Part shown: positions 1-64,000 of the stretch, in pieces | Numbering within the stretch: the first letter of the stretch is position 1 | How the letters are laid out: every line of letters starts with the position of its first letter | Assembly (NCBI GenBank): GCA_019426215.1 | Contig: CM033393.1 | Coordinates: 29,514,591 to 29,578,590 of the forward strand | Length of the DNA: 64,000 nt | From: Buddleja alternifolia | Lineage: Eukaryota; Streptophyta; Magnoliopsida; Lamiales; Scrophulariaceae | Direction: 5' to 3' | Position numbers and translations under genes: made by a program | Notes under the pieces: model-generated | Told to the model about the DNA's origin: nothing | Database searches by the model: none | What the model saw: only the letters and a program-made list of their open reading frames with translations

Positions 1-640
1 TCAAGATTAGTGTAGAAATTACACACACATGTGGCCTGCTCCTTTCTCACATTAAAATCTAAACAAATAGAGCCAATCGAATTGAATCTTGAAAATTGCA
101 TAGAGGGAATTATAACATAAATAAAAGCAAACTATGTATTTTTAACCACAAAAAAATACTACATAAATGTAAAGAGTGAGCTTTTTTATACCTTTTCTTC
201 AAACGAAAAAAGAAAAGCTTCTTTATACCTTGGATATGGTTAGCTCCTTTCAATCGTGGGACTCTTGGTGCCTCAGCAAATAAAGCCATTTTTTTACTTT
301 AGATCTAGGTTAATATTGACTTATGAGTCTTGTTTATGTATATTTTGGAAGACAAATTAAATTACATACATGCTCGTATATGTACATACACATATACATA
401 TATATACACCAAGAATTGATTCAAAACTCCATGTTCACATGCCTAAGAAGAGCGAAAAGGTCTATTCACAACTGGTAGTTTCTCCTGTATCGATTTGTTT
501 GCGGCATTTTTTACTGAACTAGGGCTTCTTTAGGTCTGGGAAGAAGTAGGGTTCACTGAACTTGAGTTGAAAAATATTGAAAATTCAGTTTTGAATCGGG
601 GCTTATTTAGGTCTGCGAAGAAGTAGGGTTCACTGAAAGG
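1..640. other. AT-rich non-coding spacer
   Basis: I see no gene here. A TA/CA-rich simple repeat lies at about 376-410. A short imperfect direct repeat of period about 77 bp, sharing the phrase 'gaagaagtagggttcactga', lies at about 530-638. Confidence 0.6.
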
Positions 641-833
641 TCAAAAATAAATTTTCTCAAGAAGTAGGTTTTTCTCTTAATCTCTTTCGCTGAGAAGGGT
701 TTTCCTTAGAAGATGCAATTTGTACTAAGATTTAGGACTCTATAGTATCATTTTTCATTTTCAAATCTCGTTTCTAATGTTGAAAAATATTGAAAATTGA
801 CTTGTCAAAAGAATATTGATTGATTTAAGTAAA

Positions 834-1074
834 GGAGTGTGGTCCAGTGGTCTACAAGAGCCCAGCCATGTTTGAAATCTAGGAGAAGGGGATGTGGGGT
901 TTACTCCTACATCCTCCCCTGGGGGGCCCTGCGTTTATTGAGCCCGTCGTCTATGGGTTACCTAGGGCCGATTACCTCCATACGTGGTTTGCGGACTATT
1001 GCGTATGGACAAGTTTGCTCTGCTTAATGACTGGCGGAGATTTACCCTGAGATTTTCAAAATAAAAATAAAAAA
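834..1074 (+). mobile_element. tRNA-derived SINE, degraded copy
   Basis: This is the same unit as the SINE at 1313-1578. The box A-like phrase 'gtggtccagtgg' is intact near the start. Box B is decayed ('tttgaaatct' in place of GGTTCGAAACC), and about 25 bases around it are missing relative to the second copy. It ends in an A-rich tail. The 62-codon reading frame over it is a by-product of the SINE sequence, not a gene. Confidence 0.75.
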
Positions 1075-1312
1075 ATATTGATTTTTGTGTTAGAAATGAG
1101 GGTATGTTTGATGAATTATAAATTTTTTCAAGAAGTAGGTTTTTCTCTTAATCTTTTTTGCTGAGAAGGGTTTTCCTCAGAAGATGCAATTTGTACTAAG
1201 ATTTAGGACTCTATGGTATCATTATCCATTTTCAAATCTCATTTCTAAAGTTGAAAAATATTGAAAATTGACTTGTCAAAAGGATATTGATTGATTGATT
1301 GATTTAAGTAAA

Positions 1313-1578
1313 GGAGTGTGGTCCAGTGGTCCACAAGACATTTTGCCGTGAGAGCCCACCCAGGTTCGAAACCCAGGAGAAGGAGGTGGCGAGAAGGGGA
1401 TGGGGGGTTTACTCCTACATCCTCCCCTGGGGGCCCCTGCGTTTATTGAGTCAGCCGCCTATGGGTTACCTAGGGCAGATTACCTCCATATGTGGTTCGC
1501 GGGCTATTGCGTATGGACAGGTTTGCTCTGCTAAGTGATTGACGGAGATTTACCCTGAGATTTCCCAAAAAAAAAAAA
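1313..1578 (+). mobile_element. tRNA-derived SINE with intact box A and box B
   Basis: Pol III internal promoter boxes are visible: 'gtggtccagtgg' (about 1318-1329) as box A and GGTTCGAAACC (1363-1373) as box B, about 35 bp apart as in tRNA genes. A roughly 200-bp tRNA-unrelated body and a 12-A tail (to 1578) follow. This is the layout of plant SINEs. 'atattgatt' occurs near both ends and may be part of a target duplication, but the exact 5' end is uncertain. Confidence 0.82.
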
Positions 1579-1625
1579 GATATTGATTTTTGTGTTAGAA
1601 ATGAGAGTATGTTTGATGAATTATA

Positions 1626-2209
1626 TTTGTTGCGAATTTTTATACGAAAAACGTGCTAAGAATGAAAATATATTTGGATAAATATTTTTTGAGATGAGTA
1701 GAATAACTAATGATAATCTTATTTTGACATAAAGTAAAATTGATGTGTAGTTACTAGTTAGTAATGTTGATAAATGTGAAGTGATATAATTATTGGGCCT
1801 TACTTTGTAATCTAGTGAATGCGGTTAGGCAATTTCAAGTTAAAAAAGGAAAATAAAAATGCAATGTCGTACTGCTTTAGAATTGACAGTCAAATGAATT
1901 AAATGCTTAATCAGCTTTTTTATTGACAATCTATATTGTACGATTTGAGGTGTTAAAACAAGACTTGTTCTCAATTTTTTATGAATTAGATTCTCAAAAT
2001 TTTGAATTTGAGTACCAAAAAGATGAGTGAAATTATATGGCCCAAAGGGCTTTCAAAATATTTGAGAATCAAGATTTAGAAATGAAAATGAAACCATACA
2101 AGCCTTTTAGATTTTTAGATCTCTAAGGGCATGCAAGTAATTTGAAAATTAATTTTATGGGCATATGTGTCTTTTAACTAGACATGCATTTATGGCAATC
2201 CATAGGACT
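1626..2209. other. AT-rich non-coding spacer
   Basis: I see no reading frame, RNA gene or repeat boundary that I can support in this stretch. Confidence 0.5.
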
Positions 2210-2218
2210 ATTAAATAC

Positions 2219-3033
2219 GGATTGGCTACTCTCCAATAACTCTTCCCACCAATTGTGTCTGATACATTCTTGGATGAGTGACATGTCATAAGAAACTTGA
2301 TCCAATGGCTTATATTATAATTTCTTAACCCAATAACTAACTCAAGTTATATCATTAGTATTCATTAATTAAGAAAAACTAACAATTATATCTCCTAATT
2401 TTTCTCTTTCCATTTTCTCTCTCAATCACGTTAAATACATATATGGAGAAAGGAACTAAAATCTCTCTTCTCATTTTCTCCCTCTCAATCACGTAAATAT
2501 AAATTGGAGAACAAAATAAAATTACCCGAGAGCACGACATCCTCCAACAAGAATATGCAAGGTTGTGACCATATCATTTTCCCCCTTAATATAGTGTCCC
2601 GTAATTCTTCAAGTTTTTAATTAATTCTAGCATCCCTGCCAAATAGATTTCATGGAAATCTGGTGTTCATCACATAGATATAGCAAATTTGTGTTAAAAA
2701 TGGTGGCGAAGCTTAAAAATGGGGAAGTTTTCAAAGAACATCGTAGAAGAATTTTACTTTAGTTCCTTTCTCCATATTTATGTTTAACGTGATTTTTTTT
2801 TTTTGATAATTTGTTTAACGTGATTGAGAGAGAGTGAAAATAGAAAGAGAGATATTAGGAGATATAATTCTATTTTTCTTTAAGTAAATATATTAAGGGT
2901 ATAACTTGAGTTAGTAGTTGGGTTAAGAAATTATAATATAAGCCATTGGATCGAACCCCTTATGAAATGTCACTCATTCATGAATGTATTGGACACAATT
3001 GGTGGGAAGGGAAATTGGAGAGGATCTTGATCC
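2219..3033. mobile_element. Mutator-like foldback MITE (815 bp, 9-bp target duplication)
   Basis: The sequence is flanked by a 9-bp direct repeat, attaaatac, at 2210-2218 and 3034-3042. The two arms are inverted copies of each other over about 250-300 bp: the left arm reads 'cttcccaccaattgtgtc' and the right arm holds its reverse complement 'gacacaattggtgggaag'. The 'ataatttcttaaccca' and 'tttctccatat' segments also pair. Termini are GGATTGGCTACTCTCCAA on the left and the complement of GGATCAAGATCCTCTCCAA on the right. A 9-bp duplication plus long terminal inverted repeats fits a non-autonomous Mutator-type element. No transposase is present. Confidence 0.85.
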
Positions 3034-3042
3034 ATTAAATAC

Positions 3043-3647
3043 CGCCTGGGAGGTTGGTATACTTAATCCCTTCAAAATGGAGTTGGGTACCAGACCAAGC
3101 ATTTTAAACAGGGCCACCATGTAATGAAGTACACAACACTTGGGTGTGTTGATCAGTCAATACACCCTTGTAAAGGAAAGTAAAGAAGCCCTAGTACTAA
3201 AGTATAAGTGCATGATTAGTACTGTCAACGCATTAAGTATTGCACTAGTGTATAACACTGATGCTTCATTGTAGCATTACTAATACTTCATAAGTGCACT
3301 ACTTGTACTTCAAAGATGCATTACTAGTCTGCATTCTATGTTTTTCATATTTTAGTTATGTGCAAGTAATACAACATCAATGCATGGCTAATATGTATTT
3401 TATTTCTTTTGTTTGATCTTGATATGTATTCTCTTACATGTTTTGTGCTTTACTTCGCAGATGCATTTCTTGTATTGCATTTATGCATTTGGTACTCCAA
3501 TTACGCTCGAGTAATATAATACTAATGCATGATTAGTCTTGTAAGATGTAATATTAGTTTTGGTGCAAAATACCCCATTATTGTCGTATTATTTGCACTA
3601 CAATTGTATCGATATTACTACTTCAAAAATGCGTTTGTAATACTGCA
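3043..3647. repeat. Degenerate short-period repeat rich in 'atgcatg..tagt'
   Basis: The stretch has no gene. It repeats a loose unit, 'aataca(a)catcaatgcatg', with 'tgcattact' and 'tacttc' phrases at irregular spacing. A further unit follows the solo LTR at about 4221-4285, so the LTR landed inside this repeat array. Confidence 0.5.
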
Positions 3648-4220
3648 TGATGTGCGTGGGTTTCACATCAATAATATTTATATTAAGATATGGGAGAATA
3701 TGAGTATTATGGAAAAATTAATATGTAATATAAAAGCAATAACGTAAATAACAAGAGATTTAACGTGGTTCGGTCCAAAAATTAGACCTACGTCCATGGT
3801 AGTGAAGAGTTCGGATCCCTTTTTATTGATATTGGAGTCGATATATGTACAAAATTTGATGTGGGGGGGGGAGGGGGTTAAATGGGGTAGGTCAACTATG
3901 CTAAATATACATTTGGTAACAAGAATAAGTCATAATATATCCATATGAGGCTACAATCAATTCGGGTATAATTGGGAAAGATAGGCTGGATCTCCGCAGG
4001 TCTATACATGGTAAGATTGAGGATTGATTGGATCTTGTCTCCTAGCTGTCCATAATCACCGCTGCCCTACCTATGCAGGTCGGGTCATCTGGTCCTCCAG
4101 CTAAGCCTGTCTGCATATGATATCTTCTAGAAGGATCCAAGTCCACGAAATCATTGGGCTTGAGCCCATATGATATTAGACAACCCAGCTTGGCCCAAAG
4201 ACGGATTTTCACCCACATCA
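3648..4220 (-). repeat. Solo LTR (573 bp, CTGCA target duplication)
   Basis: CTGCA flanks the unit at 3643-3647 and 4221-4225. The unit runs TG...CA with matching inverted ends (TGATGTG...). Read on the minus strand it begins TGATGTGGGTG, has an AATAAA-type signal ('tcaataaaaaggg'), and then the phrase 'gaaccacgttaaatctcttg', which is common near the 3' end of plant LTRs. No internal coding region is attached, so it is a solo LTR left by LTR-LTR recombination. A poly-G run at 3866-3884 lies within it. The superfamily cannot be set from this alone. Confidence 0.8.
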
Positions 4221-4225
4221 CTGCA

Positions 4226-4820
4226 TTTTATGCATTTGGTACTTCAACTAATTGTGAATAATACAACATCAATGCATGGTGTGTCTCGTTCGATGAACCA
4301 TTGGTGCTACATTGGTGCAGAAACTTCATTTAACATTGTCATTCTTTGATAATTGACCAACCACATTTTTATATAATTGTAGGATATTTTAGTACTTTTA
4401 TCAATAAAGTTGATAAATCAACTTATATAATGTGTTCAGATTATGGTAAAAGATTTTCTTATACATTTGGTGTTTTCCTACAAACTTGGTTAATAAATTT
4501 GTTGTATTTGTATGAATAAGTTTTTTATACCCTAACATATAAAACGTATAATAATAATAAAACTAGTATAATAAAAAAGTTTATCCATATACATAAAAAA
4601 CAATGTGCAACTTTAATTAAATTATTAATTTGTTTCAAGAGAATAATAATATTATACTAACATGGTTAAGGAATATTAAAAAGAGGATTAAAGTGTATAA
4701 ATTAGAAAGTTATCCAATTTGTGTAATTTTTTTATATCATACTTTGTCATCCCAAAATTAAATATTATGCAAATAAGAACAAATTTTAACATGATAAATT
4801 GCATCTTGATGTATGGTCTC
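4226..4820. other. AT-rich non-coding spacer
   Basis: One degenerate unit of the upstream repeat lies at about 4230-4285. Otherwise I see nothing that can be annotated. Confidence 0.5.
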
Positions 4821-6120
4821 TTGTGTGTAGTTTAGGTCGGTTTTTGCTTCGTTTTCAGGGTCTTATTGTTGTTTTGTGTATGGTCTTGGTGTTTTTCATC
4901 ATATTTTGGTTGGACTGCTGTTGGAAGTTATTTTGGGTTGCAGGATAGCATAAAGTGGACATAATGGACTAGATTTGGATGCTAGCATTGATTGGTTCGA
5001 GACCAAGCTCAAAGGGAGCAAGAACGGAGGAAAAATGAGTTTCCAGACAAAAACATGGGGTGGTCCTGTGTTTTTTGGCACGACCGTGCTGCGCGTCTGC
5101 GTTTTTTATTTCCCCATGCTTTTTATCAATTATTTTTCTTACTTTGACCCAACTTGTTGGGGGATATAAATAAGGTTTTGAGAGACTGAAAAAGGAGGAG
5201 AGAGTTACAACATTAAGGTTAGAAAAGAGAGTCTTTTTCTTCAAAAAAAACTTGGAGAGATTCAAGAAGAGAAAAAGGACGGCTTTGCAAGTTAGGATTC
5301 AAACCTTCGACAAGATTTAATCGAGAAACCAAGATTTCTTCTTTATTTCTCCTTTTGAATCATCGTTTGATATTGTTTATCATGACTATCTTTATTCTTT
5401 TGGTTTGTTTCCTTGATATGATGGAGTAATTCTTTTTATTCTAGGATTTTGGGATAACCCAATGATATGTTATCGATCTTAATTGTGATTTTCTCGTTAT
5501 TGTGGATGCATATGCATATGCTTATGATTCAATCTCTAATGTGTTTAATGCTTGCGGATTTGTTGGCCACATATTTGCATGATATTAGATATTAGGTGAA
5601 GGACTGAAAGGTGAAGCCTCAATATTGGAACACGAGAATTGAGCCTAAGATCTTTAATCACGAAAGTAGATTTAAGTCTTTTGAGGGTTTGATGCATTAT
5701 CATGGAGCTTAATGAGCTAGAATTGGTTCTAACCACTACGATAGTAGAGGGTTAATAAATTTGAGTATGTTATTATACTTTGAAAGAAGATAATAATCAA
5801 ATTAGGATAATATCCTTCATAAGTTAGCATTCGCCATAGTGAGAAAGACAGAGTAACGGTAGATAATATCATTGTGGTGAACCCTAATTCTAGAAGCCTC
5901 AATATATTGATATTTCTCGTAGTTTTATTTAATTGCTCTTGAATTTTAATTAGTTGAATATCTTTTAGTTTAGTTTCTTGATATCTTTACTTCATAAGCA
6001 ATTTATAATTGTTTTAGATTACTAGATTGTGAAAATTGATAATTAACAATCAAGTCCTCGTGAGAACGACAACTTTGTGCTACACAATAAGCCGTGCGCT
6101 TGCGCTAAACCCACAACACA
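4820..6120 (+). mobile_element. Probable LTR-retrotransposon remnant (LTR-like, with TATA box)
   Basis: No coding capacity is visible. A good TATA box ('gatataaataagg', about 5163-5175) is followed by a CT/GA-rich leader-like stretch. The 3' end ('caagtcctcgtgagaacgac', 'ccgtgcgcttgcg', about 6050-6105) resembles sequence I associate with the end of large plant Ty3/gypsy-type LTRs and their leaders. The boundaries are not fixed because no target duplication was found. It could be a single degraded LTR or a large non-coding derivative. Identification rests on recalled family features rather than on a match. Confidence 0.4.
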
Positions 6121-6166
6121 TCTGTTAAAAAATAATTTGAATGACAAATTTGGTACTCAATAAGAA

Positions 6167-6529
6167 GGGATAAAAACATTAAGCCCTTATTTTCACACTT
6201 CTTTGTAGATACTTTTTTTTCCACTATACATCCTAATCTTCGCAATATTTATATTTTTTTTTATAATTTGGCATATTTCGAAGGAATATTCTACCAGATT
6301 CAGAGCATGTACCACTTTTATGGACTAAAATGCAATTTAACACGAAACTTGTGGGTTATATTTGTCATTTTCCATTAAACCTCTTTTCTCCCTTTCTTCT
6401 TCATCTTAACACACACACACACATAGACACATTACACGCACACGCACACGTACACACACACACACACATATATATATGTACACACACACATACAGAATAA
6501 CACACACACAGAATCACACGCACGCAAAA

Positions 6530-6562
<33 letters not shown>

Positions 6563-7027
6563 TATATATATAATCACACATATTTTTATGTTGTATTGAG
6601 GTTTTCGGTGGGGGAGTGTTGATTGGGTGACGATGGTGGGACATGGTGGTGGCCGACAGTAGGTGGGACATTAATTGATGAAGAAAGAGAATTTTTATTT
6701 TTATTTTCTTAAATTAAATTATTTAATGAAATTTTAAAGACAAAAATAAATTTATTAATTTTTATTTTTTTTATTGTTTTAAATAATATTTTTTAATTAG
6801 AAATATAACCTTTTAAGGGTAAAAGAATAATTAATTAAAGTTCAGCTCTTAAATGATAAATTTTACCTTAAATGGCACATGTCCAGCATGTGATGATTTT
6901 CCGATGGAATATGCCAAAATATAAAAAAATGTAACTTTTGACAAGGTTAGGATGTAAAGTGAAAAAAAAGAGCATCTATAAAAAAGTGTGAAAGTGGTAG
7001 TTTGGAGGGTTTAATATTTTTCTCTCT
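6167..7027. mobile_element. Foldback MITE-like element with 8-bp target duplication and microsatellite core
   Basis: AATAAGAA flanks the unit at 6159-6166 and 7028-7035. The arms are inverted relatives: left 'ttcacactt..agatac....catcctaatctt....tttggcatatt' and right, on the opposite strand, 'ttcacactt..agatgc....catcctaacctt....tttggcatatt'. The centre is filled by (CA)n, (TA)n and (TC)n runs (about 6408-6575). An 8-bp duplication suggests a hAT-type origin, but the ends are too decayed to be sure. Confidence 0.65.
6408..6575. repeat. Compound microsatellite (CA)n/(TA)n/(TC)n
   Basis: Simple-sequence runs of CA, TA and a (TC)n block of about 24 bases stand inside the foldback element. Confidence 0.95.
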
Positions 7028-7035
7028 AATAAGAA

Positions 7036-7857
7036 ATATAATAAAAGAAATTTAGAAATTGAATGAAATTTGACAGAAAAAATTGATTATGAAAACGAAT
7101 AGAGAACAAAAAGTTTAAACAAAGAAATGAGAAAAATATTGTAGTTAAGTGTTTAAAGTATATAATATGGTAGTCGTAAGGACTGAATTGAATTTGGATT
7201 CAAAAGAAATGGGTTAATTTGGTTGTATGCTAATATTGTTACTTACTTCAATTATATTTTTTTCAATTACAATTGTACTTGGGTGGAGGAAGACATTGGA
7301 GTTTGTGTGGAGGAGATACATCTTATTCGATTGGGAAGTTTTAATAGTTCAGGGTTTTGGGCCTAGGTTTAAATTTTGGATTGAAGTTTGGATTTAGGTT
7401 GAATGTTTGAGATTAAAACTTGATCTCGGCTCAAACTTAAAGTTGGGTCTAAGTGAGGGTTTCGACCAAATTCAAAAGTTTGGGTTTGAGCAATGTCAAT
7501 TTATTTCAAGACCTAGTGCAAAGTCATGGTCACATGAATTCTACGCGACAAACCTATGCATACATGTCTATTGTCTATGTCCATATGTTGTATTGTATAT
7601 GTATAATATATATAAACTATATTTGTGATTAAGACCAAAAATACGTAAATAAGGAACAATATTTTTTGAAGAAAGAAATAAAGAACAATATTGAGTGAAA
7701 ATTAGATATTTTGCACACTCACAGTAATATGATTGTATATAAGACTCTAAATATAAACTTTAACGCTTTCATGCTCTCAATTTTGTATATATTCTTACCA
7801 TGTCTTCTGGTCTAGGTGATTTAGGTATGCATGCCCATGCACAACAACACAGTACAT
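7036..7857. other. Non-coding spacer
   Basis: I see no gene. The 73-codon frame at 7407-7628 is a stretch of repeated 'gttgggtttg..gattaaaacttg' phrases with no recognisable protein signature. Confidence 0.5.
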
Positions 7858-7950
7858 ATAAAGTTCCAAGTTCAATTGACTCTTGCTTCTTTGTGGAAGA
7901 AGTTAAAATTGTTAGCCCCTACCCCTAAACAAACGCAAGAAGAATAAAAG
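7858..7950 (+). repeat. Upstream copy of a ~95-bp duplication bracketing a LINE fragment
   Basis: This stretch resembles 8625-8720. Both read 'aaagtt.caagtt', then 'gaagttaaaa.tg', then 'cccctaaacaaacgcaag' and 'aataaa'. The second copy lies directly upstream of the bisphosphate nucleotidase start codon, so this is a decayed duplicate of that gene's proximal promoter or leader. Confidence 0.65.
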
Positions 7951-7962
7951 TTAAGGACCCGT

Positions 7963-8424
7963 TTGGTAATCCTATTATTTTGGGTTTTTATTCAAGAAAA
8001 TGAACATGGAACATGGATAAGGGGGTTCAGTGGTCACATTGACTCATGTTCGGCGTTGGAGGCGGAGATGCATGTCATTCTATTGGGACTAGAAATGGCG
8101 TTGGACTTGGGCATTAAAAAAGTCATCGTGGAGTCGGATTGCCGAGTAGCTCTGAAGAGCATTGTGGAGGCCTCCAGAGCACATCACCATTTTGAGGTGA
8201 TCGCTAACATCCATCGTGTGCAAGCTCGAGACTGGGATGTCTCCTTTCAGTACATTTGGCGCGAAGGGAATCAAGTAACTGATGCTTTAGCTAAAAGGGG
8301 CATTAACACCCCTATGCACCACATGGATGCACCTATTTCACATATCTATCAACTTCTAGAGAACGATAGAGATGGTCTCACTTGGCCCCGTTTTGTGACT
8401 ATTAATCCGGGTTTGTCGGGCTAA
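7963..8424 (+). pseudogene. LINE RNase H domain (3' end of a truncated non-LTR retrotransposon)
   Basis: The 153-codon frame encodes a reverse-transcriptase-like RNase H domain of the plant LINE type. The metal-binding Glu region reads SALEAEMHVILLGLEMA (about residues 31-47), the central Asp motif is VESDCRVAL, and the C-terminal phrase is WREGNQVTDALAKRG. The N-terminal strand that normally carries the first catalytic Asp is missing, so it is a fragment. A stop codon is followed after about 35 bases by an A-rich tail (8461-8480), as expected for a 5'-truncated LINE insertion. It lies just upstream of a host gene, but nothing suggests it is used by the host. Confidence 0.8.
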
Positions 8425-8624
8425 GACATTTTGTATTTGGGTAACCCCATCATTTATTCAAAAAAAAAAAGAAAATAAAAAACGAGAAGTAAAAGTGGAT
8501 TTGGTAAAATTGTTTTTATTTTCTCTTTGTCAAAAACCGAAAGAAGAATAATATAATGTTTCTGTTTGCTTTTTTGGAAAAAATAGAAACGGCTATGGTT
8601 ACAAAACGGGCGTTAAATACTCCT

Positions 8625-8720
8625 AAATAAAGTTGCAAGTTGCAAGGCCAATAGAATCTATACTTCCTTCCGGGAAAGAAGTTAAAAATGCCCCAACCCC
8701 TAAACAAACGCAAGAATAAA
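8625..8720 (+). repeat. Downstream copy of the ~95-bp duplication
   Basis: This is the partner of 7858-7950. It sits 67-162 bases upstream of the ATG at 8787 and probably forms part of the 5' leader or core promoter. It contains 'cccctaaacaaacgcaag' and an A-rich run. Confidence 0.6.
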
Positions 8721-8786
8721 GAAAAAGGAAACAAAAAAACAAAAAAAAGAAAAAAGAAAAAACACAAAGGGACTCAACGGGGAGAG

Positions 8787-11700
8787 ATGAGTGCATCATC
8801 ATCAATTGGGACGCGAGGAATGTTACAGCTGCGTATAAATGCGACGAGTACACCTCCTTCTCTTCATATTTCCAAATCAAAACTCTTCCCAGGATTTCTC
8901 TTCTCTCTACCCTTCACCACTACCACTACTACTGCTACTGCTACACCGCACCTAAATCTAAATCTAAGAAGAAGAAGAACAACAACAACAACAACAGTTG
9001 CAGCAGCAGCAGCAGCTTCTGCTTCGAATTCAATGTCTTACGACAAACAACTAGCCGCTGCCAACAAAGCTGCTTCTCTCGCTGCTCGTCTCTGTCAGGT
9101 TTTATCTCTTTCTCTCTCTTTCACTTCCAACATTTCACTACCCGCATTCAGGTTTTTCATTTTGAGTTCCACATTGCCATGGTTTTATTGGGCCTGCCCT
9201 TATTGCTTTTTGTTTTGTATTGGGGGGAAATTTTAGACCAAATATGTTTTGTAAGCAAAAGTTAAGACTTCTTTTGATCTCAATTAAAGATCCATCCCTT
9301 CCCTTACATACATGATACACCCAACAACTATTCCTACAATATCAAATTGTTGACCTTAGCATACATCATGGCCACATAAGGCGAAATTAGCTCCAAAGCT
9401 CAGAAACTGAAAATCAAGGGTGGAAACTGCTGTTTGCAGCAACCCCAAATACTTTCATTCAACATAAGTCCGAGCTATATTATAAATGGTTTATAATCTT
9501 TTCTATACTTACCAATTTCCACTTCCGAGATTTAAGTTGTAACCCACTCTAGAATTTAAGAATGCTTGCATTTCGGTGAGAATGCTAATTTATGCTGTTT
9601 GACTTGTGACCGAGATATATATATATATATATATATATATCTATCTATTGCTGCCTCATTCAACAGAAGGTGCAAAAGGCCTTGTTGCAGTCTGATGTCC
9701 ATTCAAAATCTGATAAAAGTCCCGTCACCGTGGCTGATTATGGTTTGTTATTTCACTTTAAATCACTTTATATTTTTAGTTTTTACTCTTTTAATGAGAA
9801 TGAGTTCGCAGTTTGAGCTCTCCTTTAGTCCTTTCCCAAGTAGATTAGAGAATTGGGTTGGTCTATAAAGAAAAAGGAATGATGAAATCATCCGATGTAG
9901 TTCTACATTTGCGCCACATCCATATGCGCTAATGTTTAATTAAACTCTGAGAGACCCAAATGATGTTTGTTCTTGGCACTTAATATAGCTAAACCACTTT
10001 ATGCTGATCTTTTCAGTTTTTTCTGGCCTATGAATGTAGGAACCCCTCACTCCCCCTTTCTAATAGGTGACTCCATATTTCTTGATATGACCCTTCATTA
10101 TGAAAAAAGTGAATTCTTTCTGTTGTAGATTCTCTTCGCCTCCTAGCTCTCTGTTTGATACATGGGGGTTCTTAATTCGATAATTGGAAATCATATGGAG
10201 AACTTTGAAGTGGAGTTGTTTTCGATCACACTGGGGACTAAATGGTTAACTTTCAGTATGTATGAGAACAAGAGTTGAAGTGAGAAAGTAAGAGCTTCGA
10301 CTTTGAATAGAAATTAATTTTGGAGTGCCTTAAAATCGTCAAAGAAGCATCAATATTTATTGCCTTTAATATCAGTAGGAATCTAAAATTCATGTATTTA
10401 CTTGTATATAATAAAGTACACACAGCTTATACGAATTCGGAAAACTATATATAAAAGTCTGATGAGTGAAGTATACTAGAAACAGCTGGGCAACTTGTAT
10501 TGATATATTACTAATATAAGGCTGATAGGTCCACCTACTATTGATATTTTTACAGCGGCATTTCCTGTGAGAGAATTCAGTTGTCTTATTGTTTGTCATG
10601 CTTTTGTCAGAACTACTTCAGAAACTGAGGCAGTGCTAGTTGTCTTAGTGATCGTTAAATAATATGCATATCCAACTCACAATTTTTTGCTTTTATATAG
10701 TGATGCAGCAGTAAAATTTATCCATTCTTCAATTCTAACTTGTGCTTGCATATATTCTTCAGGTTCACAGGCTGTTGTTAGCTTTATTTTGCAGAAAGAG
10801 TTGCCATCATTGTCGTTCTCATTAGTGGCTGAAGAGGTATTCTTAGAACTCGTTGGTTTCTACCAATTGTTGGAACAATTTAGAGTTGTCAGCCTATCAA
10901 TCTAGTAATGTGGTCGATTCAGGCTGGCTTTCCCCCCCTATAAAATGGCCTCTTCTCTTGCTTTCTTGCTTTTCTCTAGATTTGTCAACGTATTTTGTCC
11001 AATTAAAGGTGGATGTTATCGGTTGATCTCTTTTTGAGTGAGCAATAAGATGTTTCTGTATTTTAGGACTCCGAAGACCTCCGGAAAGAAGAATCCAAAG
11101 AAACACTGCACCGAATAACACAACTTGTGAATGAGACCCTTGCTAGTGATGAATCACCTGATGTATCACCTCTATCTGAGGACGATGTGCTTATAGCCAT
11201 CGACAATGGTAAATCTAAAGGGGGTCCTCTTGGTCAGCATTGGGTTTTGGATCCTATTGATGGAACCAAAGGGTAAGTATGTAAATCAGGCCCAATAATT
11301 GGCACTCGTTCCGTCGACGAGACACTACGCTTTTCTATTTCAGTACGAGTATTTGGTAGTCCTTCCATCAGGGGATTATGAAAATTTGAACCTTTTAATA
11401 CTTATACTTTATTTGGCTAACTCTTCCATATAAATTGGCACCCTAATATTGAATTCAAGAAGTTCAATTATTGTATTAATCCTTGGCCTCACTTGTTTTC
11501 TGAAGCAGGCTACTTCAGTTAGCATGATGATTATAACAACATTCAAGAGACTTGAGTTCTCTCGAGACATCCATAAGATTCTTTGAATTGGTGTAACTTT
11601 CCTAAAAAGTGGAACAATGAGATGTGTAAATGAAGCAGTAATTGTGATAACACAGGCTTTTATGGAAAATTCTAGAGTTGTATTTTATTTGCCCATTACT

Positions 11701-13784
11701 TTTTGACAATAGCCTTAACGAAACTGAATGCACACGAATTTCATATGATAGTTGCTTCTTTTTGGACTTACTCTTTTGTTTAGATCTCTCCCTATTATCT
11801 AGAAAAACTTATGTTGACAAAGAATTTCCTCGCAAATGTTTCTATCTATTCGTAATGTTTCAAAAGTGTTTTTCCCCTTAATATCTCTGATTTCCAATCC
11901 AGGACTTGCTTTGCACATCCTACATTTTGTGCATATTATGAACTAAAGAGTGCCTACAGCCTAGGAACTAGAGAGGATTCAAGCTCTTTCGTCTCCCTAA
12001 ACTATGGGTTCTAATAACTGCACTATATTGTATATTGGAAGTTCTACGAGCCAGAGTTAATATTGACTGCTTGTGCTTGGAAATGCAGATTTGTAAGAGG
12101 GGATCAATATGCTATTGCATTAGCATTGTTAGATGAAGGGAAAGTTGTGCTGGGAGTGTTGGCCTGTCCAAATCTTCCCTTAGCATCTATTGCCAGCATT
12201 GATCAGAGCAAATCCGAAGATAAAATTGGTTGTCTTTTTTCCGCCCAACTTGGTGCTGGGACATATATGCAGAGTCTAGATGGCTCCCAGCCAACAAAGG
12301 TCAGTATTTGCTTAACCTTTGACTCTCAAATTCTCTGTAATGGCACCTAAGTTTCCAATGGCCCCTCAGGTACATGTTAGTGCTATTGAAAACCCTGAAG
12401 AAGCATCCTTCTTTGAATCTTTTGAAGCTGCACATTCTTTGCATGGGTTATCTAGCTCGATAGCACAGGTACTACTCTCTGTCTCTGTCCATATATGCAT
12501 GTATGTGTGCACTTCATCTAAATGCTGTACCTTGTTTATCTCAACAGAAACTCGGTGTTAAAACTCCACCTGTTAGAATAGATAGCCAAGCAAAATATGG
12601 CGCTTTGTCTAGAGGAGATGGAGCGATATATCTGCGATTCCCTCACAAAGGTTACCGAGAAAAGATATGGGACCATGCAGCTGGATACATGGTTGTTGCA
12701 GGTTGTTAAATCATTCAAACCACTTAGCAATTTTCTTTGGAGCATTGTTGTTTAATTTGCCTATATTGTTTATTTGTAGTAACGACTGATTTTCTGAATA
12801 ATGTGCATATCAAAGTAATTTGATCTTAAACTAGAGTATATTCATCAGCAAATAAGACCAAATAGAATAAGCTGATTGTAGTCTTACCCACTACCATATC
12901 ATGTAGTAGTTCTTCCCAAAATGAAATTTCCTTTTATGATTCTGATTTAAAATGTTAATGCTTGTGCATTCATCCATTATATAATACATACTCATTGTAA
13001 TCTCCGAGATCTGCTTATACTTGTGTTTTTTTTCCCAGGGAGCTTATTTCATAAGAGTGGAAGTCAGTTTCAAAAAATAAAAAAAATAAAAAATTCGAAG
13101 TCATTCAATTGAATAAAAACTAGCCATTTGAAATTTGTTATTTGTTTGGAATGCATAGAATGTACTTACAGGCATTCTGAAATATAAATGGCTGGAGAGA
13201 GTGGCTTATGCAGTCTAACTGGCAACTAGTGAAGGTGTCATAATGATGATTCATTTTTACCTTGTCAAGTACTAAGGAGTAGAAAGCTTTGATTTTTTAA
13301 GACAATAAATTTGGATTATATAGTTGAACATAGTTGAATATATAGTTGTCTTCAAATGAGATTAAATTTGTGCACACTTGATTTAAATTTGGATATAAAA
13401 ATGTGAGATAAGCTAATTCGTGCTTATGTGACAAATTCCATGCTGTCCACTTGGGTATAATCAAGTGGGTTATGAGCCGTGAAAAGTGTCTTTGATGATT
13501 TCATTAAAGTCAAATGATGATATCATATGTAATTACAGCTCTTGATCCCATTTAGGTTGTACTCATCCCATATCCTGAAATTGTCGTCATGAACTTTGTG
13601 TCGACATTTTGATTTTGCAGAAGCTGGAGGTGTTGTTACAGATGCAGGTGGGAATCCTCTGGACTTCTCTAAAGGAAGATATCTTGATCTGGACATGGGA
13701 ATAATAGTAACCAATCAAAAATTGATGCCTGCTCTCTTGAATGCTGTTCAACAGTCCATTAAGGAGAAAGCTTCATCTTTGTGA
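8787..13784 (+). CDS. SAL1: 3'(2'),5'-bisphosphate nucleotidase / inositol polyphosphate 1-phosphatase, organellar (SAL1-type)
   Basis: The enzyme removes the 3'-phosphate of 3'-phosphoadenosine 5'-phosphate (PAP), giving AMP. In plants it controls PAP levels in chloroplasts and mitochondria and thus retrograde stress signalling. Eight exons join in frame with GT-AG introns: 8787-9098, 9667-9742, 10763-10836, 11067-11272, 12089-12299, 12370-12468, 12548-12701 and 13621-13784, giving 431 codons. FIG-family motifs are visible: VAEE at the end of exon 3, DPIDGTKG across exons 4/5, and WDHAAG in exon 7. The body from MSYDKQLAAANK onward is typical of plant SAL1. The N-terminal ~85 residues are Ser/Thr/Arg-rich with poly-Thr and poly-Ala runs, consistent with a transit peptide. 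The ATG at 8787 is preferred to the upstream in-frame one at 8688, which would add a Lys-rich stretch. The frame is intact. A polyadenylation-like AATAAA lies at 13862. The exact plant paralogue is not proven. Confidence 0.95.
8976..9020 (+). repeat. Trinucleotide repeats coding poly-Thr/poly-Ala in the transit peptide
   Basis: (ACA)n and (GCA)n runs in exon 1 of the bisphosphate nucleotidase encode Thr and Ala homopolymers. A further ACT/GCT run lies at about 8925-8948. Such runs can vary in length between alleles without breaking the frame. Confidence 0.9.
9615..9642. repeat. (TA)n microsatellite in intron 1
   Basis: A run of about 14 AT dinucleotides lies about 25 bases upstream of the exon 2 acceptor (AG at 9665-9666) of the bisphosphate nucleotidase gene. 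Confidence 0.95.
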
Positions 13785-14639
13785 TCGTGACAGAGATTTG
13801 AGCACATCAATAAGTACCGATGATGGTCCACCTGGACCATGATAGGTAGTCTTTCTACATGAATAAATTGCTGGGCTTTTTTTGAGTCCTTTTGTTATAC
13901 AGTATATGCCTTCCATTTGTATTTCCCAAATAATAGTTCGAAGCTTATATTGTCATCCCTGTTTCTATGCAATATTTGACATGTATCTGTGCTGTTCAAT
14001 TTTTCGCAAGAGTTGAGTCTAAAAAAAAGAAGAAGAATAAACTAGTTACTAGTAGTTTTATGAGACTCTTACAATTGTGAAACATATTCTTTAGATCCTA
14101 TAGATTGCGAGGGAAACTATGCAATATTCTCGACATTGGATTGTCACTTCGTCGGGACAAGGCAAATTGGGGTGGTGATAATTTTCAATGCATTTCACTA
14201 CATTGTAGAATAAAGAGGGAGATCAATATTCCGAAAATATCTATTGACAAAAGGGTAAGATTTTGGTGCAAGACAATTTAGGAGGACACCTAATACACAA
14301 AGAAAAGAATATTATTCGCCTCAAATCAACTCACAATCCTTTTGCATATGCCATTATTCTCCAAGCTTGGCATGAGGAGCCCTTGAAGGAGAAACGTTAC
14401 GTGGCAGTATGTTTAGCTTGTCAACTTTGCACATTCAGCTCTACAAAGATACCAAGTCCAATATGTCCAAATACTTTCAAAATGGCAAGCATCATGACGA
14501 GTGTTTGAGAAGTGGGCCTTGTTCCACACTTAGCGGAACATTTACAATGGCGTAAACATCTTTGTGAATTGTGTAATATAGAATAAAGGGATGATTAAGA
14601 TTTTCTCTCTCTAGAAATTCTCTCTAAATTTTTCACTTT
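13785..14639. other. 3' UTR and convergent spacer
   Basis: The first ~200 bases are the 3' UTR of the bisphosphate nucleotidase (AATAAA at 13862). The rest has no supportable gene. The 81-codon frame at 14263 lacks any recognisable domain. Confidence 0.5.
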
Positions 14640-15220
14640 AGCTCTGCGTGATTCTTGGATCGGGTTGCATGACCGGAGATAGCTTTGGCCTGTCGCCGCC
14701 TGTGACCGATGAAAGATCCATTAAGAAGTTCAAAAGGAGACCCATAGGCGAAAGTTCTCCTCGTCACAATCGGAATCTATTTTGGACGCGAATATGGAGT
14801 CTGAATGAGACAACACCACCATTGAAAATCAACCCCCTAATGCTTGGGGTACTGATAAACTAACGGAAGCATGTGATTAGCAACAACTTGAACGTCCAAT
14901 CTACTTAGGTGAAGGTGAGTCGAATGGCTGGGTTGAATGGTTCACATACACAGTTGTGTACTACCAAAGTAAATGATATGAAATAAACCTAAACGTAGAG
15001 GACAACAGAATAAGGGGAGTGCAACCACTCCATGGCCGAAAGTTAAGAATCCTAGTGACGAACGCCAAGAACTCAATGTTCCGTTCCGACACGCAGGTCA
15101 CTAATTATATTAAAAAAAACAAAAGAGAGAGAGAAAGAGGAATGCAGGATCACTCATGCTCCAAGTCCAGTAATTTGGCAAATGTTGGAACTGACAAAGA
15201 TGACACTACTTGGCCTTGAC
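14640..15220 (+). pseudogene. Possible LINE ORF1 (gag-like) remnant
   Basis: A frame at 14648-14863 contains DERSIKKFKRRP followed in another frame by ENQPPNAWG. Both look like the short conserved N-terminal phrases of plant L1-type ORF1 proteins. A Lys/Arg-rich stretch follows at about 15100-15145. The frame is broken several times and no zinc knuckle is seen. The identification rests on phrase resemblance only. Confidence 0.3.
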
Positions 15221-16005
15221 CAATAATTATGATATGATCCGAGATTTGTCGGGATAACATATTAGGTTCATCCCCTTCCCCTTGAAGCAATAACATCATT
15301 GTGAATTCTGTGGGCGCAAGTTTTATTATTAAGCTTACTATAATCTCAAGAAATGGTTTACAAAGTAAGAAATCTTGATAAAGCAACTGTTCATAAATTT
15401 TAATCATACCTTTTAATTATCTAACGTTTGAATTTGTTCAAAAGTTGACGAATTGGCATGGAAAGATATACTTACGAGTCTTTAGATATAAAATCTAAGG
15501 AGTTCTAAAGTATTTTAATTGTTTTTCAGTTATAAGAATCTTAGTTTGAACAACAATTTTTTTTTAAGAGTTTCCTTAGATCGTGGTTAGGAGAAGTATT
15601 CTGCAAAATTCAGAACTAGTCCTTATCCCATGCTTTAAAATATAAAAACACCCGACTATAATGGAAATTATACAAAAATTAAGAACTAAAATATTTATGA
15701 AGTATAATAAATCTAGAAAAATTATTAAATATGAAAAGAGTCATTTCAATTGTTGGAATTTGAATTGTGTTACTTAAACCATTAGCCTGAAGAATTTTTC
15801 AAACACCATAACACCTAATGTATGGTAAATTTTCCGTGGAACAAACAAACTACATAGACTACTAGTCCAGTTTGCAATCTGCTAGAAAAATCGTATTTTT
15901 TTTTTTTTAAATCTGTAATACTGTCAATGAGTTAATCAATAATGCAGCAAATGTCTCGTAATTATTACCTGAAGTCTAGAAATGACGATACGTTTGGATA
16001 CTAAT
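15221..16005. other. AT-rich spacer downstream of the E1-alpha gene
   Basis: No gene is seen. The last few hundred bases should include the 3' UTR of the minus-strand E1-alpha gene. Confidence 0.5.
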
Positions 16006-19000
16006 CTAAAGTGGAACATAAGGAGGATACTCTTGCGGATGTCTTTGAATCGTCTCTCTAAGTGATTTCTCTTGATCACGAAGGTTGGAAGGTGGAACGT
16101 CGTATACGTCTGTGAATATTTCTTTCAGAGTGGGTTTCTCAATGTTTTCAGCAACTTGAATTGCATGCAAAACCTAAGGGAAATATATACAAATACATCT
16201 ATGATCATGAAAGAAATTTTTAATGTGATTCTATTCAATTTGATCATAGGTGAGAGAAATTTCACCTCCTTACGAGCACTGTCTCGGAGTTCTGTCTCAG
16301 CCTGAGTACTCCACAAATTTTGTCCTTCGAGCCATTTCCTAAACCTTGCTACGGGATCTTGAGCTACTTTCCACCATTCTATCTCTTCAGCTGGACGATA
16401 TTTGGAAGAGTCATCTGAAGTGGAGTGGTGTCCTGCTCTGTATGTCAGGGCCTGTTAATAAAAAAAAATGTTCAGTTAAGATCTGAAGAACACATACAAT
16501 TTAGGGTAATTTACATAGACACCCTCTGCGTGAGATCCTAATTATGCAAAACACCCTGAAGTTTGAGAAATTACCATGACTTACCTTGTTAGTAAAACAT
16601 ACTACAATTTCACTCATGTCATTAAAAGTAGATTAATTTTCACCCCTTATTTTTGAGTTGTCAAGATTTGATAGGAGGTGACTTGGTAATTAGCAGAACC
16701 TCAGGCACTTGTGGTAATTACCCTATAAGAGAGGGGGTGTACTTGTAATTATCCCAACAATTTGAAATAATCATGCTCTGGAAATACATAAAAAATGATG
16801 TATTATTGTATGTGTCTTTTGTCACCTCAATTAGAACAGGTCTAGATTCAGAAATTGCCATTTTGCGTGCCAGATTAACAGCGCTGAACACAGCAAGGGC
16901 ATCATTACCATCAACTCGGATACTATGAACTCCATAAGCGTAACCCCTAACAACAATACCATCACCTGTCCAGGATTTCGAGAATTCTAATTAGAGACAG
17001 ACCATATAAAAATTCTGACAATTAAATTATATGCATTTATTGAAAATATACTTCGAAACTGATCATTAACTGGGGTGCTGATGGCCCATCCATTGTTACG
17101 GCAAAGAAGTATGACTGGTGCCTCCATAACAGCAGCAAAATTTAATGCAGCATGAAAATCGCCCTACAGATTATTAACATAAAAGCAATATTACACTCAG
17201 ATTCTGATAAACGTTGAAAGATTTAAAAATTCAAATGTGGTCACAACATTATGAGTATATTACGCAGACACCCCTGCTTGAGACCCTAATCATGAAAAGC
17301 ACCACAAAGATTAAGAATCACCATAGTATCAATATCCCTTGCCAGTAAAAGCAGATTACACCTTACCTCTGTCACATTATAATTTTACCCCGTGTCACTA
17401 AAAGCAGATTACGATTTCATGTCTGATGAGAGATGTGTTGGTAATTTACACAATAAGTAAGGGGGTGTGCATGCAATTATGCCTAACACTAAACCATGCA
17501 GTAAGTTTTTTCTTTTCTTCATCTTTTCCTTCGTTTTTCCTTTTGAATCTCCCTAATCTCAGGTGCAACCAATGCATAAAGGGGTCACTTATGTCAGAAT
17601 GATTCACAGAAAAAGAAAAAAAATGGAGATATACAGTCATCACATGATGACAACACATGTAATTCGTATACTTACAGTACTAGTGCCTCCATCTCCGAAA
17701 TAAGTAATTGTGCATGCGTATCTTCTTTCCATCTTCAGAGAATAAGCAGCACCAACAGCATGGGGAATTTGAGTACTAAGAGGACACTTACAAAATGATT
17801 ATTCACGAATTAAAATTGAAACAATAGAAATTAGACATTAATTCTAATAGAGGCTGTGTCTTACGCAACTGTTGAAGCAACTGTAAAATAATTGTGCTTG
17901 TTGGACCCATAATGGGCAGGCATTTGCCTCCCTTTTCCATTGTCGCCTTTGTTTCCAAAACACTGGTTTGCAAAATCTTGTAGGGAAAATCCCCTCCAAA
18001 GTAAAACTCCGGCCTCCCTATACTGCACCATCCATCAATATATTTACTAAAATGCACATAAGAAGAAACAGAAGTATGAGAGGGTGCTTGGGTGAAGCTT
18101 ATATAAGCTCTCAAAATATCAAGATTCTTAGGAGCTTATACGCTCTATAGAGATGTTTGGATAGTGTTTTTGAGAGGAGCTTATAAACTCTCGAAATAAG
18201 ATGTTAAGGAGCTTGTAAGCTCCTTAAAAAATAAGCTAGAAGTCCTAACTTAATTTGAAGGATCTTAACAAACTTCTTAACCAACCTCTTTATTTGGTCA
18301 TCTTAATTACATAATTGGCATTACTTGCACTTTATAAACTTTGTGATCTTATTTTATACAAACATTTGCAAAACTTAATGTTAAAATAAGATTTAACGTC
18401 TTATAAGCTTGAAAAACATCTTATCAGATATCTAAGTAAGCTTAGCCAAACACCCTCTAAGTATAACATAACATATGAACATGTTTTTGAGAGGATTGTT
18501 GACCTGAGGAAAGACAAGATCATCCGTTTTGAGTGCAGCTGCAGATGCAATGTTGATAGCTTCTTCTCCACACGCTGTCACATAGAAAGATATTCTTCCC
18601 TGTCTCTGAGCTTCATAAAAGATGGTGTCCATAGTTTGAAGTGTAACCATGTCTTTGTACATCTTCACGGAAATCTCTTTGTCTATCTCTACAAAGTTGT
18701 TGCTTATTGGCTGCCCATTGTCATCTAGAACTCGGTAGCAATGAATCCTCTCCTCTGGGCCAGATAGGAATTTTAATTCTGAGGTGAATTTAACTATTCC
18801 TCCAGGGAAATTTAGTACCTAACAGCATTGCTGACATGTTAATGAAAATTCTTAATAATAGAACGCCAAATATATGAACAAAATATCATTTTAAAGTTGC
18901 CATTTTCTAGAACATAAAATAGGAGATAATGCAGGAATGTAATTTCTTCATGATGCAGTACACAAAGAGAAACACAAGACACATAAGAACCCTGTATTCA

Positions 19001-19847
19001 CAAAAATAGAAAAAAAGAACAACCGAAAATGGTAACTTTTCCATAGGCAAACAATTACATGCAAAAATAACAAATTATATTATCAGTAAACAGGCTGCAA
19101 GCACAAAAAGAGAAGATCATCCTGTAAGTGAAAAAAAATGGTGAAATCCAACTAATTTTGGAGCCAAAAGACTAAGGTCAGAATTACATTCATCACTCAT
19201 AGAATAAAACAACCTCCTTTTTGCTTCATATACCTTGAAAAGCTACCACTCGGGGACGGAGCCAGGGGGGGCTTTAAGAAAATTATCTTTTCACACTAAT
19301 TTTTTTTTATATTTGAAATTTCACCCGTTCAAAATCTTAAAAATCAAGCTTTGCCCCCATTTTTTCTGTATTCGCCCCCGAACCCGAATTTCTGGCTTCG
19401 TCCCTGCCACCACTTAATTTCTACCACTTGCCACAGTACTTTCTGATAGTTGATCAGTCTTTGACACACAAAACAACAAAAACGACACCCAGAACAGTAA
19501 CAAAACTTGGAGCCACATACATCATTCTGGATTGACAAAGCGTATAAGGAAATCTGCCTGCCAGGAGCATGCTAAGAGACAGAGATATTCATTTCTTGAT
19601 TATCAATTAGTACCTGATCAGCATGAGGAGCTGCACCATTAGTACGTAAGGAATCAAATTGTTTATCAGCTTTAACAGACTCAAAACGGCGAAGGGTCGT
19701 CGGCCAACTATTTTCGGATAAATAAGAAGAGTGATTATATATATGGGGAAAGTGAGAAGTCCTAGAACTGACGCCCAGCTGGAAACCCATTTTTGTTGTT
19801 TTCAAATCGGCCAAAACTTTACGAGATTTTGATAAGTAAACAGCCAT
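16006..19847 (-). CDS. BCKDHA: Branched-chain 2-oxoacid dehydrogenase E1 component, subunit alpha, mitochondrial
   Basis: This is the thiamine-diphosphate-dependent decarboxylase subunit of the mitochondrial complex that oxidises the 2-oxoacids of Leu, Ile and Val. Eight exons join in frame on the minus strand: 19847-19614, 18818-18504, 18022-17865, 17775-17676, 17163-17052, 16965-16826, 16451-16266 and 16173-16006, giving 470 codons. Visible motifs are [12 protein letters not shown] (exon 2), RQMPAHYGS (exon 3), the ThDP/Mg site GDGG..GDFHA...[10 protein letters not shown] (exons 4/5), and the phosphorylation-loop phrase [13 protein letters not shown] (exon 7). The N-terminus is basic and hydroxylated, fitting a mitochondrial presequence. 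The ATG at 19847 follows a Phe/Ile-rich upstream frame that is not plausible as coding. One oddity is that the usual TSEGD reads TSTGD. Several introns hold MITE-like insertions, but all splice sites used are canonical. It converges on the bisphosphate nucleotidase gene. Confidence 0.95.
16503..16755. mobile_element. MITE-like repeat in intron 6 of the E1-alpha gene, copy 1
   Basis: Inverted ends GGGTAATTTACATAGACACC and, complemented, GGGATAATTACAAGTACACC bound a ~253-bp unit. 'acaattt' occurs on both flanks as a probable 7-8 bp target duplication. A second member of the same family is at 17253-17483 in intron 4. Confidence 0.65.
17253..17483. mobile_element. MITE-like repeat in intron 4 of the E1-alpha gene, copy 2
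   Basis: It aligns end to end with 16503-16755: 'agacaccc.tgc.tgagac.ctaat.atg..aa.cacc' at the left, 'agggggtgt.c.tg.aatta' at the right, and 'taaaagcagatta' within. No clear target duplication remains. Confidence 0.6.
18079..18458. mobile_element. hAT-like MITE in intron 2 of the E1-alpha gene
   Basis: Terminal inverted repeats are AGAGGGTGCTTGGGTGAAGC on the left and, complemented, AGAGGGTGTTTGGCTAAGC on the right. 'aagtatg' (18072-18078) and 'aagtata' (18459-18465) form a near-perfect 7-8 bp duplication. The interior repeats 'gagcttata..ctct' phrases. The unit is 380 bp and non-coding. Confidence 0.75.
19251..19406. mobile_element. Short hAT-like MITE in intron 1 of the E1-alpha gene
   Basis: Ends are CGGGGACGGAGCCAG and, complemented, CAGGGACGAAGCCAG. 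The 8-bp flanks ctaccact (19243-19250) and ccaccact (19407-19414) match at 7 of 8 bases. The unit is 156 bp with no coding capacity. Confidence 0.75.
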
Positions 19848-20299
19848 TGGAATTATGATAATAATGAATGGAAATGTGATTTTCAGAAAAGAAGAGAATA
19901 TGAAGATTATCCTTTTGTTCTTCGAATGGGAGTTTGAAGAGTTTGGTATATTCCCCAAATTAGAGGTTGGGGGGGCGTAGTGCCAAGTCAAGACTCCAAA
20001 CAAGTGCAAGCTTTGGTGGATTTGCTTGCCACGTCATAATGACTTAAATAATATTCCCAACTCCTATGGAGACTATACTAAATTTTGTTAAAAGTATTAA
20101 GCTAAGAACATGAATGAATTGCCTGCATGTATTTATTTATTTGATTTTTGCAATATAATAATGCTCCTTTTTCCATTTCATTCTTAAACTATGTATTTCA
20201 TTATTAGCCATGATTACGTGTATCAATCAATCATAAATATAAATTATTATTCAACTAATAATTATTAAATAAAAGTGGAAAAAAAAACTCACAAGTTAA
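19848..20299. other. E1-alpha upstream region and spacer
   Basis: It should hold the 5' UTR and promoter of the minus-strand E1-alpha gene. I cannot fix a TATA box or transcription start. The distal half is AT-rich and runs into the LINE. Confidence 0.4.
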
Positions 20300-22318
20300 C
20301 AATAATAGAATCCAAAACTTCTTGGTTAGGTTTAACACTGTTGATAGTTGAGATAATGTTATGCAACAAGGGATATTTCATTTTGATAACAAACCTATCG
20401 TCTTGGCCCCCTGGACAGAGCACTTTGATTATAGTAAAAGTAGTATTGAGAAAGTTCCAGTCTGGATACAACTGCCCCAATTGGATTTGAAATATTGGAG
20501 CTCAGCTGCCCTGAGTAGAATTACTAGTTTAGTGGGCACTCCCATAGTGGCAGACCAAATGACTACAAAAGGATAGAATTCAATTTGATAGAATTTTAGT
20601 TGAAGTAGATGTGAAATGTATGCCAGATAGTGTGCTATTTGAAAATGAGAAAGGGTGTAGTAGTTGAGCAGCCAGTGACCTGTGAATGGAAACCAATCTT
20701 GTGTGAGTACTGCAAAATGTATAGGCATGAAGCTGAGAAGTGTGAAAAGAAGAAAGGTAAGCAGATGTGGGTGCCAAAAGCTACACAACCACAACAAACT
20801 AGGCATAAGGTGATGCATAATACCCTTGACACTAACACAGTAGCGAGGGTTGAGCTGAGTATTAGTAGAAAGGAGAACATACAGTCAAAGTGGAAAACAG
20901 TACAAAGAAGTGGAAAAAGTATAGGGGAGCAGGGGGAACTTCTCATAGGGGAGACTTCTATCAACTTGCATCCACATGAGGTACAAGTGGACCCTAGTTT
21001 AGTAACTGTTTTAGTTACTGAACAAGGAAAATCTAGGAGTTTGGAATGCTAGGGGGCTGAATAGCCCTGGAAGGCAGAGAGAAGTTCTAGCTCTCTATAA
21101 CAAATATAGGTTGGTTATACTAGGTATTTTGGAACACAAAATCAAAATATGAAACAATGATAAAGTATATGCTGCTATTGGTAGAGGCTGGGGAAGTATT
21201 ACAAATCTCCACGCTGATCCTAAAGGCAGAATTTGTTTATTATGGAGAAAGGAGTGCTAAGATATACAGGTGATCAAAACTACACGTCAATTGGTCCACT
21301 ATCATTGTAGCCATATAACTACTCATAACTCTTTTTTAATGACTATTGTGTATGCTTTCAATATAGTTGTGGATAGACAGGTCTTGTAGGAGAATTTGCA
21401 GAATATTCTGATAAATGTTACTAAACCATGGGTTGTGGTTGGAGATTTTAACAATGTGCTCAATATTACAGATAGAGTGGGTGGGACTCCAGTTACTGTA
21501 AATGAAGTGACTGACTTTCAGAATTGTGTCAACTCCTGTGAGTTAGAGGTGATGAATTGGAAGGGCCATACCTACACTTGGAATAATGGGCATGAACCAG
21601 GAGATATGATATATTCAAAAATTGACTGGGCCTTTGTCAATTATTTATGGCTTGCAAAATTTCAAAATGCTGAGGCACACTTTGTTGGAGTAGGGTGTCT
21701 GACCATTGCCCCATTATTATTACTTTTAATTTTCTAAATTTGAAAAGGATCCCATTTAAATAATTTATTATGTGGGCCGATGCCCCACAGTTTCAACCAT
21801 TAGTGGCAGAGGCTTGAAGCCAGCAGATTGAAGGTACAAGAATGTTCAGGGTAGTACAAAAGGTGAAACTCTTGAAGAAGAAATTGCAGAATCACAATAA
21901 AACTAAATTCAGTGATATTGAAAGACATGTTGAGAATAGGTCCTTACTTCTGGAAATGCAAGGTCAGATGCAAAATGATCCTCTGAATTTACATTTGCAA
22001 CAGTTAGACAAAGAAGCCCAAAACCAGATGAGGGAAAAATCCGAAGCCCTGAGTAATTACTTGCAACAAAAATCAAAAGCAGTTTGGTTACAACAGGGGG
22101 ACCAGGACACTAAATACTTCCACATGTTTTTGAAATAAAGACAATATAAAAATAGAGTTGTTACAATTCAGAATAGGATGGGGATCTATTATCTGATTAT
22201 GAGCAAGTCATTGATCACTTTGTAAAGTTTTATGAGGACCTATTGGGGACTAAGAGGACTAGAACAGCCATTGATCCCAGAGTGCTTGAAGCAGGTCCAA
22301 GACTTTCAGTGGAACAAC
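20300..22318 (+). pseudogene. LINE fragment 1: ORF1 (DUF4283/zinc knuckle) and endonuclease part of ORF2
   Basis: ORF1 remnants include VPVWIQLPQLDLKYWS (about 20451-20498) and the zinc knuckle CEYCKMYRHEAEKC, spaced C-x2-C-x4-H-x4-C (about 20704-20745). ORF2 starts near 21050 with WNARGLNSPGRQ. Apurinic-type endonuclease phrases follow: LEHKI, then VVGDFNNVLNITDRVGG and KIDWAFVN in the open frame 21396-21737. A third open piece (21842-22138) is the linker before reverse transcriptase, with WLQQGDQDTKYFH. Many stops and frame changes separate these pieces, so the element is dead. The 5' end is truncated or unresolved. It is cut at 22318 by Copia-B and resumes at 38285. Confidence 0.85.
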
Positions 22319-22461
22319 TGTTAGGATTATGCCCTCAGATGCCATAGAGGATAGTGTGAATAAGACATTTATCTTGTATTAAACTTAAATTATATTTATA
22401 ATAAAATGCATTATTTAGTTTTCACTTAATTTTTATCTGCATCTATAAGTTGTGTAAAACA
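22319..22461 (+). repeat. Copia-B 5' LTR, truncated stump
   Basis: The stump begins TGTTAGGATTATGCCCTC and matches the first ~145 bases of the 3' LTR (36704 onward), including 'tgcatctataagttgtgtaaaac'. It stops where the CACTA element begins. Confidence 0.88.
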
Positions 22462-22768
22462 CACTACTACAAAAATACACTAATACAGCGCACTTATTAC
22501 AGCGGTTCTGGTAAAACCGTTGAATGGAGGTACCTATTACAACGGTTCTAAAGAGAACCGCTGTAATAGGCCAAAACAAAAAAATTTAAAATCCTTTGAT
22601 CTTCCCGCTTCTTTCTCTCACTCTCAAAACTTAAAACCCATTTCAGCCTCTCTCTCGACCCTCCCCCCAAAAAGCTCGGCACCACCACCGCCGCTGCCAC
22701 CACCACCACATACCCGCGCCTCCTCCACCACCACCACGACCGTAAGCTTCTTCTCTTTCTCTCTCTCT

Positions 22769-23066
22769 CTCTATATATGTATATTTGTATATGTGTGGGT
22801 GTATGTATATTTGTGTATGTGTGGGTGTATGTATATTTTTGTATATGTGGGTGTATGTATATTTGTGTATGTGTGGGTGTATGTATATTTGTGTATCTGT
22901 GGGTGTATGTATATTTTTGTATATGTGGGTGTATTTATGTATATTTGTGTATGTGTAGATGGTTGTATGTATATTTGTGTATATGTGGTTATATGTATAT
23001 TTGTGTATATGTGGGTGTATGTATATTTGTGTATGTGTGGTGTATGTATATTTGTGTATGTGTGGG
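22769..23066. repeat. Minisatellite, ~26-bp unit of the form (TGTGTATGTGTGGGTGTATGTATATT)n
   Basis: About eleven imperfect units lie here, and about two more lie at 32644-32695 beyond Copia-A. All six frames are largely free of stops because the unit is built from TGTA/TGTG, which explains the long but meaningless Val/Tyr/Cys and Thr/His/Ile reading frames. Confidence 0.92.
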
Positions 23067-25208
23067 TGTTGGGTTGACTCATTCCCTCGGGTGGCTCGTG
23101 GCAGCGGAATTAAAATTTCATAAAAGGTAAATGTACAACCACCCAAAAACAGGAATATGGAATTGGTTCGATCAAATTTGATAAGGAGGTAAACAAAATT
23201 ATACCTTTCGAAAATTTCGTTTCACCTCGTACTTTGGATCTCAGCAACCCTGTGGTGCAAATCCACACAATTTCCCTTGGGTGAGAAATTGCCCGTCGTC
23301 TTTTTGTATCTCCCGGTTTAGAGTGCTCCAAGTGTCGCACCTCTAAGGTGTATCCACATCTCGTTCAAGTCACCAATTGTCTTGCCTTGCGTGCTAGACA
23401 ACAAAACGATTCTAAACTTAATTTAGGCTTGATTATGTGAATGGTAGGAATATTTTCTAAGTCGTTTAATTCAACACATGAATAGAACGACGTCTTGTTG
23501 GAAAGGGAGAGAGTGGTGGCCGATTTTTAGATCTAGGGAAGGGGGCGGATTTTCCAGCAATTATTCATTCTTATTTAGTTTTCTTCATCTCTTATTTATA
23601 AGTGAAGATTACCTAGAGTCCTATTAGGAAAAGGAAACTTCCTTTCTCTCAAACTCTCTAGTAATCCTTATCCTATGAAAACTTGGAGGACGGGAAAACT
23701 CTTTTCCTCCTCCACCACATAAAAAACCGCCCCCTCCCTTATTTTATCATAAAAATCGGTCAACACAAGTCAATTGGATTCTAGGATTAAATTTTGTCTT
23801 CTCAATTTACTTATAGGTTCAACCTATCAATTAAATACAAGTCAAATTAAATTCAACCAACTAATTCCAACATTTATTTATTTAACATGGGCTCTACCCA
23901 ATTAAATAAAATACTTGGACTCTACTAGGTCCATTAATTTAATTAATTCTACAAGATTAATTAAAAGATTAAAATTAATTGAATCCTTCAATTAATTTAT
24001 ATTCCATATTAGGAAAGTACTACACTTTCCTAATTCCCTCAATTTTCTCGAAATTGATTAATCACATCTATTCAAGCAGTGACTCTCTCAAGTTAGTGTG
24101 TGACCCCTTAGGCTCGTTTCTATCTAGTAGTAAGTACACCTTCCCATAGTGCTAGTGTACTTTCCTAAAATGGAAAATACTAGATTAAATCAATCATTTG
24201 ATTTAATCAAGCCTCGAATCAGTCACCAAGCTAATTCTCGGCACTTACAAATCGCGGTTGCCCACCTAGCATAGGGTCCCGAAGACCTAGATAAAACAAA
24301 AAGTAAAGATACGCCTTTTGCGATCTTGATCCTCGCATAAGTAAGATCCCTCTATCTAATCTCCCGATTGAATCTAGAGCAGTGGCTAAGGTCGAAGCTC
24401 TATTAATTCAATACTATGTTTCCCACATTATGTGAAATCGACTTCGACTATCTAAACGAGGAAACCCTACGCCTCTTTAGATATCATACTTCGGCCAAAG
24501 ATTCCTTAAGTCGATTCACTATGTAACCATAGGAGATTAACCAACTGGCTAATGTCAGAGATAGATTCTTCTCGATTCTCATGTGCCTTACTACGTAAGA
24601 CGTGTATGTCTGAGTTCGCCCATATTCGATCATCTAAAGTGATCATGTAACAAATCAAGAACATGCGCGGTTACGCATAAGACATCCAATGGAATCTTAG
24701 GTCCATAAGGATTACTCTTATACCACAAGACCACTGGAAGTTCCACATTCGACTGGGAATCCATTTTAGGAACTTCCATGGGGTTGTTCAGTTCGCCCAT
24801 TACCACAATGGCAACCCTTATATATGCATTGGATTTCACCGTGCCAGTATCTATGGAATGAGATACACTTCTCCCAGAGTATGCATCATATGAGCAAGTC
24901 TTTTGGGTTGCATCGATATCCCTTTATCTCGATGAACCCTTTCACGATTTGGAACAATGTTTAAAGATCACAACCTTCGAGACATATTCCATCATTGCCA
25001 CACCCAATGTGTAATAATGTCCTATAACTATGTGTGATCCTTCGGGACTTTATTCTAAGCCAAAGTAAAAACTAATTTAAAGATAAAGACATGCCACACA
25101 TATAAAAAGAGATTGAATTTATTTATAAGAAAACGATTGTTCAACTTTAGGGTTACTATTACAAAGAATGGAGCCCAATAATTGGTGCGCCGAGCACTAA
25201 CTCTAACA
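23067..25208 (-). repeat. Copia-A 3' LTR (left in the window)
   Basis: 2142 bp, TG...CA (TGTTGGGTTGACTCA to CTCTAACA on the plus strand). It keeps the ~190 bp that the other LTR has lost. Confidence 0.92.
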
Positions 25209-25211
25209 ATA

Positions 25212-25690
25212 TCCCACTTGCCCTAGCGCTAATTGCCCATGTACTTAAAGGCCCATTCTTCTCAGATGTCCTTCAAATACTTTTTGGCTAAGGGGTTTGG
25301 TGAGTGGGTCCGCTATGTTGTCCGTTGTCCACGCGCTCCATTCGCACGTTGCCTCTTCCAATGATTTTTCGTATCAATCGGAATTTCATCAAAACATGTT
25401 TGGATTTCTGATGAGACCTCGGCTCTTTTACTTGCGTAATAGCCCCGTTGTTATCATAGTAGACTGTTACTGGATCCCCAACAGATGGAATGACACCCAA
25501 TTCTTGGATGAAGTTCCTCATCCAAATAGCTTCTTTTGCAGCCTCATTTGCTGCAATGAATTTTGTTTCAGTTGTGGAGTCGGCTATGGTTGCTTGCTTG
25601 GAACTCTTCCAGCTAACCGCTCAGCCATTAAGCAGAAATACAAACCCAGAGACCGACTTCAAGTCATCCTTGTCGGATTGGAAACTCGAA
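25212..25690 (-). pseudogene. Copia-A RNase H, frame-broken
   Basis: The segment carries the C-terminal RNase H of copia pol: YYDNNGAITQVKEPRSHQKSKH (25288-25521 frame) with the catalytic Asp in YDNNGA. The upstream Thr/Ser-rich part containing the Glu motif is in another frame. It ends near the polypurine tract. The terminal phrase is altered by a frame change (ending QHSGPTHQTP), so the usual 'ADPLTKPL' ending is lost in the open frame. Confidence 0.75.
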
Positions 25691-26464
25691 TTAGTAAACC
25701 TCTAATTCCAATTCTCCTCGCCCGTATATCAAGAACAACTCCTTAGTTCTCCTCAGATACTTAAGGATTGTTTTCACTGAACTCCAGTGTGCCATGCCTG
25801 GATTCGCTTGATATCGACTGCATGCACTCAATGCATAAGCTACATCGGGTCTTGTGCATATCATCGCGTACATTATACTACCTATCGCAGAAGCATTGGG
25901 AGTTTTGGACATTTTCACTCTTTCTTCCTCAGTCTTTGGGCACATAGACTTGGAAAGTGTGATGCCATGTCCTATTGGCAAGAATCCCTTCTTGGACTCT
26001 TCCATCTTAAATCTTTTGAGTACGCGATCGATATATGCAGATTGGGAGAGACCTAGCATCCTACTCGATCTATCCCTATAGATCTTCATACCTAGTATGT
26101 AGGACGCCTCTCCCATATCTTTCATGGAGAATTTATTAGAGAGCCATACTTTAGTCGACTGCATCATCCCTACATCATTTCCAATTAGTAGGATGTCATC
26201 GACATAAAGTATGATGAACGTGACTGCGCTCCCACTGTCTTTCTTATACACACATGACTCTTCAACATTTTGAACGTATCCATACTCTTGTATGACAGTG
26301 TCAAAACGTTTGTTCCAACTTCGAGAAGCTTTCTTAAGTCCATAGATGGACCTTTGGAGTTTACACACTTTGTGTTCACTCCCTTTGGATGTAAGGCCCT
26401 CTGGCTGTTGCATGTAAATCTCTTTCTCAATTTCTCCATTGAGGAATGCAATCTTTACATCCAT
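25691..26464 (-). pseudogene. Copia-A reverse transcriptase, C-terminal part
   Basis: The 257-codon frame starts MDVKIAFLNGEIEKEIYMQQ and includes KLQRSIYGLKKASRSWNKRF and the catalytic YVDDILLIGND, both intact. GSIMYAMICTRPDVAYALS and the linker to RNase H follow. A stop just upstream of MDVK separates it from the N-terminal part (26468-27103), so the reverse transcriptase is split. Confidence 0.88.
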
Positions 26465-26467
26465 CTG

Positions 26468-27103
26468 TCATATTTCATAATCAAAATATACAGATATAAC
26501 AAGCATAATCCTAATGGATTTCGGCATATTCACTGGCGAGAATGTTTCCTCATAGTCAATCCTTTGTCTTTGAGTAAATCCTTTTGCCACGAGGCGAGCC
26601 TTATAGGTAACTACCTCTCCATCGAATCCAAGCTTTCGCTTGTAGACCCACTTACAGTCAATGGGCTTGATGCCCTTAGGTGGGTCAACCAAGGTCCATA
26701 CCTTGTTGGAGTACATGGAGTCCATTTCGGATGTCATGGCCTCTAGCCATTTTCTCGAATCAATGTCAGACATTGCACTCTTAAAACTCTTCGGATAAGA
26801 GTCTAGAGGAGGATCTTGAGTACCCTTCTCTTGCAATAGGCCTAGCCATCTTTCAGGCTCCTTTGGGATCCTCTTTGATCTCCTCAAAGGTTGTGTGTTT
26901 TTGGTGGGTGCCTTTGATGTAGCCTTGTTGGTGTCGGGTGGGTTAATTTGTATTTCTTGACTTGATCTATTCTCATGGACCTCATCAAGTTCTACAGCCT
27001 CGCCTTTTCTATCTAGAAGGTGACCCCTCTCCAAGAACTTAGCGTTTCTCGAAACAATAACCTTTTGTTCCGTTGGGCTGTAGAAGTAATATCCAACTTT
27101 CAT
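26468..27103 (-). pseudogene. Copia-A integrase C-terminus and reverse transcriptase N-terminal part
   Basis: The frame begins in the integrase C-terminal region (GYYFYSPTEQKVIVSRNAKF), passes through the variable RRSKRIPKEPERW linker, and enters reverse transcriptase with WLEAMTSEMDSMYSNKVWTL and KARLVAKGFTQ. It stops one codon before the MDVK motif of the next piece. About 70 residues between the integrase core and this segment appear deleted. Confidence 0.85.
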
Positions 27104-27135
27104 ATAGGGTATTGGGCATCGTCTTGCTAGGCGAT

Positions 27136-28233
27136 CTATTCAACAAATAGACAGCCCGTTTTAAGAGCATAGTCCCACATGGACTTAGGAATTTTAGTGA
27201 AACTCATCATGGATCGAACCATATCTAGTAATGTTTGATTCCTACGCTCGGCTACCCCGTTATGTTGAGGTGTGCCGGGCGGTGTCCATTGTGAGAGAAT
27301 TCCATTCTCTCTAAGATAATCAAGAAACTCGGTGGACAAGTATTCTCCTCCTCGATCCGATCGAAGAGCCTTAATACTTCTACCAAGTTGTTTCTCTACT
27401 TCATTTCTGAACTCCTTAAACTTCTCAAAGGATTCAGATTTATATCTCATAAGATATAAGTAACTATACTGTGAATAATCATCGGTAAAAGTTATGAAGT
27501 AGTTTTGGCCACCATGAGTGCTCATACTCATTGGCCCGCACATGTCCGTATAGACCAAGTCCAATGGTTTTGTTGCTCGTTCCGCTTTCCCCGAAAATGG
27601 TAACTTGGTCATTTTTCCTTTTAGACATGATTCGCAACTTGACAATTCATCTAAGTCATTGATATCTAAATGTCTTGCCAATGTTCGAACTCTTTCTTTG
27701 GAAATATGTCCAAGTCTCTCGTGCCACATTTGTGCATTTACTTGATTATCTTGTTTACGTTTGTCACTTTGTTGAATATTGAGATTGGAAATTATTGGGG
27801 ATATAGTATACATTCCATCCTTCATTTTCGATTCCATAATAAGAGACGATTCATAAAACAAAAGTAAACTTTTATTACGAATCTCAGAACAATATCCTTC
27901 TCTATCCAAAACCAGAATCGAGATAATATTTCTTATTATTTCAGGAACAAAATAAACGGAATGTAAAACTAAACTCCTATCTCCTAACTCTAAGTAGATC
28001 GTCCCCACGGCTTTGGCAGCAACCAATGCTCCATTCCCCATCCGCAGGGTCATATCTCCTCTACTTAGCTCCTTGGTTCTTTTCATCACCTGCAAATCAT
28101 TGCAAATATGAACACCGCATCTAGTGTCAAAAACCCAAGAAGAATCGTTAACAGTGAAGTTAACTTCAACAAAGAACATACCTTGAGCCAGAGGCTCTTT
28201 GTAGTTCCTTTGCCAGTGCCAACTTTCCCACAT
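27136..28233 (-). pseudogene. Copia-A protease-integrase region
   Basis: The 365-codon frame holds the aspartic protease phrase WVFDTRCGVHIC, where the D-T-G triad has Gly replaced by Arg. Next come the integrase zinc-binding region (WHERLGHISKER...CESCLKGKM) and the core with Asp in YTDMCGP, Asp in LRSDRGGEY and Glu in HNGVAERRN. It ends at a frameshift at about 27140; the 'YLLNRSPSK' phrase continues in the next frame. The mutated protease would prevent self-processing. Confidence 0.88.
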
Positions 28234-28973
28234 TTATGGCACTTATCAGACTTCTCAGACTTTGGCTTCTTTCCATTCTTCACACCACCATTACCTTTTA
28301 GCTTCTTAGTCTTATTCTTCTTCTTGTTGCCCTTCTTAGCCTTTGAAGAGGAATTCATAAGAAGCACCGGTTTATCCTTCTTGATGGTGCTTTCAGTAGT
28401 CTTCAACATGTTCAACAGCTCAGGAAGCTTTGCTTCAAGTTGGTTCATGTTGAAATTGACCACAAATTGATCATAAGAGTTAGGCAATGACTGTAGGACC
28501 AAATCCACAGAAAGCTCATTGTCAAGTGCCACGCCTAGACCAGCCAATTTTTTAATTAGCCCGATCATTTTAAGTACGTGCGCACTTACATCAGAGTTTT
28601 CAGTCATTCGAGCTTTGAAGAGCTCCTTGGAGATAGCATATCTTTCTCGCCTAGTTCTAGTTCCATACAGCTCTTGCAAATGAAGGAGGATCGACGCAGC
28701 ATTCTCAATCGTCTCATGTTGTCTCTGCCTCTCGTTACTCATAGAGGCCAACATGAGACATCGCACTTGCATGTCATCTTTCTTCCATTGCTGGTACTGG
28801 AACTTTTCATCATCAGATGAATCCTCTTCTGGCTCATCTTGCACCGGTATGTCAAACATATATTGTCTTCTTTCAGACGAAAGGATAATCTTAAGGTTAC
28901 GAAGCCAATCTTCAAAGTTTGGTCCAGTCAGTTTGTTGGTTTCAATTAGGGTTTTGAAAGGATTGTTGGCCAT
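28086..28973 (-). pseudogene. Copia-A gag
   Basis: The frame starts MANNPFKTLIETNKLTGPNF with the plant copia gag signature (WLRNLKIIL, then ELFKARMTENSDVSAHVLKM, LQSLPNSYDQF). A Lys-rich stretch is followed by a CCHC zinc knuckle that is interrupted: CHKCGKVG continues in the next frame as HWQRNY, with the last Cys changed to Tyr. Gag and the next frame overlap because of this single shift near 28225. Confidence 0.88.
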
Positions 28974-29153
28974 TTTCGTTTATCTACAAAAATGCATAAC
29001 AGACAATTAATAACGAATTTTCAAATAAAGTCCTTATACAATTTGGTCTTTAATTGTACAAGTCTCCCACTATTTTTATCAAATCACACCACCCTCTTGA
29101 CATGATTCGAAGAAACGTTAGTTTCTTTCGTGGGCTTGAGATCTATTCTCACT

Positions 29154-29471
29154 TCATCATATGCCCCATTTTTCTGAGCTAACATACGATGATTTTGAAT
29201 AGTAGCCTTACCAGACCTTCTATCTTTATAGATAGTTCTCAAGATGGTTTTCCTCATCTCCCACATGTGCCCCATTTTCTGAGCTAACACATGAGGGACG
29301 ATGTTAGGCTCAACCCATCAAATATCTCATGTATAACCATCAATTCCATTGCCCCCATTTTCTGAGCAAAGCAATGAAACCAACCGATTTCCATGGGGCA
29401 CCGTAGTGCTTAGTAAACACTCACAGCCTACCTCGGATCCAATCCACCCCATTTTCTAAGCAAAAGGATTG
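29154..29471 (-). other. Copia-A leader: four hairpins with one conserved loop and different stems
   Basis: Four copies of the core CCCCATTTTCTGAGC (plus-strand reading; one has TAAGC) stand at about 29165, 29270, 29353 and 29447. Each is enclosed by its own inverted repeat: TCATCATATG/CATACGATGA, CATGTG/CACATG, CATTGC/GCAATG and CAATCC/GGATTG. Loops match while stems differ but pair. In the RNA (minus sense) the one mismatch in the first stem becomes a G-U pair. The cluster lies 180-500 nt upstream of the gag ATG. Confidence 0.85.
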
Positions 29472-30190
29472 AACCTTTTGCGGCGTTTCACATGGTGAAT
29501 ACTTATGATGGAAGGTATGATAATAGAATTCCATTCATATTATCACATAAGCCTAATATTTTCGCAGGAGGAAATTAAAACATGCTTATTGGGGGGTCTC
29601 ATCAGATTTAATTATCTTGTTTTAATTATCTATCCTATGCATGCATTACATCACATAATCATCATAGACAGATAAATAAAACATCCACAAAGCTGTAAAA
29701 ATGAGGATGAACCCACTCGAGCCAAAGTGGGTTTGGACATTCTAGAAAATAAAAAACTAGCCTAGACTATTACAATGGTATCGTCTCAGCATACAAGTCT
29801 TCAAGTCTTGGCTCCGTCTCTTTGCTCCGTCTTCGATTACATAGAATACCAAAAACTACTAATCTACTATACGGAAAAGTAAAGAGCCAAACCGGCTATT
29901 ATTTACAACTCTAGAATAATTACATACATAAAAAACCAACACTACGACTAGGCTCGTGGTTCATCCTTTTATCACAGAAACATGCCAAGCAACAAACATA
30001 CATGTGATAAAGAAAATTTTACCCATTCATCATTCAAACTAGATTGCAAATATTATTGGGATAAGTTCGATATTGATTTCTAAAACCTTTCTCAGAGTTT
30101 ACAAGTCTAAAACATCATAGGCAAGATCTTTGGGTCACCCACCTCCAGAAAGCAAGAAGAAAGGAATTTTTTTTTCTTTAACTTTCTGTT

Positions 30191-30297
30191 GACCACGCCT
30201 AGGCGTGGCCTGACCCTAGCCTGGGCGTGGTCATACGCGCTCCTGGGCGTGAGTTACCCCACGTCTGGGCGCCGCGTGCAGCGGCTGTTGCTATTTG
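30191..30297 (-). other. Copia-A leader: GC-rich palindromic block
   Basis: GACCACGCCTAGG (30191-30203) faces CCTGGGCGTGGTC (30220-30232), pairing at 12 of 13 positions. Further 'cctgggcgtg' and 'gtctgggcgccgcg' repeats follow. It stands out sharply from the AT-rich leader around it. Confidence 0.8.
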
Positions 30298-30676
30298 CGA
30301 TTTTCAAATCAGGTTTTCGCACGTTCGTGATTCTTTCGAGTTTCTATTAACAAATCTGAATTCTTCTAAGGTCTGAGTTTTATTACTTGATGATTAAACC
30401 TTCGGTTCAACCATCTCGCAATACCCCACCAAAGGTGATTTCATAAAACTAGATCAAAACCTTCGAAAACAATCATATACCCAAATTTCAGATTTCATGA
30501 TTTTTAAAACCAATGACTTTTAAACATTAAAATTATAAAAAATCAAACAACATCCCAAATCAAAATCAATCCTAGTCTAACAATGAACATATTGATTATC
30601 ATGCTTTCGATTTTACAATTAAAACGTAAAAACAAACATGCATAATCACATAAAAATTCGATCGAGCCAAACCATG

Positions 30677-30688
30677 GCTCTGATACCA
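30677..30688 (-). other. Copia-A primer binding site (initiator tRNA-Met)
   Basis: Read on the minus strand, TGGTATCAGAGC lies one base inside the 5' LTR. This is the standard primer site complementary to the 3' end of plant initiator tRNA-Met. Confidence 0.93.
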
Positions 30689-30689
30689 C

Positions 30690-32643
30690 TGTTGGGTTGA
30701 CTCATTCCCTTGGGTGAGAAATTGCCTGTCGTCTTTCCGTATCTCCCAGTTTAGAGTGCTCCAAGCGTCGCACTTCTAAGATGTATCCACACCTCATTCA
30801 AGTCACCAATCGTCTTGCCTTGCGTGCCAGACAACAAAACGATTCTAAGCTTAACTTAGGCTTGATTATGTGAATGGTAGGAATATTTTCTAAGTCGTTT
30901 AATTCAACACATGAATAGAACGACGTCTTGTTAGAAAGGGAGAGAGTGGTGGCTGATGTTTAGATCTTGGGAAGGGGGGCGGATTTTCCGACAATTATTC
31001 ATTCTTATTTAGTCTTCTTCATCTCTTATTTATAGGTGAAAATTACCTAGAGTCCTATTAGGAAAAGGAAACTTCCTTTCTCCCAAACTCTCTAGTAATC
31101 CTTATCCTATGAAGACTTGGAGGAGGGAAAAACTCTTTTCCTCCTCCACCACATAAAAAACCGCCCCTCCCTTATTTTTTCTCATAAAAATCGGTCAACA
31201 CATGTCAATTGGATTCTAGGATTTAATTTTGACTTCTCAATTTACTTATAGGTTCAACCCATCAATTAAATACAAGTCAAATTAAATCCAACCAACTAAT
31301 TCCAATATTTATTTATTTAACTTGGGCTCTACCCAATTAAATAAAATACTTGGACTCTACTAGGTCCATTAATTTAATTAATTCTACAAGATTAATTAAA
31401 AGAGTAAAATTAATTGAATCCTTCAATTAATTTATATTCCATATTAGGAAAGTACTACACTTTCCTAATTCCCTCAATTTCCTCGAAATTGATTAATCAC
31501 ATCTATTCAAGCAGTGACTCTCTCGAGTTAGTGTGTGACCCCTTAGACTCGTTTCTATCTAGTAGTAAGTACACCTTCCCATAGTGCTAGTGTACTTTCC
31601 TAAAATGGAAAGTACTAGATTAAATCAATCCTTTGATTTAATCAAGCCTCGAATCAGTCATCAAGCTAATTCTCGGCACTTACAAATCGCGGTTGCCTAC
31701 CTAGCATAGGGTCCCGAAGATCTAGATAAAATGAAAAGTAAAGATACGCCTTTTGCGATCTTGATCCTCGTATAAGTAAGATCCCTCTATCTAATCTCCC
31801 GATTGAATCTAGAGCAGTGGCTAAGGTCGAAGCTCTATTAATTCAATACTATGTTTCCCACGTTATGTGAAATTGACTTCGACTATCTAAACGAGGAAAC
31901 CCTACGCCTCTTTAGATATCATACTTCGGCCGAGGATTCCTTAAGTCGATTCACTATGTAACCATAGGAGATTAACTAACTGGCTAATGTCAGAGATAGA
32001 TTCCTCTCGATTCTCACGTGCCTTACTACGTAAGACGTGCATGTCTGAGTTTGCCCATATTAGATCATCTAAAGTGATCATGTAACAAATCAAGAACATG
32101 CACGGTTATGCATAAGACATCCAATGGAATCTTAGGTCCATAAGGATTACTCTTATACCACAAGACCATTGGAAGTTCCACATTCGACTGAGAATCCATT
32201 TTAGGAACTTCCATGGGGTTGTTTAGTTCGCCCATTACCACAATGGAAACCCTCATATATGCATTGGCTTTCACCGTCCCAGTATCTATGGAACGAGATA
32301 CACTTCTCCCAAAGTATGCATCATACGAGCAAGTCTTTTGGGTTGCATCGATATCCCTTTATCTCGATGAACCCTTTCACGACTTGGAACAATGTTTAAA
32401 GATCACAGCCTTCGAGACATATTCCATCATTGCCACACCCAATGTGCAATGATGTCCCATAGCTATGTGTGATCCTTCGGGACTTTATTCTAAGCCAAAG
32501 TAAAAACTAACTTAAGAATAAAGACATGCCACACATATAAAAAGAGATTGACTTTATTTATAAGAAAACGATTGTTCAACTCTAGGGTTACTATTACAAA
32601 GAATGGCGCCCAATAATTGGTGCGCCGGGCACTAACTCTAACA
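30690..32643 (-). repeat. Copia-A 5' LTR (right in the window), with internal deletion
   Basis: 1954 bp. It matches 23067-25208 except for a ~190-bp deletion just inside its left edge. In the intact LTR the missing piece is bounded by 'ttccctcgggtg' and 'ttcccttgggtg', so it was probably lost by recombination between these short direct repeats. Confidence 0.9.
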
Positions 32644-32862
32644 GTGGGTGTATGTGTATATGTGTATGTGTGGGTGTATGTATATTTGTGTATTTACGAA
32701 AATATTTCTTGTTTGAAATTTTGCTGTGTCGGAATGACACGAAATTCGCACGGTTATAGCGAAATGGCGTATTGAACAAGACGCATAGCTATGCAATGCG
32801 GTCTTGTCATTTTAGCCATCTAAGATCGTGAAAGGCCTCAAATTTGCGTTTTGTTACGAAAA

Positions 32863-33578
32863 TACGTCTTGGAGGCTGATATCTCGGTGGCTCTTGCTAG
32901 AACACGTGCCAACGAGGAAGAGGTCCAAGCCCATGAAAAATGGGTTAAGGACGACCTCCGGGTGAGAGGTACATGGTGGGATCTATGACCAGTGATCTTC
33001 AAAGGTCGCATGATAAGATGCCCACTGCAAGAGCTATCCTTGCTCACCTGGTAGAGCTCTGTGGTGAGCACAATCGAACTGCTCGATATGAGATATCGAA
33101 AGAGATCTTTGGAGCCAAGATGAAAGAAAGTGAGGAGGTTGGTGATCATGTCCTCAAAATGATTTCGAGGATTGAGAAATTGGAAGCTATCGAATTCACC
33201 ATGAGCGCCACCATTCAAATTGACTTAATCTTCCAGTCTCTTCCTGATTCCTTCTCCCAATTTCTAGTTAACTTTAACTGCAATGAGCTAGAGTGCAATT
33301 TAGCTGGGCTAATGAACAAATTGGTTACTGCACAATCTCAAATGAAACCAAAGGGAAAGGAAACTACCTTGATCATCTCTTCTGGACCTAAGAAGTCTAA
33401 GTTTAAGAAGAAGAAGAACAAGAAGCAGTTTGGGGAACTTGGAGCTCAAGGGGGTGTTTATAAGGGTAAGGGAAAGGCTCAAGGGTTTTATAAGAGCAAA
33501 GGGCCTAAGAAAATGGATAGATGTCTCGAGTGCGGTGAGCCAGACCACTGGGAGAGGAACTATCCCAATTTAGGCTAA
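32863..33578 (+). pseudogene. Copia-B gag, N-terminally truncated
   Basis: Homology to the family-D gag starts abruptly within the 'YVLE.D' region at about 32863; the N-terminal ~40 residues are gone. RTRANEEEVQAHEKWVKDD is readable, then a frameshift, then the open frame 32973-33578 with ARAILAHLVEL, GDHVLKMISRIEKLEA, a Lys-rich tract and the zinc knuckle CLECGEPDHWERNYP (last Cys to Tyr). It is followed by the protease frame after 12 bases. Confidence 0.85.
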
Positions 33579-33590
33579 GGCGCAAAAGGT

Positions 33591-34775
33591 ATGGAACTTT
33601 TTGTTTTTGAAACTAACTGTTCTATGACCGTCTTTTCTACTTCGTGGATTCTGGACTCAGGGGCTAGTGCCAATGTTTGTTGTTTGGATCAGGGTTTGCA
33701 GAGAAGTAGAAAGCTGGGCCGAGAAGAAGTGATGATCAAAGTAGGCAGCGGGGAAAGCGTCACGACTACTAGGATTGGATCTACTTCTCTTTATTTGAAT
33801 TTTGGACATTTATTGTTTTTAGATTATGTTTTAGTTTTGCCCAAGGGGCTTAAAAACATTGTTTCTATTCCTATCTTAGTTAAGATTGGATCTACATTCC
33901 GTTTTTCTAAATTAAATTGCGACATTTATTATGGAAATAAATTAGTTGACAATGCTTCTTTAGTTAATGGTTTGTATTATTTAAATGTTCGTAATTCATC
34001 TGATGTGAATGTTGTAACTCGTAAACATGGTAGTCAAGAAGCTTACCTAAAACTCAAGTGGCATCTTAGACTAGGCCATGTCGGAGAGCACAAGATCCAC
34101 AAAATGGAAAAGGATAGGCTATTAAGCTCACTGGGATCGGATCCTTATCCAACATGTGGATCATGTTTCTTAGGTAAGATGGCTAGATCGCCTTTCACAG
34201 GGACTTTTGAACGAGCTACTCAATTCTTAGGGTTAGTGCACACCGACGTCTGCAGATCATTTGGAGAAATGGCTCGTGGGGGTTTCTACTACTTCATCAC
34301 TTTCACAGACGATTGTTCAAGATATGGTCTAGTGTATCTGATGAAGCAAAAGTCTGAATCCTTTGAAAGGTTCAAAGAGTTCAAAGCCTTAGTAGAAAAT
34401 CAAACTGGGCAAAATATAAAAACTCTACGATCGGATCGTGGAGGAGAATATATAAGTGCCGAGTTTGATGAATTCCTTAGACAACAGGGAATAACATTAC
34501 AACTAACACCACTAGCAACTCCCCAGCTAAATGTAGTAGCCGAGCGAAGGAACCGAACATTGTTGGACATGGTTCATTCCATGCTTAGTTACACTGATTT
34601 ACCCATTTGGTTGTGGGGGTATACGCTCCTAACTACTGCTTATATATTGAATAGATATCCCTCCAAATCAGTTCCTAAAACTCCGCATGAGATATGGAGT
34701 AATTGGAAACCAAGTCTTAACCACATTAAGATTTGGGGGTGTCCTGCTTATGTCAAGAAGACTAAAGTGGATTAA
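33591..34775 (+). pseudogene. Copia-B protease-integrase
   Basis: The 394-codon frame has the protease motif WILDSGASANVCC, the integrase zinc-binding segment (WHLRLGHVGEHK...CGSCFLGKM) and the core residues Asp in HTDVC, Asp in LRSDRGGEY and Glu in VVAERRNRT. In the last phrase the conserved Asn-Gly reads Asn-Val. It ends at a stop codon in VKKTKVD, where related copies (51651-52529) continue with KLEARSLKGHFVGYPED, so the integrase C-terminus is out of frame or cut off. Confidence 0.88.
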
Positions 34776-35947
34776 TTGGAGACAAGATCCCTCATGGGAC
34801 GTTTCATTGGTTATCTTGAAGATTCCATGGGATTTTTCTTTTACTTGCATAATGATCAAAGAATCATCGTGGCCCTACAAGCTCACTTCCTTGAAGATGA
34901 GTTCATCTTGGAAGGGGGCAAAGGTAGGAAAATTGTTCTATAAGAACAAAATGAAACTCCCTTAGAGACATCTGTCCAAGAACCAAGGCCAGAACCAATA
35001 GTAGCACAACCACCACATAGATCTGGTAGAATACCACATGAACCTGAAAGGTATGGGCATCTACTGTAGGGGGAGCCAGAGCTTCACAATGTAGTACAAG
35101 AATATTATGGAGATGATCCTTGTACCTATGATCAAGCGATGTTAGATGTCGACGCTTCAAGATGGCGAGAAACCATGGAAACAGAGATGGACTTTATGCA
35201 ATCGAACCAAATCTGGACTTTGGTAGATCATCCTGAAGGTATCAAACCTATAGGATGTAAGTGGATCTACAAAAGAAAGATAGGTAGCGATGGCAGGGTT
35301 GACACCTTTAAAGCCAGGCTCGTAGCGAAAGGGTATAGTCAAAGAGAAGGAATTGACTATCAAGAAACCTTTTCGCTCGTGGCCATGATAAAATCCATCC
35401 AAACACTGTTATCTATAGCTGCATACTTAGATTATGAGATATGGCAAATGGATGTCAAAATGGCTTTTCTGAATGGATGGATTCCTCGAGGAGGATATCT
35501 ATATAGAACAGCCAAAGGGTTTTATCTCCGAGACCAATATCCATAAAGTATGTAAACTTGAGAGGTCCATATACGGTCTTGAGTAAGCATCTAGAAGCTG
35601 GAATCTTGGTTTTGATGAAATAGCAAAGGGATATGGCTAAATCAAGAACGAAGATGAACCCTGTGTCTACAAGAAGACTAGTGGGAGCAAACTCTCGTTC
35701 TTAGTACTATATGTGGGTGAGATTCTGCTTATAGGAAATGACGTAGAAATGCTCACCACAGTCAAGAAATGACTTTCGAGTACGTTTTCCATGAAAGACT
35801 TGGGAGAAGCGACGTACATTCTAGGAATTCGTATCTACAGAGATAGAATGAATAGAATGATAGGTCTCTCCCAAGCCCTTTACTTAGAAAAGGTCTTAAA
35901 AAGGTTTAGGATGGACAACTCTAAGAAAGGGTTTCTTCTCATGAGGC
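34776..35947 (+). pseudogene. Copia-B integrase C-terminus and reverse transcriptase, multiply broken
   Basis: Pieces include 35139-35546 (RWRETMETEMDFMQSNQIWTL, KARLVAKGYSQREG, MDVKMAFLNG) and 35791-35979 (MKDLGEATYILGIRIYRDR). Between them the catalytic motif reads YVGEILLIGND in place of YVDD, so the polymerase site has lost both aspartates. Several stops and frame changes confirm it is dead. Confidence 0.85.
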
Positions 35948-36688
35948 ATGGGGTACAAGTCTATGTGTCCTCAAAGTGAGGAAGATAGACAAGAGATGAG
36001 TAACATGCCCTATGCTTCAGCAATTGGTAGCCTGATGTATGCAATACTGTGTACTAGACCCGACATTGCCTATGATGTAAGCGTGGTGAGTCAATTTCAG
36101 GCAAACCCAGGAAAGGAACATTGGATAGTTGTGAAAAATATCCTAAAGTATCTCAAAAGAACTAAGGATATGATTCTCATCTATGGAGGTGGAGGCCTGA
36201 AGATGGAAGGTTATTCTAATTCAGACTTTCAGTCTGATGTTGATGACCGAAAATTCACTTCAGGGTTTGTTTTTACACTCAATGGTGGAGCGGTGTCTTG
36301 GAAAACTTCCAAGCAAAGCACAACCGCTGATTCCACCACTGAAGCTGAGTATGTGGCAGCCTCAGAGGCAGCTAAAGAAGCTGTTTGGATGAGAAAGTTT
36401 CCTAGAGAACTTGAATCGGTCCCTAGTGCTCAGCTCTCGTTACCACTTTATTGTGTTAACAATGGAGCAATAGCGCAAGCCAGGGAACCGAGGTCTCATA
36501 ACAAATCCAAACACATTGAGAGAAGATTTCACATCATCAGGGAGATCGTTAGCAGAGGAGAGATAGCAGTGCAAAAAATAGCCTCAACTGAAAATATAGC
36601 TGATCCGTTCACCAAACCACTACCTCAGGCTGTTTTGGACCGACACCTGGAAAGGATGGGTATTAGATACCACAATGAGTGGCATTGA
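35948..36688 (+). pseudogene. Copia-B RNase H region
   Basis: The 246-codon frame runs from the reverse transcriptase tail (ASAIGSLMYAILCTRPDIAYD) through RNase H (SWKTSKQSTTADSTTEAEYVAA, KSKHIERRFHIIREI, IADPFTKPLPQAVLD). Two active-site positions look changed. The Asp of the first strand is Asn (GYSNSDF; other copies of this family are expected to have D), and the YCDNNGA motif reads YCVNNGA. It ends 3 bases before the polypurine tract. Confidence 0.88.
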
Positions 36689-36703
36689 GTGCAAGTGGGA
36701 GAT

Positions 36704-38284
36704 TTTTAGGATCTTGCCTTCGAATGTCATAGAGGATAGTGTAAATAGGGCATCTATCTTATATTGAACTTAAATTATATTTATAATAAAAGGCATTATT
36801 TTGTTTTCACTTAATTCTTATCTGCATCTATAAGTTGTGTAAAACATTTTGTCCATATTTTCAGTGCGATCCCTCTACTTCCTATGGGATAGGAAGAATG
36901 GCACTAGAGATATCGACCTTGATTGTTAAAACTAATTCACAAGTAATATGAAGTCTTTAATGGGCAAATAAAGAGTTCGAATACTTGTACAATCTTAGCT
37001 CTGACATGGGAGTGCCTGTCTGGTATCACAGGATGATAGGAGATTGAGATTGTAGGCACGTCAGTGGCACTGATATGCTCGAACACGACTCACATCGATT
37101 CTGTCACATGGGTTTTCACTCTGTGACTGTCAATGACAGAACTGATTATGCGTAATAGGTAATGTGAACCTTTGACCTGAAACATCATGCTGAAGATACA
37201 CTTGTGATGTCAAGTCTTTCATTAGAGTAGTTAGACCGAATTCACCCATTGGTGGGGTCGACCTCGAAATGCAAACTTGACATAACCATGATTCTCACTT
37301 GACCAGGGAACGTGAACAAAGGGTTTATACATATACGGTGTTTACGATTGGAAGGTTCTGGAATGATCCATTCATTCGTATTTCATTTGGGCTACGAAGT
37401 GGGCCACGTAACTGGTTAGGTGTTACCCACTTCCTTTGGTTTTCTCTCATTGCCAAATGAAACGAACCTAAAGAGTCGTGCTAAAGAATTGATGAAGAAA
37501 ATTGAAAAAGGATTTTCTATTTTCTATTTTATTTTGGAGAGATTTAATTTATTGGATAAATTGAATAATTGATTAATTAATTAAATAGATAAGATTAATT
37601 ATTATTTAATTTCTTGGAGAAATATATTAATGAATTAATTTATCTAAATTAATTAATTTCATTATTTAATTAATTTATTTATTCGATAAAATGAATTATT
37701 AATTGAATAAAGGATTAATTAAACAAAGCAAAAGAAACATCCCGGGCCCCATATGGGGCGTCCAAGAGGACGCCCATTAGGGCTAGTTGGATGATCAATT
37801 TGGTCTCTTTTGTTTTGTCTTGGTCAATAAGTCATTGAGATATAAAAGGTTTCTCTTGACTTTAACTTTAAAACACAAGATACAATTTATTGTAACTCTC
37901 CAAATAATAGAAGAAAGAAAAATATCCTCCCCTTCTATACACACTAGCTGTCGCCCCTATAGAGAAAGAAGTGGGATTTTTCATCATCAATTCGTGCGTG
38001 ATTATTTAGAGACAACATGCTTCGTTGTTTGGATCAATTTTCAAGAAGCTTCAAGAAATCAAGACTTGAAGATTACTAGGATTGAAGAATTCAAGAAGTT
38101 CATCAATTCGAAGAGTTGAAGAAAAATTGGATTCTCTTACCACCTCGCTTCAACGGGTAAGATGATTTATTCGTTTAAGCAGTTTATTGATTCAATTATG
38201 CTATTAGAGAAACACTTTGGGTTTTATTAAAATTTATGAAATCCTTCCTCTGGGTTATGAGTTTTTACACGAAACCCAAAAACA
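36704..38284 (+). repeat. Copia-B 3' LTR
   Basis: 1581 bp. It starts TTTTAGGATCTTGCC (the expected TG has become TT) and ends ...CCCAAAAACA before the ACAAC duplication. It contains AATAAA-like signals and the core phrases shared with families C and D ('cacatgggttttcactctgtgactgtcaatgacag'). Confidence 0.88.
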
Positions 38285-38425
38285 ACAACTTGAATTGATT
38301 CAACCTTTCACTAGTGAAGAGGTAAAAAAGGCAATATTCAGTATCCACAGCACTAAGAGTCCGGGGCCTGATGGATATGACAGTGATTTCTTTAAAAGGA
38401 CTTAGAGTATTGTAGGGGGAGAGGT
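38285..38425 (+). pseudogene. LINE fragment 2: start of reverse transcriptase
   Basis: The 141-bp remnant resumes the LINE after Copia-B. It encodes PFTSEEVKKAIFSIHSTKSP and GPDGYDSDFFKRT, the conserved entry of plant LINE reverse transcriptase, then a stop in place of the expected Trp. It is cut at 38425 by the next LTR and continues at 42992. Confidence 0.88.
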
Positions 38426-41400
38426 TGTTGGGTTTCGCGTAAAAACACATAAAAGCAGCGGAAGGATTTCAAGAATTTAATTAAAAACCCAAAAGTGTAC
38501 TTTAATTAGCATAATTGAATCTCAAACATGCATTAACGAGTAAATCTGACTTACCCGTTGAAGCGAGGTGGTAGGAGAATCCAATTCATCTTTTAAACTT
38601 TAGCTTGATGAACTTCTTGAATTCTTCAACCCTCGTGTTCTTCAAATCTTGAAGTTGTAGATGAATCCAACAATGAATCACGTTGCCTCTAAATTATCAC
38701 GCGCGGACTGATGACGAAAAATTCCCTTCTTGTTCTCTATAGGGGCGACGACTTTGGTGTATAGAGAGGAAGGATATTTTTCTTCTTCTATTCTTTGGAA
38801 AGTTACAATTCATGTAATGTATTCTCTTCACTAGGTTAAAGTCAAGAGAGCCCTTTTATAACTCAATGACTTGTTGACCAAGACAAAACAAAAGAGACCA
38901 ATTTGATCATCCAACCTAGAGGATGCCCCATATAGGACCCAGAATTCTTTTGTTTTGTTAATTTCTTTATTCAATTTTATTTTATCCAATAAATAAATAT
39001 ATTAATAAAATAATAAATTTAATTAGATAAATTAATTCATTAATATATTTCTCTAAGAAATTAATTAATAATTAATCTTATCCAATAAGCAATTAATTAT
39101 TTAACTTATCCAATAAATTAAATCTCTCCAAAATAAAATAGAAAATAGAAACTTCTTTTTTCAATTTTCTTCATCAATTCTTGAGCACGATTTTTTAGGT
39201 TCGTTTCATTTAGCAATGAGTGGAAACCAAATGAAGTGGGTTGTCACGCCCCAAATTTAATGCCTAAAGGTCCAAAATTTGAGAGTGTGAGCCTATCAAA
39301 ACAACAGTTCATCCCAAAATCTCCCAACAAATCAACAACTTATAGTGGGTTCCCAACCCTAACACTGTCAATCAGGTAAATAAACTTACTATCCATGTCT
39401 TAATTTTCAATTGTCACGTCTAGGATTGTCCATGTCTGCAATCATGATCCTCGGAGCCAGTTCAACTACTCAAGTCACCTATAACTGGAAGGAAGTAGTG
39501 AAATACGTAAGCAAAGGCTTAGTAAGCGTCAATGTATGTGTGAAAGGTGCTTAAAATAGTTTTTAGACCCAAAATTGATAAATTAATAAGGTGAAAACAA
39601 TAATAGTTTTTGTTTTTCAAATGATCATTGGAAACACGAGTTAAAATGATGTTTGCATGCATCAAACCATTTAAGCAATAAATGGTAAGACTCCAAAACT
39701 TTAGTGTATGCATGATAAAGTTTTGTTCAAGGATCGTTGAAAGCATGAGTAAAGATTGGATTTTTGTTCATAAGAACAGGTTAAGCAACGAGCGATATGA
39801 TACTCACGTTTTAAAACATGCATTTAAATAATAGGCAGTTCAATGCAAGTAACATGTACAAGCCACGCTTAAGCAGGAGGGGGCCATGTAAGCAGTACCA
39901 TCGCGTCCGAGGACTCGCCCATGGCACTTTTGGTCCCACTGCTTCTTCCTTATCACCCCTGAACACGCGACTTAAAAGCCATCACCGTACACCTCCCCAC
40001 GAAGGCTAGCGATGCCTGATTGGTCATATCCGGAGTATGCCACACGATCTAGTACCTATTCACCCTCAGAACACTCCGTCTTTAGGTGTTGGAATTTGGC
40101 CTTGGTTAGCGAGATCCGTTTAAGACCGCAAGCACATGCTTGACCAGCCGAACCCTGCCTTATCCACGCCCGACACTTGGACCCTATATATAACCACGTA
40201 ACATGCAACACGTATTACTTGAATATAGTCACGATGTATGATCACGATACATGAATCACATGATGGAGTAATTTCACGAAATCCATAACCAATGTTTATT
40301 TTGAAAGCACTTTTGCAAAAATGCATTTGAACAAGTATGCAATCACGTATGTCACGAATGATTTAATGAAGCATTTTAGCTCACAACAGAATATCGAATC
40401 GAGCAAATAGTTTTTCAGAATTTCATTAAAATGATGTTTTCCATGAAATCATTTTCACAAAACATGCTTGGAAAAATTTTCTCGCAATATGTCTTTGAAA
40501 CATTTATGCAGTTACCATTTGGCAACATGAGATGGCTAATTTAAAATGAGTTCATAATTTTATTTTTAAAGCGTTGAAACTCGTTTTCATGTGAAGTATC
40601 AAAGCACGATGCCAGTATATTGATATATATACGACGTGATGAAAATTCCTTCCAGTTTTGAAAGACATATAACTATACTTTTGAGAGGCAACTCACCTCG
40701 TCCAATTGAATACCAAAGCTCAAGTTCAGTGTTAGAGTGATGCTCAACCTATCTCGTAAGTGCAATTACCTATTCCAAATAACTATACTCATCAATAAGC
40801 TCATAAAATCCACTTATCCGATAATTGTTAATTTTCAATATGATACTCTTAATCACAATAATCAAAGATTAAGGTCAAGCTAACTTACCCAACACTTATC
40901 ATGCTTCACGACAATATATAACTGGGAGACGAAAAGATTTAACCTTCATTGTTCATTCGTGCACAAGATTACATCAGATCGCTCCACTATGCGCCTCCAT
41001 TGTCACGCGTCTCTGCCATTATCCTTGTTTATTCCCTTTAACCTCCTAATCATCAAGTAATCTTAGTATACATATATTCTCAAATAACTAATCTTTCGCA
41101 TAATGAAAATTCCATCTCTACAATCAGAACATGAATAGGTTAAATCGGCCTTCAAAATCAACACTCCAAATCTGCCCATTTAGGTACCTCCTGCCACCTT
41201 TTACTAAAATCAACTTTATGACCATATTACACTATGTATCTCGGCACTTGTTACCAAATAAACATTTACACACACATGGAGTTTTCATAATGGTCTTGAA
41301 TTTACAACAGCATCACGAAAAGGGGTATTTCAACACAAAGAAACATGAACGATAGTTTCTGGAAACTAAAACAGCACACTGGCATAGATCGTTTGGTGGC

Positions 41401-42991
41401 TATTTCTGGACTATTTCCTCATCAATTTTCAACAAACTTTACCATTCAACATATCTAAACCAAATAAGGATTCTAAATATGGTTTTTCATGTATAATCAG
41501 AGCATAGAAAAAGGGGGTTTTGGGCAATTGAATATGAAACACAGATTCTGAAATTGCTTAGAGATTATTGGCAATGATGATTTGACTGAGAATACTGAAA
41601 TATCTTCTAAATGATTTTTAACAAAACTTACCAGTAACAATATCTACACTCAATGGGATTTCTTGGGATGGTCTTGCAGGTCCAATCAGACCATTGGAAT
41701 GCCTATTTCTTGGCAAAAGAAAATAGGATATGCTTCTGGAAATCAAAATCTGGACAGCCTAGCGCATGGTGTGGGGCGATTCTGAAACTTTCCGTAGTAG
41801 ATAAGGAAAATCAGATTCCATATTGTTGTTCCTCATCGTCTTGTGAATAATTTGAGCTAAAGAACACTTAATTTGGACATCATTTGATCCCTGAAAACTT
41901 GAAAATATAAACAATGCCAGTGCTGAAAATGTTGTGCGAAAATGCTGATTTTCCCGATATATTCGTTATAAAACTACTACATAGTAAATCAAGTAATTTT
42001 CGATAGAGTATACTATTAGTCACCGAGTTAGTAAATTATCATTAAAAAAAAACTTGGGTTTCACATGGGTAACACTTAGCCAGTCATGTGGCCCACTTCG
42101 TAGCCCAAATGAAATACGAATGAATGGATCATTCCACAACCTTTTAATCGTAAGTGTGTATGTATAAAACCTTCGTTCATGTTCCTCAGTCAAGTGAGAG
42201 TCATGGTTATGTCAAACTCATTGGATTTGACCATATGTATAAATTGTAATAATACGAGATCATTGAGATTGATTTGGTGCCTAGCACAATCGTCTCGTTT
42301 GCTTTGGCCAAAGACTTTGATCTCTATTTATCTATAATTACATAGGGTACATTCTCATTCACTTATGAGAGAACACATCCCTCTTAGATATCTACTAAGA
42401 CTACCACTTGCCCATCAAGTCCACATTTCGAGGTTGACCCCACCAACAGGTGAATTGGGTCTAACTACTCTAGTGAAAGACTTGACGTAACAAGTGCATC
42501 TTCAGCCTGATACTTTAGGTTAAAGGTTCACATATACCTATTACGCATAATCAGTTCTGTCATTGACAATCACAGAGTGAAAATCCATGTGATAGAACCG
42601 ATGCGAGTCGTGTTCGAGCATATCAGTTTCACTGATGTGCCTACAATTTATCTCCCATCATCCCATGATACTAGACAGGTACTCCCATGTCGGAGTTAAG
42701 ATTGTACAAGTATTCGAAGTCTTTATTTGTCCATTAAAGACTTCATATTCCTTGAAAACGTATTTTAGTAATCAAGATCGATCTCTCTAGTGCCACTCTT
42801 CTTATCCCATAGGAAGTAGAGGGATCACACTGAAAACATGTACAAAATATTTTACACAACTTATAGATGCAAATAAGAATTATGTGAAAACTTAAATGAT
42901 GCATTTTATTATAAACAATATTTAAGTTCAATACAAGATAGATGCCCTATTCATACTATCATCTATGGCATCTGAGGGCATAATCCTAACA
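38426..42991 (-). repeat. Solo LTR of family B, interrupted by a 2.8-kb insertion
   Basis: GAGGT flanks it at 38421-38425 and 42992-42996. On the minus strand it starts TGTTAGGATTATGCCCTC at 42991 and ends CGAAACCCAACA at 38426. Without the insert it is about 1.74 kb and matches the Copia-B LTR. No internal region is attached. Confidence 0.9.
39242..42065 (+). mobile_element. LTR-like insertion (TGTCACGCCCC...CA, TGGGT duplication)
   Basis: TGGGT flanks it at 39237-39241 and 42066-42070. It starts TGTCACGCCCCAAATT, a start I associate with long plant Ty3/gypsy-type LTRs, and ends GGGTTTCACA. The 2824 bp hold no reading frame of note and no internal LTR copy, so it is best read as a very long solo LTR. 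A short non-coding retroelement is an alternative. Confidence 0.7.
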
Positions 42992-44399
42992 GAGGTAACA
43001 ACTGCTATTCTGGACTTCTTTAACAATGGCCAGATGTGTAAACAATTGAATAGAACTGTACTAGCACTTGTGCCTAAGGTGGAGCATTCAAAGAAAGCAG
43101 GGGATTTCAGGCCAATTGCTTGCTGTAACACCATATATAAGTGTATTTCAAAGCTCATCACTAGTAGATTGGCAAAGTTTTTACCCTATCTGATTAATGA
43201 GAACCAGGGGGCATTTTTGAAGGGGAGATCCATAATTGATAATATGCTGTCAAGAGCTCATTAGACTATACAACAGGAAGAAGCTGTCTCCTAGATGTTT
43301 GATGAAAATAGACATTCAAAAGGTATATGATTATGTAGATTGGGCTTTTTTGAAGGATATGTTGGAGGGGTACATATTTCCACAAACTTTCTGTAAATGG
43401 GTCATGGATACTTTGGTGTTAAATTGGGAGAACCATGGATGTTTCCATGGTCAGAGGGGAATTAGGCAAGGAGATACAATGTTCCCTTTGCTCTTTGTTC
43501 TAGTCATGGAGTATTTAATAAGAAGTCTATAGATAGCCACATAGAATGATAAATTTAGATACCATTTAGCTTGTAAATAGTTGAATTTGACCAATATCTG
43601 TTTTTCTGATGAGTTGATGCTCTTTTGCAAGGCATCACCTCAGTCAGTTCAAATTCTTTGGGGGAGGTTTCAAAAAATTTCAGGTACTACAGGTCTGTAT
43701 GCAAATCAGAGTAAATCCAATATGTACATAATGGGGGAGGGTATCACAAGGTCTTAAGGAAGAACTGTTGCAAATGACTGGATTTAGAGAGGGAGATTTC
43801 CCAATGCGATATCTTGGAGCTCCCTTGTCTCCTATCAAATGGACTAGGCAGGATTGTCACACTTTGGTTGAAAAAATGATATTAAATCTTAAGTGTTGGG
43901 CCTCTAGAAATCTGTCTTATGCAGGGAGGTGCCAACTGATTAATTCAGTGTTGATGTCACTACATATATATTGGTCCTGTATTTTTCTCCTACCCCAAGT
44001 TGTTATGAAAGAAATTAAACAAAAATGTAGAGAATTATTATGGGGAAGGAAAGAAAACTTAAGGAAAATGGCCCTGGTTAGTTGGCAAAATATCTGTGCT
44101 AAAAAGAAGTTTGGAGGGCTCAATGTAAAGAATTGTAAATTGTGGAATATAGATGTGGTGGACAAGCAAGTTTGGGCTTTGTCTCAGAAAGCAGACACTT
44201 TATCGGTGAAATGGATACATACTGTATATCTGAAAGACACTGAATTTTAGGCTTATAGCCCTCCTTCTGATTGTAGTTGGGCATGGATGAAAATTGATTC
44301 GGTGAAAAGGAAAATGAGGGCTGGATACAATGAGAATACATGGATGCACATTAAATCTGGACATTATACCATTTCTAGTGGCTATGAGTATCTGCAAGG
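42992..44399 (+). pseudogene. LINE fragment 3: reverse transcriptase body
   Basis: The piece resumes directly after the solo LTR. The first frame (42965-43264) has LNRTVLALVPKVEHSKKAG, DFRPIACCNTIYKCISK and NQGAFLKGRSIIDN. After a frameshift, 43236-43532 has MKIDIQKVYDYVDWAFL (normally KAYDS/DTVEW) and GIRQGDTMFPLLFVLVMEYL. The catalytic FADD box reads FSDE (about 43605). The frame 43768-44250 has MRYLGAPLSPIKW and the LINE thumb/linker (NLSYAGRCQLINSVLMSLH). Several stops are present. The element is cut at 44399 by Copia-C, and I did not find its 3' end. Confidence 0.87.
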
Positions 44400-46170
44400 T
44401 GTTGTGAATCCTGGTTCATGTGCAACGAAAAATGATAAATCATATCCGGATTCATAATCGGATCACTTTTGAGTTTTAATGATTTTATATATTTTGAAAA
44501 TAATATGATGGTAAAATCTAATTTCATCTTTTTCACTAACCTTTTGATTTGATTAAAGACTTGATCTTTCGTTAGCAGCAATCCCAAACTCCTGCCTCTA
44601 GATATCACGCCAGAACAAACTTTGAAGAAAAATCAACGAACCATTGCACCACTATGGCCGATGGCTTCTTTAGGGGAGGAGAGTGATTTTTGCTCTTCTT
44701 CTTTCTTTGCTGTCAAGTCTATTGTGAGAGTTAAGTTTTGACTGAACTAGTGTTAGGTTTATATAAGGAGTGATGAGCTTGGAATTAACTAATTTCTTGA
44801 GCCCATCCAACTCACACTCACACGCCTCACACACGCCCATCCTCATCCTATTGGGCTAAGTTGACTTTCAACTTAGTCCAATTATTAATTCGGTCCAACA
44901 TATTTTAATCCAATTAAAATATAATACTAATTAATAATCATCTAAATTAAATAATCTAATTATTTAATAAAAGGATGACTATAATAAATAAGTCTATTTA
45001 TTTATTATAATTAAATTATTTCCATTAATCTAATTAATCAAATAAACTAATGCGTTCATAATAAATACATCTAAATATTTATTATAAATTTATTTTCATT
45101 AATCCAATTAATCAAATAAATTAATTTGCTCATCAAATAGAAAATTATGTAATTTATATATTTGACAATGAAAGAATTTTTTTCGCTCAATTCCCTTAAG
45201 CACGATTCATTAGATTTGTTTCAATTGGCATTGTAAGGAAACCAAGGATGTGAGTGTCACTAAGCCAGTCACGTGGACTCACATCGGAACCCAGTTGAAA
45301 TGAATAGATCAATACGAACCTTTAGGTCACAAATACCATGTGAATATAAGCCCTTCACTGTAACATCCCGATCGAGTGAGAGTCATGGATTATGCAAACT
45401 CACAGGACTCGATGCTGTGCTTTAGAGAATCATAGTAAGACGAAATTATTGAACTACCCTTATGTACTATACATAAGTCAGTTCTCCTGCTTTGGCCCAA
45501 AACTTATAATTTCATTTACCTACAATTGCACAGGACGTTAACTCGTTACTACTCGAGACAGTGAATCCCCTATTGACAATCACCAAACATTTTCCACTTG
45601 TCCTACTGGAATCGCACTTCGAGGTTGATCCCACCAAACGATGAAATGGATCTAACTACTCTAATAACTCGTTCAGTGTCATAAGTCCAATCTTTGTGAA
45701 TCCTCAGGTCTAAGGCTCACGCACACTACCGCGACTAGTAATCCAATCATTGACGTCAAAGAGTAATTACCCATGTGATTGAATTACGGCGAGCCATGTT
45801 CAAATATATCAATTCCATTGATATATCTATAACCAAGCTCCCACCATCCAAAGTGACTGACTGACAGTCCTTGTCAAAGCTTGTGTCATACAAGTCTAGT
45901 CTTAATGCCCAATTAAGACTCGTCAACTTGCGAACTCTAGTTTAAGTAAATAAGGAACCGATACTTCTGGTGTCCATCTCTTCTAACCATTGAGGAGTAG
46001 AAGCTCCCTCTTGATTACCTTGGACCTATTTATTCAATACTTATATTAATGCCATCAAGATTGATATGAACAAAACAATGCCTAAATTAAAGAATAAGAG
46101 TTTGTACAACATAAAGGTAAATGCCCTATTAATCTAATTCCTCTATGGCATGGAGGGCATAATCCTGACA
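44400..46170 (-). repeat. Copia-C 3' LTR (left in the window)
   Basis: 1771 bp from TGTTGTGAATCC to AATCCTGACA. The outer end joins the LINE at 44399. It shares with the other families the phrases 'gagtgagagtcatgg' and 'cttcgaggttgatcccacca'. Confidence 0.82.
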
Positions 46171-46185
46171 ATCTCCCACTTGCAC

Positions 46186-47996
46186 TCAATTCCAATCACT
46201 ATGGTATCTAATACCCATCTTCTCAAGATGTTGCTCTAGCACTGCCTGGGATAGTGGCTTGGTTAGTGGGTCAACAACGTTATTTGATGTATCTATTCTC
46301 TGCACTGCAACGTCCCCTCTTCCAATGATCTCTCTAATGATGTGGTATCTTTTCTCAATGTGTTTGGATTTATTGTGAGACCTGGGTTCCTTAGCCTGCA
46401 CGATGGCTCCATTGTTGTCACAGAAAAGTGGCAAGGGGAGCTCCATGCTAGGAACCACTTAAAGTTCATCTATAAACTTATTTATCCAAACAGCCTCCTT
46501 GGCCGCCTTTGAGGCATCCACATACTCAGGTTTGGTGGTTGAGTCAGCCGTCGTGCTTTACTTGGAACTTTTTCAAGTCACTGCTCCACCATTTAAAGTG
46601 AATACAAACCCCGAGATGGACTTGTAGTCATTGACATCAGACTGGAAGTCAGAGTCAGTATAACCTTCCACCTTTAGTTCCCCATCTCTATATGTTAAAC
46701 ACATATCCTTAGTTCTTCTTAAGTACTTGAGGATACACTTCACAACTATTCAATGCTTTTCCCCCGGGTTAGTTTGAAACCTACTTACCACACTCACAAC
46801 ATAGGCAATGTCCGGTCTTGTGCGTAACATAGCGTACATAAGACTTCATATTGATGATGCATAGGGGACTCCACTCATTCTCTTACGATCATCCTCACTT
46901 TGAGGACTCATCAATTTAGAGAGATGGAGTCCATGTCTTATGGGCAAGAGGCCTCTTTTAGAATCTTCCATTCCGAATCTTTTCAGAACCTTTTCCAAAT
47001 AGAGGGCTTAGGAGAGACCCATTTTCCTATTCGCTCTATCCCTGAAGATGCGAATTCCAAGGATAAAGGCCACTTCTCCAAAGTATTTCATGAAAAACAT
47101 GCTTGAGAGCCACATTTTGACCGAAGTCAACACGCCTATATCATTACCTATTAGTAGAATGTCGTCTACATATAGGACCAAAATGATATTTTACTCCCAC
47201 TGGATTTCTTGTAAACGCATAGTTCATCTTCGTTCTTGACATAGCCATAGTGCCGAACTTCTTCATCAAAACAAAGTTTCCATCTCCACGATGCTTGTTT
47301 AAGTCCATAAATTGATCTATTGAATTTACACACCTTATGAGAATCTTCATTGGACACGAAACATTTGGGCTATTCCATATAGATGTCCTCCTCGAGGTAT
47401 CCATTCAAGAACGCGGTCTTCACGTCCATCTGCCAGATTTCATTGTTTAGGTGCATAGCTATTGCAAGCAGAATTCTAATGGATTTGATGAATGGAAACG
47501 GGAGATAAGGTCTCCTCATTGTCAATACCCTCTTTTTGACTATTCCCTTTCACCACAAGCTTAGCTATAAGGGTATAGACTTTGCCGTCCGGACCAATCT
47601 TTCTCTTGAAGATCCACTTGTATCCTATTGATGCAATACCCCCAGGGCGATCCACCAGAGTCCAGACTTGGTTCGAATGCATCGAATCCATCTCTGTCTT
47701 CATAGCCCTAAGCGATTTCGCAGAATCTATATCCTCCATCACATGCTCAAAAGCAGAGGGATCATCTCCATAGTTTCCTTCTGCTACGACATACAAATTA
47801 TGCTTTCTCTATACTAGATAACCATATCTACGCTAAGATACTCCGCTCGATCTACGCGATGGTGGTTGCGTTTGGCTAGGTTCATTTTAAGTCTCTTGAA
47901 CAGTGGTCCCTAAAGGGATTTAATTTTGTTCTTCCAGAACAATCTTTCTTCTTGCACCACCTTCTCGAACAAACTTGTCTTCGAGAAAGTACGCAT
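46186..47996 (-). pseudogene. Copia-C pol remnants (reverse transcriptase and RNase H)
   Basis: 46186-46458 is the RNase H end (LFCDNNGAIVQAKEPRSHNK, VVDPLTKPLSQAVL), with catalytic Asp present. Around 47080-47170 the minus strand reads VLYVDDILLIGND. 47476-47796 is the reverse transcriptase N-terminal part (SNQVWTLVDRPGG, KWIFKRKIGPDGK). Frames are broken throughout. Upstream, homology stops abruptly near 47996 in the integrase tail (ARRKIVLEEQN phrase). Gag, protease and the integrase core are therefore deleted, and the sequence joins leader-like AT-rich DNA. Confidence 0.82.
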
Positions 47997-49072
47997 GTAT
48001 TTAATTAAATCCAATTTAATTAATATTCAAAAATAAATCCAATTTATTTTGAACTTCAATGTTAATAGGCCAAACCCAAACATTTTACTTTTATCCAATT
48101 AAATTGGACTTTATCAAATAGAGCCCAATCATGGGTGAAATAATTTTAAAGCGAAATTAAACTCTAATCTAAATCATATTTCAAATTGACTTGGGTCAAC
48201 CCTATTTAATCCATGAAATAAAACATGCCAACAAGATTTATTTGGTCATTTAAATCCAATTTAAATACCAAGGATTAAATTTGATGATTAATTTTAAGGG
48301 GCTAATAAATCCAATTATTGGCCTTAGAAAAAAATCCAATTTTTTAAACAAACTTATTAAAATTAAATCTAATTTAATCTTAATTAAAATTTAATTTTAA
48401 ATAAAGTAATGAAAATTAAATCTAATTTAATTCTCAATTAAAATCTAATTTTAAAATTGAAAAAGATTTTATGGGGTTTTTAATTTTAAAATTAATCCAC
48501 AAAAAATAATTTTAAAATGCTAATCGGGCTTGAGCGCAATTTTATTTTTAAAATCATCCATTAGGTTCTAAATACATCTAATGGACTAAATGGGCCAGGC
48601 CCAATTTTTAAAAAAAATTAATTTAAAACTTGTATGATTAATTTTCCAAGTTTCGGGCCCGGCCCGACAAAAATTAAAATTACACGCCGGGCCTAGCCTG
48701 ACACACGGCGCTTCCCTCAACCGTCACATGCACGGTACGGCGTCGTGCCAAGCCACCTGACCGCGCAGTGTCGCTAGGTGGCGTCGTGCAGCAGGGTCAG
48801 GCCGAGCTGTTGCCACCACCGACTTTGACGTGCCGACGGCTATTTTCTAGTGACCCCATCATGGTATCACCTCGCCTTTTTCAATCGAATAATTTAATTA
48901 TCAAAAACCCAATAGTTTAAACATGGAAAAATTAAATCATAACACCCATTTTTTTTACGTTTTTGCTCACAATTATTCGTCTAACATATAAATAATCATA
49001 TCAGGCATTCATATTCATCAAATAACATAAACGCGTGTAGGCAGGAAGAAATTATCAAAAACCACGGATTTG
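47997..49072 (-). other. Copia-C leader (AT-rich, with GC-rich block)
   Basis: Non-coding. The first 600 bases repeat 'aaatccaattta' phrases. 48655-48840 is a sharply GC-rich block ('cgggcccggcccg', 'cacggtacggcgtcgtg') between AT-rich flanks, in the same relative place as the GC blocks of families A and D. Confidence 0.65.
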
Positions 49073-49084
49073 GCTCTGATAACA
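49073..49084 (-). other. Copia-C primer binding site, one mismatch
   Basis: The minus strand reads TGTTATCAGAGC, one change from TGGTATCAGAGC, one base inside the right LTR at 49086. Confidence 0.82.
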
Positions 49085-49199
49085 CTGTTGTGAATTGAAC
49101 TAACGAATACTTTTTTTTTCTCTAATCCACATAGTCCAGATTCAATTCATGTTTTTGATAATTTCGCTGTACAAAATCGATATCAAGAAAGGTGGTAAT

Positions 49200-50824
49200 T
49201 GTTGGGACAATTTGCATAAAATAAAAAATGCAGCAGAAGAATAGTAAGTTTAATCCCAGTGGCTCATCTCTATTTCTCGTATTTAAATTGGGTTTTAAGA
49301 AATTAATTACCGTTCTCGCGTATGTTGAAATCTGAACCAGCTTTGCAATCCTTATCTTGAATAGCAAATCCATCGCTGTCTCTAAATTGCAACGCTGGAG
49401 TCAAAAACGAAAATCTCCTTCTTCTTCACCTTGATGGACAGCTAGAGTGAGAGAGAAAGGGATGAGAGTTTGACTTGGAGAGAAAGTTTGTAAGTTGATT
49501 CTCTTGACCTAGTTATTTTTCCACTAAGTAGTATATATATATATAAATATATACTACAATCGAAAACAATAACCTAGGCTTCACAAGCCCTATATGTGGA
49601 TGCCCACTTGTAGGCTTAAGCCTTCGAGCTTTGGTTATTAATTAATTAAATAATTAATATTATTTATCCAATAAATAAATTAATTTAATAATCAATTAAA
49701 TTCATGTTAATATTATAATTAAATTCCCATGAGGAATTAATTAATTCATTAACTTAATTAATTAATAAAATCATCTAATGATTAATTAATTAATCTCGAT
49801 ATCCAATACCAAAGATTCTCTCAAGTCTTTTTCCCACGATTTTCTTTTTGCACTTCCTTTAAGCGCGACTCTTTAGGTTCGTCTCAAAAGGCAATTGGGA
49901 GGAAACCAAAAGGATGTGAGTAGCACCTAGTCAGTCACGTGGGTCACATCGTATTCCAATTGAGAACGAATGAATAGGATCATTCCAAAACATATACGCT
50001 ATGAATACCGTACGTGTATAAACCTTTTATTCTTATATCTCAATCAAGTGAGAGTCATGGTTTTAGTCAAACTCACATGACTTGACCATATGCTTAGCTC
50101 ATAATGAGTCGAGGTCATTTTATGCTTGGCCAAATACTTTTAACCTCACTCATTCATGACTGCATAGGATACTTAGCTCATTCACTTATGAGAGAATAAA
50201 TCCCATTTTGCTAATCAGTTAACAATGTTACTTGCCCATCAAGTCGCACTTCGAGGTCGATCCCACCAAAGGGTGATTTGGATGTAACTACTTTAATGAC
50301 AGAGTTGATGTCACAAGTACATCTTCAACTCGACTCCTTAGGTCTAAGGTTCACGCGTACCTATCACAACTTATCAGTTTCATCATTGACTGTCAGTGAG
50401 TGAATACCCATGCGATGAAACTGATGCGAGCCGTGTTCGAACATATTAGTCCAACTTATATGTCCATGACATAAGTTCCCACTATCATTCCCATAGTGTT
50501 CGACTAGCACTTTCTCTGTCAAAACTTATATCATGCAAGTCCTTGTTCTGTATTGATGTCCAGTCAAATACTTTCTTAGACTTGCGAACCCTATTTAGAG
50601 AATAAGGATCAAACCCTTCTAGTGCCATTCTTCCTATCCCATAGGAAGTAGAAGGTTTGCCTTATACTCAAGGACTTTACGTTGTTTATTAACACCTTAC
50701 AAACGCCTATAAGAAAACAACAAGATAATGCCTTATATATATAATAAAATGATATTGTTTAGTTACAAGTCAATGCCCTATAAATCTATCCTCTTTATGG
50801 CATTTGAGGGCATACACTCTAATA
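49200..50824 (-). repeat. Family-D LTR1
   Basis: 1625 bp, TGTTGGGACAATTTGC to ACTCTAATA. The final CA has mutated to TA, next to the polypurine complement 'atctcccacttg'. Outer flank GTAAT. Confidence 0.9.
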
Positions 50825-51226
50825 ATCTCCCACTTGAACTCAATGCCATTTGCTATGGTATTTAATACCCATCCCTTCGAGATGTTTTTTTAGCACCGCC
50901 TGTGCTAATGGCTTGGTCAATGGATCAGCGACATTGTCAGTTGAGGCTATTTTCTAAACAGATATTTCTGCAACGATCTCTCTTATGATGTGATATCTCT
51001 TCTCGATGTGTTTGGACTTGTTGTGAGACCTAGGTTCCTTTGCTTATGCTATTGCTCCGCTGTTGTCACAATAATGTGGCAACGAGAGCTTTATGCTAGG
51101 AACCGGTTGAAGTTCTTCTATGAACTTCCTTATCCAAACAACCTCTTTAGCTGCCTCAGAGGCAACTATGTATTCAGCCTCTGCAGTGGAGTCCGTGGTT
51201 GTGCTTTTCTTGGAACTTTTCCAAGT
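50825..51226 (-). pseudogene. D1 RNase H remnant
   Basis: The minus strand encodes the RNase H C-terminal half: SRNKSKHIEKRYHIIREI-type and ADPLTKPLAQAV-type phrases, with stops (for example within the NNGAIA/AKEP region). It joins the reverse transcriptase N-terminus at about 51226 through a large deletion that removed the YVDD-containing core. Confidence 0.75.
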
Positions 51227-51600
51227 CTAGGTGTGCGGCTATTGCAAGTAGAATCCATATTGATTTGATCATAGCGACTAGCGAAAAGGTTTCCTGGTAG
51301 TCAATTCCTTCTTTTTAACTATACCCTTTCGCCACTAGCCTGGCTTTGTAGGTGTCAACCTTGCCATCAACACCAATCTTTCTCTTGTAGATCCATTTGC
51401 ACCCGATCGGTTTTACCCCTTCAGGTTGGTCCACAAGTTTCCAGACTTGGTTTGCATGCATCGAATCGATCTCAGTTTGCATAGCCTCACGCCATCTAGT
51501 AGCATCCACATCCACCATTGCTTGATCAAAAGTGGAGGGATCATCTCCATGATCCTCCTCTAATACAGAATGGAGATCCAGCTCCCTCTGTACTAGATGT
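51227..51600 (-). pseudogene. D1 reverse transcriptase N-terminal stub
   Basis: The frame 51315-51518 reads RWREAMQTEIDSMHANQVWK, KPIGCKWIYKRKIGVDGK and KARLVAKGYS, then a stop. A few more residues of reverse transcriptase follow before the deletion junction near 51226. No catalytic motif remains. Confidence 0.82.
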
Positions 51601-51650
51601 CCGTACCTCTCAGGCGGTTGAGATACTCTACTTGATCTTCGTGGTTGTGG

Positions 51651-53042
51651 TTATGTTACAGAAGGTTCGGTTCTCACTTCCTGTGTAGATGTATCCACTG
51701 GAGTCTCATTTTGTTCTTCTAGAACAATCTTTCTACCCGCTCCTCCTTCTTGAATGAACTCATCTTCAAGAAAGTGGGCTTTCAAAGCTATAATGATCCT
51801 TTGATCATCGTGCAGGTAAAATAGGTATCCCATTAAATCCTCAGGATATCCAACGAAATGTCCCTTCAAGGATCTAGCCTCCAACTTGTCCACTTTGGTC
51901 TTTTTGACATAAGCCGGACATCCCCAAATCTTGATGTGATTGAGACTTGGTTTCCTATTCCTCCATATCTCATAGGGAGTCATATGAACGGACTTGGACG
52001 GACATCTATTTAAAATGTGTACAGCTGTAAGCAGCGCATGACCCCACAGTGAAATGGGTAAGTCAGTGTAGCTGAGCATGGAGCGAACCATGTCCAACAA
52101 AGTTCGATTCCTTCGCTCTGCTACTCCATTTAACTGTGGTGTTGCTGGAGGTGTGAGCTGTAATACTATACCATTCTCTCTGAGGTATACATCAAACTCG
52201 TCGCTCAAATATTCTCCTCCTCGATCCGATCGAAAGGTTTTTATATGTTGACCAGTTTGATTTTCCACTAAAGCCTTGAATTCCTTAAACTTTTCAATGG
52301 ATTCATACTTGTGCCTCATCATGTACACCAGACCATATCTTGAATGGTCATCAGTGAAGGTGATGAAGTAAAAGAAACCTCCTTGTGCCATTTCTCCAAA
52401 TGGACCACAAACATCAGTATGCACTAAGCCTAAGATTTGTGAGGCTCTTTCAAAAGTCCCTGTGAAGGGGGATCTAGCCATCTTGCCTTTGAGACAAGAT
52501 TCACAAGTAGGATAGGGATCCAATCCCAATGGGCCAATTAGTCCATCTTTCTCTATTTTGCGAATTTTATGTTCGCCGGCATGGCCTAGTCTAAGATGCT
52601 AAATCAATCTTTGGTTTATTCCAAGCCTACTACGTTTCCTTTATATGGTATTCACAAAACACTCATTCTGGACATTAAGGTAATACAATTCATTTATTAA
52701 AGAAGCAAAGCCTACTAATTTATTACCATAATAAATGTTGCATCGTCCATTAATAAAACGGAAAGTGTGACCAAGTTTAACTAAAACGGGAATAGAAATA
52801 ATGTTTTTAAGCCCATTGGGCAAAACTAAAACCTTTTCCAGAAATAGTATATGTCCAGAATTTAAAATCAATGAGGTAGATCCAATTCCCGTAGCTACGA
52901 CGCTATGCCCGCTGCCTACTTTTATCTTCACCTCATCACTGTCCAGCTTCCTTCCTTACACCAGTTCCTGATTCATACAAAAAATGTGAGCACTTGCTCC
53001 AGAATCAAGAATCCAAGATGTAGAGAAGACGGTCATGGAACA
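51651..53042 (-). pseudogene. D1 protease-integrase
   Basis: The protease phrase (WILDSGAS-type) lies at about 52990-53030. The frame 52641-52931 carries the spacer before integrase (KVGSGHSVVATGIGSTSLIL). The frame 51651-52529 carries CESCLKGKMARSPFTGTFER and integrase with Asp in HTDVCGPFG, Asp in RSDRGGEYL and Glu in NGVAERRNRTLL, all conserved. It continues to the C-terminal KKTKVDKLEARSLKGHFVGY segment. Stops between the frames break the zinc-binding region. Confidence 0.87.
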
Positions 53043-54042
53043 TTAAGTTTCATGAACATAAAGTTCCATACCTTGTGCGCCCGGCCCCATGTTCGGACAG
53101 TTCCTTCTCCAGTGGCCCAGCTCACCGCAGTGTAGGCACCTGTCTGTCTTTTGTGGCCCTTTACGCTTGCGATTCACAGGAGCTTTTCGTTTTCCTTTAT
53201 TGACACCACCCTGAGCTCCAAGCTCGCCACTCTGCTTCTTGGCTTTCTTCTTCTTATTCTTCACCCGTTTGGGCCCAGAAGAGATAACCAATCCAGTTTC
53301 CTTTCCCTTGGGCTTCAATTGAGATTGTGCAATGTTTAATTTGTTCATTAGCCCAACTACGTTGCATTCAATCTCATTGAAATTGAAGTTCATGACAAAT
53401 TGGGAAAAAGAATCAGGAAGAGACTGCAAAATGAGATCGGTTTGAATCTGTGGGTTCATTGTAAAATCGAGAGCCTCCAATCTCTCGATCCTTGAGATCA
53501 TCTTGAGAATATGATCCCCAACTTTCTCACCTTCTCTCATTTTAGCCCCGAAGAGATCTTTAGATATCTCATGTCTAGCAGTACGGCTGTGCTCACCATA
53601 GAGCTCGACCAAGTGTGCCAAGATAGCCCTTGCTGTGGTCATCTTCTCGTGGGTTCTCTGAAGCTCGTTTGTCATTGAGCCGAGAGAGCTCTTTAGATAT
53701 CTCATATCTAGTAGTACGACTGTTCTCACCATAGAGCTAGACCAAGTGTGCCAAGATAGCCCTTGCTGTGGTCATCTTCTCGTGGGATCTCTGAAGCTTG
53801 TTTGTCATTGAGCCGAGAATGTACTCACGCACTTGGACGTCGTCCTTTACCCATTTTTCATAAGCTTGGACTTCTTCCTCGTTGGCACGTGTTCTGGAAG
53901 GAGGAGCAGGGATGTCTGTGTCCAACACGTATCCCAAGGACTCCATGTTGAGAACTATTCTCAAGTTCCTCAGCCAATCCACGTAGTTAGGTCCGGTAAG
54001 AATGTTCTTTTCGAGTAAAACGGAGAGTTGGTTGATAGTCAT
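53043..54042 (-). pseudogene. D1 gag with a 133-bp internal tandem duplication
   Basis: It starts MTINQLSVLLEKNILTGPNY and is readable to ARAILAHLV (53737). The segment that encodes GSMTN.LQR.HEKMTTARAIL then appears a second time from about 53690 down. The offset between copies is 133 bp (53610 versus 53743), not a multiple of three, so the frame breaks. The rest (53043-53732) has GDHILKMISRIERLEALDF, a Lys-rich tract and an intact zinc knuckle CLHCGELGHWRRNCP. Confidence 0.9.
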
Positions 54043-54257
54043 TTTTGTTTTTGAGAGAGATAAATCAAAATAGCTGCAGAAAATAAACCAGACTTTATTA
54101 AACTTGTGTAACTAAACTCAAACTAAGTTTCAAATCAAGGACTTCGACTTATAACTTGGCTCCCACTACATTTTTCGAGATTCACACTCCCACTGTGAAA
54201 AACGGAAGTGATCGTTGCAATGTACTTCGTGGTGGGGATTGATTTCTTTAATTAATC

Positions 54258-54458
54258 TAATGGATGGCAACCCTTTAACGATATTTGGTCCATTATTTTA
54301 ATTAAAGTGATGTCCAACATCAATCTATCCAATAGATGGTTCAATCTTCTTTTTCCCATAATCCACCAAAACCGCAACCCTTTAACGATTTATAGGCTTT
54401 GTGTAATCTAACATTTGAATTTCACCTTGCAACCCTTTAATGATATTTGGGGTGAAAT
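54258..54458 (-). other. D1 leader: hairpins with conserved loop GCAACCCTTTAACGAT
   Basis: Loop core GCAACCCTTTAA.GAT (plus reading) occurs three times. Hairpin 1 has stem TAATGGA/TCCATTA (54258-54295) and hairpin 3 has stem ATTTCACC/GGTGAAAT (54419-54458). Hairpin 2 (about 54358-54410) has lost its right stem arm by a small deletion; the complete version is in D2. The cluster lies 215-415 nt upstream of the gag ATG. Confidence 0.82.
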
Positions 54459-55494
54459 ATGTCTCGATTAAGGCATCTAATGCACTTAATAAAATTCTAG
54501 AATTAAATCTTGATATACGACCCACTTACTGGGAAGATGACATATACTAGGTTAAATACTTAATTTCATTGAGTTTAGTGGAGGGAAAGGATGCCTAGCA
54601 CCCCTTACTAACTTAGTATCAATTTTTGCTTGGGAGAATTCATGTTCTAAACATTTATCTAAGTCTCACTTTGCACATTATTCAATTTATATAGCGCATA
54701 TTGATAACATACATGCTTCATACAACTAATGAACATGCATCGAAAGCAATAAACCAACACATATGTCCACGGGCTTTATCTAGAGGGCCCAAGCCAATGG
54801 GCCATCATTAAAAAGAAAAATAAGCCTAGCTATTCTTCATGGACTCCAAGCTCCGCTTCTTTTGGATTGATCTCCTCTTGAAAGGCCTATTCTGTTTCTA
54901 TCTATTACACGAGATTATTTAACAACCTACACATAATTCTAGAAATAAAATAAACGGGCTCAATTTCGGCCCTTACAACCCATAAAAGGAAATACAATCA
55001 AAAGAAATAACCTAAGCCCATGGACATTGTCACCATCATATAATACATGCTCGCGAAAAATAAAGCAATTATATTGGTGATTAAGTTAATGAATAATTAG
55101 TCCAACTAATCAATTCCCTCAATAAAATTCCAGATTTTATTGATAATCATGACAATAACCATTTGGTGAGATTTTTTAATTTAAATAAATAACTTAATTA
55201 AAAAAAATTCTCCAAGAACCATTAATTAATTATTTCATTTAAATTAATAATACTCAATAAAAACAATTTGGGCTTTATTTCATAAAATATAATTACCAAC
55301 CATTGACATATTTAATTTTAATTAATTAGGCCCAAAACTAATTTATTGAAGAATCCATATTTTTAAATAAAACAATTTGGGCTTATTTAATTAAATTTGG
55401 GTCATCATCCTTTTGACCCACCAGGATAATTAAAATAGCCCAAAACCCATTTAAATAAAAAATTGGACCCGAGGAAAATTAACCCGACCCGTTA

Positions 55495-55660
55495 GGACCC
55501 AGGTCATGGACCCGGGCCCACGAAACTGGGCCTACGTGTGCTGGGCGCACGTACTCCCAACGCACTGCTTGAGCCTGGCCGTGCGGCAAGGCCCTACGCA
55601 CGGCGTCATGCGCACAACACGCAGACTGCGCACGATATTTTCAACGCGTTCGTCGCGGGA
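55495..55660 (-). other. D1 leader: GC-rich block
   Basis: It contains 'ggacccgggcccac', 'gctgggcgcacg' and 'ctacgcacggcgtcatgcgcac'. It is a decayed form of the palindromic block seen more clearly at 59870-60035. Confidence 0.7.
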
Positions 55661-55845
55661 TTTTTCCTACCCGATTCTAACAAAAATTAGATTTTTCAAC
55701 TCACAAGTCATCATACTACAACATTTATGAATTAAATGCAGAAAAATCATAGATTATCATCACGAAAAACATATTCAAAACATGCTTCAAAAAATGCGAA
55801 AAACACATAATCACGTAATCAATTAAATACAGAAATCAGAGATTA

Positions 55846-55857
55846 GCTCTGATACCA
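55846..55857 (-). other. D1 primer binding site (initiator tRNA-Met)
   Basis: The minus strand reads TGGTATCAGAGC one base inside LTR2, so LTR2 is the 5' LTR of D1. Confidence 0.93.
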
Positions 55858-55858
55858 C

Positions 55859-57476
55859 TGTTGGGAAAATTTGCATAAAATCAAAAACGCAGCGGAAGAA
55901 TAATAAGTTTAATCCCAGTGGTTCATCTCAATTTCTCGTATTTAAATTGGGTTTTACGAAATTAATTACCGTTCTCGCGTATGTTGAAATCTGAACCAGC
56001 TTTGCAATCCTTATCTTGAACAACAAATCCGTCGCTATCTCTAAATTGCCACGCTGGAGTAAAAAACGAAAGTCTCCTTCTTCTTCACCTTGATGGACGG
56101 CTAGAGTGAGAGAGAAAGGGAGGAGAGTTTGACTTGGAGAGAAAGTTTGTAAGTTGATTCTCTTAACTTAGTTATTTTTCCACTAAGTAGTATATATATA
56201 TATACTACAATCGAAAACAATAACCTAGGCTTCACAAGCCCTATATGTGGACGCCCACTTATAGGCTTTTAAGCCTTCGGGCGTTTGTTTATTAATTAAT
56301 TAAATAATTAATATTATTTATCCAATAAGTTAATTAATTAAATAATCAATTAAATTCATGTTAATAATATAATTAAATTCCCATGAGGAATTAATTAATT
56401 CATTGACTTAATTAATTAATAAAATCATCTAATGATTAATTAATTAATCTCGATATCCAATACCGAAGATTCTCTCAAGTCTTTTCCTACGATTTTCTTT
56501 TTGCACTTCCGTTAAGCGCGACTCTTTATGTTCTTCTCAAAAGGCAATTGGGAGGAAACCAAAAGGATGTGAGTAACACCTAGCCAGTCACGTGGCTCAC
56601 ATCGTATCCCAATTGAGATCGAATGAATAGGATCATTCCAAACCATATACGCTGTGAATACCGTACGTGTATAAACCTTTTATTCTTGTATCCCAGTCAA
56701 GTAAGAGTCATGGTTTTAGTCAAACTCACATGACTTGACCATATGCTTAGCTCATAATGAGTCGAGGTCATTTTATGCTTTGGCGAAAAACTTTTAACAT
56801 CACCCATTCATGACTGCATAGGATACTTAGCTCATTCACTTATGAGAAAATAAATCCCATCTTGGTAATCAGTTAACAATGCTACTTGCCCATCAAGTCG
56901 CACTTCGAGGTCGATCCCACCAAAGGGTGATTTGGATCTAACTACTCTATTGACAGACTTGATGTCACAAGTACATCTTAAACTCGACTCCTTAGGTCTA
57001 AGGTTCACGCGTACCTATCACAACTTATCAGTTTCATCATTGACTGTCAGTGAGTGAATACCCATGTGATGAAACTGATGCGAGTCGTGTTTGAACATAT
57101 TAGTCCAACTTATATGTCCATGACATAAGTTCCCACTATCATTCCCATAGTGTTCGACTAGCACTTTCTCTGTCAAAACTTGTATCATGCAAGTCCTTGT
57201 TCTGTATTGATGTCCAGTCAAATACATTCTTAGACTTTCGAACCCTATTTAGAGAATAAGGATCAAACCCATCTAGTGTCATTCTCCCTATCGCATAGGA
57301 AGTAGAAGGTTTGCCTTATACTCAAGGACTTTACGTTGTTTATTAATACCTTACAAACGCCTATAAGAAAACAACAAGATAATGCCTTATGTATAATAAA
57401 AGGATATTGTTTAGTTACAAGTTAATGCCCTATAAACCTATCCTCTTTATGGCATTTGATGGCATACACTCTAACA
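55859..57476 (-). repeat. Family-D LTR2
   Basis: 1618 bp, TGTTGGGAAAATTTGC to ACTCTAACA, with both terminal dinucleotides intact. The right edge is joined to gag 'gagaagacggtcat', not to a target duplication matching 49195-49199. Confidence 0.92.
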
Positions 57477-58363
57477 GAGAAGACGGTCATAGAACAATAA
57501 GTTTCATGAACATAAAGTTCCATACCTTGTGCGCTCGGCCCCATGTTCGGACAGTTCCTTCTCCAGTGGCCCAGCTCACCGCAGTGTAGACATCTGTCTA
57601 TCTTTTGTGGCTCTTTACACTTGCAATTCACAGGAGCTTTCCCTTTTCCTTTATCGACACAACCCTGAGCTCCAAGCTCGCCACTCTACTTCTTGGCTTT
57701 CTTTTTCTTATTCTTCGCCCATGTGGGCCCAGAAGAGATAACCAATGCAGTTTCCTTTCCCATGGGCTTCAATTGAGATTGTGCAGTGTTTAATTTATTC
57801 ATTAGCCCAGCTAAGTTGCATTCAATCTCATTGCAATCGAAGTTCATGACAAATTGGGAAAGAGAATCTGGAAAAGACTTCAAAATGAGATCAGTTTGAA
57901 GATGTGGGTTCATTGTAAAATCGAGAGCCTCCAATCTCTCGATCCTTGAGATCATCTTGAGGACATGATCCCCAACTTTCTCACCTTCTCTCATTTTGGC
58001 CCTGAAGAGCTCTTTAGATATCTCATATCTAGCGGTACGGCTGTGCTCACCATAGAGCTCGAACAAGTGTGCCAAGATAGCCCTTGTTGTGGTCATCTTC
58101 TCATGGGACCTCTGAAGCTCATTTTTCATTGAGCCGAGAATGTACCCACGCACTCGAACGTCGTCCTTTACCCATTTTTCATGAGCTTGGACTTCTTCCT
58201 CATTGGCACGTGTTCTGGTAGGAGGAGTAGGGATGTCTGTGTCCAACACGTATCCTAAGGACTCCATGTTGAGAACTATTCTCAAGTTCCTTAGCCAATC
58301 CACGTAGTTGGGTCCGGTAAGGATGTTCTTTTCGAGCAAAACGGAAAGTGGGTTGATAGTCAT
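57477..58363 (-). pseudogene. D2 gag, ending at the LTR2 junction
   Basis: It starts at MTINPLSVLLEKNILTGPNY (58363). The in-frame upstream Met at 58426 is less likely, since family gag proteins begin at MTIN. It runs through WLRNLRIVLNMESLGYVLD, ARAILAHLFELYGEHSRTAR, GDHVLKMISRIERLEALDF and a Lys-rich end. A frame change near 57690 is followed by the zinc knuckle CLHCGELGHWRRNCP in frame 57422-57631. It lacks the 133-bp duplication of D1. The sequence stops exactly at LTR2, just before the protease. Confidence 0.88.
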
Positions 58364-58596
58364 TTTTGTTTTAAGAGAGATAAATCTAAAATAGTTGTAG
58401 AAAATAAACCAGACTTTATTAGACATGTGTAACTAAACTAAAACCATGTTTAAAATCAAGGATTTCGACTTATAACTTGGCTCCCACTACATTGTTTGAG
58501 ATTCACACTCCCACTGTGAAAAACGGAAGTGATCGTTGCAATGTACTTCGTGGCGGGGATTGATTTCTTTAATTAATCTAATGGATGGCAACCCTT

Positions 58597-58806
58597 TAAC
58601 AATATTTTGTCCAGTATTTTAATTAAAGTGATGTCCAACATCAATCTATCCAATAGATGGTTCAATCTTCTTTTTCCCATAATCCACCAAAACCGCAACC
58701 TTTTAACGATTTATAGGCTTTGTGGATTATCTAAGTTTACTCCCACTAACTCCTCATAATCTAACATTTGAATTTTACCTTGCAACCCTTTAACGATATT
58801 TGGGTG
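58597..58806 (-). other. D2 leader: three hairpins with conserved loop
   Basis: The loops share GCAACC.TTTAAC.AT. Hairpin 2 is complete here: ATAATCCAC (58679-58687) pairs perfectly with GTGGATTAT (58722-58730). Hairpin 3 pairs ATTTTACC with GGTGAAAT with one mismatch. Hairpin 1 (TAATGGA/TCCAGTA) has one mismatch. Confidence 0.82.
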
Positions 58807-59869
58807 AAATATGTCTCGATTAAGGCATCTAATGCACTTAATAAAATTCTAGAATTAAATCTTGATATACGACCCCCACTTACTGGGAAGATGCTATATA
58901 CTAGGTTTAATACTTAATTTCATTATGTTTAGTGGAGGGAAAGAATGCCCAGCACCCCGTACTAACTTAGTATCAATTTTTGCTTGGGAGAATTCATGTT
59001 CTAAACATTTATCTAAGTCTCACTTTGCACATTATTCAATTTATATAGCGCCTATTGATAACATAAATGCTTCATACAAATAATGAACATGCATCGAACG
59101 CAATATATCTACACATATGTCCATGGGCTTTATCTAGATGGCCCAAGCCAATGTGCCATCATTAAAAGGAAAAATAAGCCTAGCTATTCTTCGTGGGCTC
59201 CAAGTTCCTCTTCTTTTGGATTAATCTCCTCTTGAAAGGCCTATTCTATTTCTATCTATTACATGAGATTATTTAACAACCTATACATAATTCTTGAAAT
59301 ATAATAAACGGGCTCATTACCAGCCCTTACAACCCATAAAAGGAAATACAAACAAAAGAAAAAACCTAAGCCCATGGACAATGTCACAATCATATAATAC
59401 ATGCTCGCGAAAAATAAAGCAATTATGTTGGTGATAAAGTTAATGAATAATTAGTCCAACTAATAAATTCCCTCAATAAAATTCCAAATTTTATTGATAA
59501 TCATGACAATAAACCATTTAGTGAGAATCTTTAATTTAAATAAATAACTTAATTTAAAATTCTCCAAGAACCATTAATTAATTATTTCTTAAATTAATAA
59601 TATTCAATAAAAACAATTTGGGCTTGATTTCATAAAATATAATTACCAACCATTGGCATATTTAATTTCAATTAATTAGGCCCAAAACTAATTTATTGAA
59701 GAGTCCATATTTTTAAATAAAATAATTTGGGTTTATTTAATTAAATCCGGGTCATCATCCTTTTGACCCACCCGGATAATTAAAATAGTCCGAAACCCAT
59801 TTATTTAAAAAATTGGACTCGAGGAAAAATAACCCGACCCGTTAGGACCTTGGTCATGGACCCGCGCCC

Positions 59870-60035
59870 ACATAACTGGGCCCACGTGCGCTGGGCGCAC
59901 GACACAACGTGTGTCGTGCGCCTAGCGCACGACTTGAGCCTGGCCACGCCATAACACGATGTCGTGCGCCTGGCGCACGGTGTCGAGCGCACAGCATGCG
60001 CTGTTTGTGAGCCCAGCGCGCAGACTGCGCACGTA
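59870..60035 (-). other. D2 leader: GC-rich block with three near-identical palindromes
   Basis: CGTGCGC-N3-GCGCACG occurs at 59885-59901 and 59963-59979, and TCGTGCGC-N3-GCGCACGA at 59914-59932. They are perfect inverted repeats of 7-8 bp with 3-base loops, in an otherwise AT-rich leader. Confidence 0.88.
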
Positions 60036-60234
60036 GTCCTCGTTACGAGGTTTTTCCGATCCGATTCTCACAAAAATTAAATTTTTCAATTTACAAGTCA
60101 TCATACTACAACATACATGAATTAAACGCAGAAAAATCATGGACTATCATCACGAAAAATATATTCAAAACATGCTTCAAAAATGCGAAAAACACATAAT
60201 CACGTAATCAATTCAATAAAGAAATCAGTGATTA

Positions 60235-60246
60235 GCTCTGATACCA
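60235..60246 (-). other. D2 primer binding site (initiator tRNA-Met)
   Basis: The minus strand reads TGGTATCAGAGC, one base inside LTR3. Confidence 0.93.
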
Positions 60247-60247
60247 C

Positions 60248-61839
60248 TGTTGGGAAAATTTGCATAAAATCAAAAACGCAGCAGAAGAATAATAAGTTTA
60301 ATCCCAGTGGCTCATCTCTATTTCTCATATTTAAATTGGGTTTTACAAAATTAATTACCGTTCTCGCGTATGTTGAAATCTGAACCAGCTTTGCAATCCT
60401 TATCTTGAACAACAAATCCGTCGCTGTCTCTAAATTGCCACGCCGGAGTCAAAAACAAAAATCTCTTTCTTCTTCACCTTGATGGACGACTAGAGTGTGA
60501 GATAAAGGGAGGAGAGTTTGACTTGGAGAGAAAGTTTGTAAGTTGATTCTCTTGACTTAGTTATTTTTCCACTACAATCGAAAACAATAACCTAGGCTTC
60601 ACAAGCCCTATATGTGGACGCCCACTTGTAGGCTTTTAAGCCTTCGGGCTTTGGTTATTAATTAATTAAATAATTAATATTGTTTATTCAATAAATAAAT
60701 TAATTAAATAATCAATTAAATTCATGTTAATATTATAATTAAATTCCCATGAGGAATTAATTAATTCATTAACTTAATTAATTAATAAAATTATCTAATG
60801 ATTAATTAATTAATCTCGATATCCAATACCGAAAATTCTCTCAAGTCTTTTTCCCACAATTTTCTTTTTGCACTTCCTTTAAGCGTGACTCTTTAGGTTC
60901 ATCTCAAAAGGCAATTGGGAGGAAACCAAAAGGATGTGAGTAGCACCTAGCCAGTCACGTGGGTCACATCGTATCCCAATTGAGAACGAATGAATAGGAT
61001 CATTCCAAAACATATACGCTGTGAATACCGTACGTGTATAAACCTTTTATTCTTATATCTCAGTCAAGTGAGAGTCATGGTTTTAGTCAAACTCATATCA
61101 CTTGACCATATGCTTAGCTCATAATGAGTCGAGGTCATTTTATGCTTTGGCCAAAGACTTTTAACCTCACTCATTCATGACTGCATAGGATACTTAGCTC
61201 ATTCACTTATGAGAGAATAAGTCCCATTTTCCTAATCAGTTAACAATGCTACTTGCCCATCAAGTCGCACTTCGAGGTCGATCCCACCAAAGGGTGATTT
61301 GGATCTAACTACTCTAATGACAGACTTGATGTCACAAGTACATCTTCAACTCGACTCCTCAGGTCTAAGGTTCACGCGTACCTATCACAACTTATCAATT
61401 TCATCATTGACTGTCAGTGAGTGAATACCCATGTGATGAAACTGATGTGAGCCGTGTTCGAACATATTAGTCCAACTTATATGTCCATGACATAAGTTCC
61501 CACTATCATTCCCATAGTGTTCAACTGATATTTTCTCTGTCAAAACTTATATCATGCAAGTCCTTGTTCTGTATTGATGTCCAGTCAAATACTTTCTTAG
61601 ACTTGCGAACCCTATTTCGAGAATAAGGATCAAACCCTTCTTGTGTCATTCTTCCTATCCCATAGTAGAAGGTTTGCTTTATACTCAAGGACTTTACGTT
61701 GTTTATTAACACCTTACAAACGCCTATAAGAAAACAACAAGATAATGCCTTATATATAATAAGATGATATTGTTTAGTTACAAGTCAATGCCCTATAAAT
61801 CTATCCTCTTTATGGCATTTGAGGGCATACACTCTAACA
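60248..61839 (-). repeat. Family-D LTR3
   Basis: 1592 bp, TGTTGGGAAAATTTGC to ACTCTAACA, outer flank GTAAT. It matches LTR1 and LTR2 along its length but lacks the 'gtagtatatatatat' stretch near 60570, and it has a short deletion near 61665. Confidence 0.92.
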
Positions 61840-61844
61840 GTAAT

Positions 61845-63428
61845 CTAATTACCTTTTCGATGAAATTCAAAAGCCTAGCTTTTTGTTAAGAAGCAACGGA
61901 TCGTTCCTTCCTTTAGATTATCACGTGAAAGATGATCTTCAACTCTTGAAGCTCAACCTTCTTTACCTCAGACTGGGTTGGGCGCCCTAAGATTTATGTG
62001 GAGGAAAAGGATTTTGTGTTTTGCTATTTTTCACTCTCTAAGATGAAAAAATTGACTTGAGTTATGATTTTAGTTAAACACCTAGTGTTTAAATAAAAGT
62101 CTACTCCTTGACTAAGGAAAAGAGGGGGGGTGCCGCCATGTATACCCTAGGGGATAGGTGTACTGGGCCTTTTCTTACTCCAAGCCCAGTATTAAGTATT
62201 TAATTAATATTCTCAATCCAATTCAATTGGTAATTAATTAAATACTAATCTCTTTTTATTAATAGTAATTTATTAATTCTAAATTAATAATACCATACTA
62301 TTAATATTGATTGAATAAAATAATTTAATTGCAATAATTAAATATATTTATTATAATCAATACATATCCCTTTTGATAATTTCCACTCCAAGTGAAATTA
62401 CCAAAATACCTTTCAAACAATAAAACTCCTTTATTATATCATCTTTACATAGCGCGATTCTCTAGGCTTGTCTTGATTGTCATTGGCAGGATTCCAAGGA
62501 TATATTTATCACCAAGCAATCTCGTGAACCTATACCGAAACCCAATCAAGTACGAGATGAATATTTCATTACGAACCTTTGTTATTTTAAATACCATATG
62601 AGTATAAACTCTTCACTAACGCAACCCGATCAAGTAAGAGTCATGGAACGTCAAACTCATACAACTTGATGCTGTAATTTATAATCATACTGATGTGAAA
62701 TTACCAAACTGCCCTTCATATCCAATATAAGTCAGTCATTAATGCTTTGGCCAAAGACTTTAATTTCACAGCACCTATGACGTAAAGGTTGCTTCTCGTT
62801 TACTTTCGAGACAGTGAATCCCTTATTGGCAGTCCATTCCCCATTGTCAAATGCACCAATTGAATTGTATTTCGAGATCGACCCTACCAACAAGTGTATG
62901 AGCCTGACTACTCTAATAACTTATTCGATGATACGAGCACAATGTAAATGACTCCTCAGTTCTAAAGTTCACTCATACTATTATAACGGTAATCCTCATC
63001 ATTGACTGTCACTGAGTAAAAACCCATGTGATAGGATTACCACGAGTCGTGTTCGAATATGTTAACTCCGTTAACCATATTCATGACACCAGCTCCCACT
63101 ATCCAATCAGTGTGAGACTAAGCACTTTTCTAGTCAAATCAAGTGTCATACGAGTCGAATCTAAATGCCCCATTTAAATTCTTTGACTCAGGAACCGTCT
63201 TTATAAGATCAAGCACTTAACTCCACTAGTGTTTTTGCTTATCAAATAAGTAGTGGTGAGTACACCTCAATCTTAAGGACCTATTTGTTCAATACATAAT
63301 GCCACAATTAGATTTAGAAGAACAAACTCAAATGCCTTTTATTAAATAATAATAATGTTCATACAATATAAATAAAACGCCCTCTTATATCTAATTCCTC
63401 AATGGCATGAAGAGCATAACACCTAACA
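61845..63428 (-). repeat. Copia-C 5' LTR, main part
   Basis: It continues the LTR begun at 49086 after the family-D insertion. It ends ACCTAACA at 63428, comparable to the left LTR's ATCCTGACA. Shared core phrases include 'aagtaagagtcatgg' and 'ttcgagatcgaccctacca'. Divergence from the left LTR is visibly high. Confidence 0.72.
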
Positions 63429-63433
63429 AAGGC

Positions 63434-64000
63434 AAGCTATTTTCTCTTGGTAATTGGTGTCAAATAACTGCCTTCTATTCCTCTCCTAGTCTTGGTAAGT
63501 GGCGTCTTTCTCGGAGATCGTGCCAAGAAACTGTGTTAGGTACGTCTATTTATGTTCAATCTCTCATTTTCGTCTTCTAACCTATTTTGTCTGCAGCAAA
63601 AGATTCTCCATCAATGGTGAAACAAAAAACCACTTGATCCTCGCACTCAAACTCTTCACCACCATCAGCTTCCATGGAACCTCCTCCAAACAACTCATCA
63701 CCATCTCCGAATACGTCACCTGTTATCCCTCTTGCTCACCGTCACACCTCTTCTAATCCTAATCCCACAGAAAACCTAAATACTGAAACCCAATACATCC
63801 TCTCCACCTCAGACATTGATACCGACGATCTCTCAATCATCTCTTTTGATTTAAAGTTCTACAACACCAGCGCTGAGAAGATCTTTGCAGACAAGGTGTT
63901 CAATAAAAAGCTCAATCGAGGGAGGTCAGTACATTTCTTCCAAATCCCCCCTTCACTTGTTCTTGACTAGGTTTCAGCTATTGGTTGGGATAAGTTAATG
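63434..64000 (+). CDS. Unidentified open reading frame at the window edge (possible transposon-derived protein)
   Basis: The frame 63674-63970 encodes 98 residues: a Pro/Ser/Asn-rich, low-complexity start (MEPPPNNSSPSPNTSP), then a more ordered part (SIISFDLKFYNTSAEKIFAD, NRGRSVHFFQIP) and a stop. After the stop the same frame continues with VSAIGWDKLM. The ordered part vaguely recalls the N-terminal proteins of large plant retrotransposons, in which a basic segment precedes 'GW..L'. I do not recognise it with confidence. It may be cut by the window or broken by one stop. The stretch 63434-63673 shows nothing else. Confidence 0.3.

What the first reader, a model, noticed from the sequence alone, without database searches (positions are those of the whole stretch)
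29154..29471. Four leader hairpins with an invariant loop and different, still-paired stems in Copia-A
Seen: the 15-base core CCCCATTTTCTGAGC recurs four times between primer site and gag, and each copy is closed by a different inverted repeat of 6-10 bp. Tandem duplication alone would copy the stems too. Instead the stems differ and remain complementary, and the only mismatch in stem 1 is a G-U pair in the transcribed sense. The second stem extends further (CATC/GATG and CCC/GGG beyond it). That is the signature of selected RNA structure with a protein- or RNA-binding loop. Inference: a packaging, dimerisation or translation-control element of the retrotransposon. I know of no described element of this form, but I cannot search.
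Basis: partly seen in the sequence, partly recalled or inferred. Interest (0 to 1): 0.8.

Follow-up and report, generated by a model that had tools for sequence, protein, structure and literature searches.

The report
Four-hairpin RNA array in Copia leaders
The untranslated leader of a very abundant plant jumping gene folds into four hairpins at fixed spacing whose tips are shared within a subfamily but replaced together between subfamilies, which looks like a subfamily-specific recognition tag, perhaps for packaging the element's own RNA.

Summary
In the transcript (minus strand) each hairpin is a variable lower stem, a short 5' bulge, a CUCA/UGGG upper stem and a GAAAA loop. The core occurs 1722 times in the genome (reversed control 1). 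Two A1 branches, 17% apart outside the hairpins, share the apex exactly (0/59 sites against 46/266). Subfamilies A2 and A3, and Copia-B (leader not alignable to A), also carry four hairpins at nearly equal spacing (88-94, 82-87, 103-107 nt) with other apices, shared in groups (A2, A3: a=b, c=d or nearly; B: b=c=d). Between A1 and A3 the apex is the least conserved part. Sense folds beat antisense in 19 of 20 hairpins, and two-sided compensatory pairs exist. Covariation statistics are mixed: significant for A2-A3 (p = 0.002), not for A1 against A2 or A3. One copy gained a hairpin by a switch exactly at the shared apex. Best reading: a cis-acting RNA domain recognised by the element's own Gag. 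Gag binding is inferred, not shown. Eight searches of an open-licence paper library showed no description.

The parts
29154..29192 (-). hairpin d: 11-bp lower stem, UAG bulge, CUCA/UGGG upper stem, GAAAAA loop (apex 29164-29179)
29255..29303 (-). hairpin c with CATC/GATG and CCC/GGG extension (apex 29270-29284)
29339..29384 (-). hairpin b (apex 29353-29367); G-C to A-U compensatory pair in branch A1b
29436..29475 (-). hairpin a (apex 29447-29461), stem re-registered in branch A1b
29412..29503 (-). basal helix P1 enclosing hairpin a (arms 29495-29503 and 29412-29420); two A-U/G-C compensatory pairs between A2 and A3; imperfect in the window copy
29398..29409 (-). small hairpin s1 between a and b: GCAC/GTGC in A1a, GCAT/ATGC in the A1b, A2 and A3 copies read
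29220..29235 (-). small hairpin s2 between c and d: CTATCT/AGATAG in A1, CTATAT/ATATAG in A3, TTACAT/ATGTAA in A2 (single copies; broken in A1b copy L081)
28086..28973 (-). gag frame of Copia-A (PF14223); it departs from its relatives inside the zinc knuckle
30677..30688 (-). primer binding site TGGTATCAGAGC
30690..32643 (-). 5' LTR of Copia-A (main BLAST match to the 3' LTR 30705-32643, 95.6% identical; a 27-nt piece reaches 30690)
23272..25208 (-). 3' LTR of Copia-A (main matched part)
58588..58887 (-). array of Copia-B copy B2: hairpin a apex 58875-58887, b 58782-58797, c 58695-58710, d 58588-58603; gag ATG 58363
54267..54533 (-). array of Copia-B copy B1: a apex 54521-54533, b 54429-54444, c 54374-54389, d 54267-54282 (b-c spacing shortened to 55); gag ATG 54042

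Best explanation
The four hairpins are the recognition modules of one selected RNA domain in the genomic RNA of a Copia retrotransposon, between primer site and gag. Shown: four bulged hairpins at nearly fixed spacing, structure on the sense strand, an apex kept unchanged between branches of a subfamily, and different shared apices at the same places in other subfamilies. Inferred: the lower stems only present the apices, so they drift with compensation. The apices are docking sites for one trans-acting partner, most likely the element's own Gag (capsid plus basic zinc-knuckle C-terminus). Several spaced sites nucleate Gag on the RNA and mark it for packaging into virus-like particles. When Gag changes, the apices change together, helped by reverse-transcriptase jumps between identical apices.
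For: Core count 1722 against 1 control. Apex 0/59 branch differences against 19/100 in arms and 46/266 elsewhere, while individual A1a copies deviate at 49/2405, 93/4079 and 347/10819 (Fisher p = 4.7e-5). Same four positions with other shared apices in A2, A3 and Copia-B (B apex 2880 copies, control 0). Apex identity A1b-A3 23/68, below arms 59/112 and spacers 138/199. Structure folded from one A3 copy, read in one A2 copy: 39 of 59 changed pairs still standard, shuffle mean 27.1, p = 0.002; 21 of 30 two-sided changes kept. Sense z below antisense z in 19 of 20 hairpins. Two-sided compensatory pairs in P1, s1, s2, HPb, HPc, HPd and both upper-stem types (hand-picked helices). The four Gags read (one each of A1a, A1b, A2, A3) have a basic C-terminus and at least the start of a CCHC knuckle. 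L057: fifth hairpin made of hairpin d 5' arm and apex joined to hairpin c 3' arm.
Against: No binding, packaging or probing data. The array is about 1.2 kb from the primer site, farther than the retroviral signals I recall. A1 against A2 or A3 shows no excess of retained pairs over shuffles (A3 to A1b 29/71, p = 0.69; A3 to A1a 35/70, p = 0.09; A2 to A1b 33/84, p = 0.57). Inside subfamilies two-sided changes are rare: 1 of 29 variable pairs in 13 A2 copies, 0 of 9 in 11 A3 copies. Stability kept from A1a to A1b is not significant (p = 0.087), and hairpin c is weak in A1b (p = 0.92). Weak hairpins against shuffled arms: A1b c p = 0.17, A2 c 0.054, A3 c 0.064, B1 0.08-0.14, B2 0.75, 0.03, 0.63. 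In comparisons with A2 the apex is about as diverged as the arms, not more (A1a-A2 31/64 against 49/109; A2-A3 36/68 against 51/109). Gag divergence is not concentrated in the nucleocapsid part (A2-A3 64% and 65%).
Confidence: 0.5

Rival explanations
1. Nuclear export or stability element: the repeated bulged hairpins bind a host RNA-export or RNA-binding protein so that unspliced genomic RNA leaves the nucleus or escapes decay.
For: Repeated identical bulged modules in a long leader fit a host-protein docking array; the structural evidence fits equally.
Against: A host partner should be shared by subfamilies in one plant, yet apices differ between A1, A2, A3 and B in the same genome.
Confidence: 0.18
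2. Translation control: the array acts as an internal ribosome entry or ribosome-shunting structure past the many upstream AUGs.
For: 57 AUGs upstream of gag in the window copy; each of its four apices holds AUG in AAAAUGG, a strong context.
Against: No AUG in A2 or B apices or in A3 c/d apices; the frames after the four apical AUGs differ (41, 24, 63 and 6 codons); spacings 83, 94, 105 keep no frame.
Confidence: 0.15
3. Dimerisation by loop-loop kissing between two genomic RNAs.
For: MLV SL-C and SL-D share a GACG loop and contact each other (passages of PMC5874298); the B b-d loop holds UUAA and the A2 a/b tip UUGCAA, both self-complementary.
Against: A1 GAAAA, A3 UGUUCU and AGU, and B-a GUAAG loops are not self-complementary, and the two apex types of A2 or A3 do not obviously pair with each other (read by eye).
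Confidence: 0.1
4. No selected RNA structure: the arrays are old duplications, the stems chance or relics, and spacing is kept by descent.
For: A1, A2 and A3 leaders are homologous, so equal spacing among them is expected; the 105-nt unit did duplicate once (L057); pair retention in A1 comparisons is not above shuffles.
Against: Apex frozen between branches but different between subfamilies, stems rebuilt with different pairs, sense-strand bias 19 of 20, same layout in Copia-B without detectable leader similarity.
Confidence: 0.06

Closest known systems
GACG hairpin pair (SL-C, SL-D) in the 5' leader of murine leukaemia virus and relatives
   Same: neighbouring 5'-leader hairpins with an identical loop, said to contact each other in the RNA dimer (passages of PMC5874298); its role in packaging and its position before gag are recalled
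   Different: two hairpins with a tetraloop against four bulged hairpins at 80-107 nt spacing; a plant Copia element, not a retrovirus; apex differs between subfamilies of one genome
Dimerisation and packaging signals of the barley BARE elements (superfamily Copia)
   Same: plant Copia element; signals said to be conserved in BARE2, which is packaged by BARE1 particles (passages of PMC3735527)
   Different: the passages I read give no sequence, structure or place, so identity with this array could not be tested
Short degenerate packaging signals of satellite tobacco necrosis virus 1
   Same: several short sites proposed as packaging signals (title and abstract start in the listing of PMC6475782); that they recruit capsid protein is recalled
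   Different: there degenerate; here near-identical apices in a 300-nt leader array of a retroelement; not compared in detail
Purine loop bound by Gag in mouse mammary tumour virus genomic RNA
   Same: a loop critical, with the primer site, for selective packaging (title and abstract start in the listing of PMC8096270)
   Different: named as one loop there; here repeated, and not all apices are purine-rich

Membership tests
Retroviral GACG hairpin-pair motif | GACG tetraloop on neighbouring hairpins | tested here: not met
   apical loops read are GAAAA, UAAAAU, UGUUCU, GCA, AGU, GUAAG and GUUAAAG
Retroviral GACG hairpin-pair motif | repeated hairpins with shared loop and different stems in the leader | tested here: met
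Retroviral GACG hairpin-pair motif | Gag binding, packaging or dimer function | not testable with these tools
   needs experiment
Any curated RNA family (Rfam 15) | covariance-model match | tested here: not met
   0 matches: window 28900-30700 at E up to 1; L123, L135, L161, L125 at E up to 0.1
BARE-type packaging/dimerisation signals | same sequence or structure | not tested
   no BARE sequence was fetched; paper passages give none
Copia-type LTR retrotransposon (host element) | copia gag and pol domains, LTRs, primer site | tested here: met
   PF14223, PF00665, PF13976, PF07727; LTRs 95.6% identical; TGGTATCAGAGC
Simple tandem repeat array | head-to-tail copies of one unit | tested here: not met
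   none at the hairpins in the window; repeat family of 29 nt at spacing 105, 83, 94; exception L057
Start-codon or frame-based translation element | conserved apical AUG or frame | tested here: not met
   AUG in A1 and A3 a/b apices only; absent in A2, B and A3 c/d
Internal ribosome entry site | cap-independent translation | not testable with these tools
   needs experiment

The most novel reading that the evidence does not exclude
Plant Copia elements carry a subfamily-specific RNA password: four evenly spaced bulged hairpins whose tips are rewritten together, through reverse-transcriptase switching between identical tips, as Gag specificity changes, so that related elements sharing one nucleus package their own RNA and exclude others.
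Probability: 0.33. Interest if true: 0.87.

Novelty: new variant of a known kind. Interest (0 to 1): 0.72.

Why it matters
[quoted passage not shown] Here is a precise candidate signal with a built-in test: four lineages in one genome share the scaffold but differ in apex, so Gag-apex specificity can be measured pairwise. If true, it would give a molecular basis for the independence or parasitism of element families and a structural marker for Copia leaders.

Tried and rejected
Rejected: chance (genome count). Viral collection: 42 loci with an exact core, about what chance would give by my rough estimate, not computed; one (L013) has two cores within 2 substitutions and was not followed up. 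No relative of the integrase frame in viral contigs. Coding repeat: spacing is not a multiple of three and the apices differ between subfamilies; the small frames were not searched against protein databases. DNA-level palindrome: sense-strand bias. Loop kissing: not general.

Weak or negative results: the stem-length count used too small an offset and missed the stem of hairpin a; its GU-allowed chance rates are not small. RNAalifold on A1 gave 5 two-sided and 12 one-sided majority changes in 87 pairs, none broken, but those pairs were chosen on the same alignment, so I do not count it. One search is a hand-made table of helices: it shows that the pairs exist, not their significance. It uses one copy per lineage, and for A1b the copy was chosen helix by helix (L081 has broken pairs in s2 and hairpin d, L069 in P1); hairpins whose arms could not be lined up between subfamilies (a; b in A2 and A3; c in A2) are left out. 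Its P1 lines are numbered from the wrong end; the arms printed there give the two P1 pairs. The apex identities rest on a sequence alignment that may slip at the apices.

Dropped rows: of 90 loci 78 matched the A1 segment and 58 were distinct; two near-duplicates and L093 (the window itself) were removed, then L057 and L105. Many A1 loci were found through the exact core, so core presence per site (a 50, b 54, c 53, d 50 of 54) is biased upward. Of 15 A2 leaders fetched, 11 show all four apices within 2 edits, L139 and L147 three, L140 and L141 were not scored. Of 12 A3 leaders the c=d repeat is in 12 and a=b in 11; folds were printed for 3. In Copia-B the pattern matcher found three apices in 10 and two in 12 of 22 leaders; the alignment shows the remaining ones altered. 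B hairpin a: 8 of 10 fetched copies at 92.5 nt, two deviating.

Full report
What the window shows. Copia-A lies on the minus strand: 5' LTR about 30.69-32.64 kb, primer site 30677-30688, gag start 28973, 3' LTR 23272-25208 (main matched part); LTRs 95.6% identical. The four cores sit 180-500 nt upstream of gag in a 1.7-kb leader. In the transcript each is a bulged hairpin: variable lower stem, 3-nt bulge UAG or UUG on the 5' side, upper stem CUCA/UGGG, loop GAAAA(A). Hairpin a is looser and has a competing fold.

Genome-wide copies. The window belongs to an 853.6-Mb assembly. The core occurs 811 + 911 times; the same letters reversed occur once. A gag search gave 17769 first-look candidates, of which 150 were scored, 82-100% identical. 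After removing duplicates 56 leaders (window included) align; two more were dropped, leaving 41 of branch A1a and 13 of branch A1b. By majority base the branches differ at 46/266 sites outside the hairpins and 19/100 in the arms, but at 0/59 in the four apices (Fisher p = 4.7e-5). Individual A1a copies deviate at 2.0% in the apices, 2.3% in arms and 3.2% elsewhere; in the apex C4>T (8) and G6>A (7), the two changes of a CAG site, lead. So single insertions decay at the apex nearly as fast as nearby, and the apex is best explained as kept by selection on the replicating lineage.

Stems inside A1. From the window copy, 51 lower-stem pairs: 13 changed in A1b, 7 still standard, 5 two-sided, 2 of them compensated (hairpin b G-C to A-U; hairpin c C-G to U-A); hairpin a re-registers. 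Against simulated drift A1a hairpins are more stable than expected from A1b (combined p = 5.8e-5), but not the reverse (p = 0.087), hairpin c being weak in A1b. Taken alone this is moderate evidence.

Other subfamilies. A search with a Rehmannia gag found subfamily A2, many copies with 1303-residue frames without stops; one with a Theobroma gag also found A3. In 7 of 8 A2 leaders no A1 core is found within 3 edits, in the eighth one 3-edit hit outside the array. A2: a and b share GACCAUUGCAAGUGG, c and d share CAUAAAAUUG(A/G)GG. A3: a and b share GUCCAUGAGUCGUGGGG, c and d share GGGCUCGUGUUCUCGGGG. Both have four hairpins at the places of the A1 ones. Upper stems covary: CUCA/UGGG (A1), CUCG/CGGG (A3 c, d); CCAUU/AGUGG (A2 a, b), CCAUG/CGUGG (A3 a, b). 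Extra helices are shared: P1 around hairpin a, s1 between a and b, s2 between c and d; in the copies tabulated s2 reads CTATCT/AGATAG, CTATAT/ATATAG and TTACAT/ATGTAA, so three of its six pairs changed on both sides.

Covariation tests. Folding one A3 copy alone and reading its local pairs in one A2 copy: 82/102 standard against a mean of 0.42 when slid; 39 of 59 changed pairs kept, shuffle mean 27.1, p = 0.002. The same shuffle test gives A3 to A1a p = 0.09, A3 to A1b p = 0.69 and A2 to A1b p = 0.57, perhaps because bulge sizes differ and the alignment slips there. Inside subfamilies two-sided changes are rare: 1 of 29 variable pairs in 13 A2 copies, 0 of 9 in 11 A3 copies.

The turnover pattern. 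A1a against A1b: apex 60/60 identical, arms 82/112, spacer 191/233. A1b against A3: apex 23/68, arms 59/112, spacer 138/199. In comparisons with A2 the apex is near the arms (A1a 31/64 and 49/109, spacer 118/199; A3 36/68 and 51/109, spacer 124/199). So the part frozen inside A1 is the part most changed towards A3, at several hairpins together. That is the main reason to propose a co-evolving partner.

Copia-B. The other Copia family in the window has a leader with no significant BLAST match to four A leaders (best E 0.65), yet three hairpins share AUCGUUAAAGGGUUGC on different stems, and a fourth upstream has apex CCCAGUAAGUGGG on a 4-nt bulge. Centre spacings: A1a 94/83/105.5, A2 88/83/104, A3 90/81.5/103, B2 91.5/87/107; last apex centre to gag ATG 198, 209.5, 203 and 232 nt (from positions). 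The B apex occurs 2880 times, reversed control 0. Two-sided changes: L173 GTAGTGGA/TCCACTAC against L172 GTAATGGA/TCCATTAC, and the upper stem of L179. B hairpins b-d are individually weak in shuffle tests.

Strand. Sense z is below antisense z in 19 of 20 hairpins from six copies of five lineages (A1a, A1b, A2, A3, B); the exception is one B hairpin. This argues for RNA of the transcribed strand rather than a DNA palindrome.

How tips could change together. L057 has five hairpins; the extra one is hairpin d 5' arm and apex joined to hairpin c 3' arm, with 105 nt repeated. A template switch at the shared apex explains it, and such switches could spread one apex through the array. This is one copy.

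Function. The four Gags read have a basic C-terminus and at least the start of a CCHC knuckle; capsid parts are 63-66% identical between A1, A2 and A3 and 80% between A1a and A1b (the window frame departs in the knuckle and the A3 frame read starts inside the capsid). Gag binding for packaging is the best fit because the apex is family-specific inside one nucleus, whereas a host export factor should be common. This step is inference.

Literature. The closest case I know is the MLV pair of hairpins with identical GACG loops (passages, PMC5874298). The BARE paper mentions packaging and dimerisation signals without structure in the passages read (PMC3735527). Listings of searches of open-licence papers showed no description of this array; most subscription papers are not in that library. 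Rfam has no match in the stretches tested.

Noticed in passing
L057, positions 1723-1932: Copy with five hairpins; the extra one is a chimera of hairpin d 5' arm and hairpin c 3' arm, 105 nt duplicated.
   Followed up: partly
window 29595-29656: A 62-nt block of the Copia-A leader, ending in the sense strand with GATGAGACC, matches 5 of 8 A2 leaders at 76-77% although most of the rest of the leader gives no match.
   Followed up: no
window 29460-29481: In the window copy hairpin a competes with an 8-bp hairpin GCAAAAGG/CCTTTTGC that would free the apex.
   Followed up: no
window 23093-23272: The 3' LTR of Copia-A carries about 180 nt near its end that the 5' LTR lacks, between similar short repeats.
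   Followed up: no
window 22725-23078 and 32644-32693: Copia-A is flanked on both sides by the same GTGTATGTGTGGGTGTATGT-like tandem repeat, so it seems to have inserted into a minisatellite.
   Followed up: partly
G000, e.g. C1:23522227-23522850 and C19:20423849-20424472: Subfamily A2 has many copies with the same gag score and 1303-residue frames without stops, which suggests recent activity.
   Followed up: no
window 54389-54444: Copia-B copy B1 lacks 32 nt between hairpins b and c that the other aligned B copies have.
   Followed up: partly
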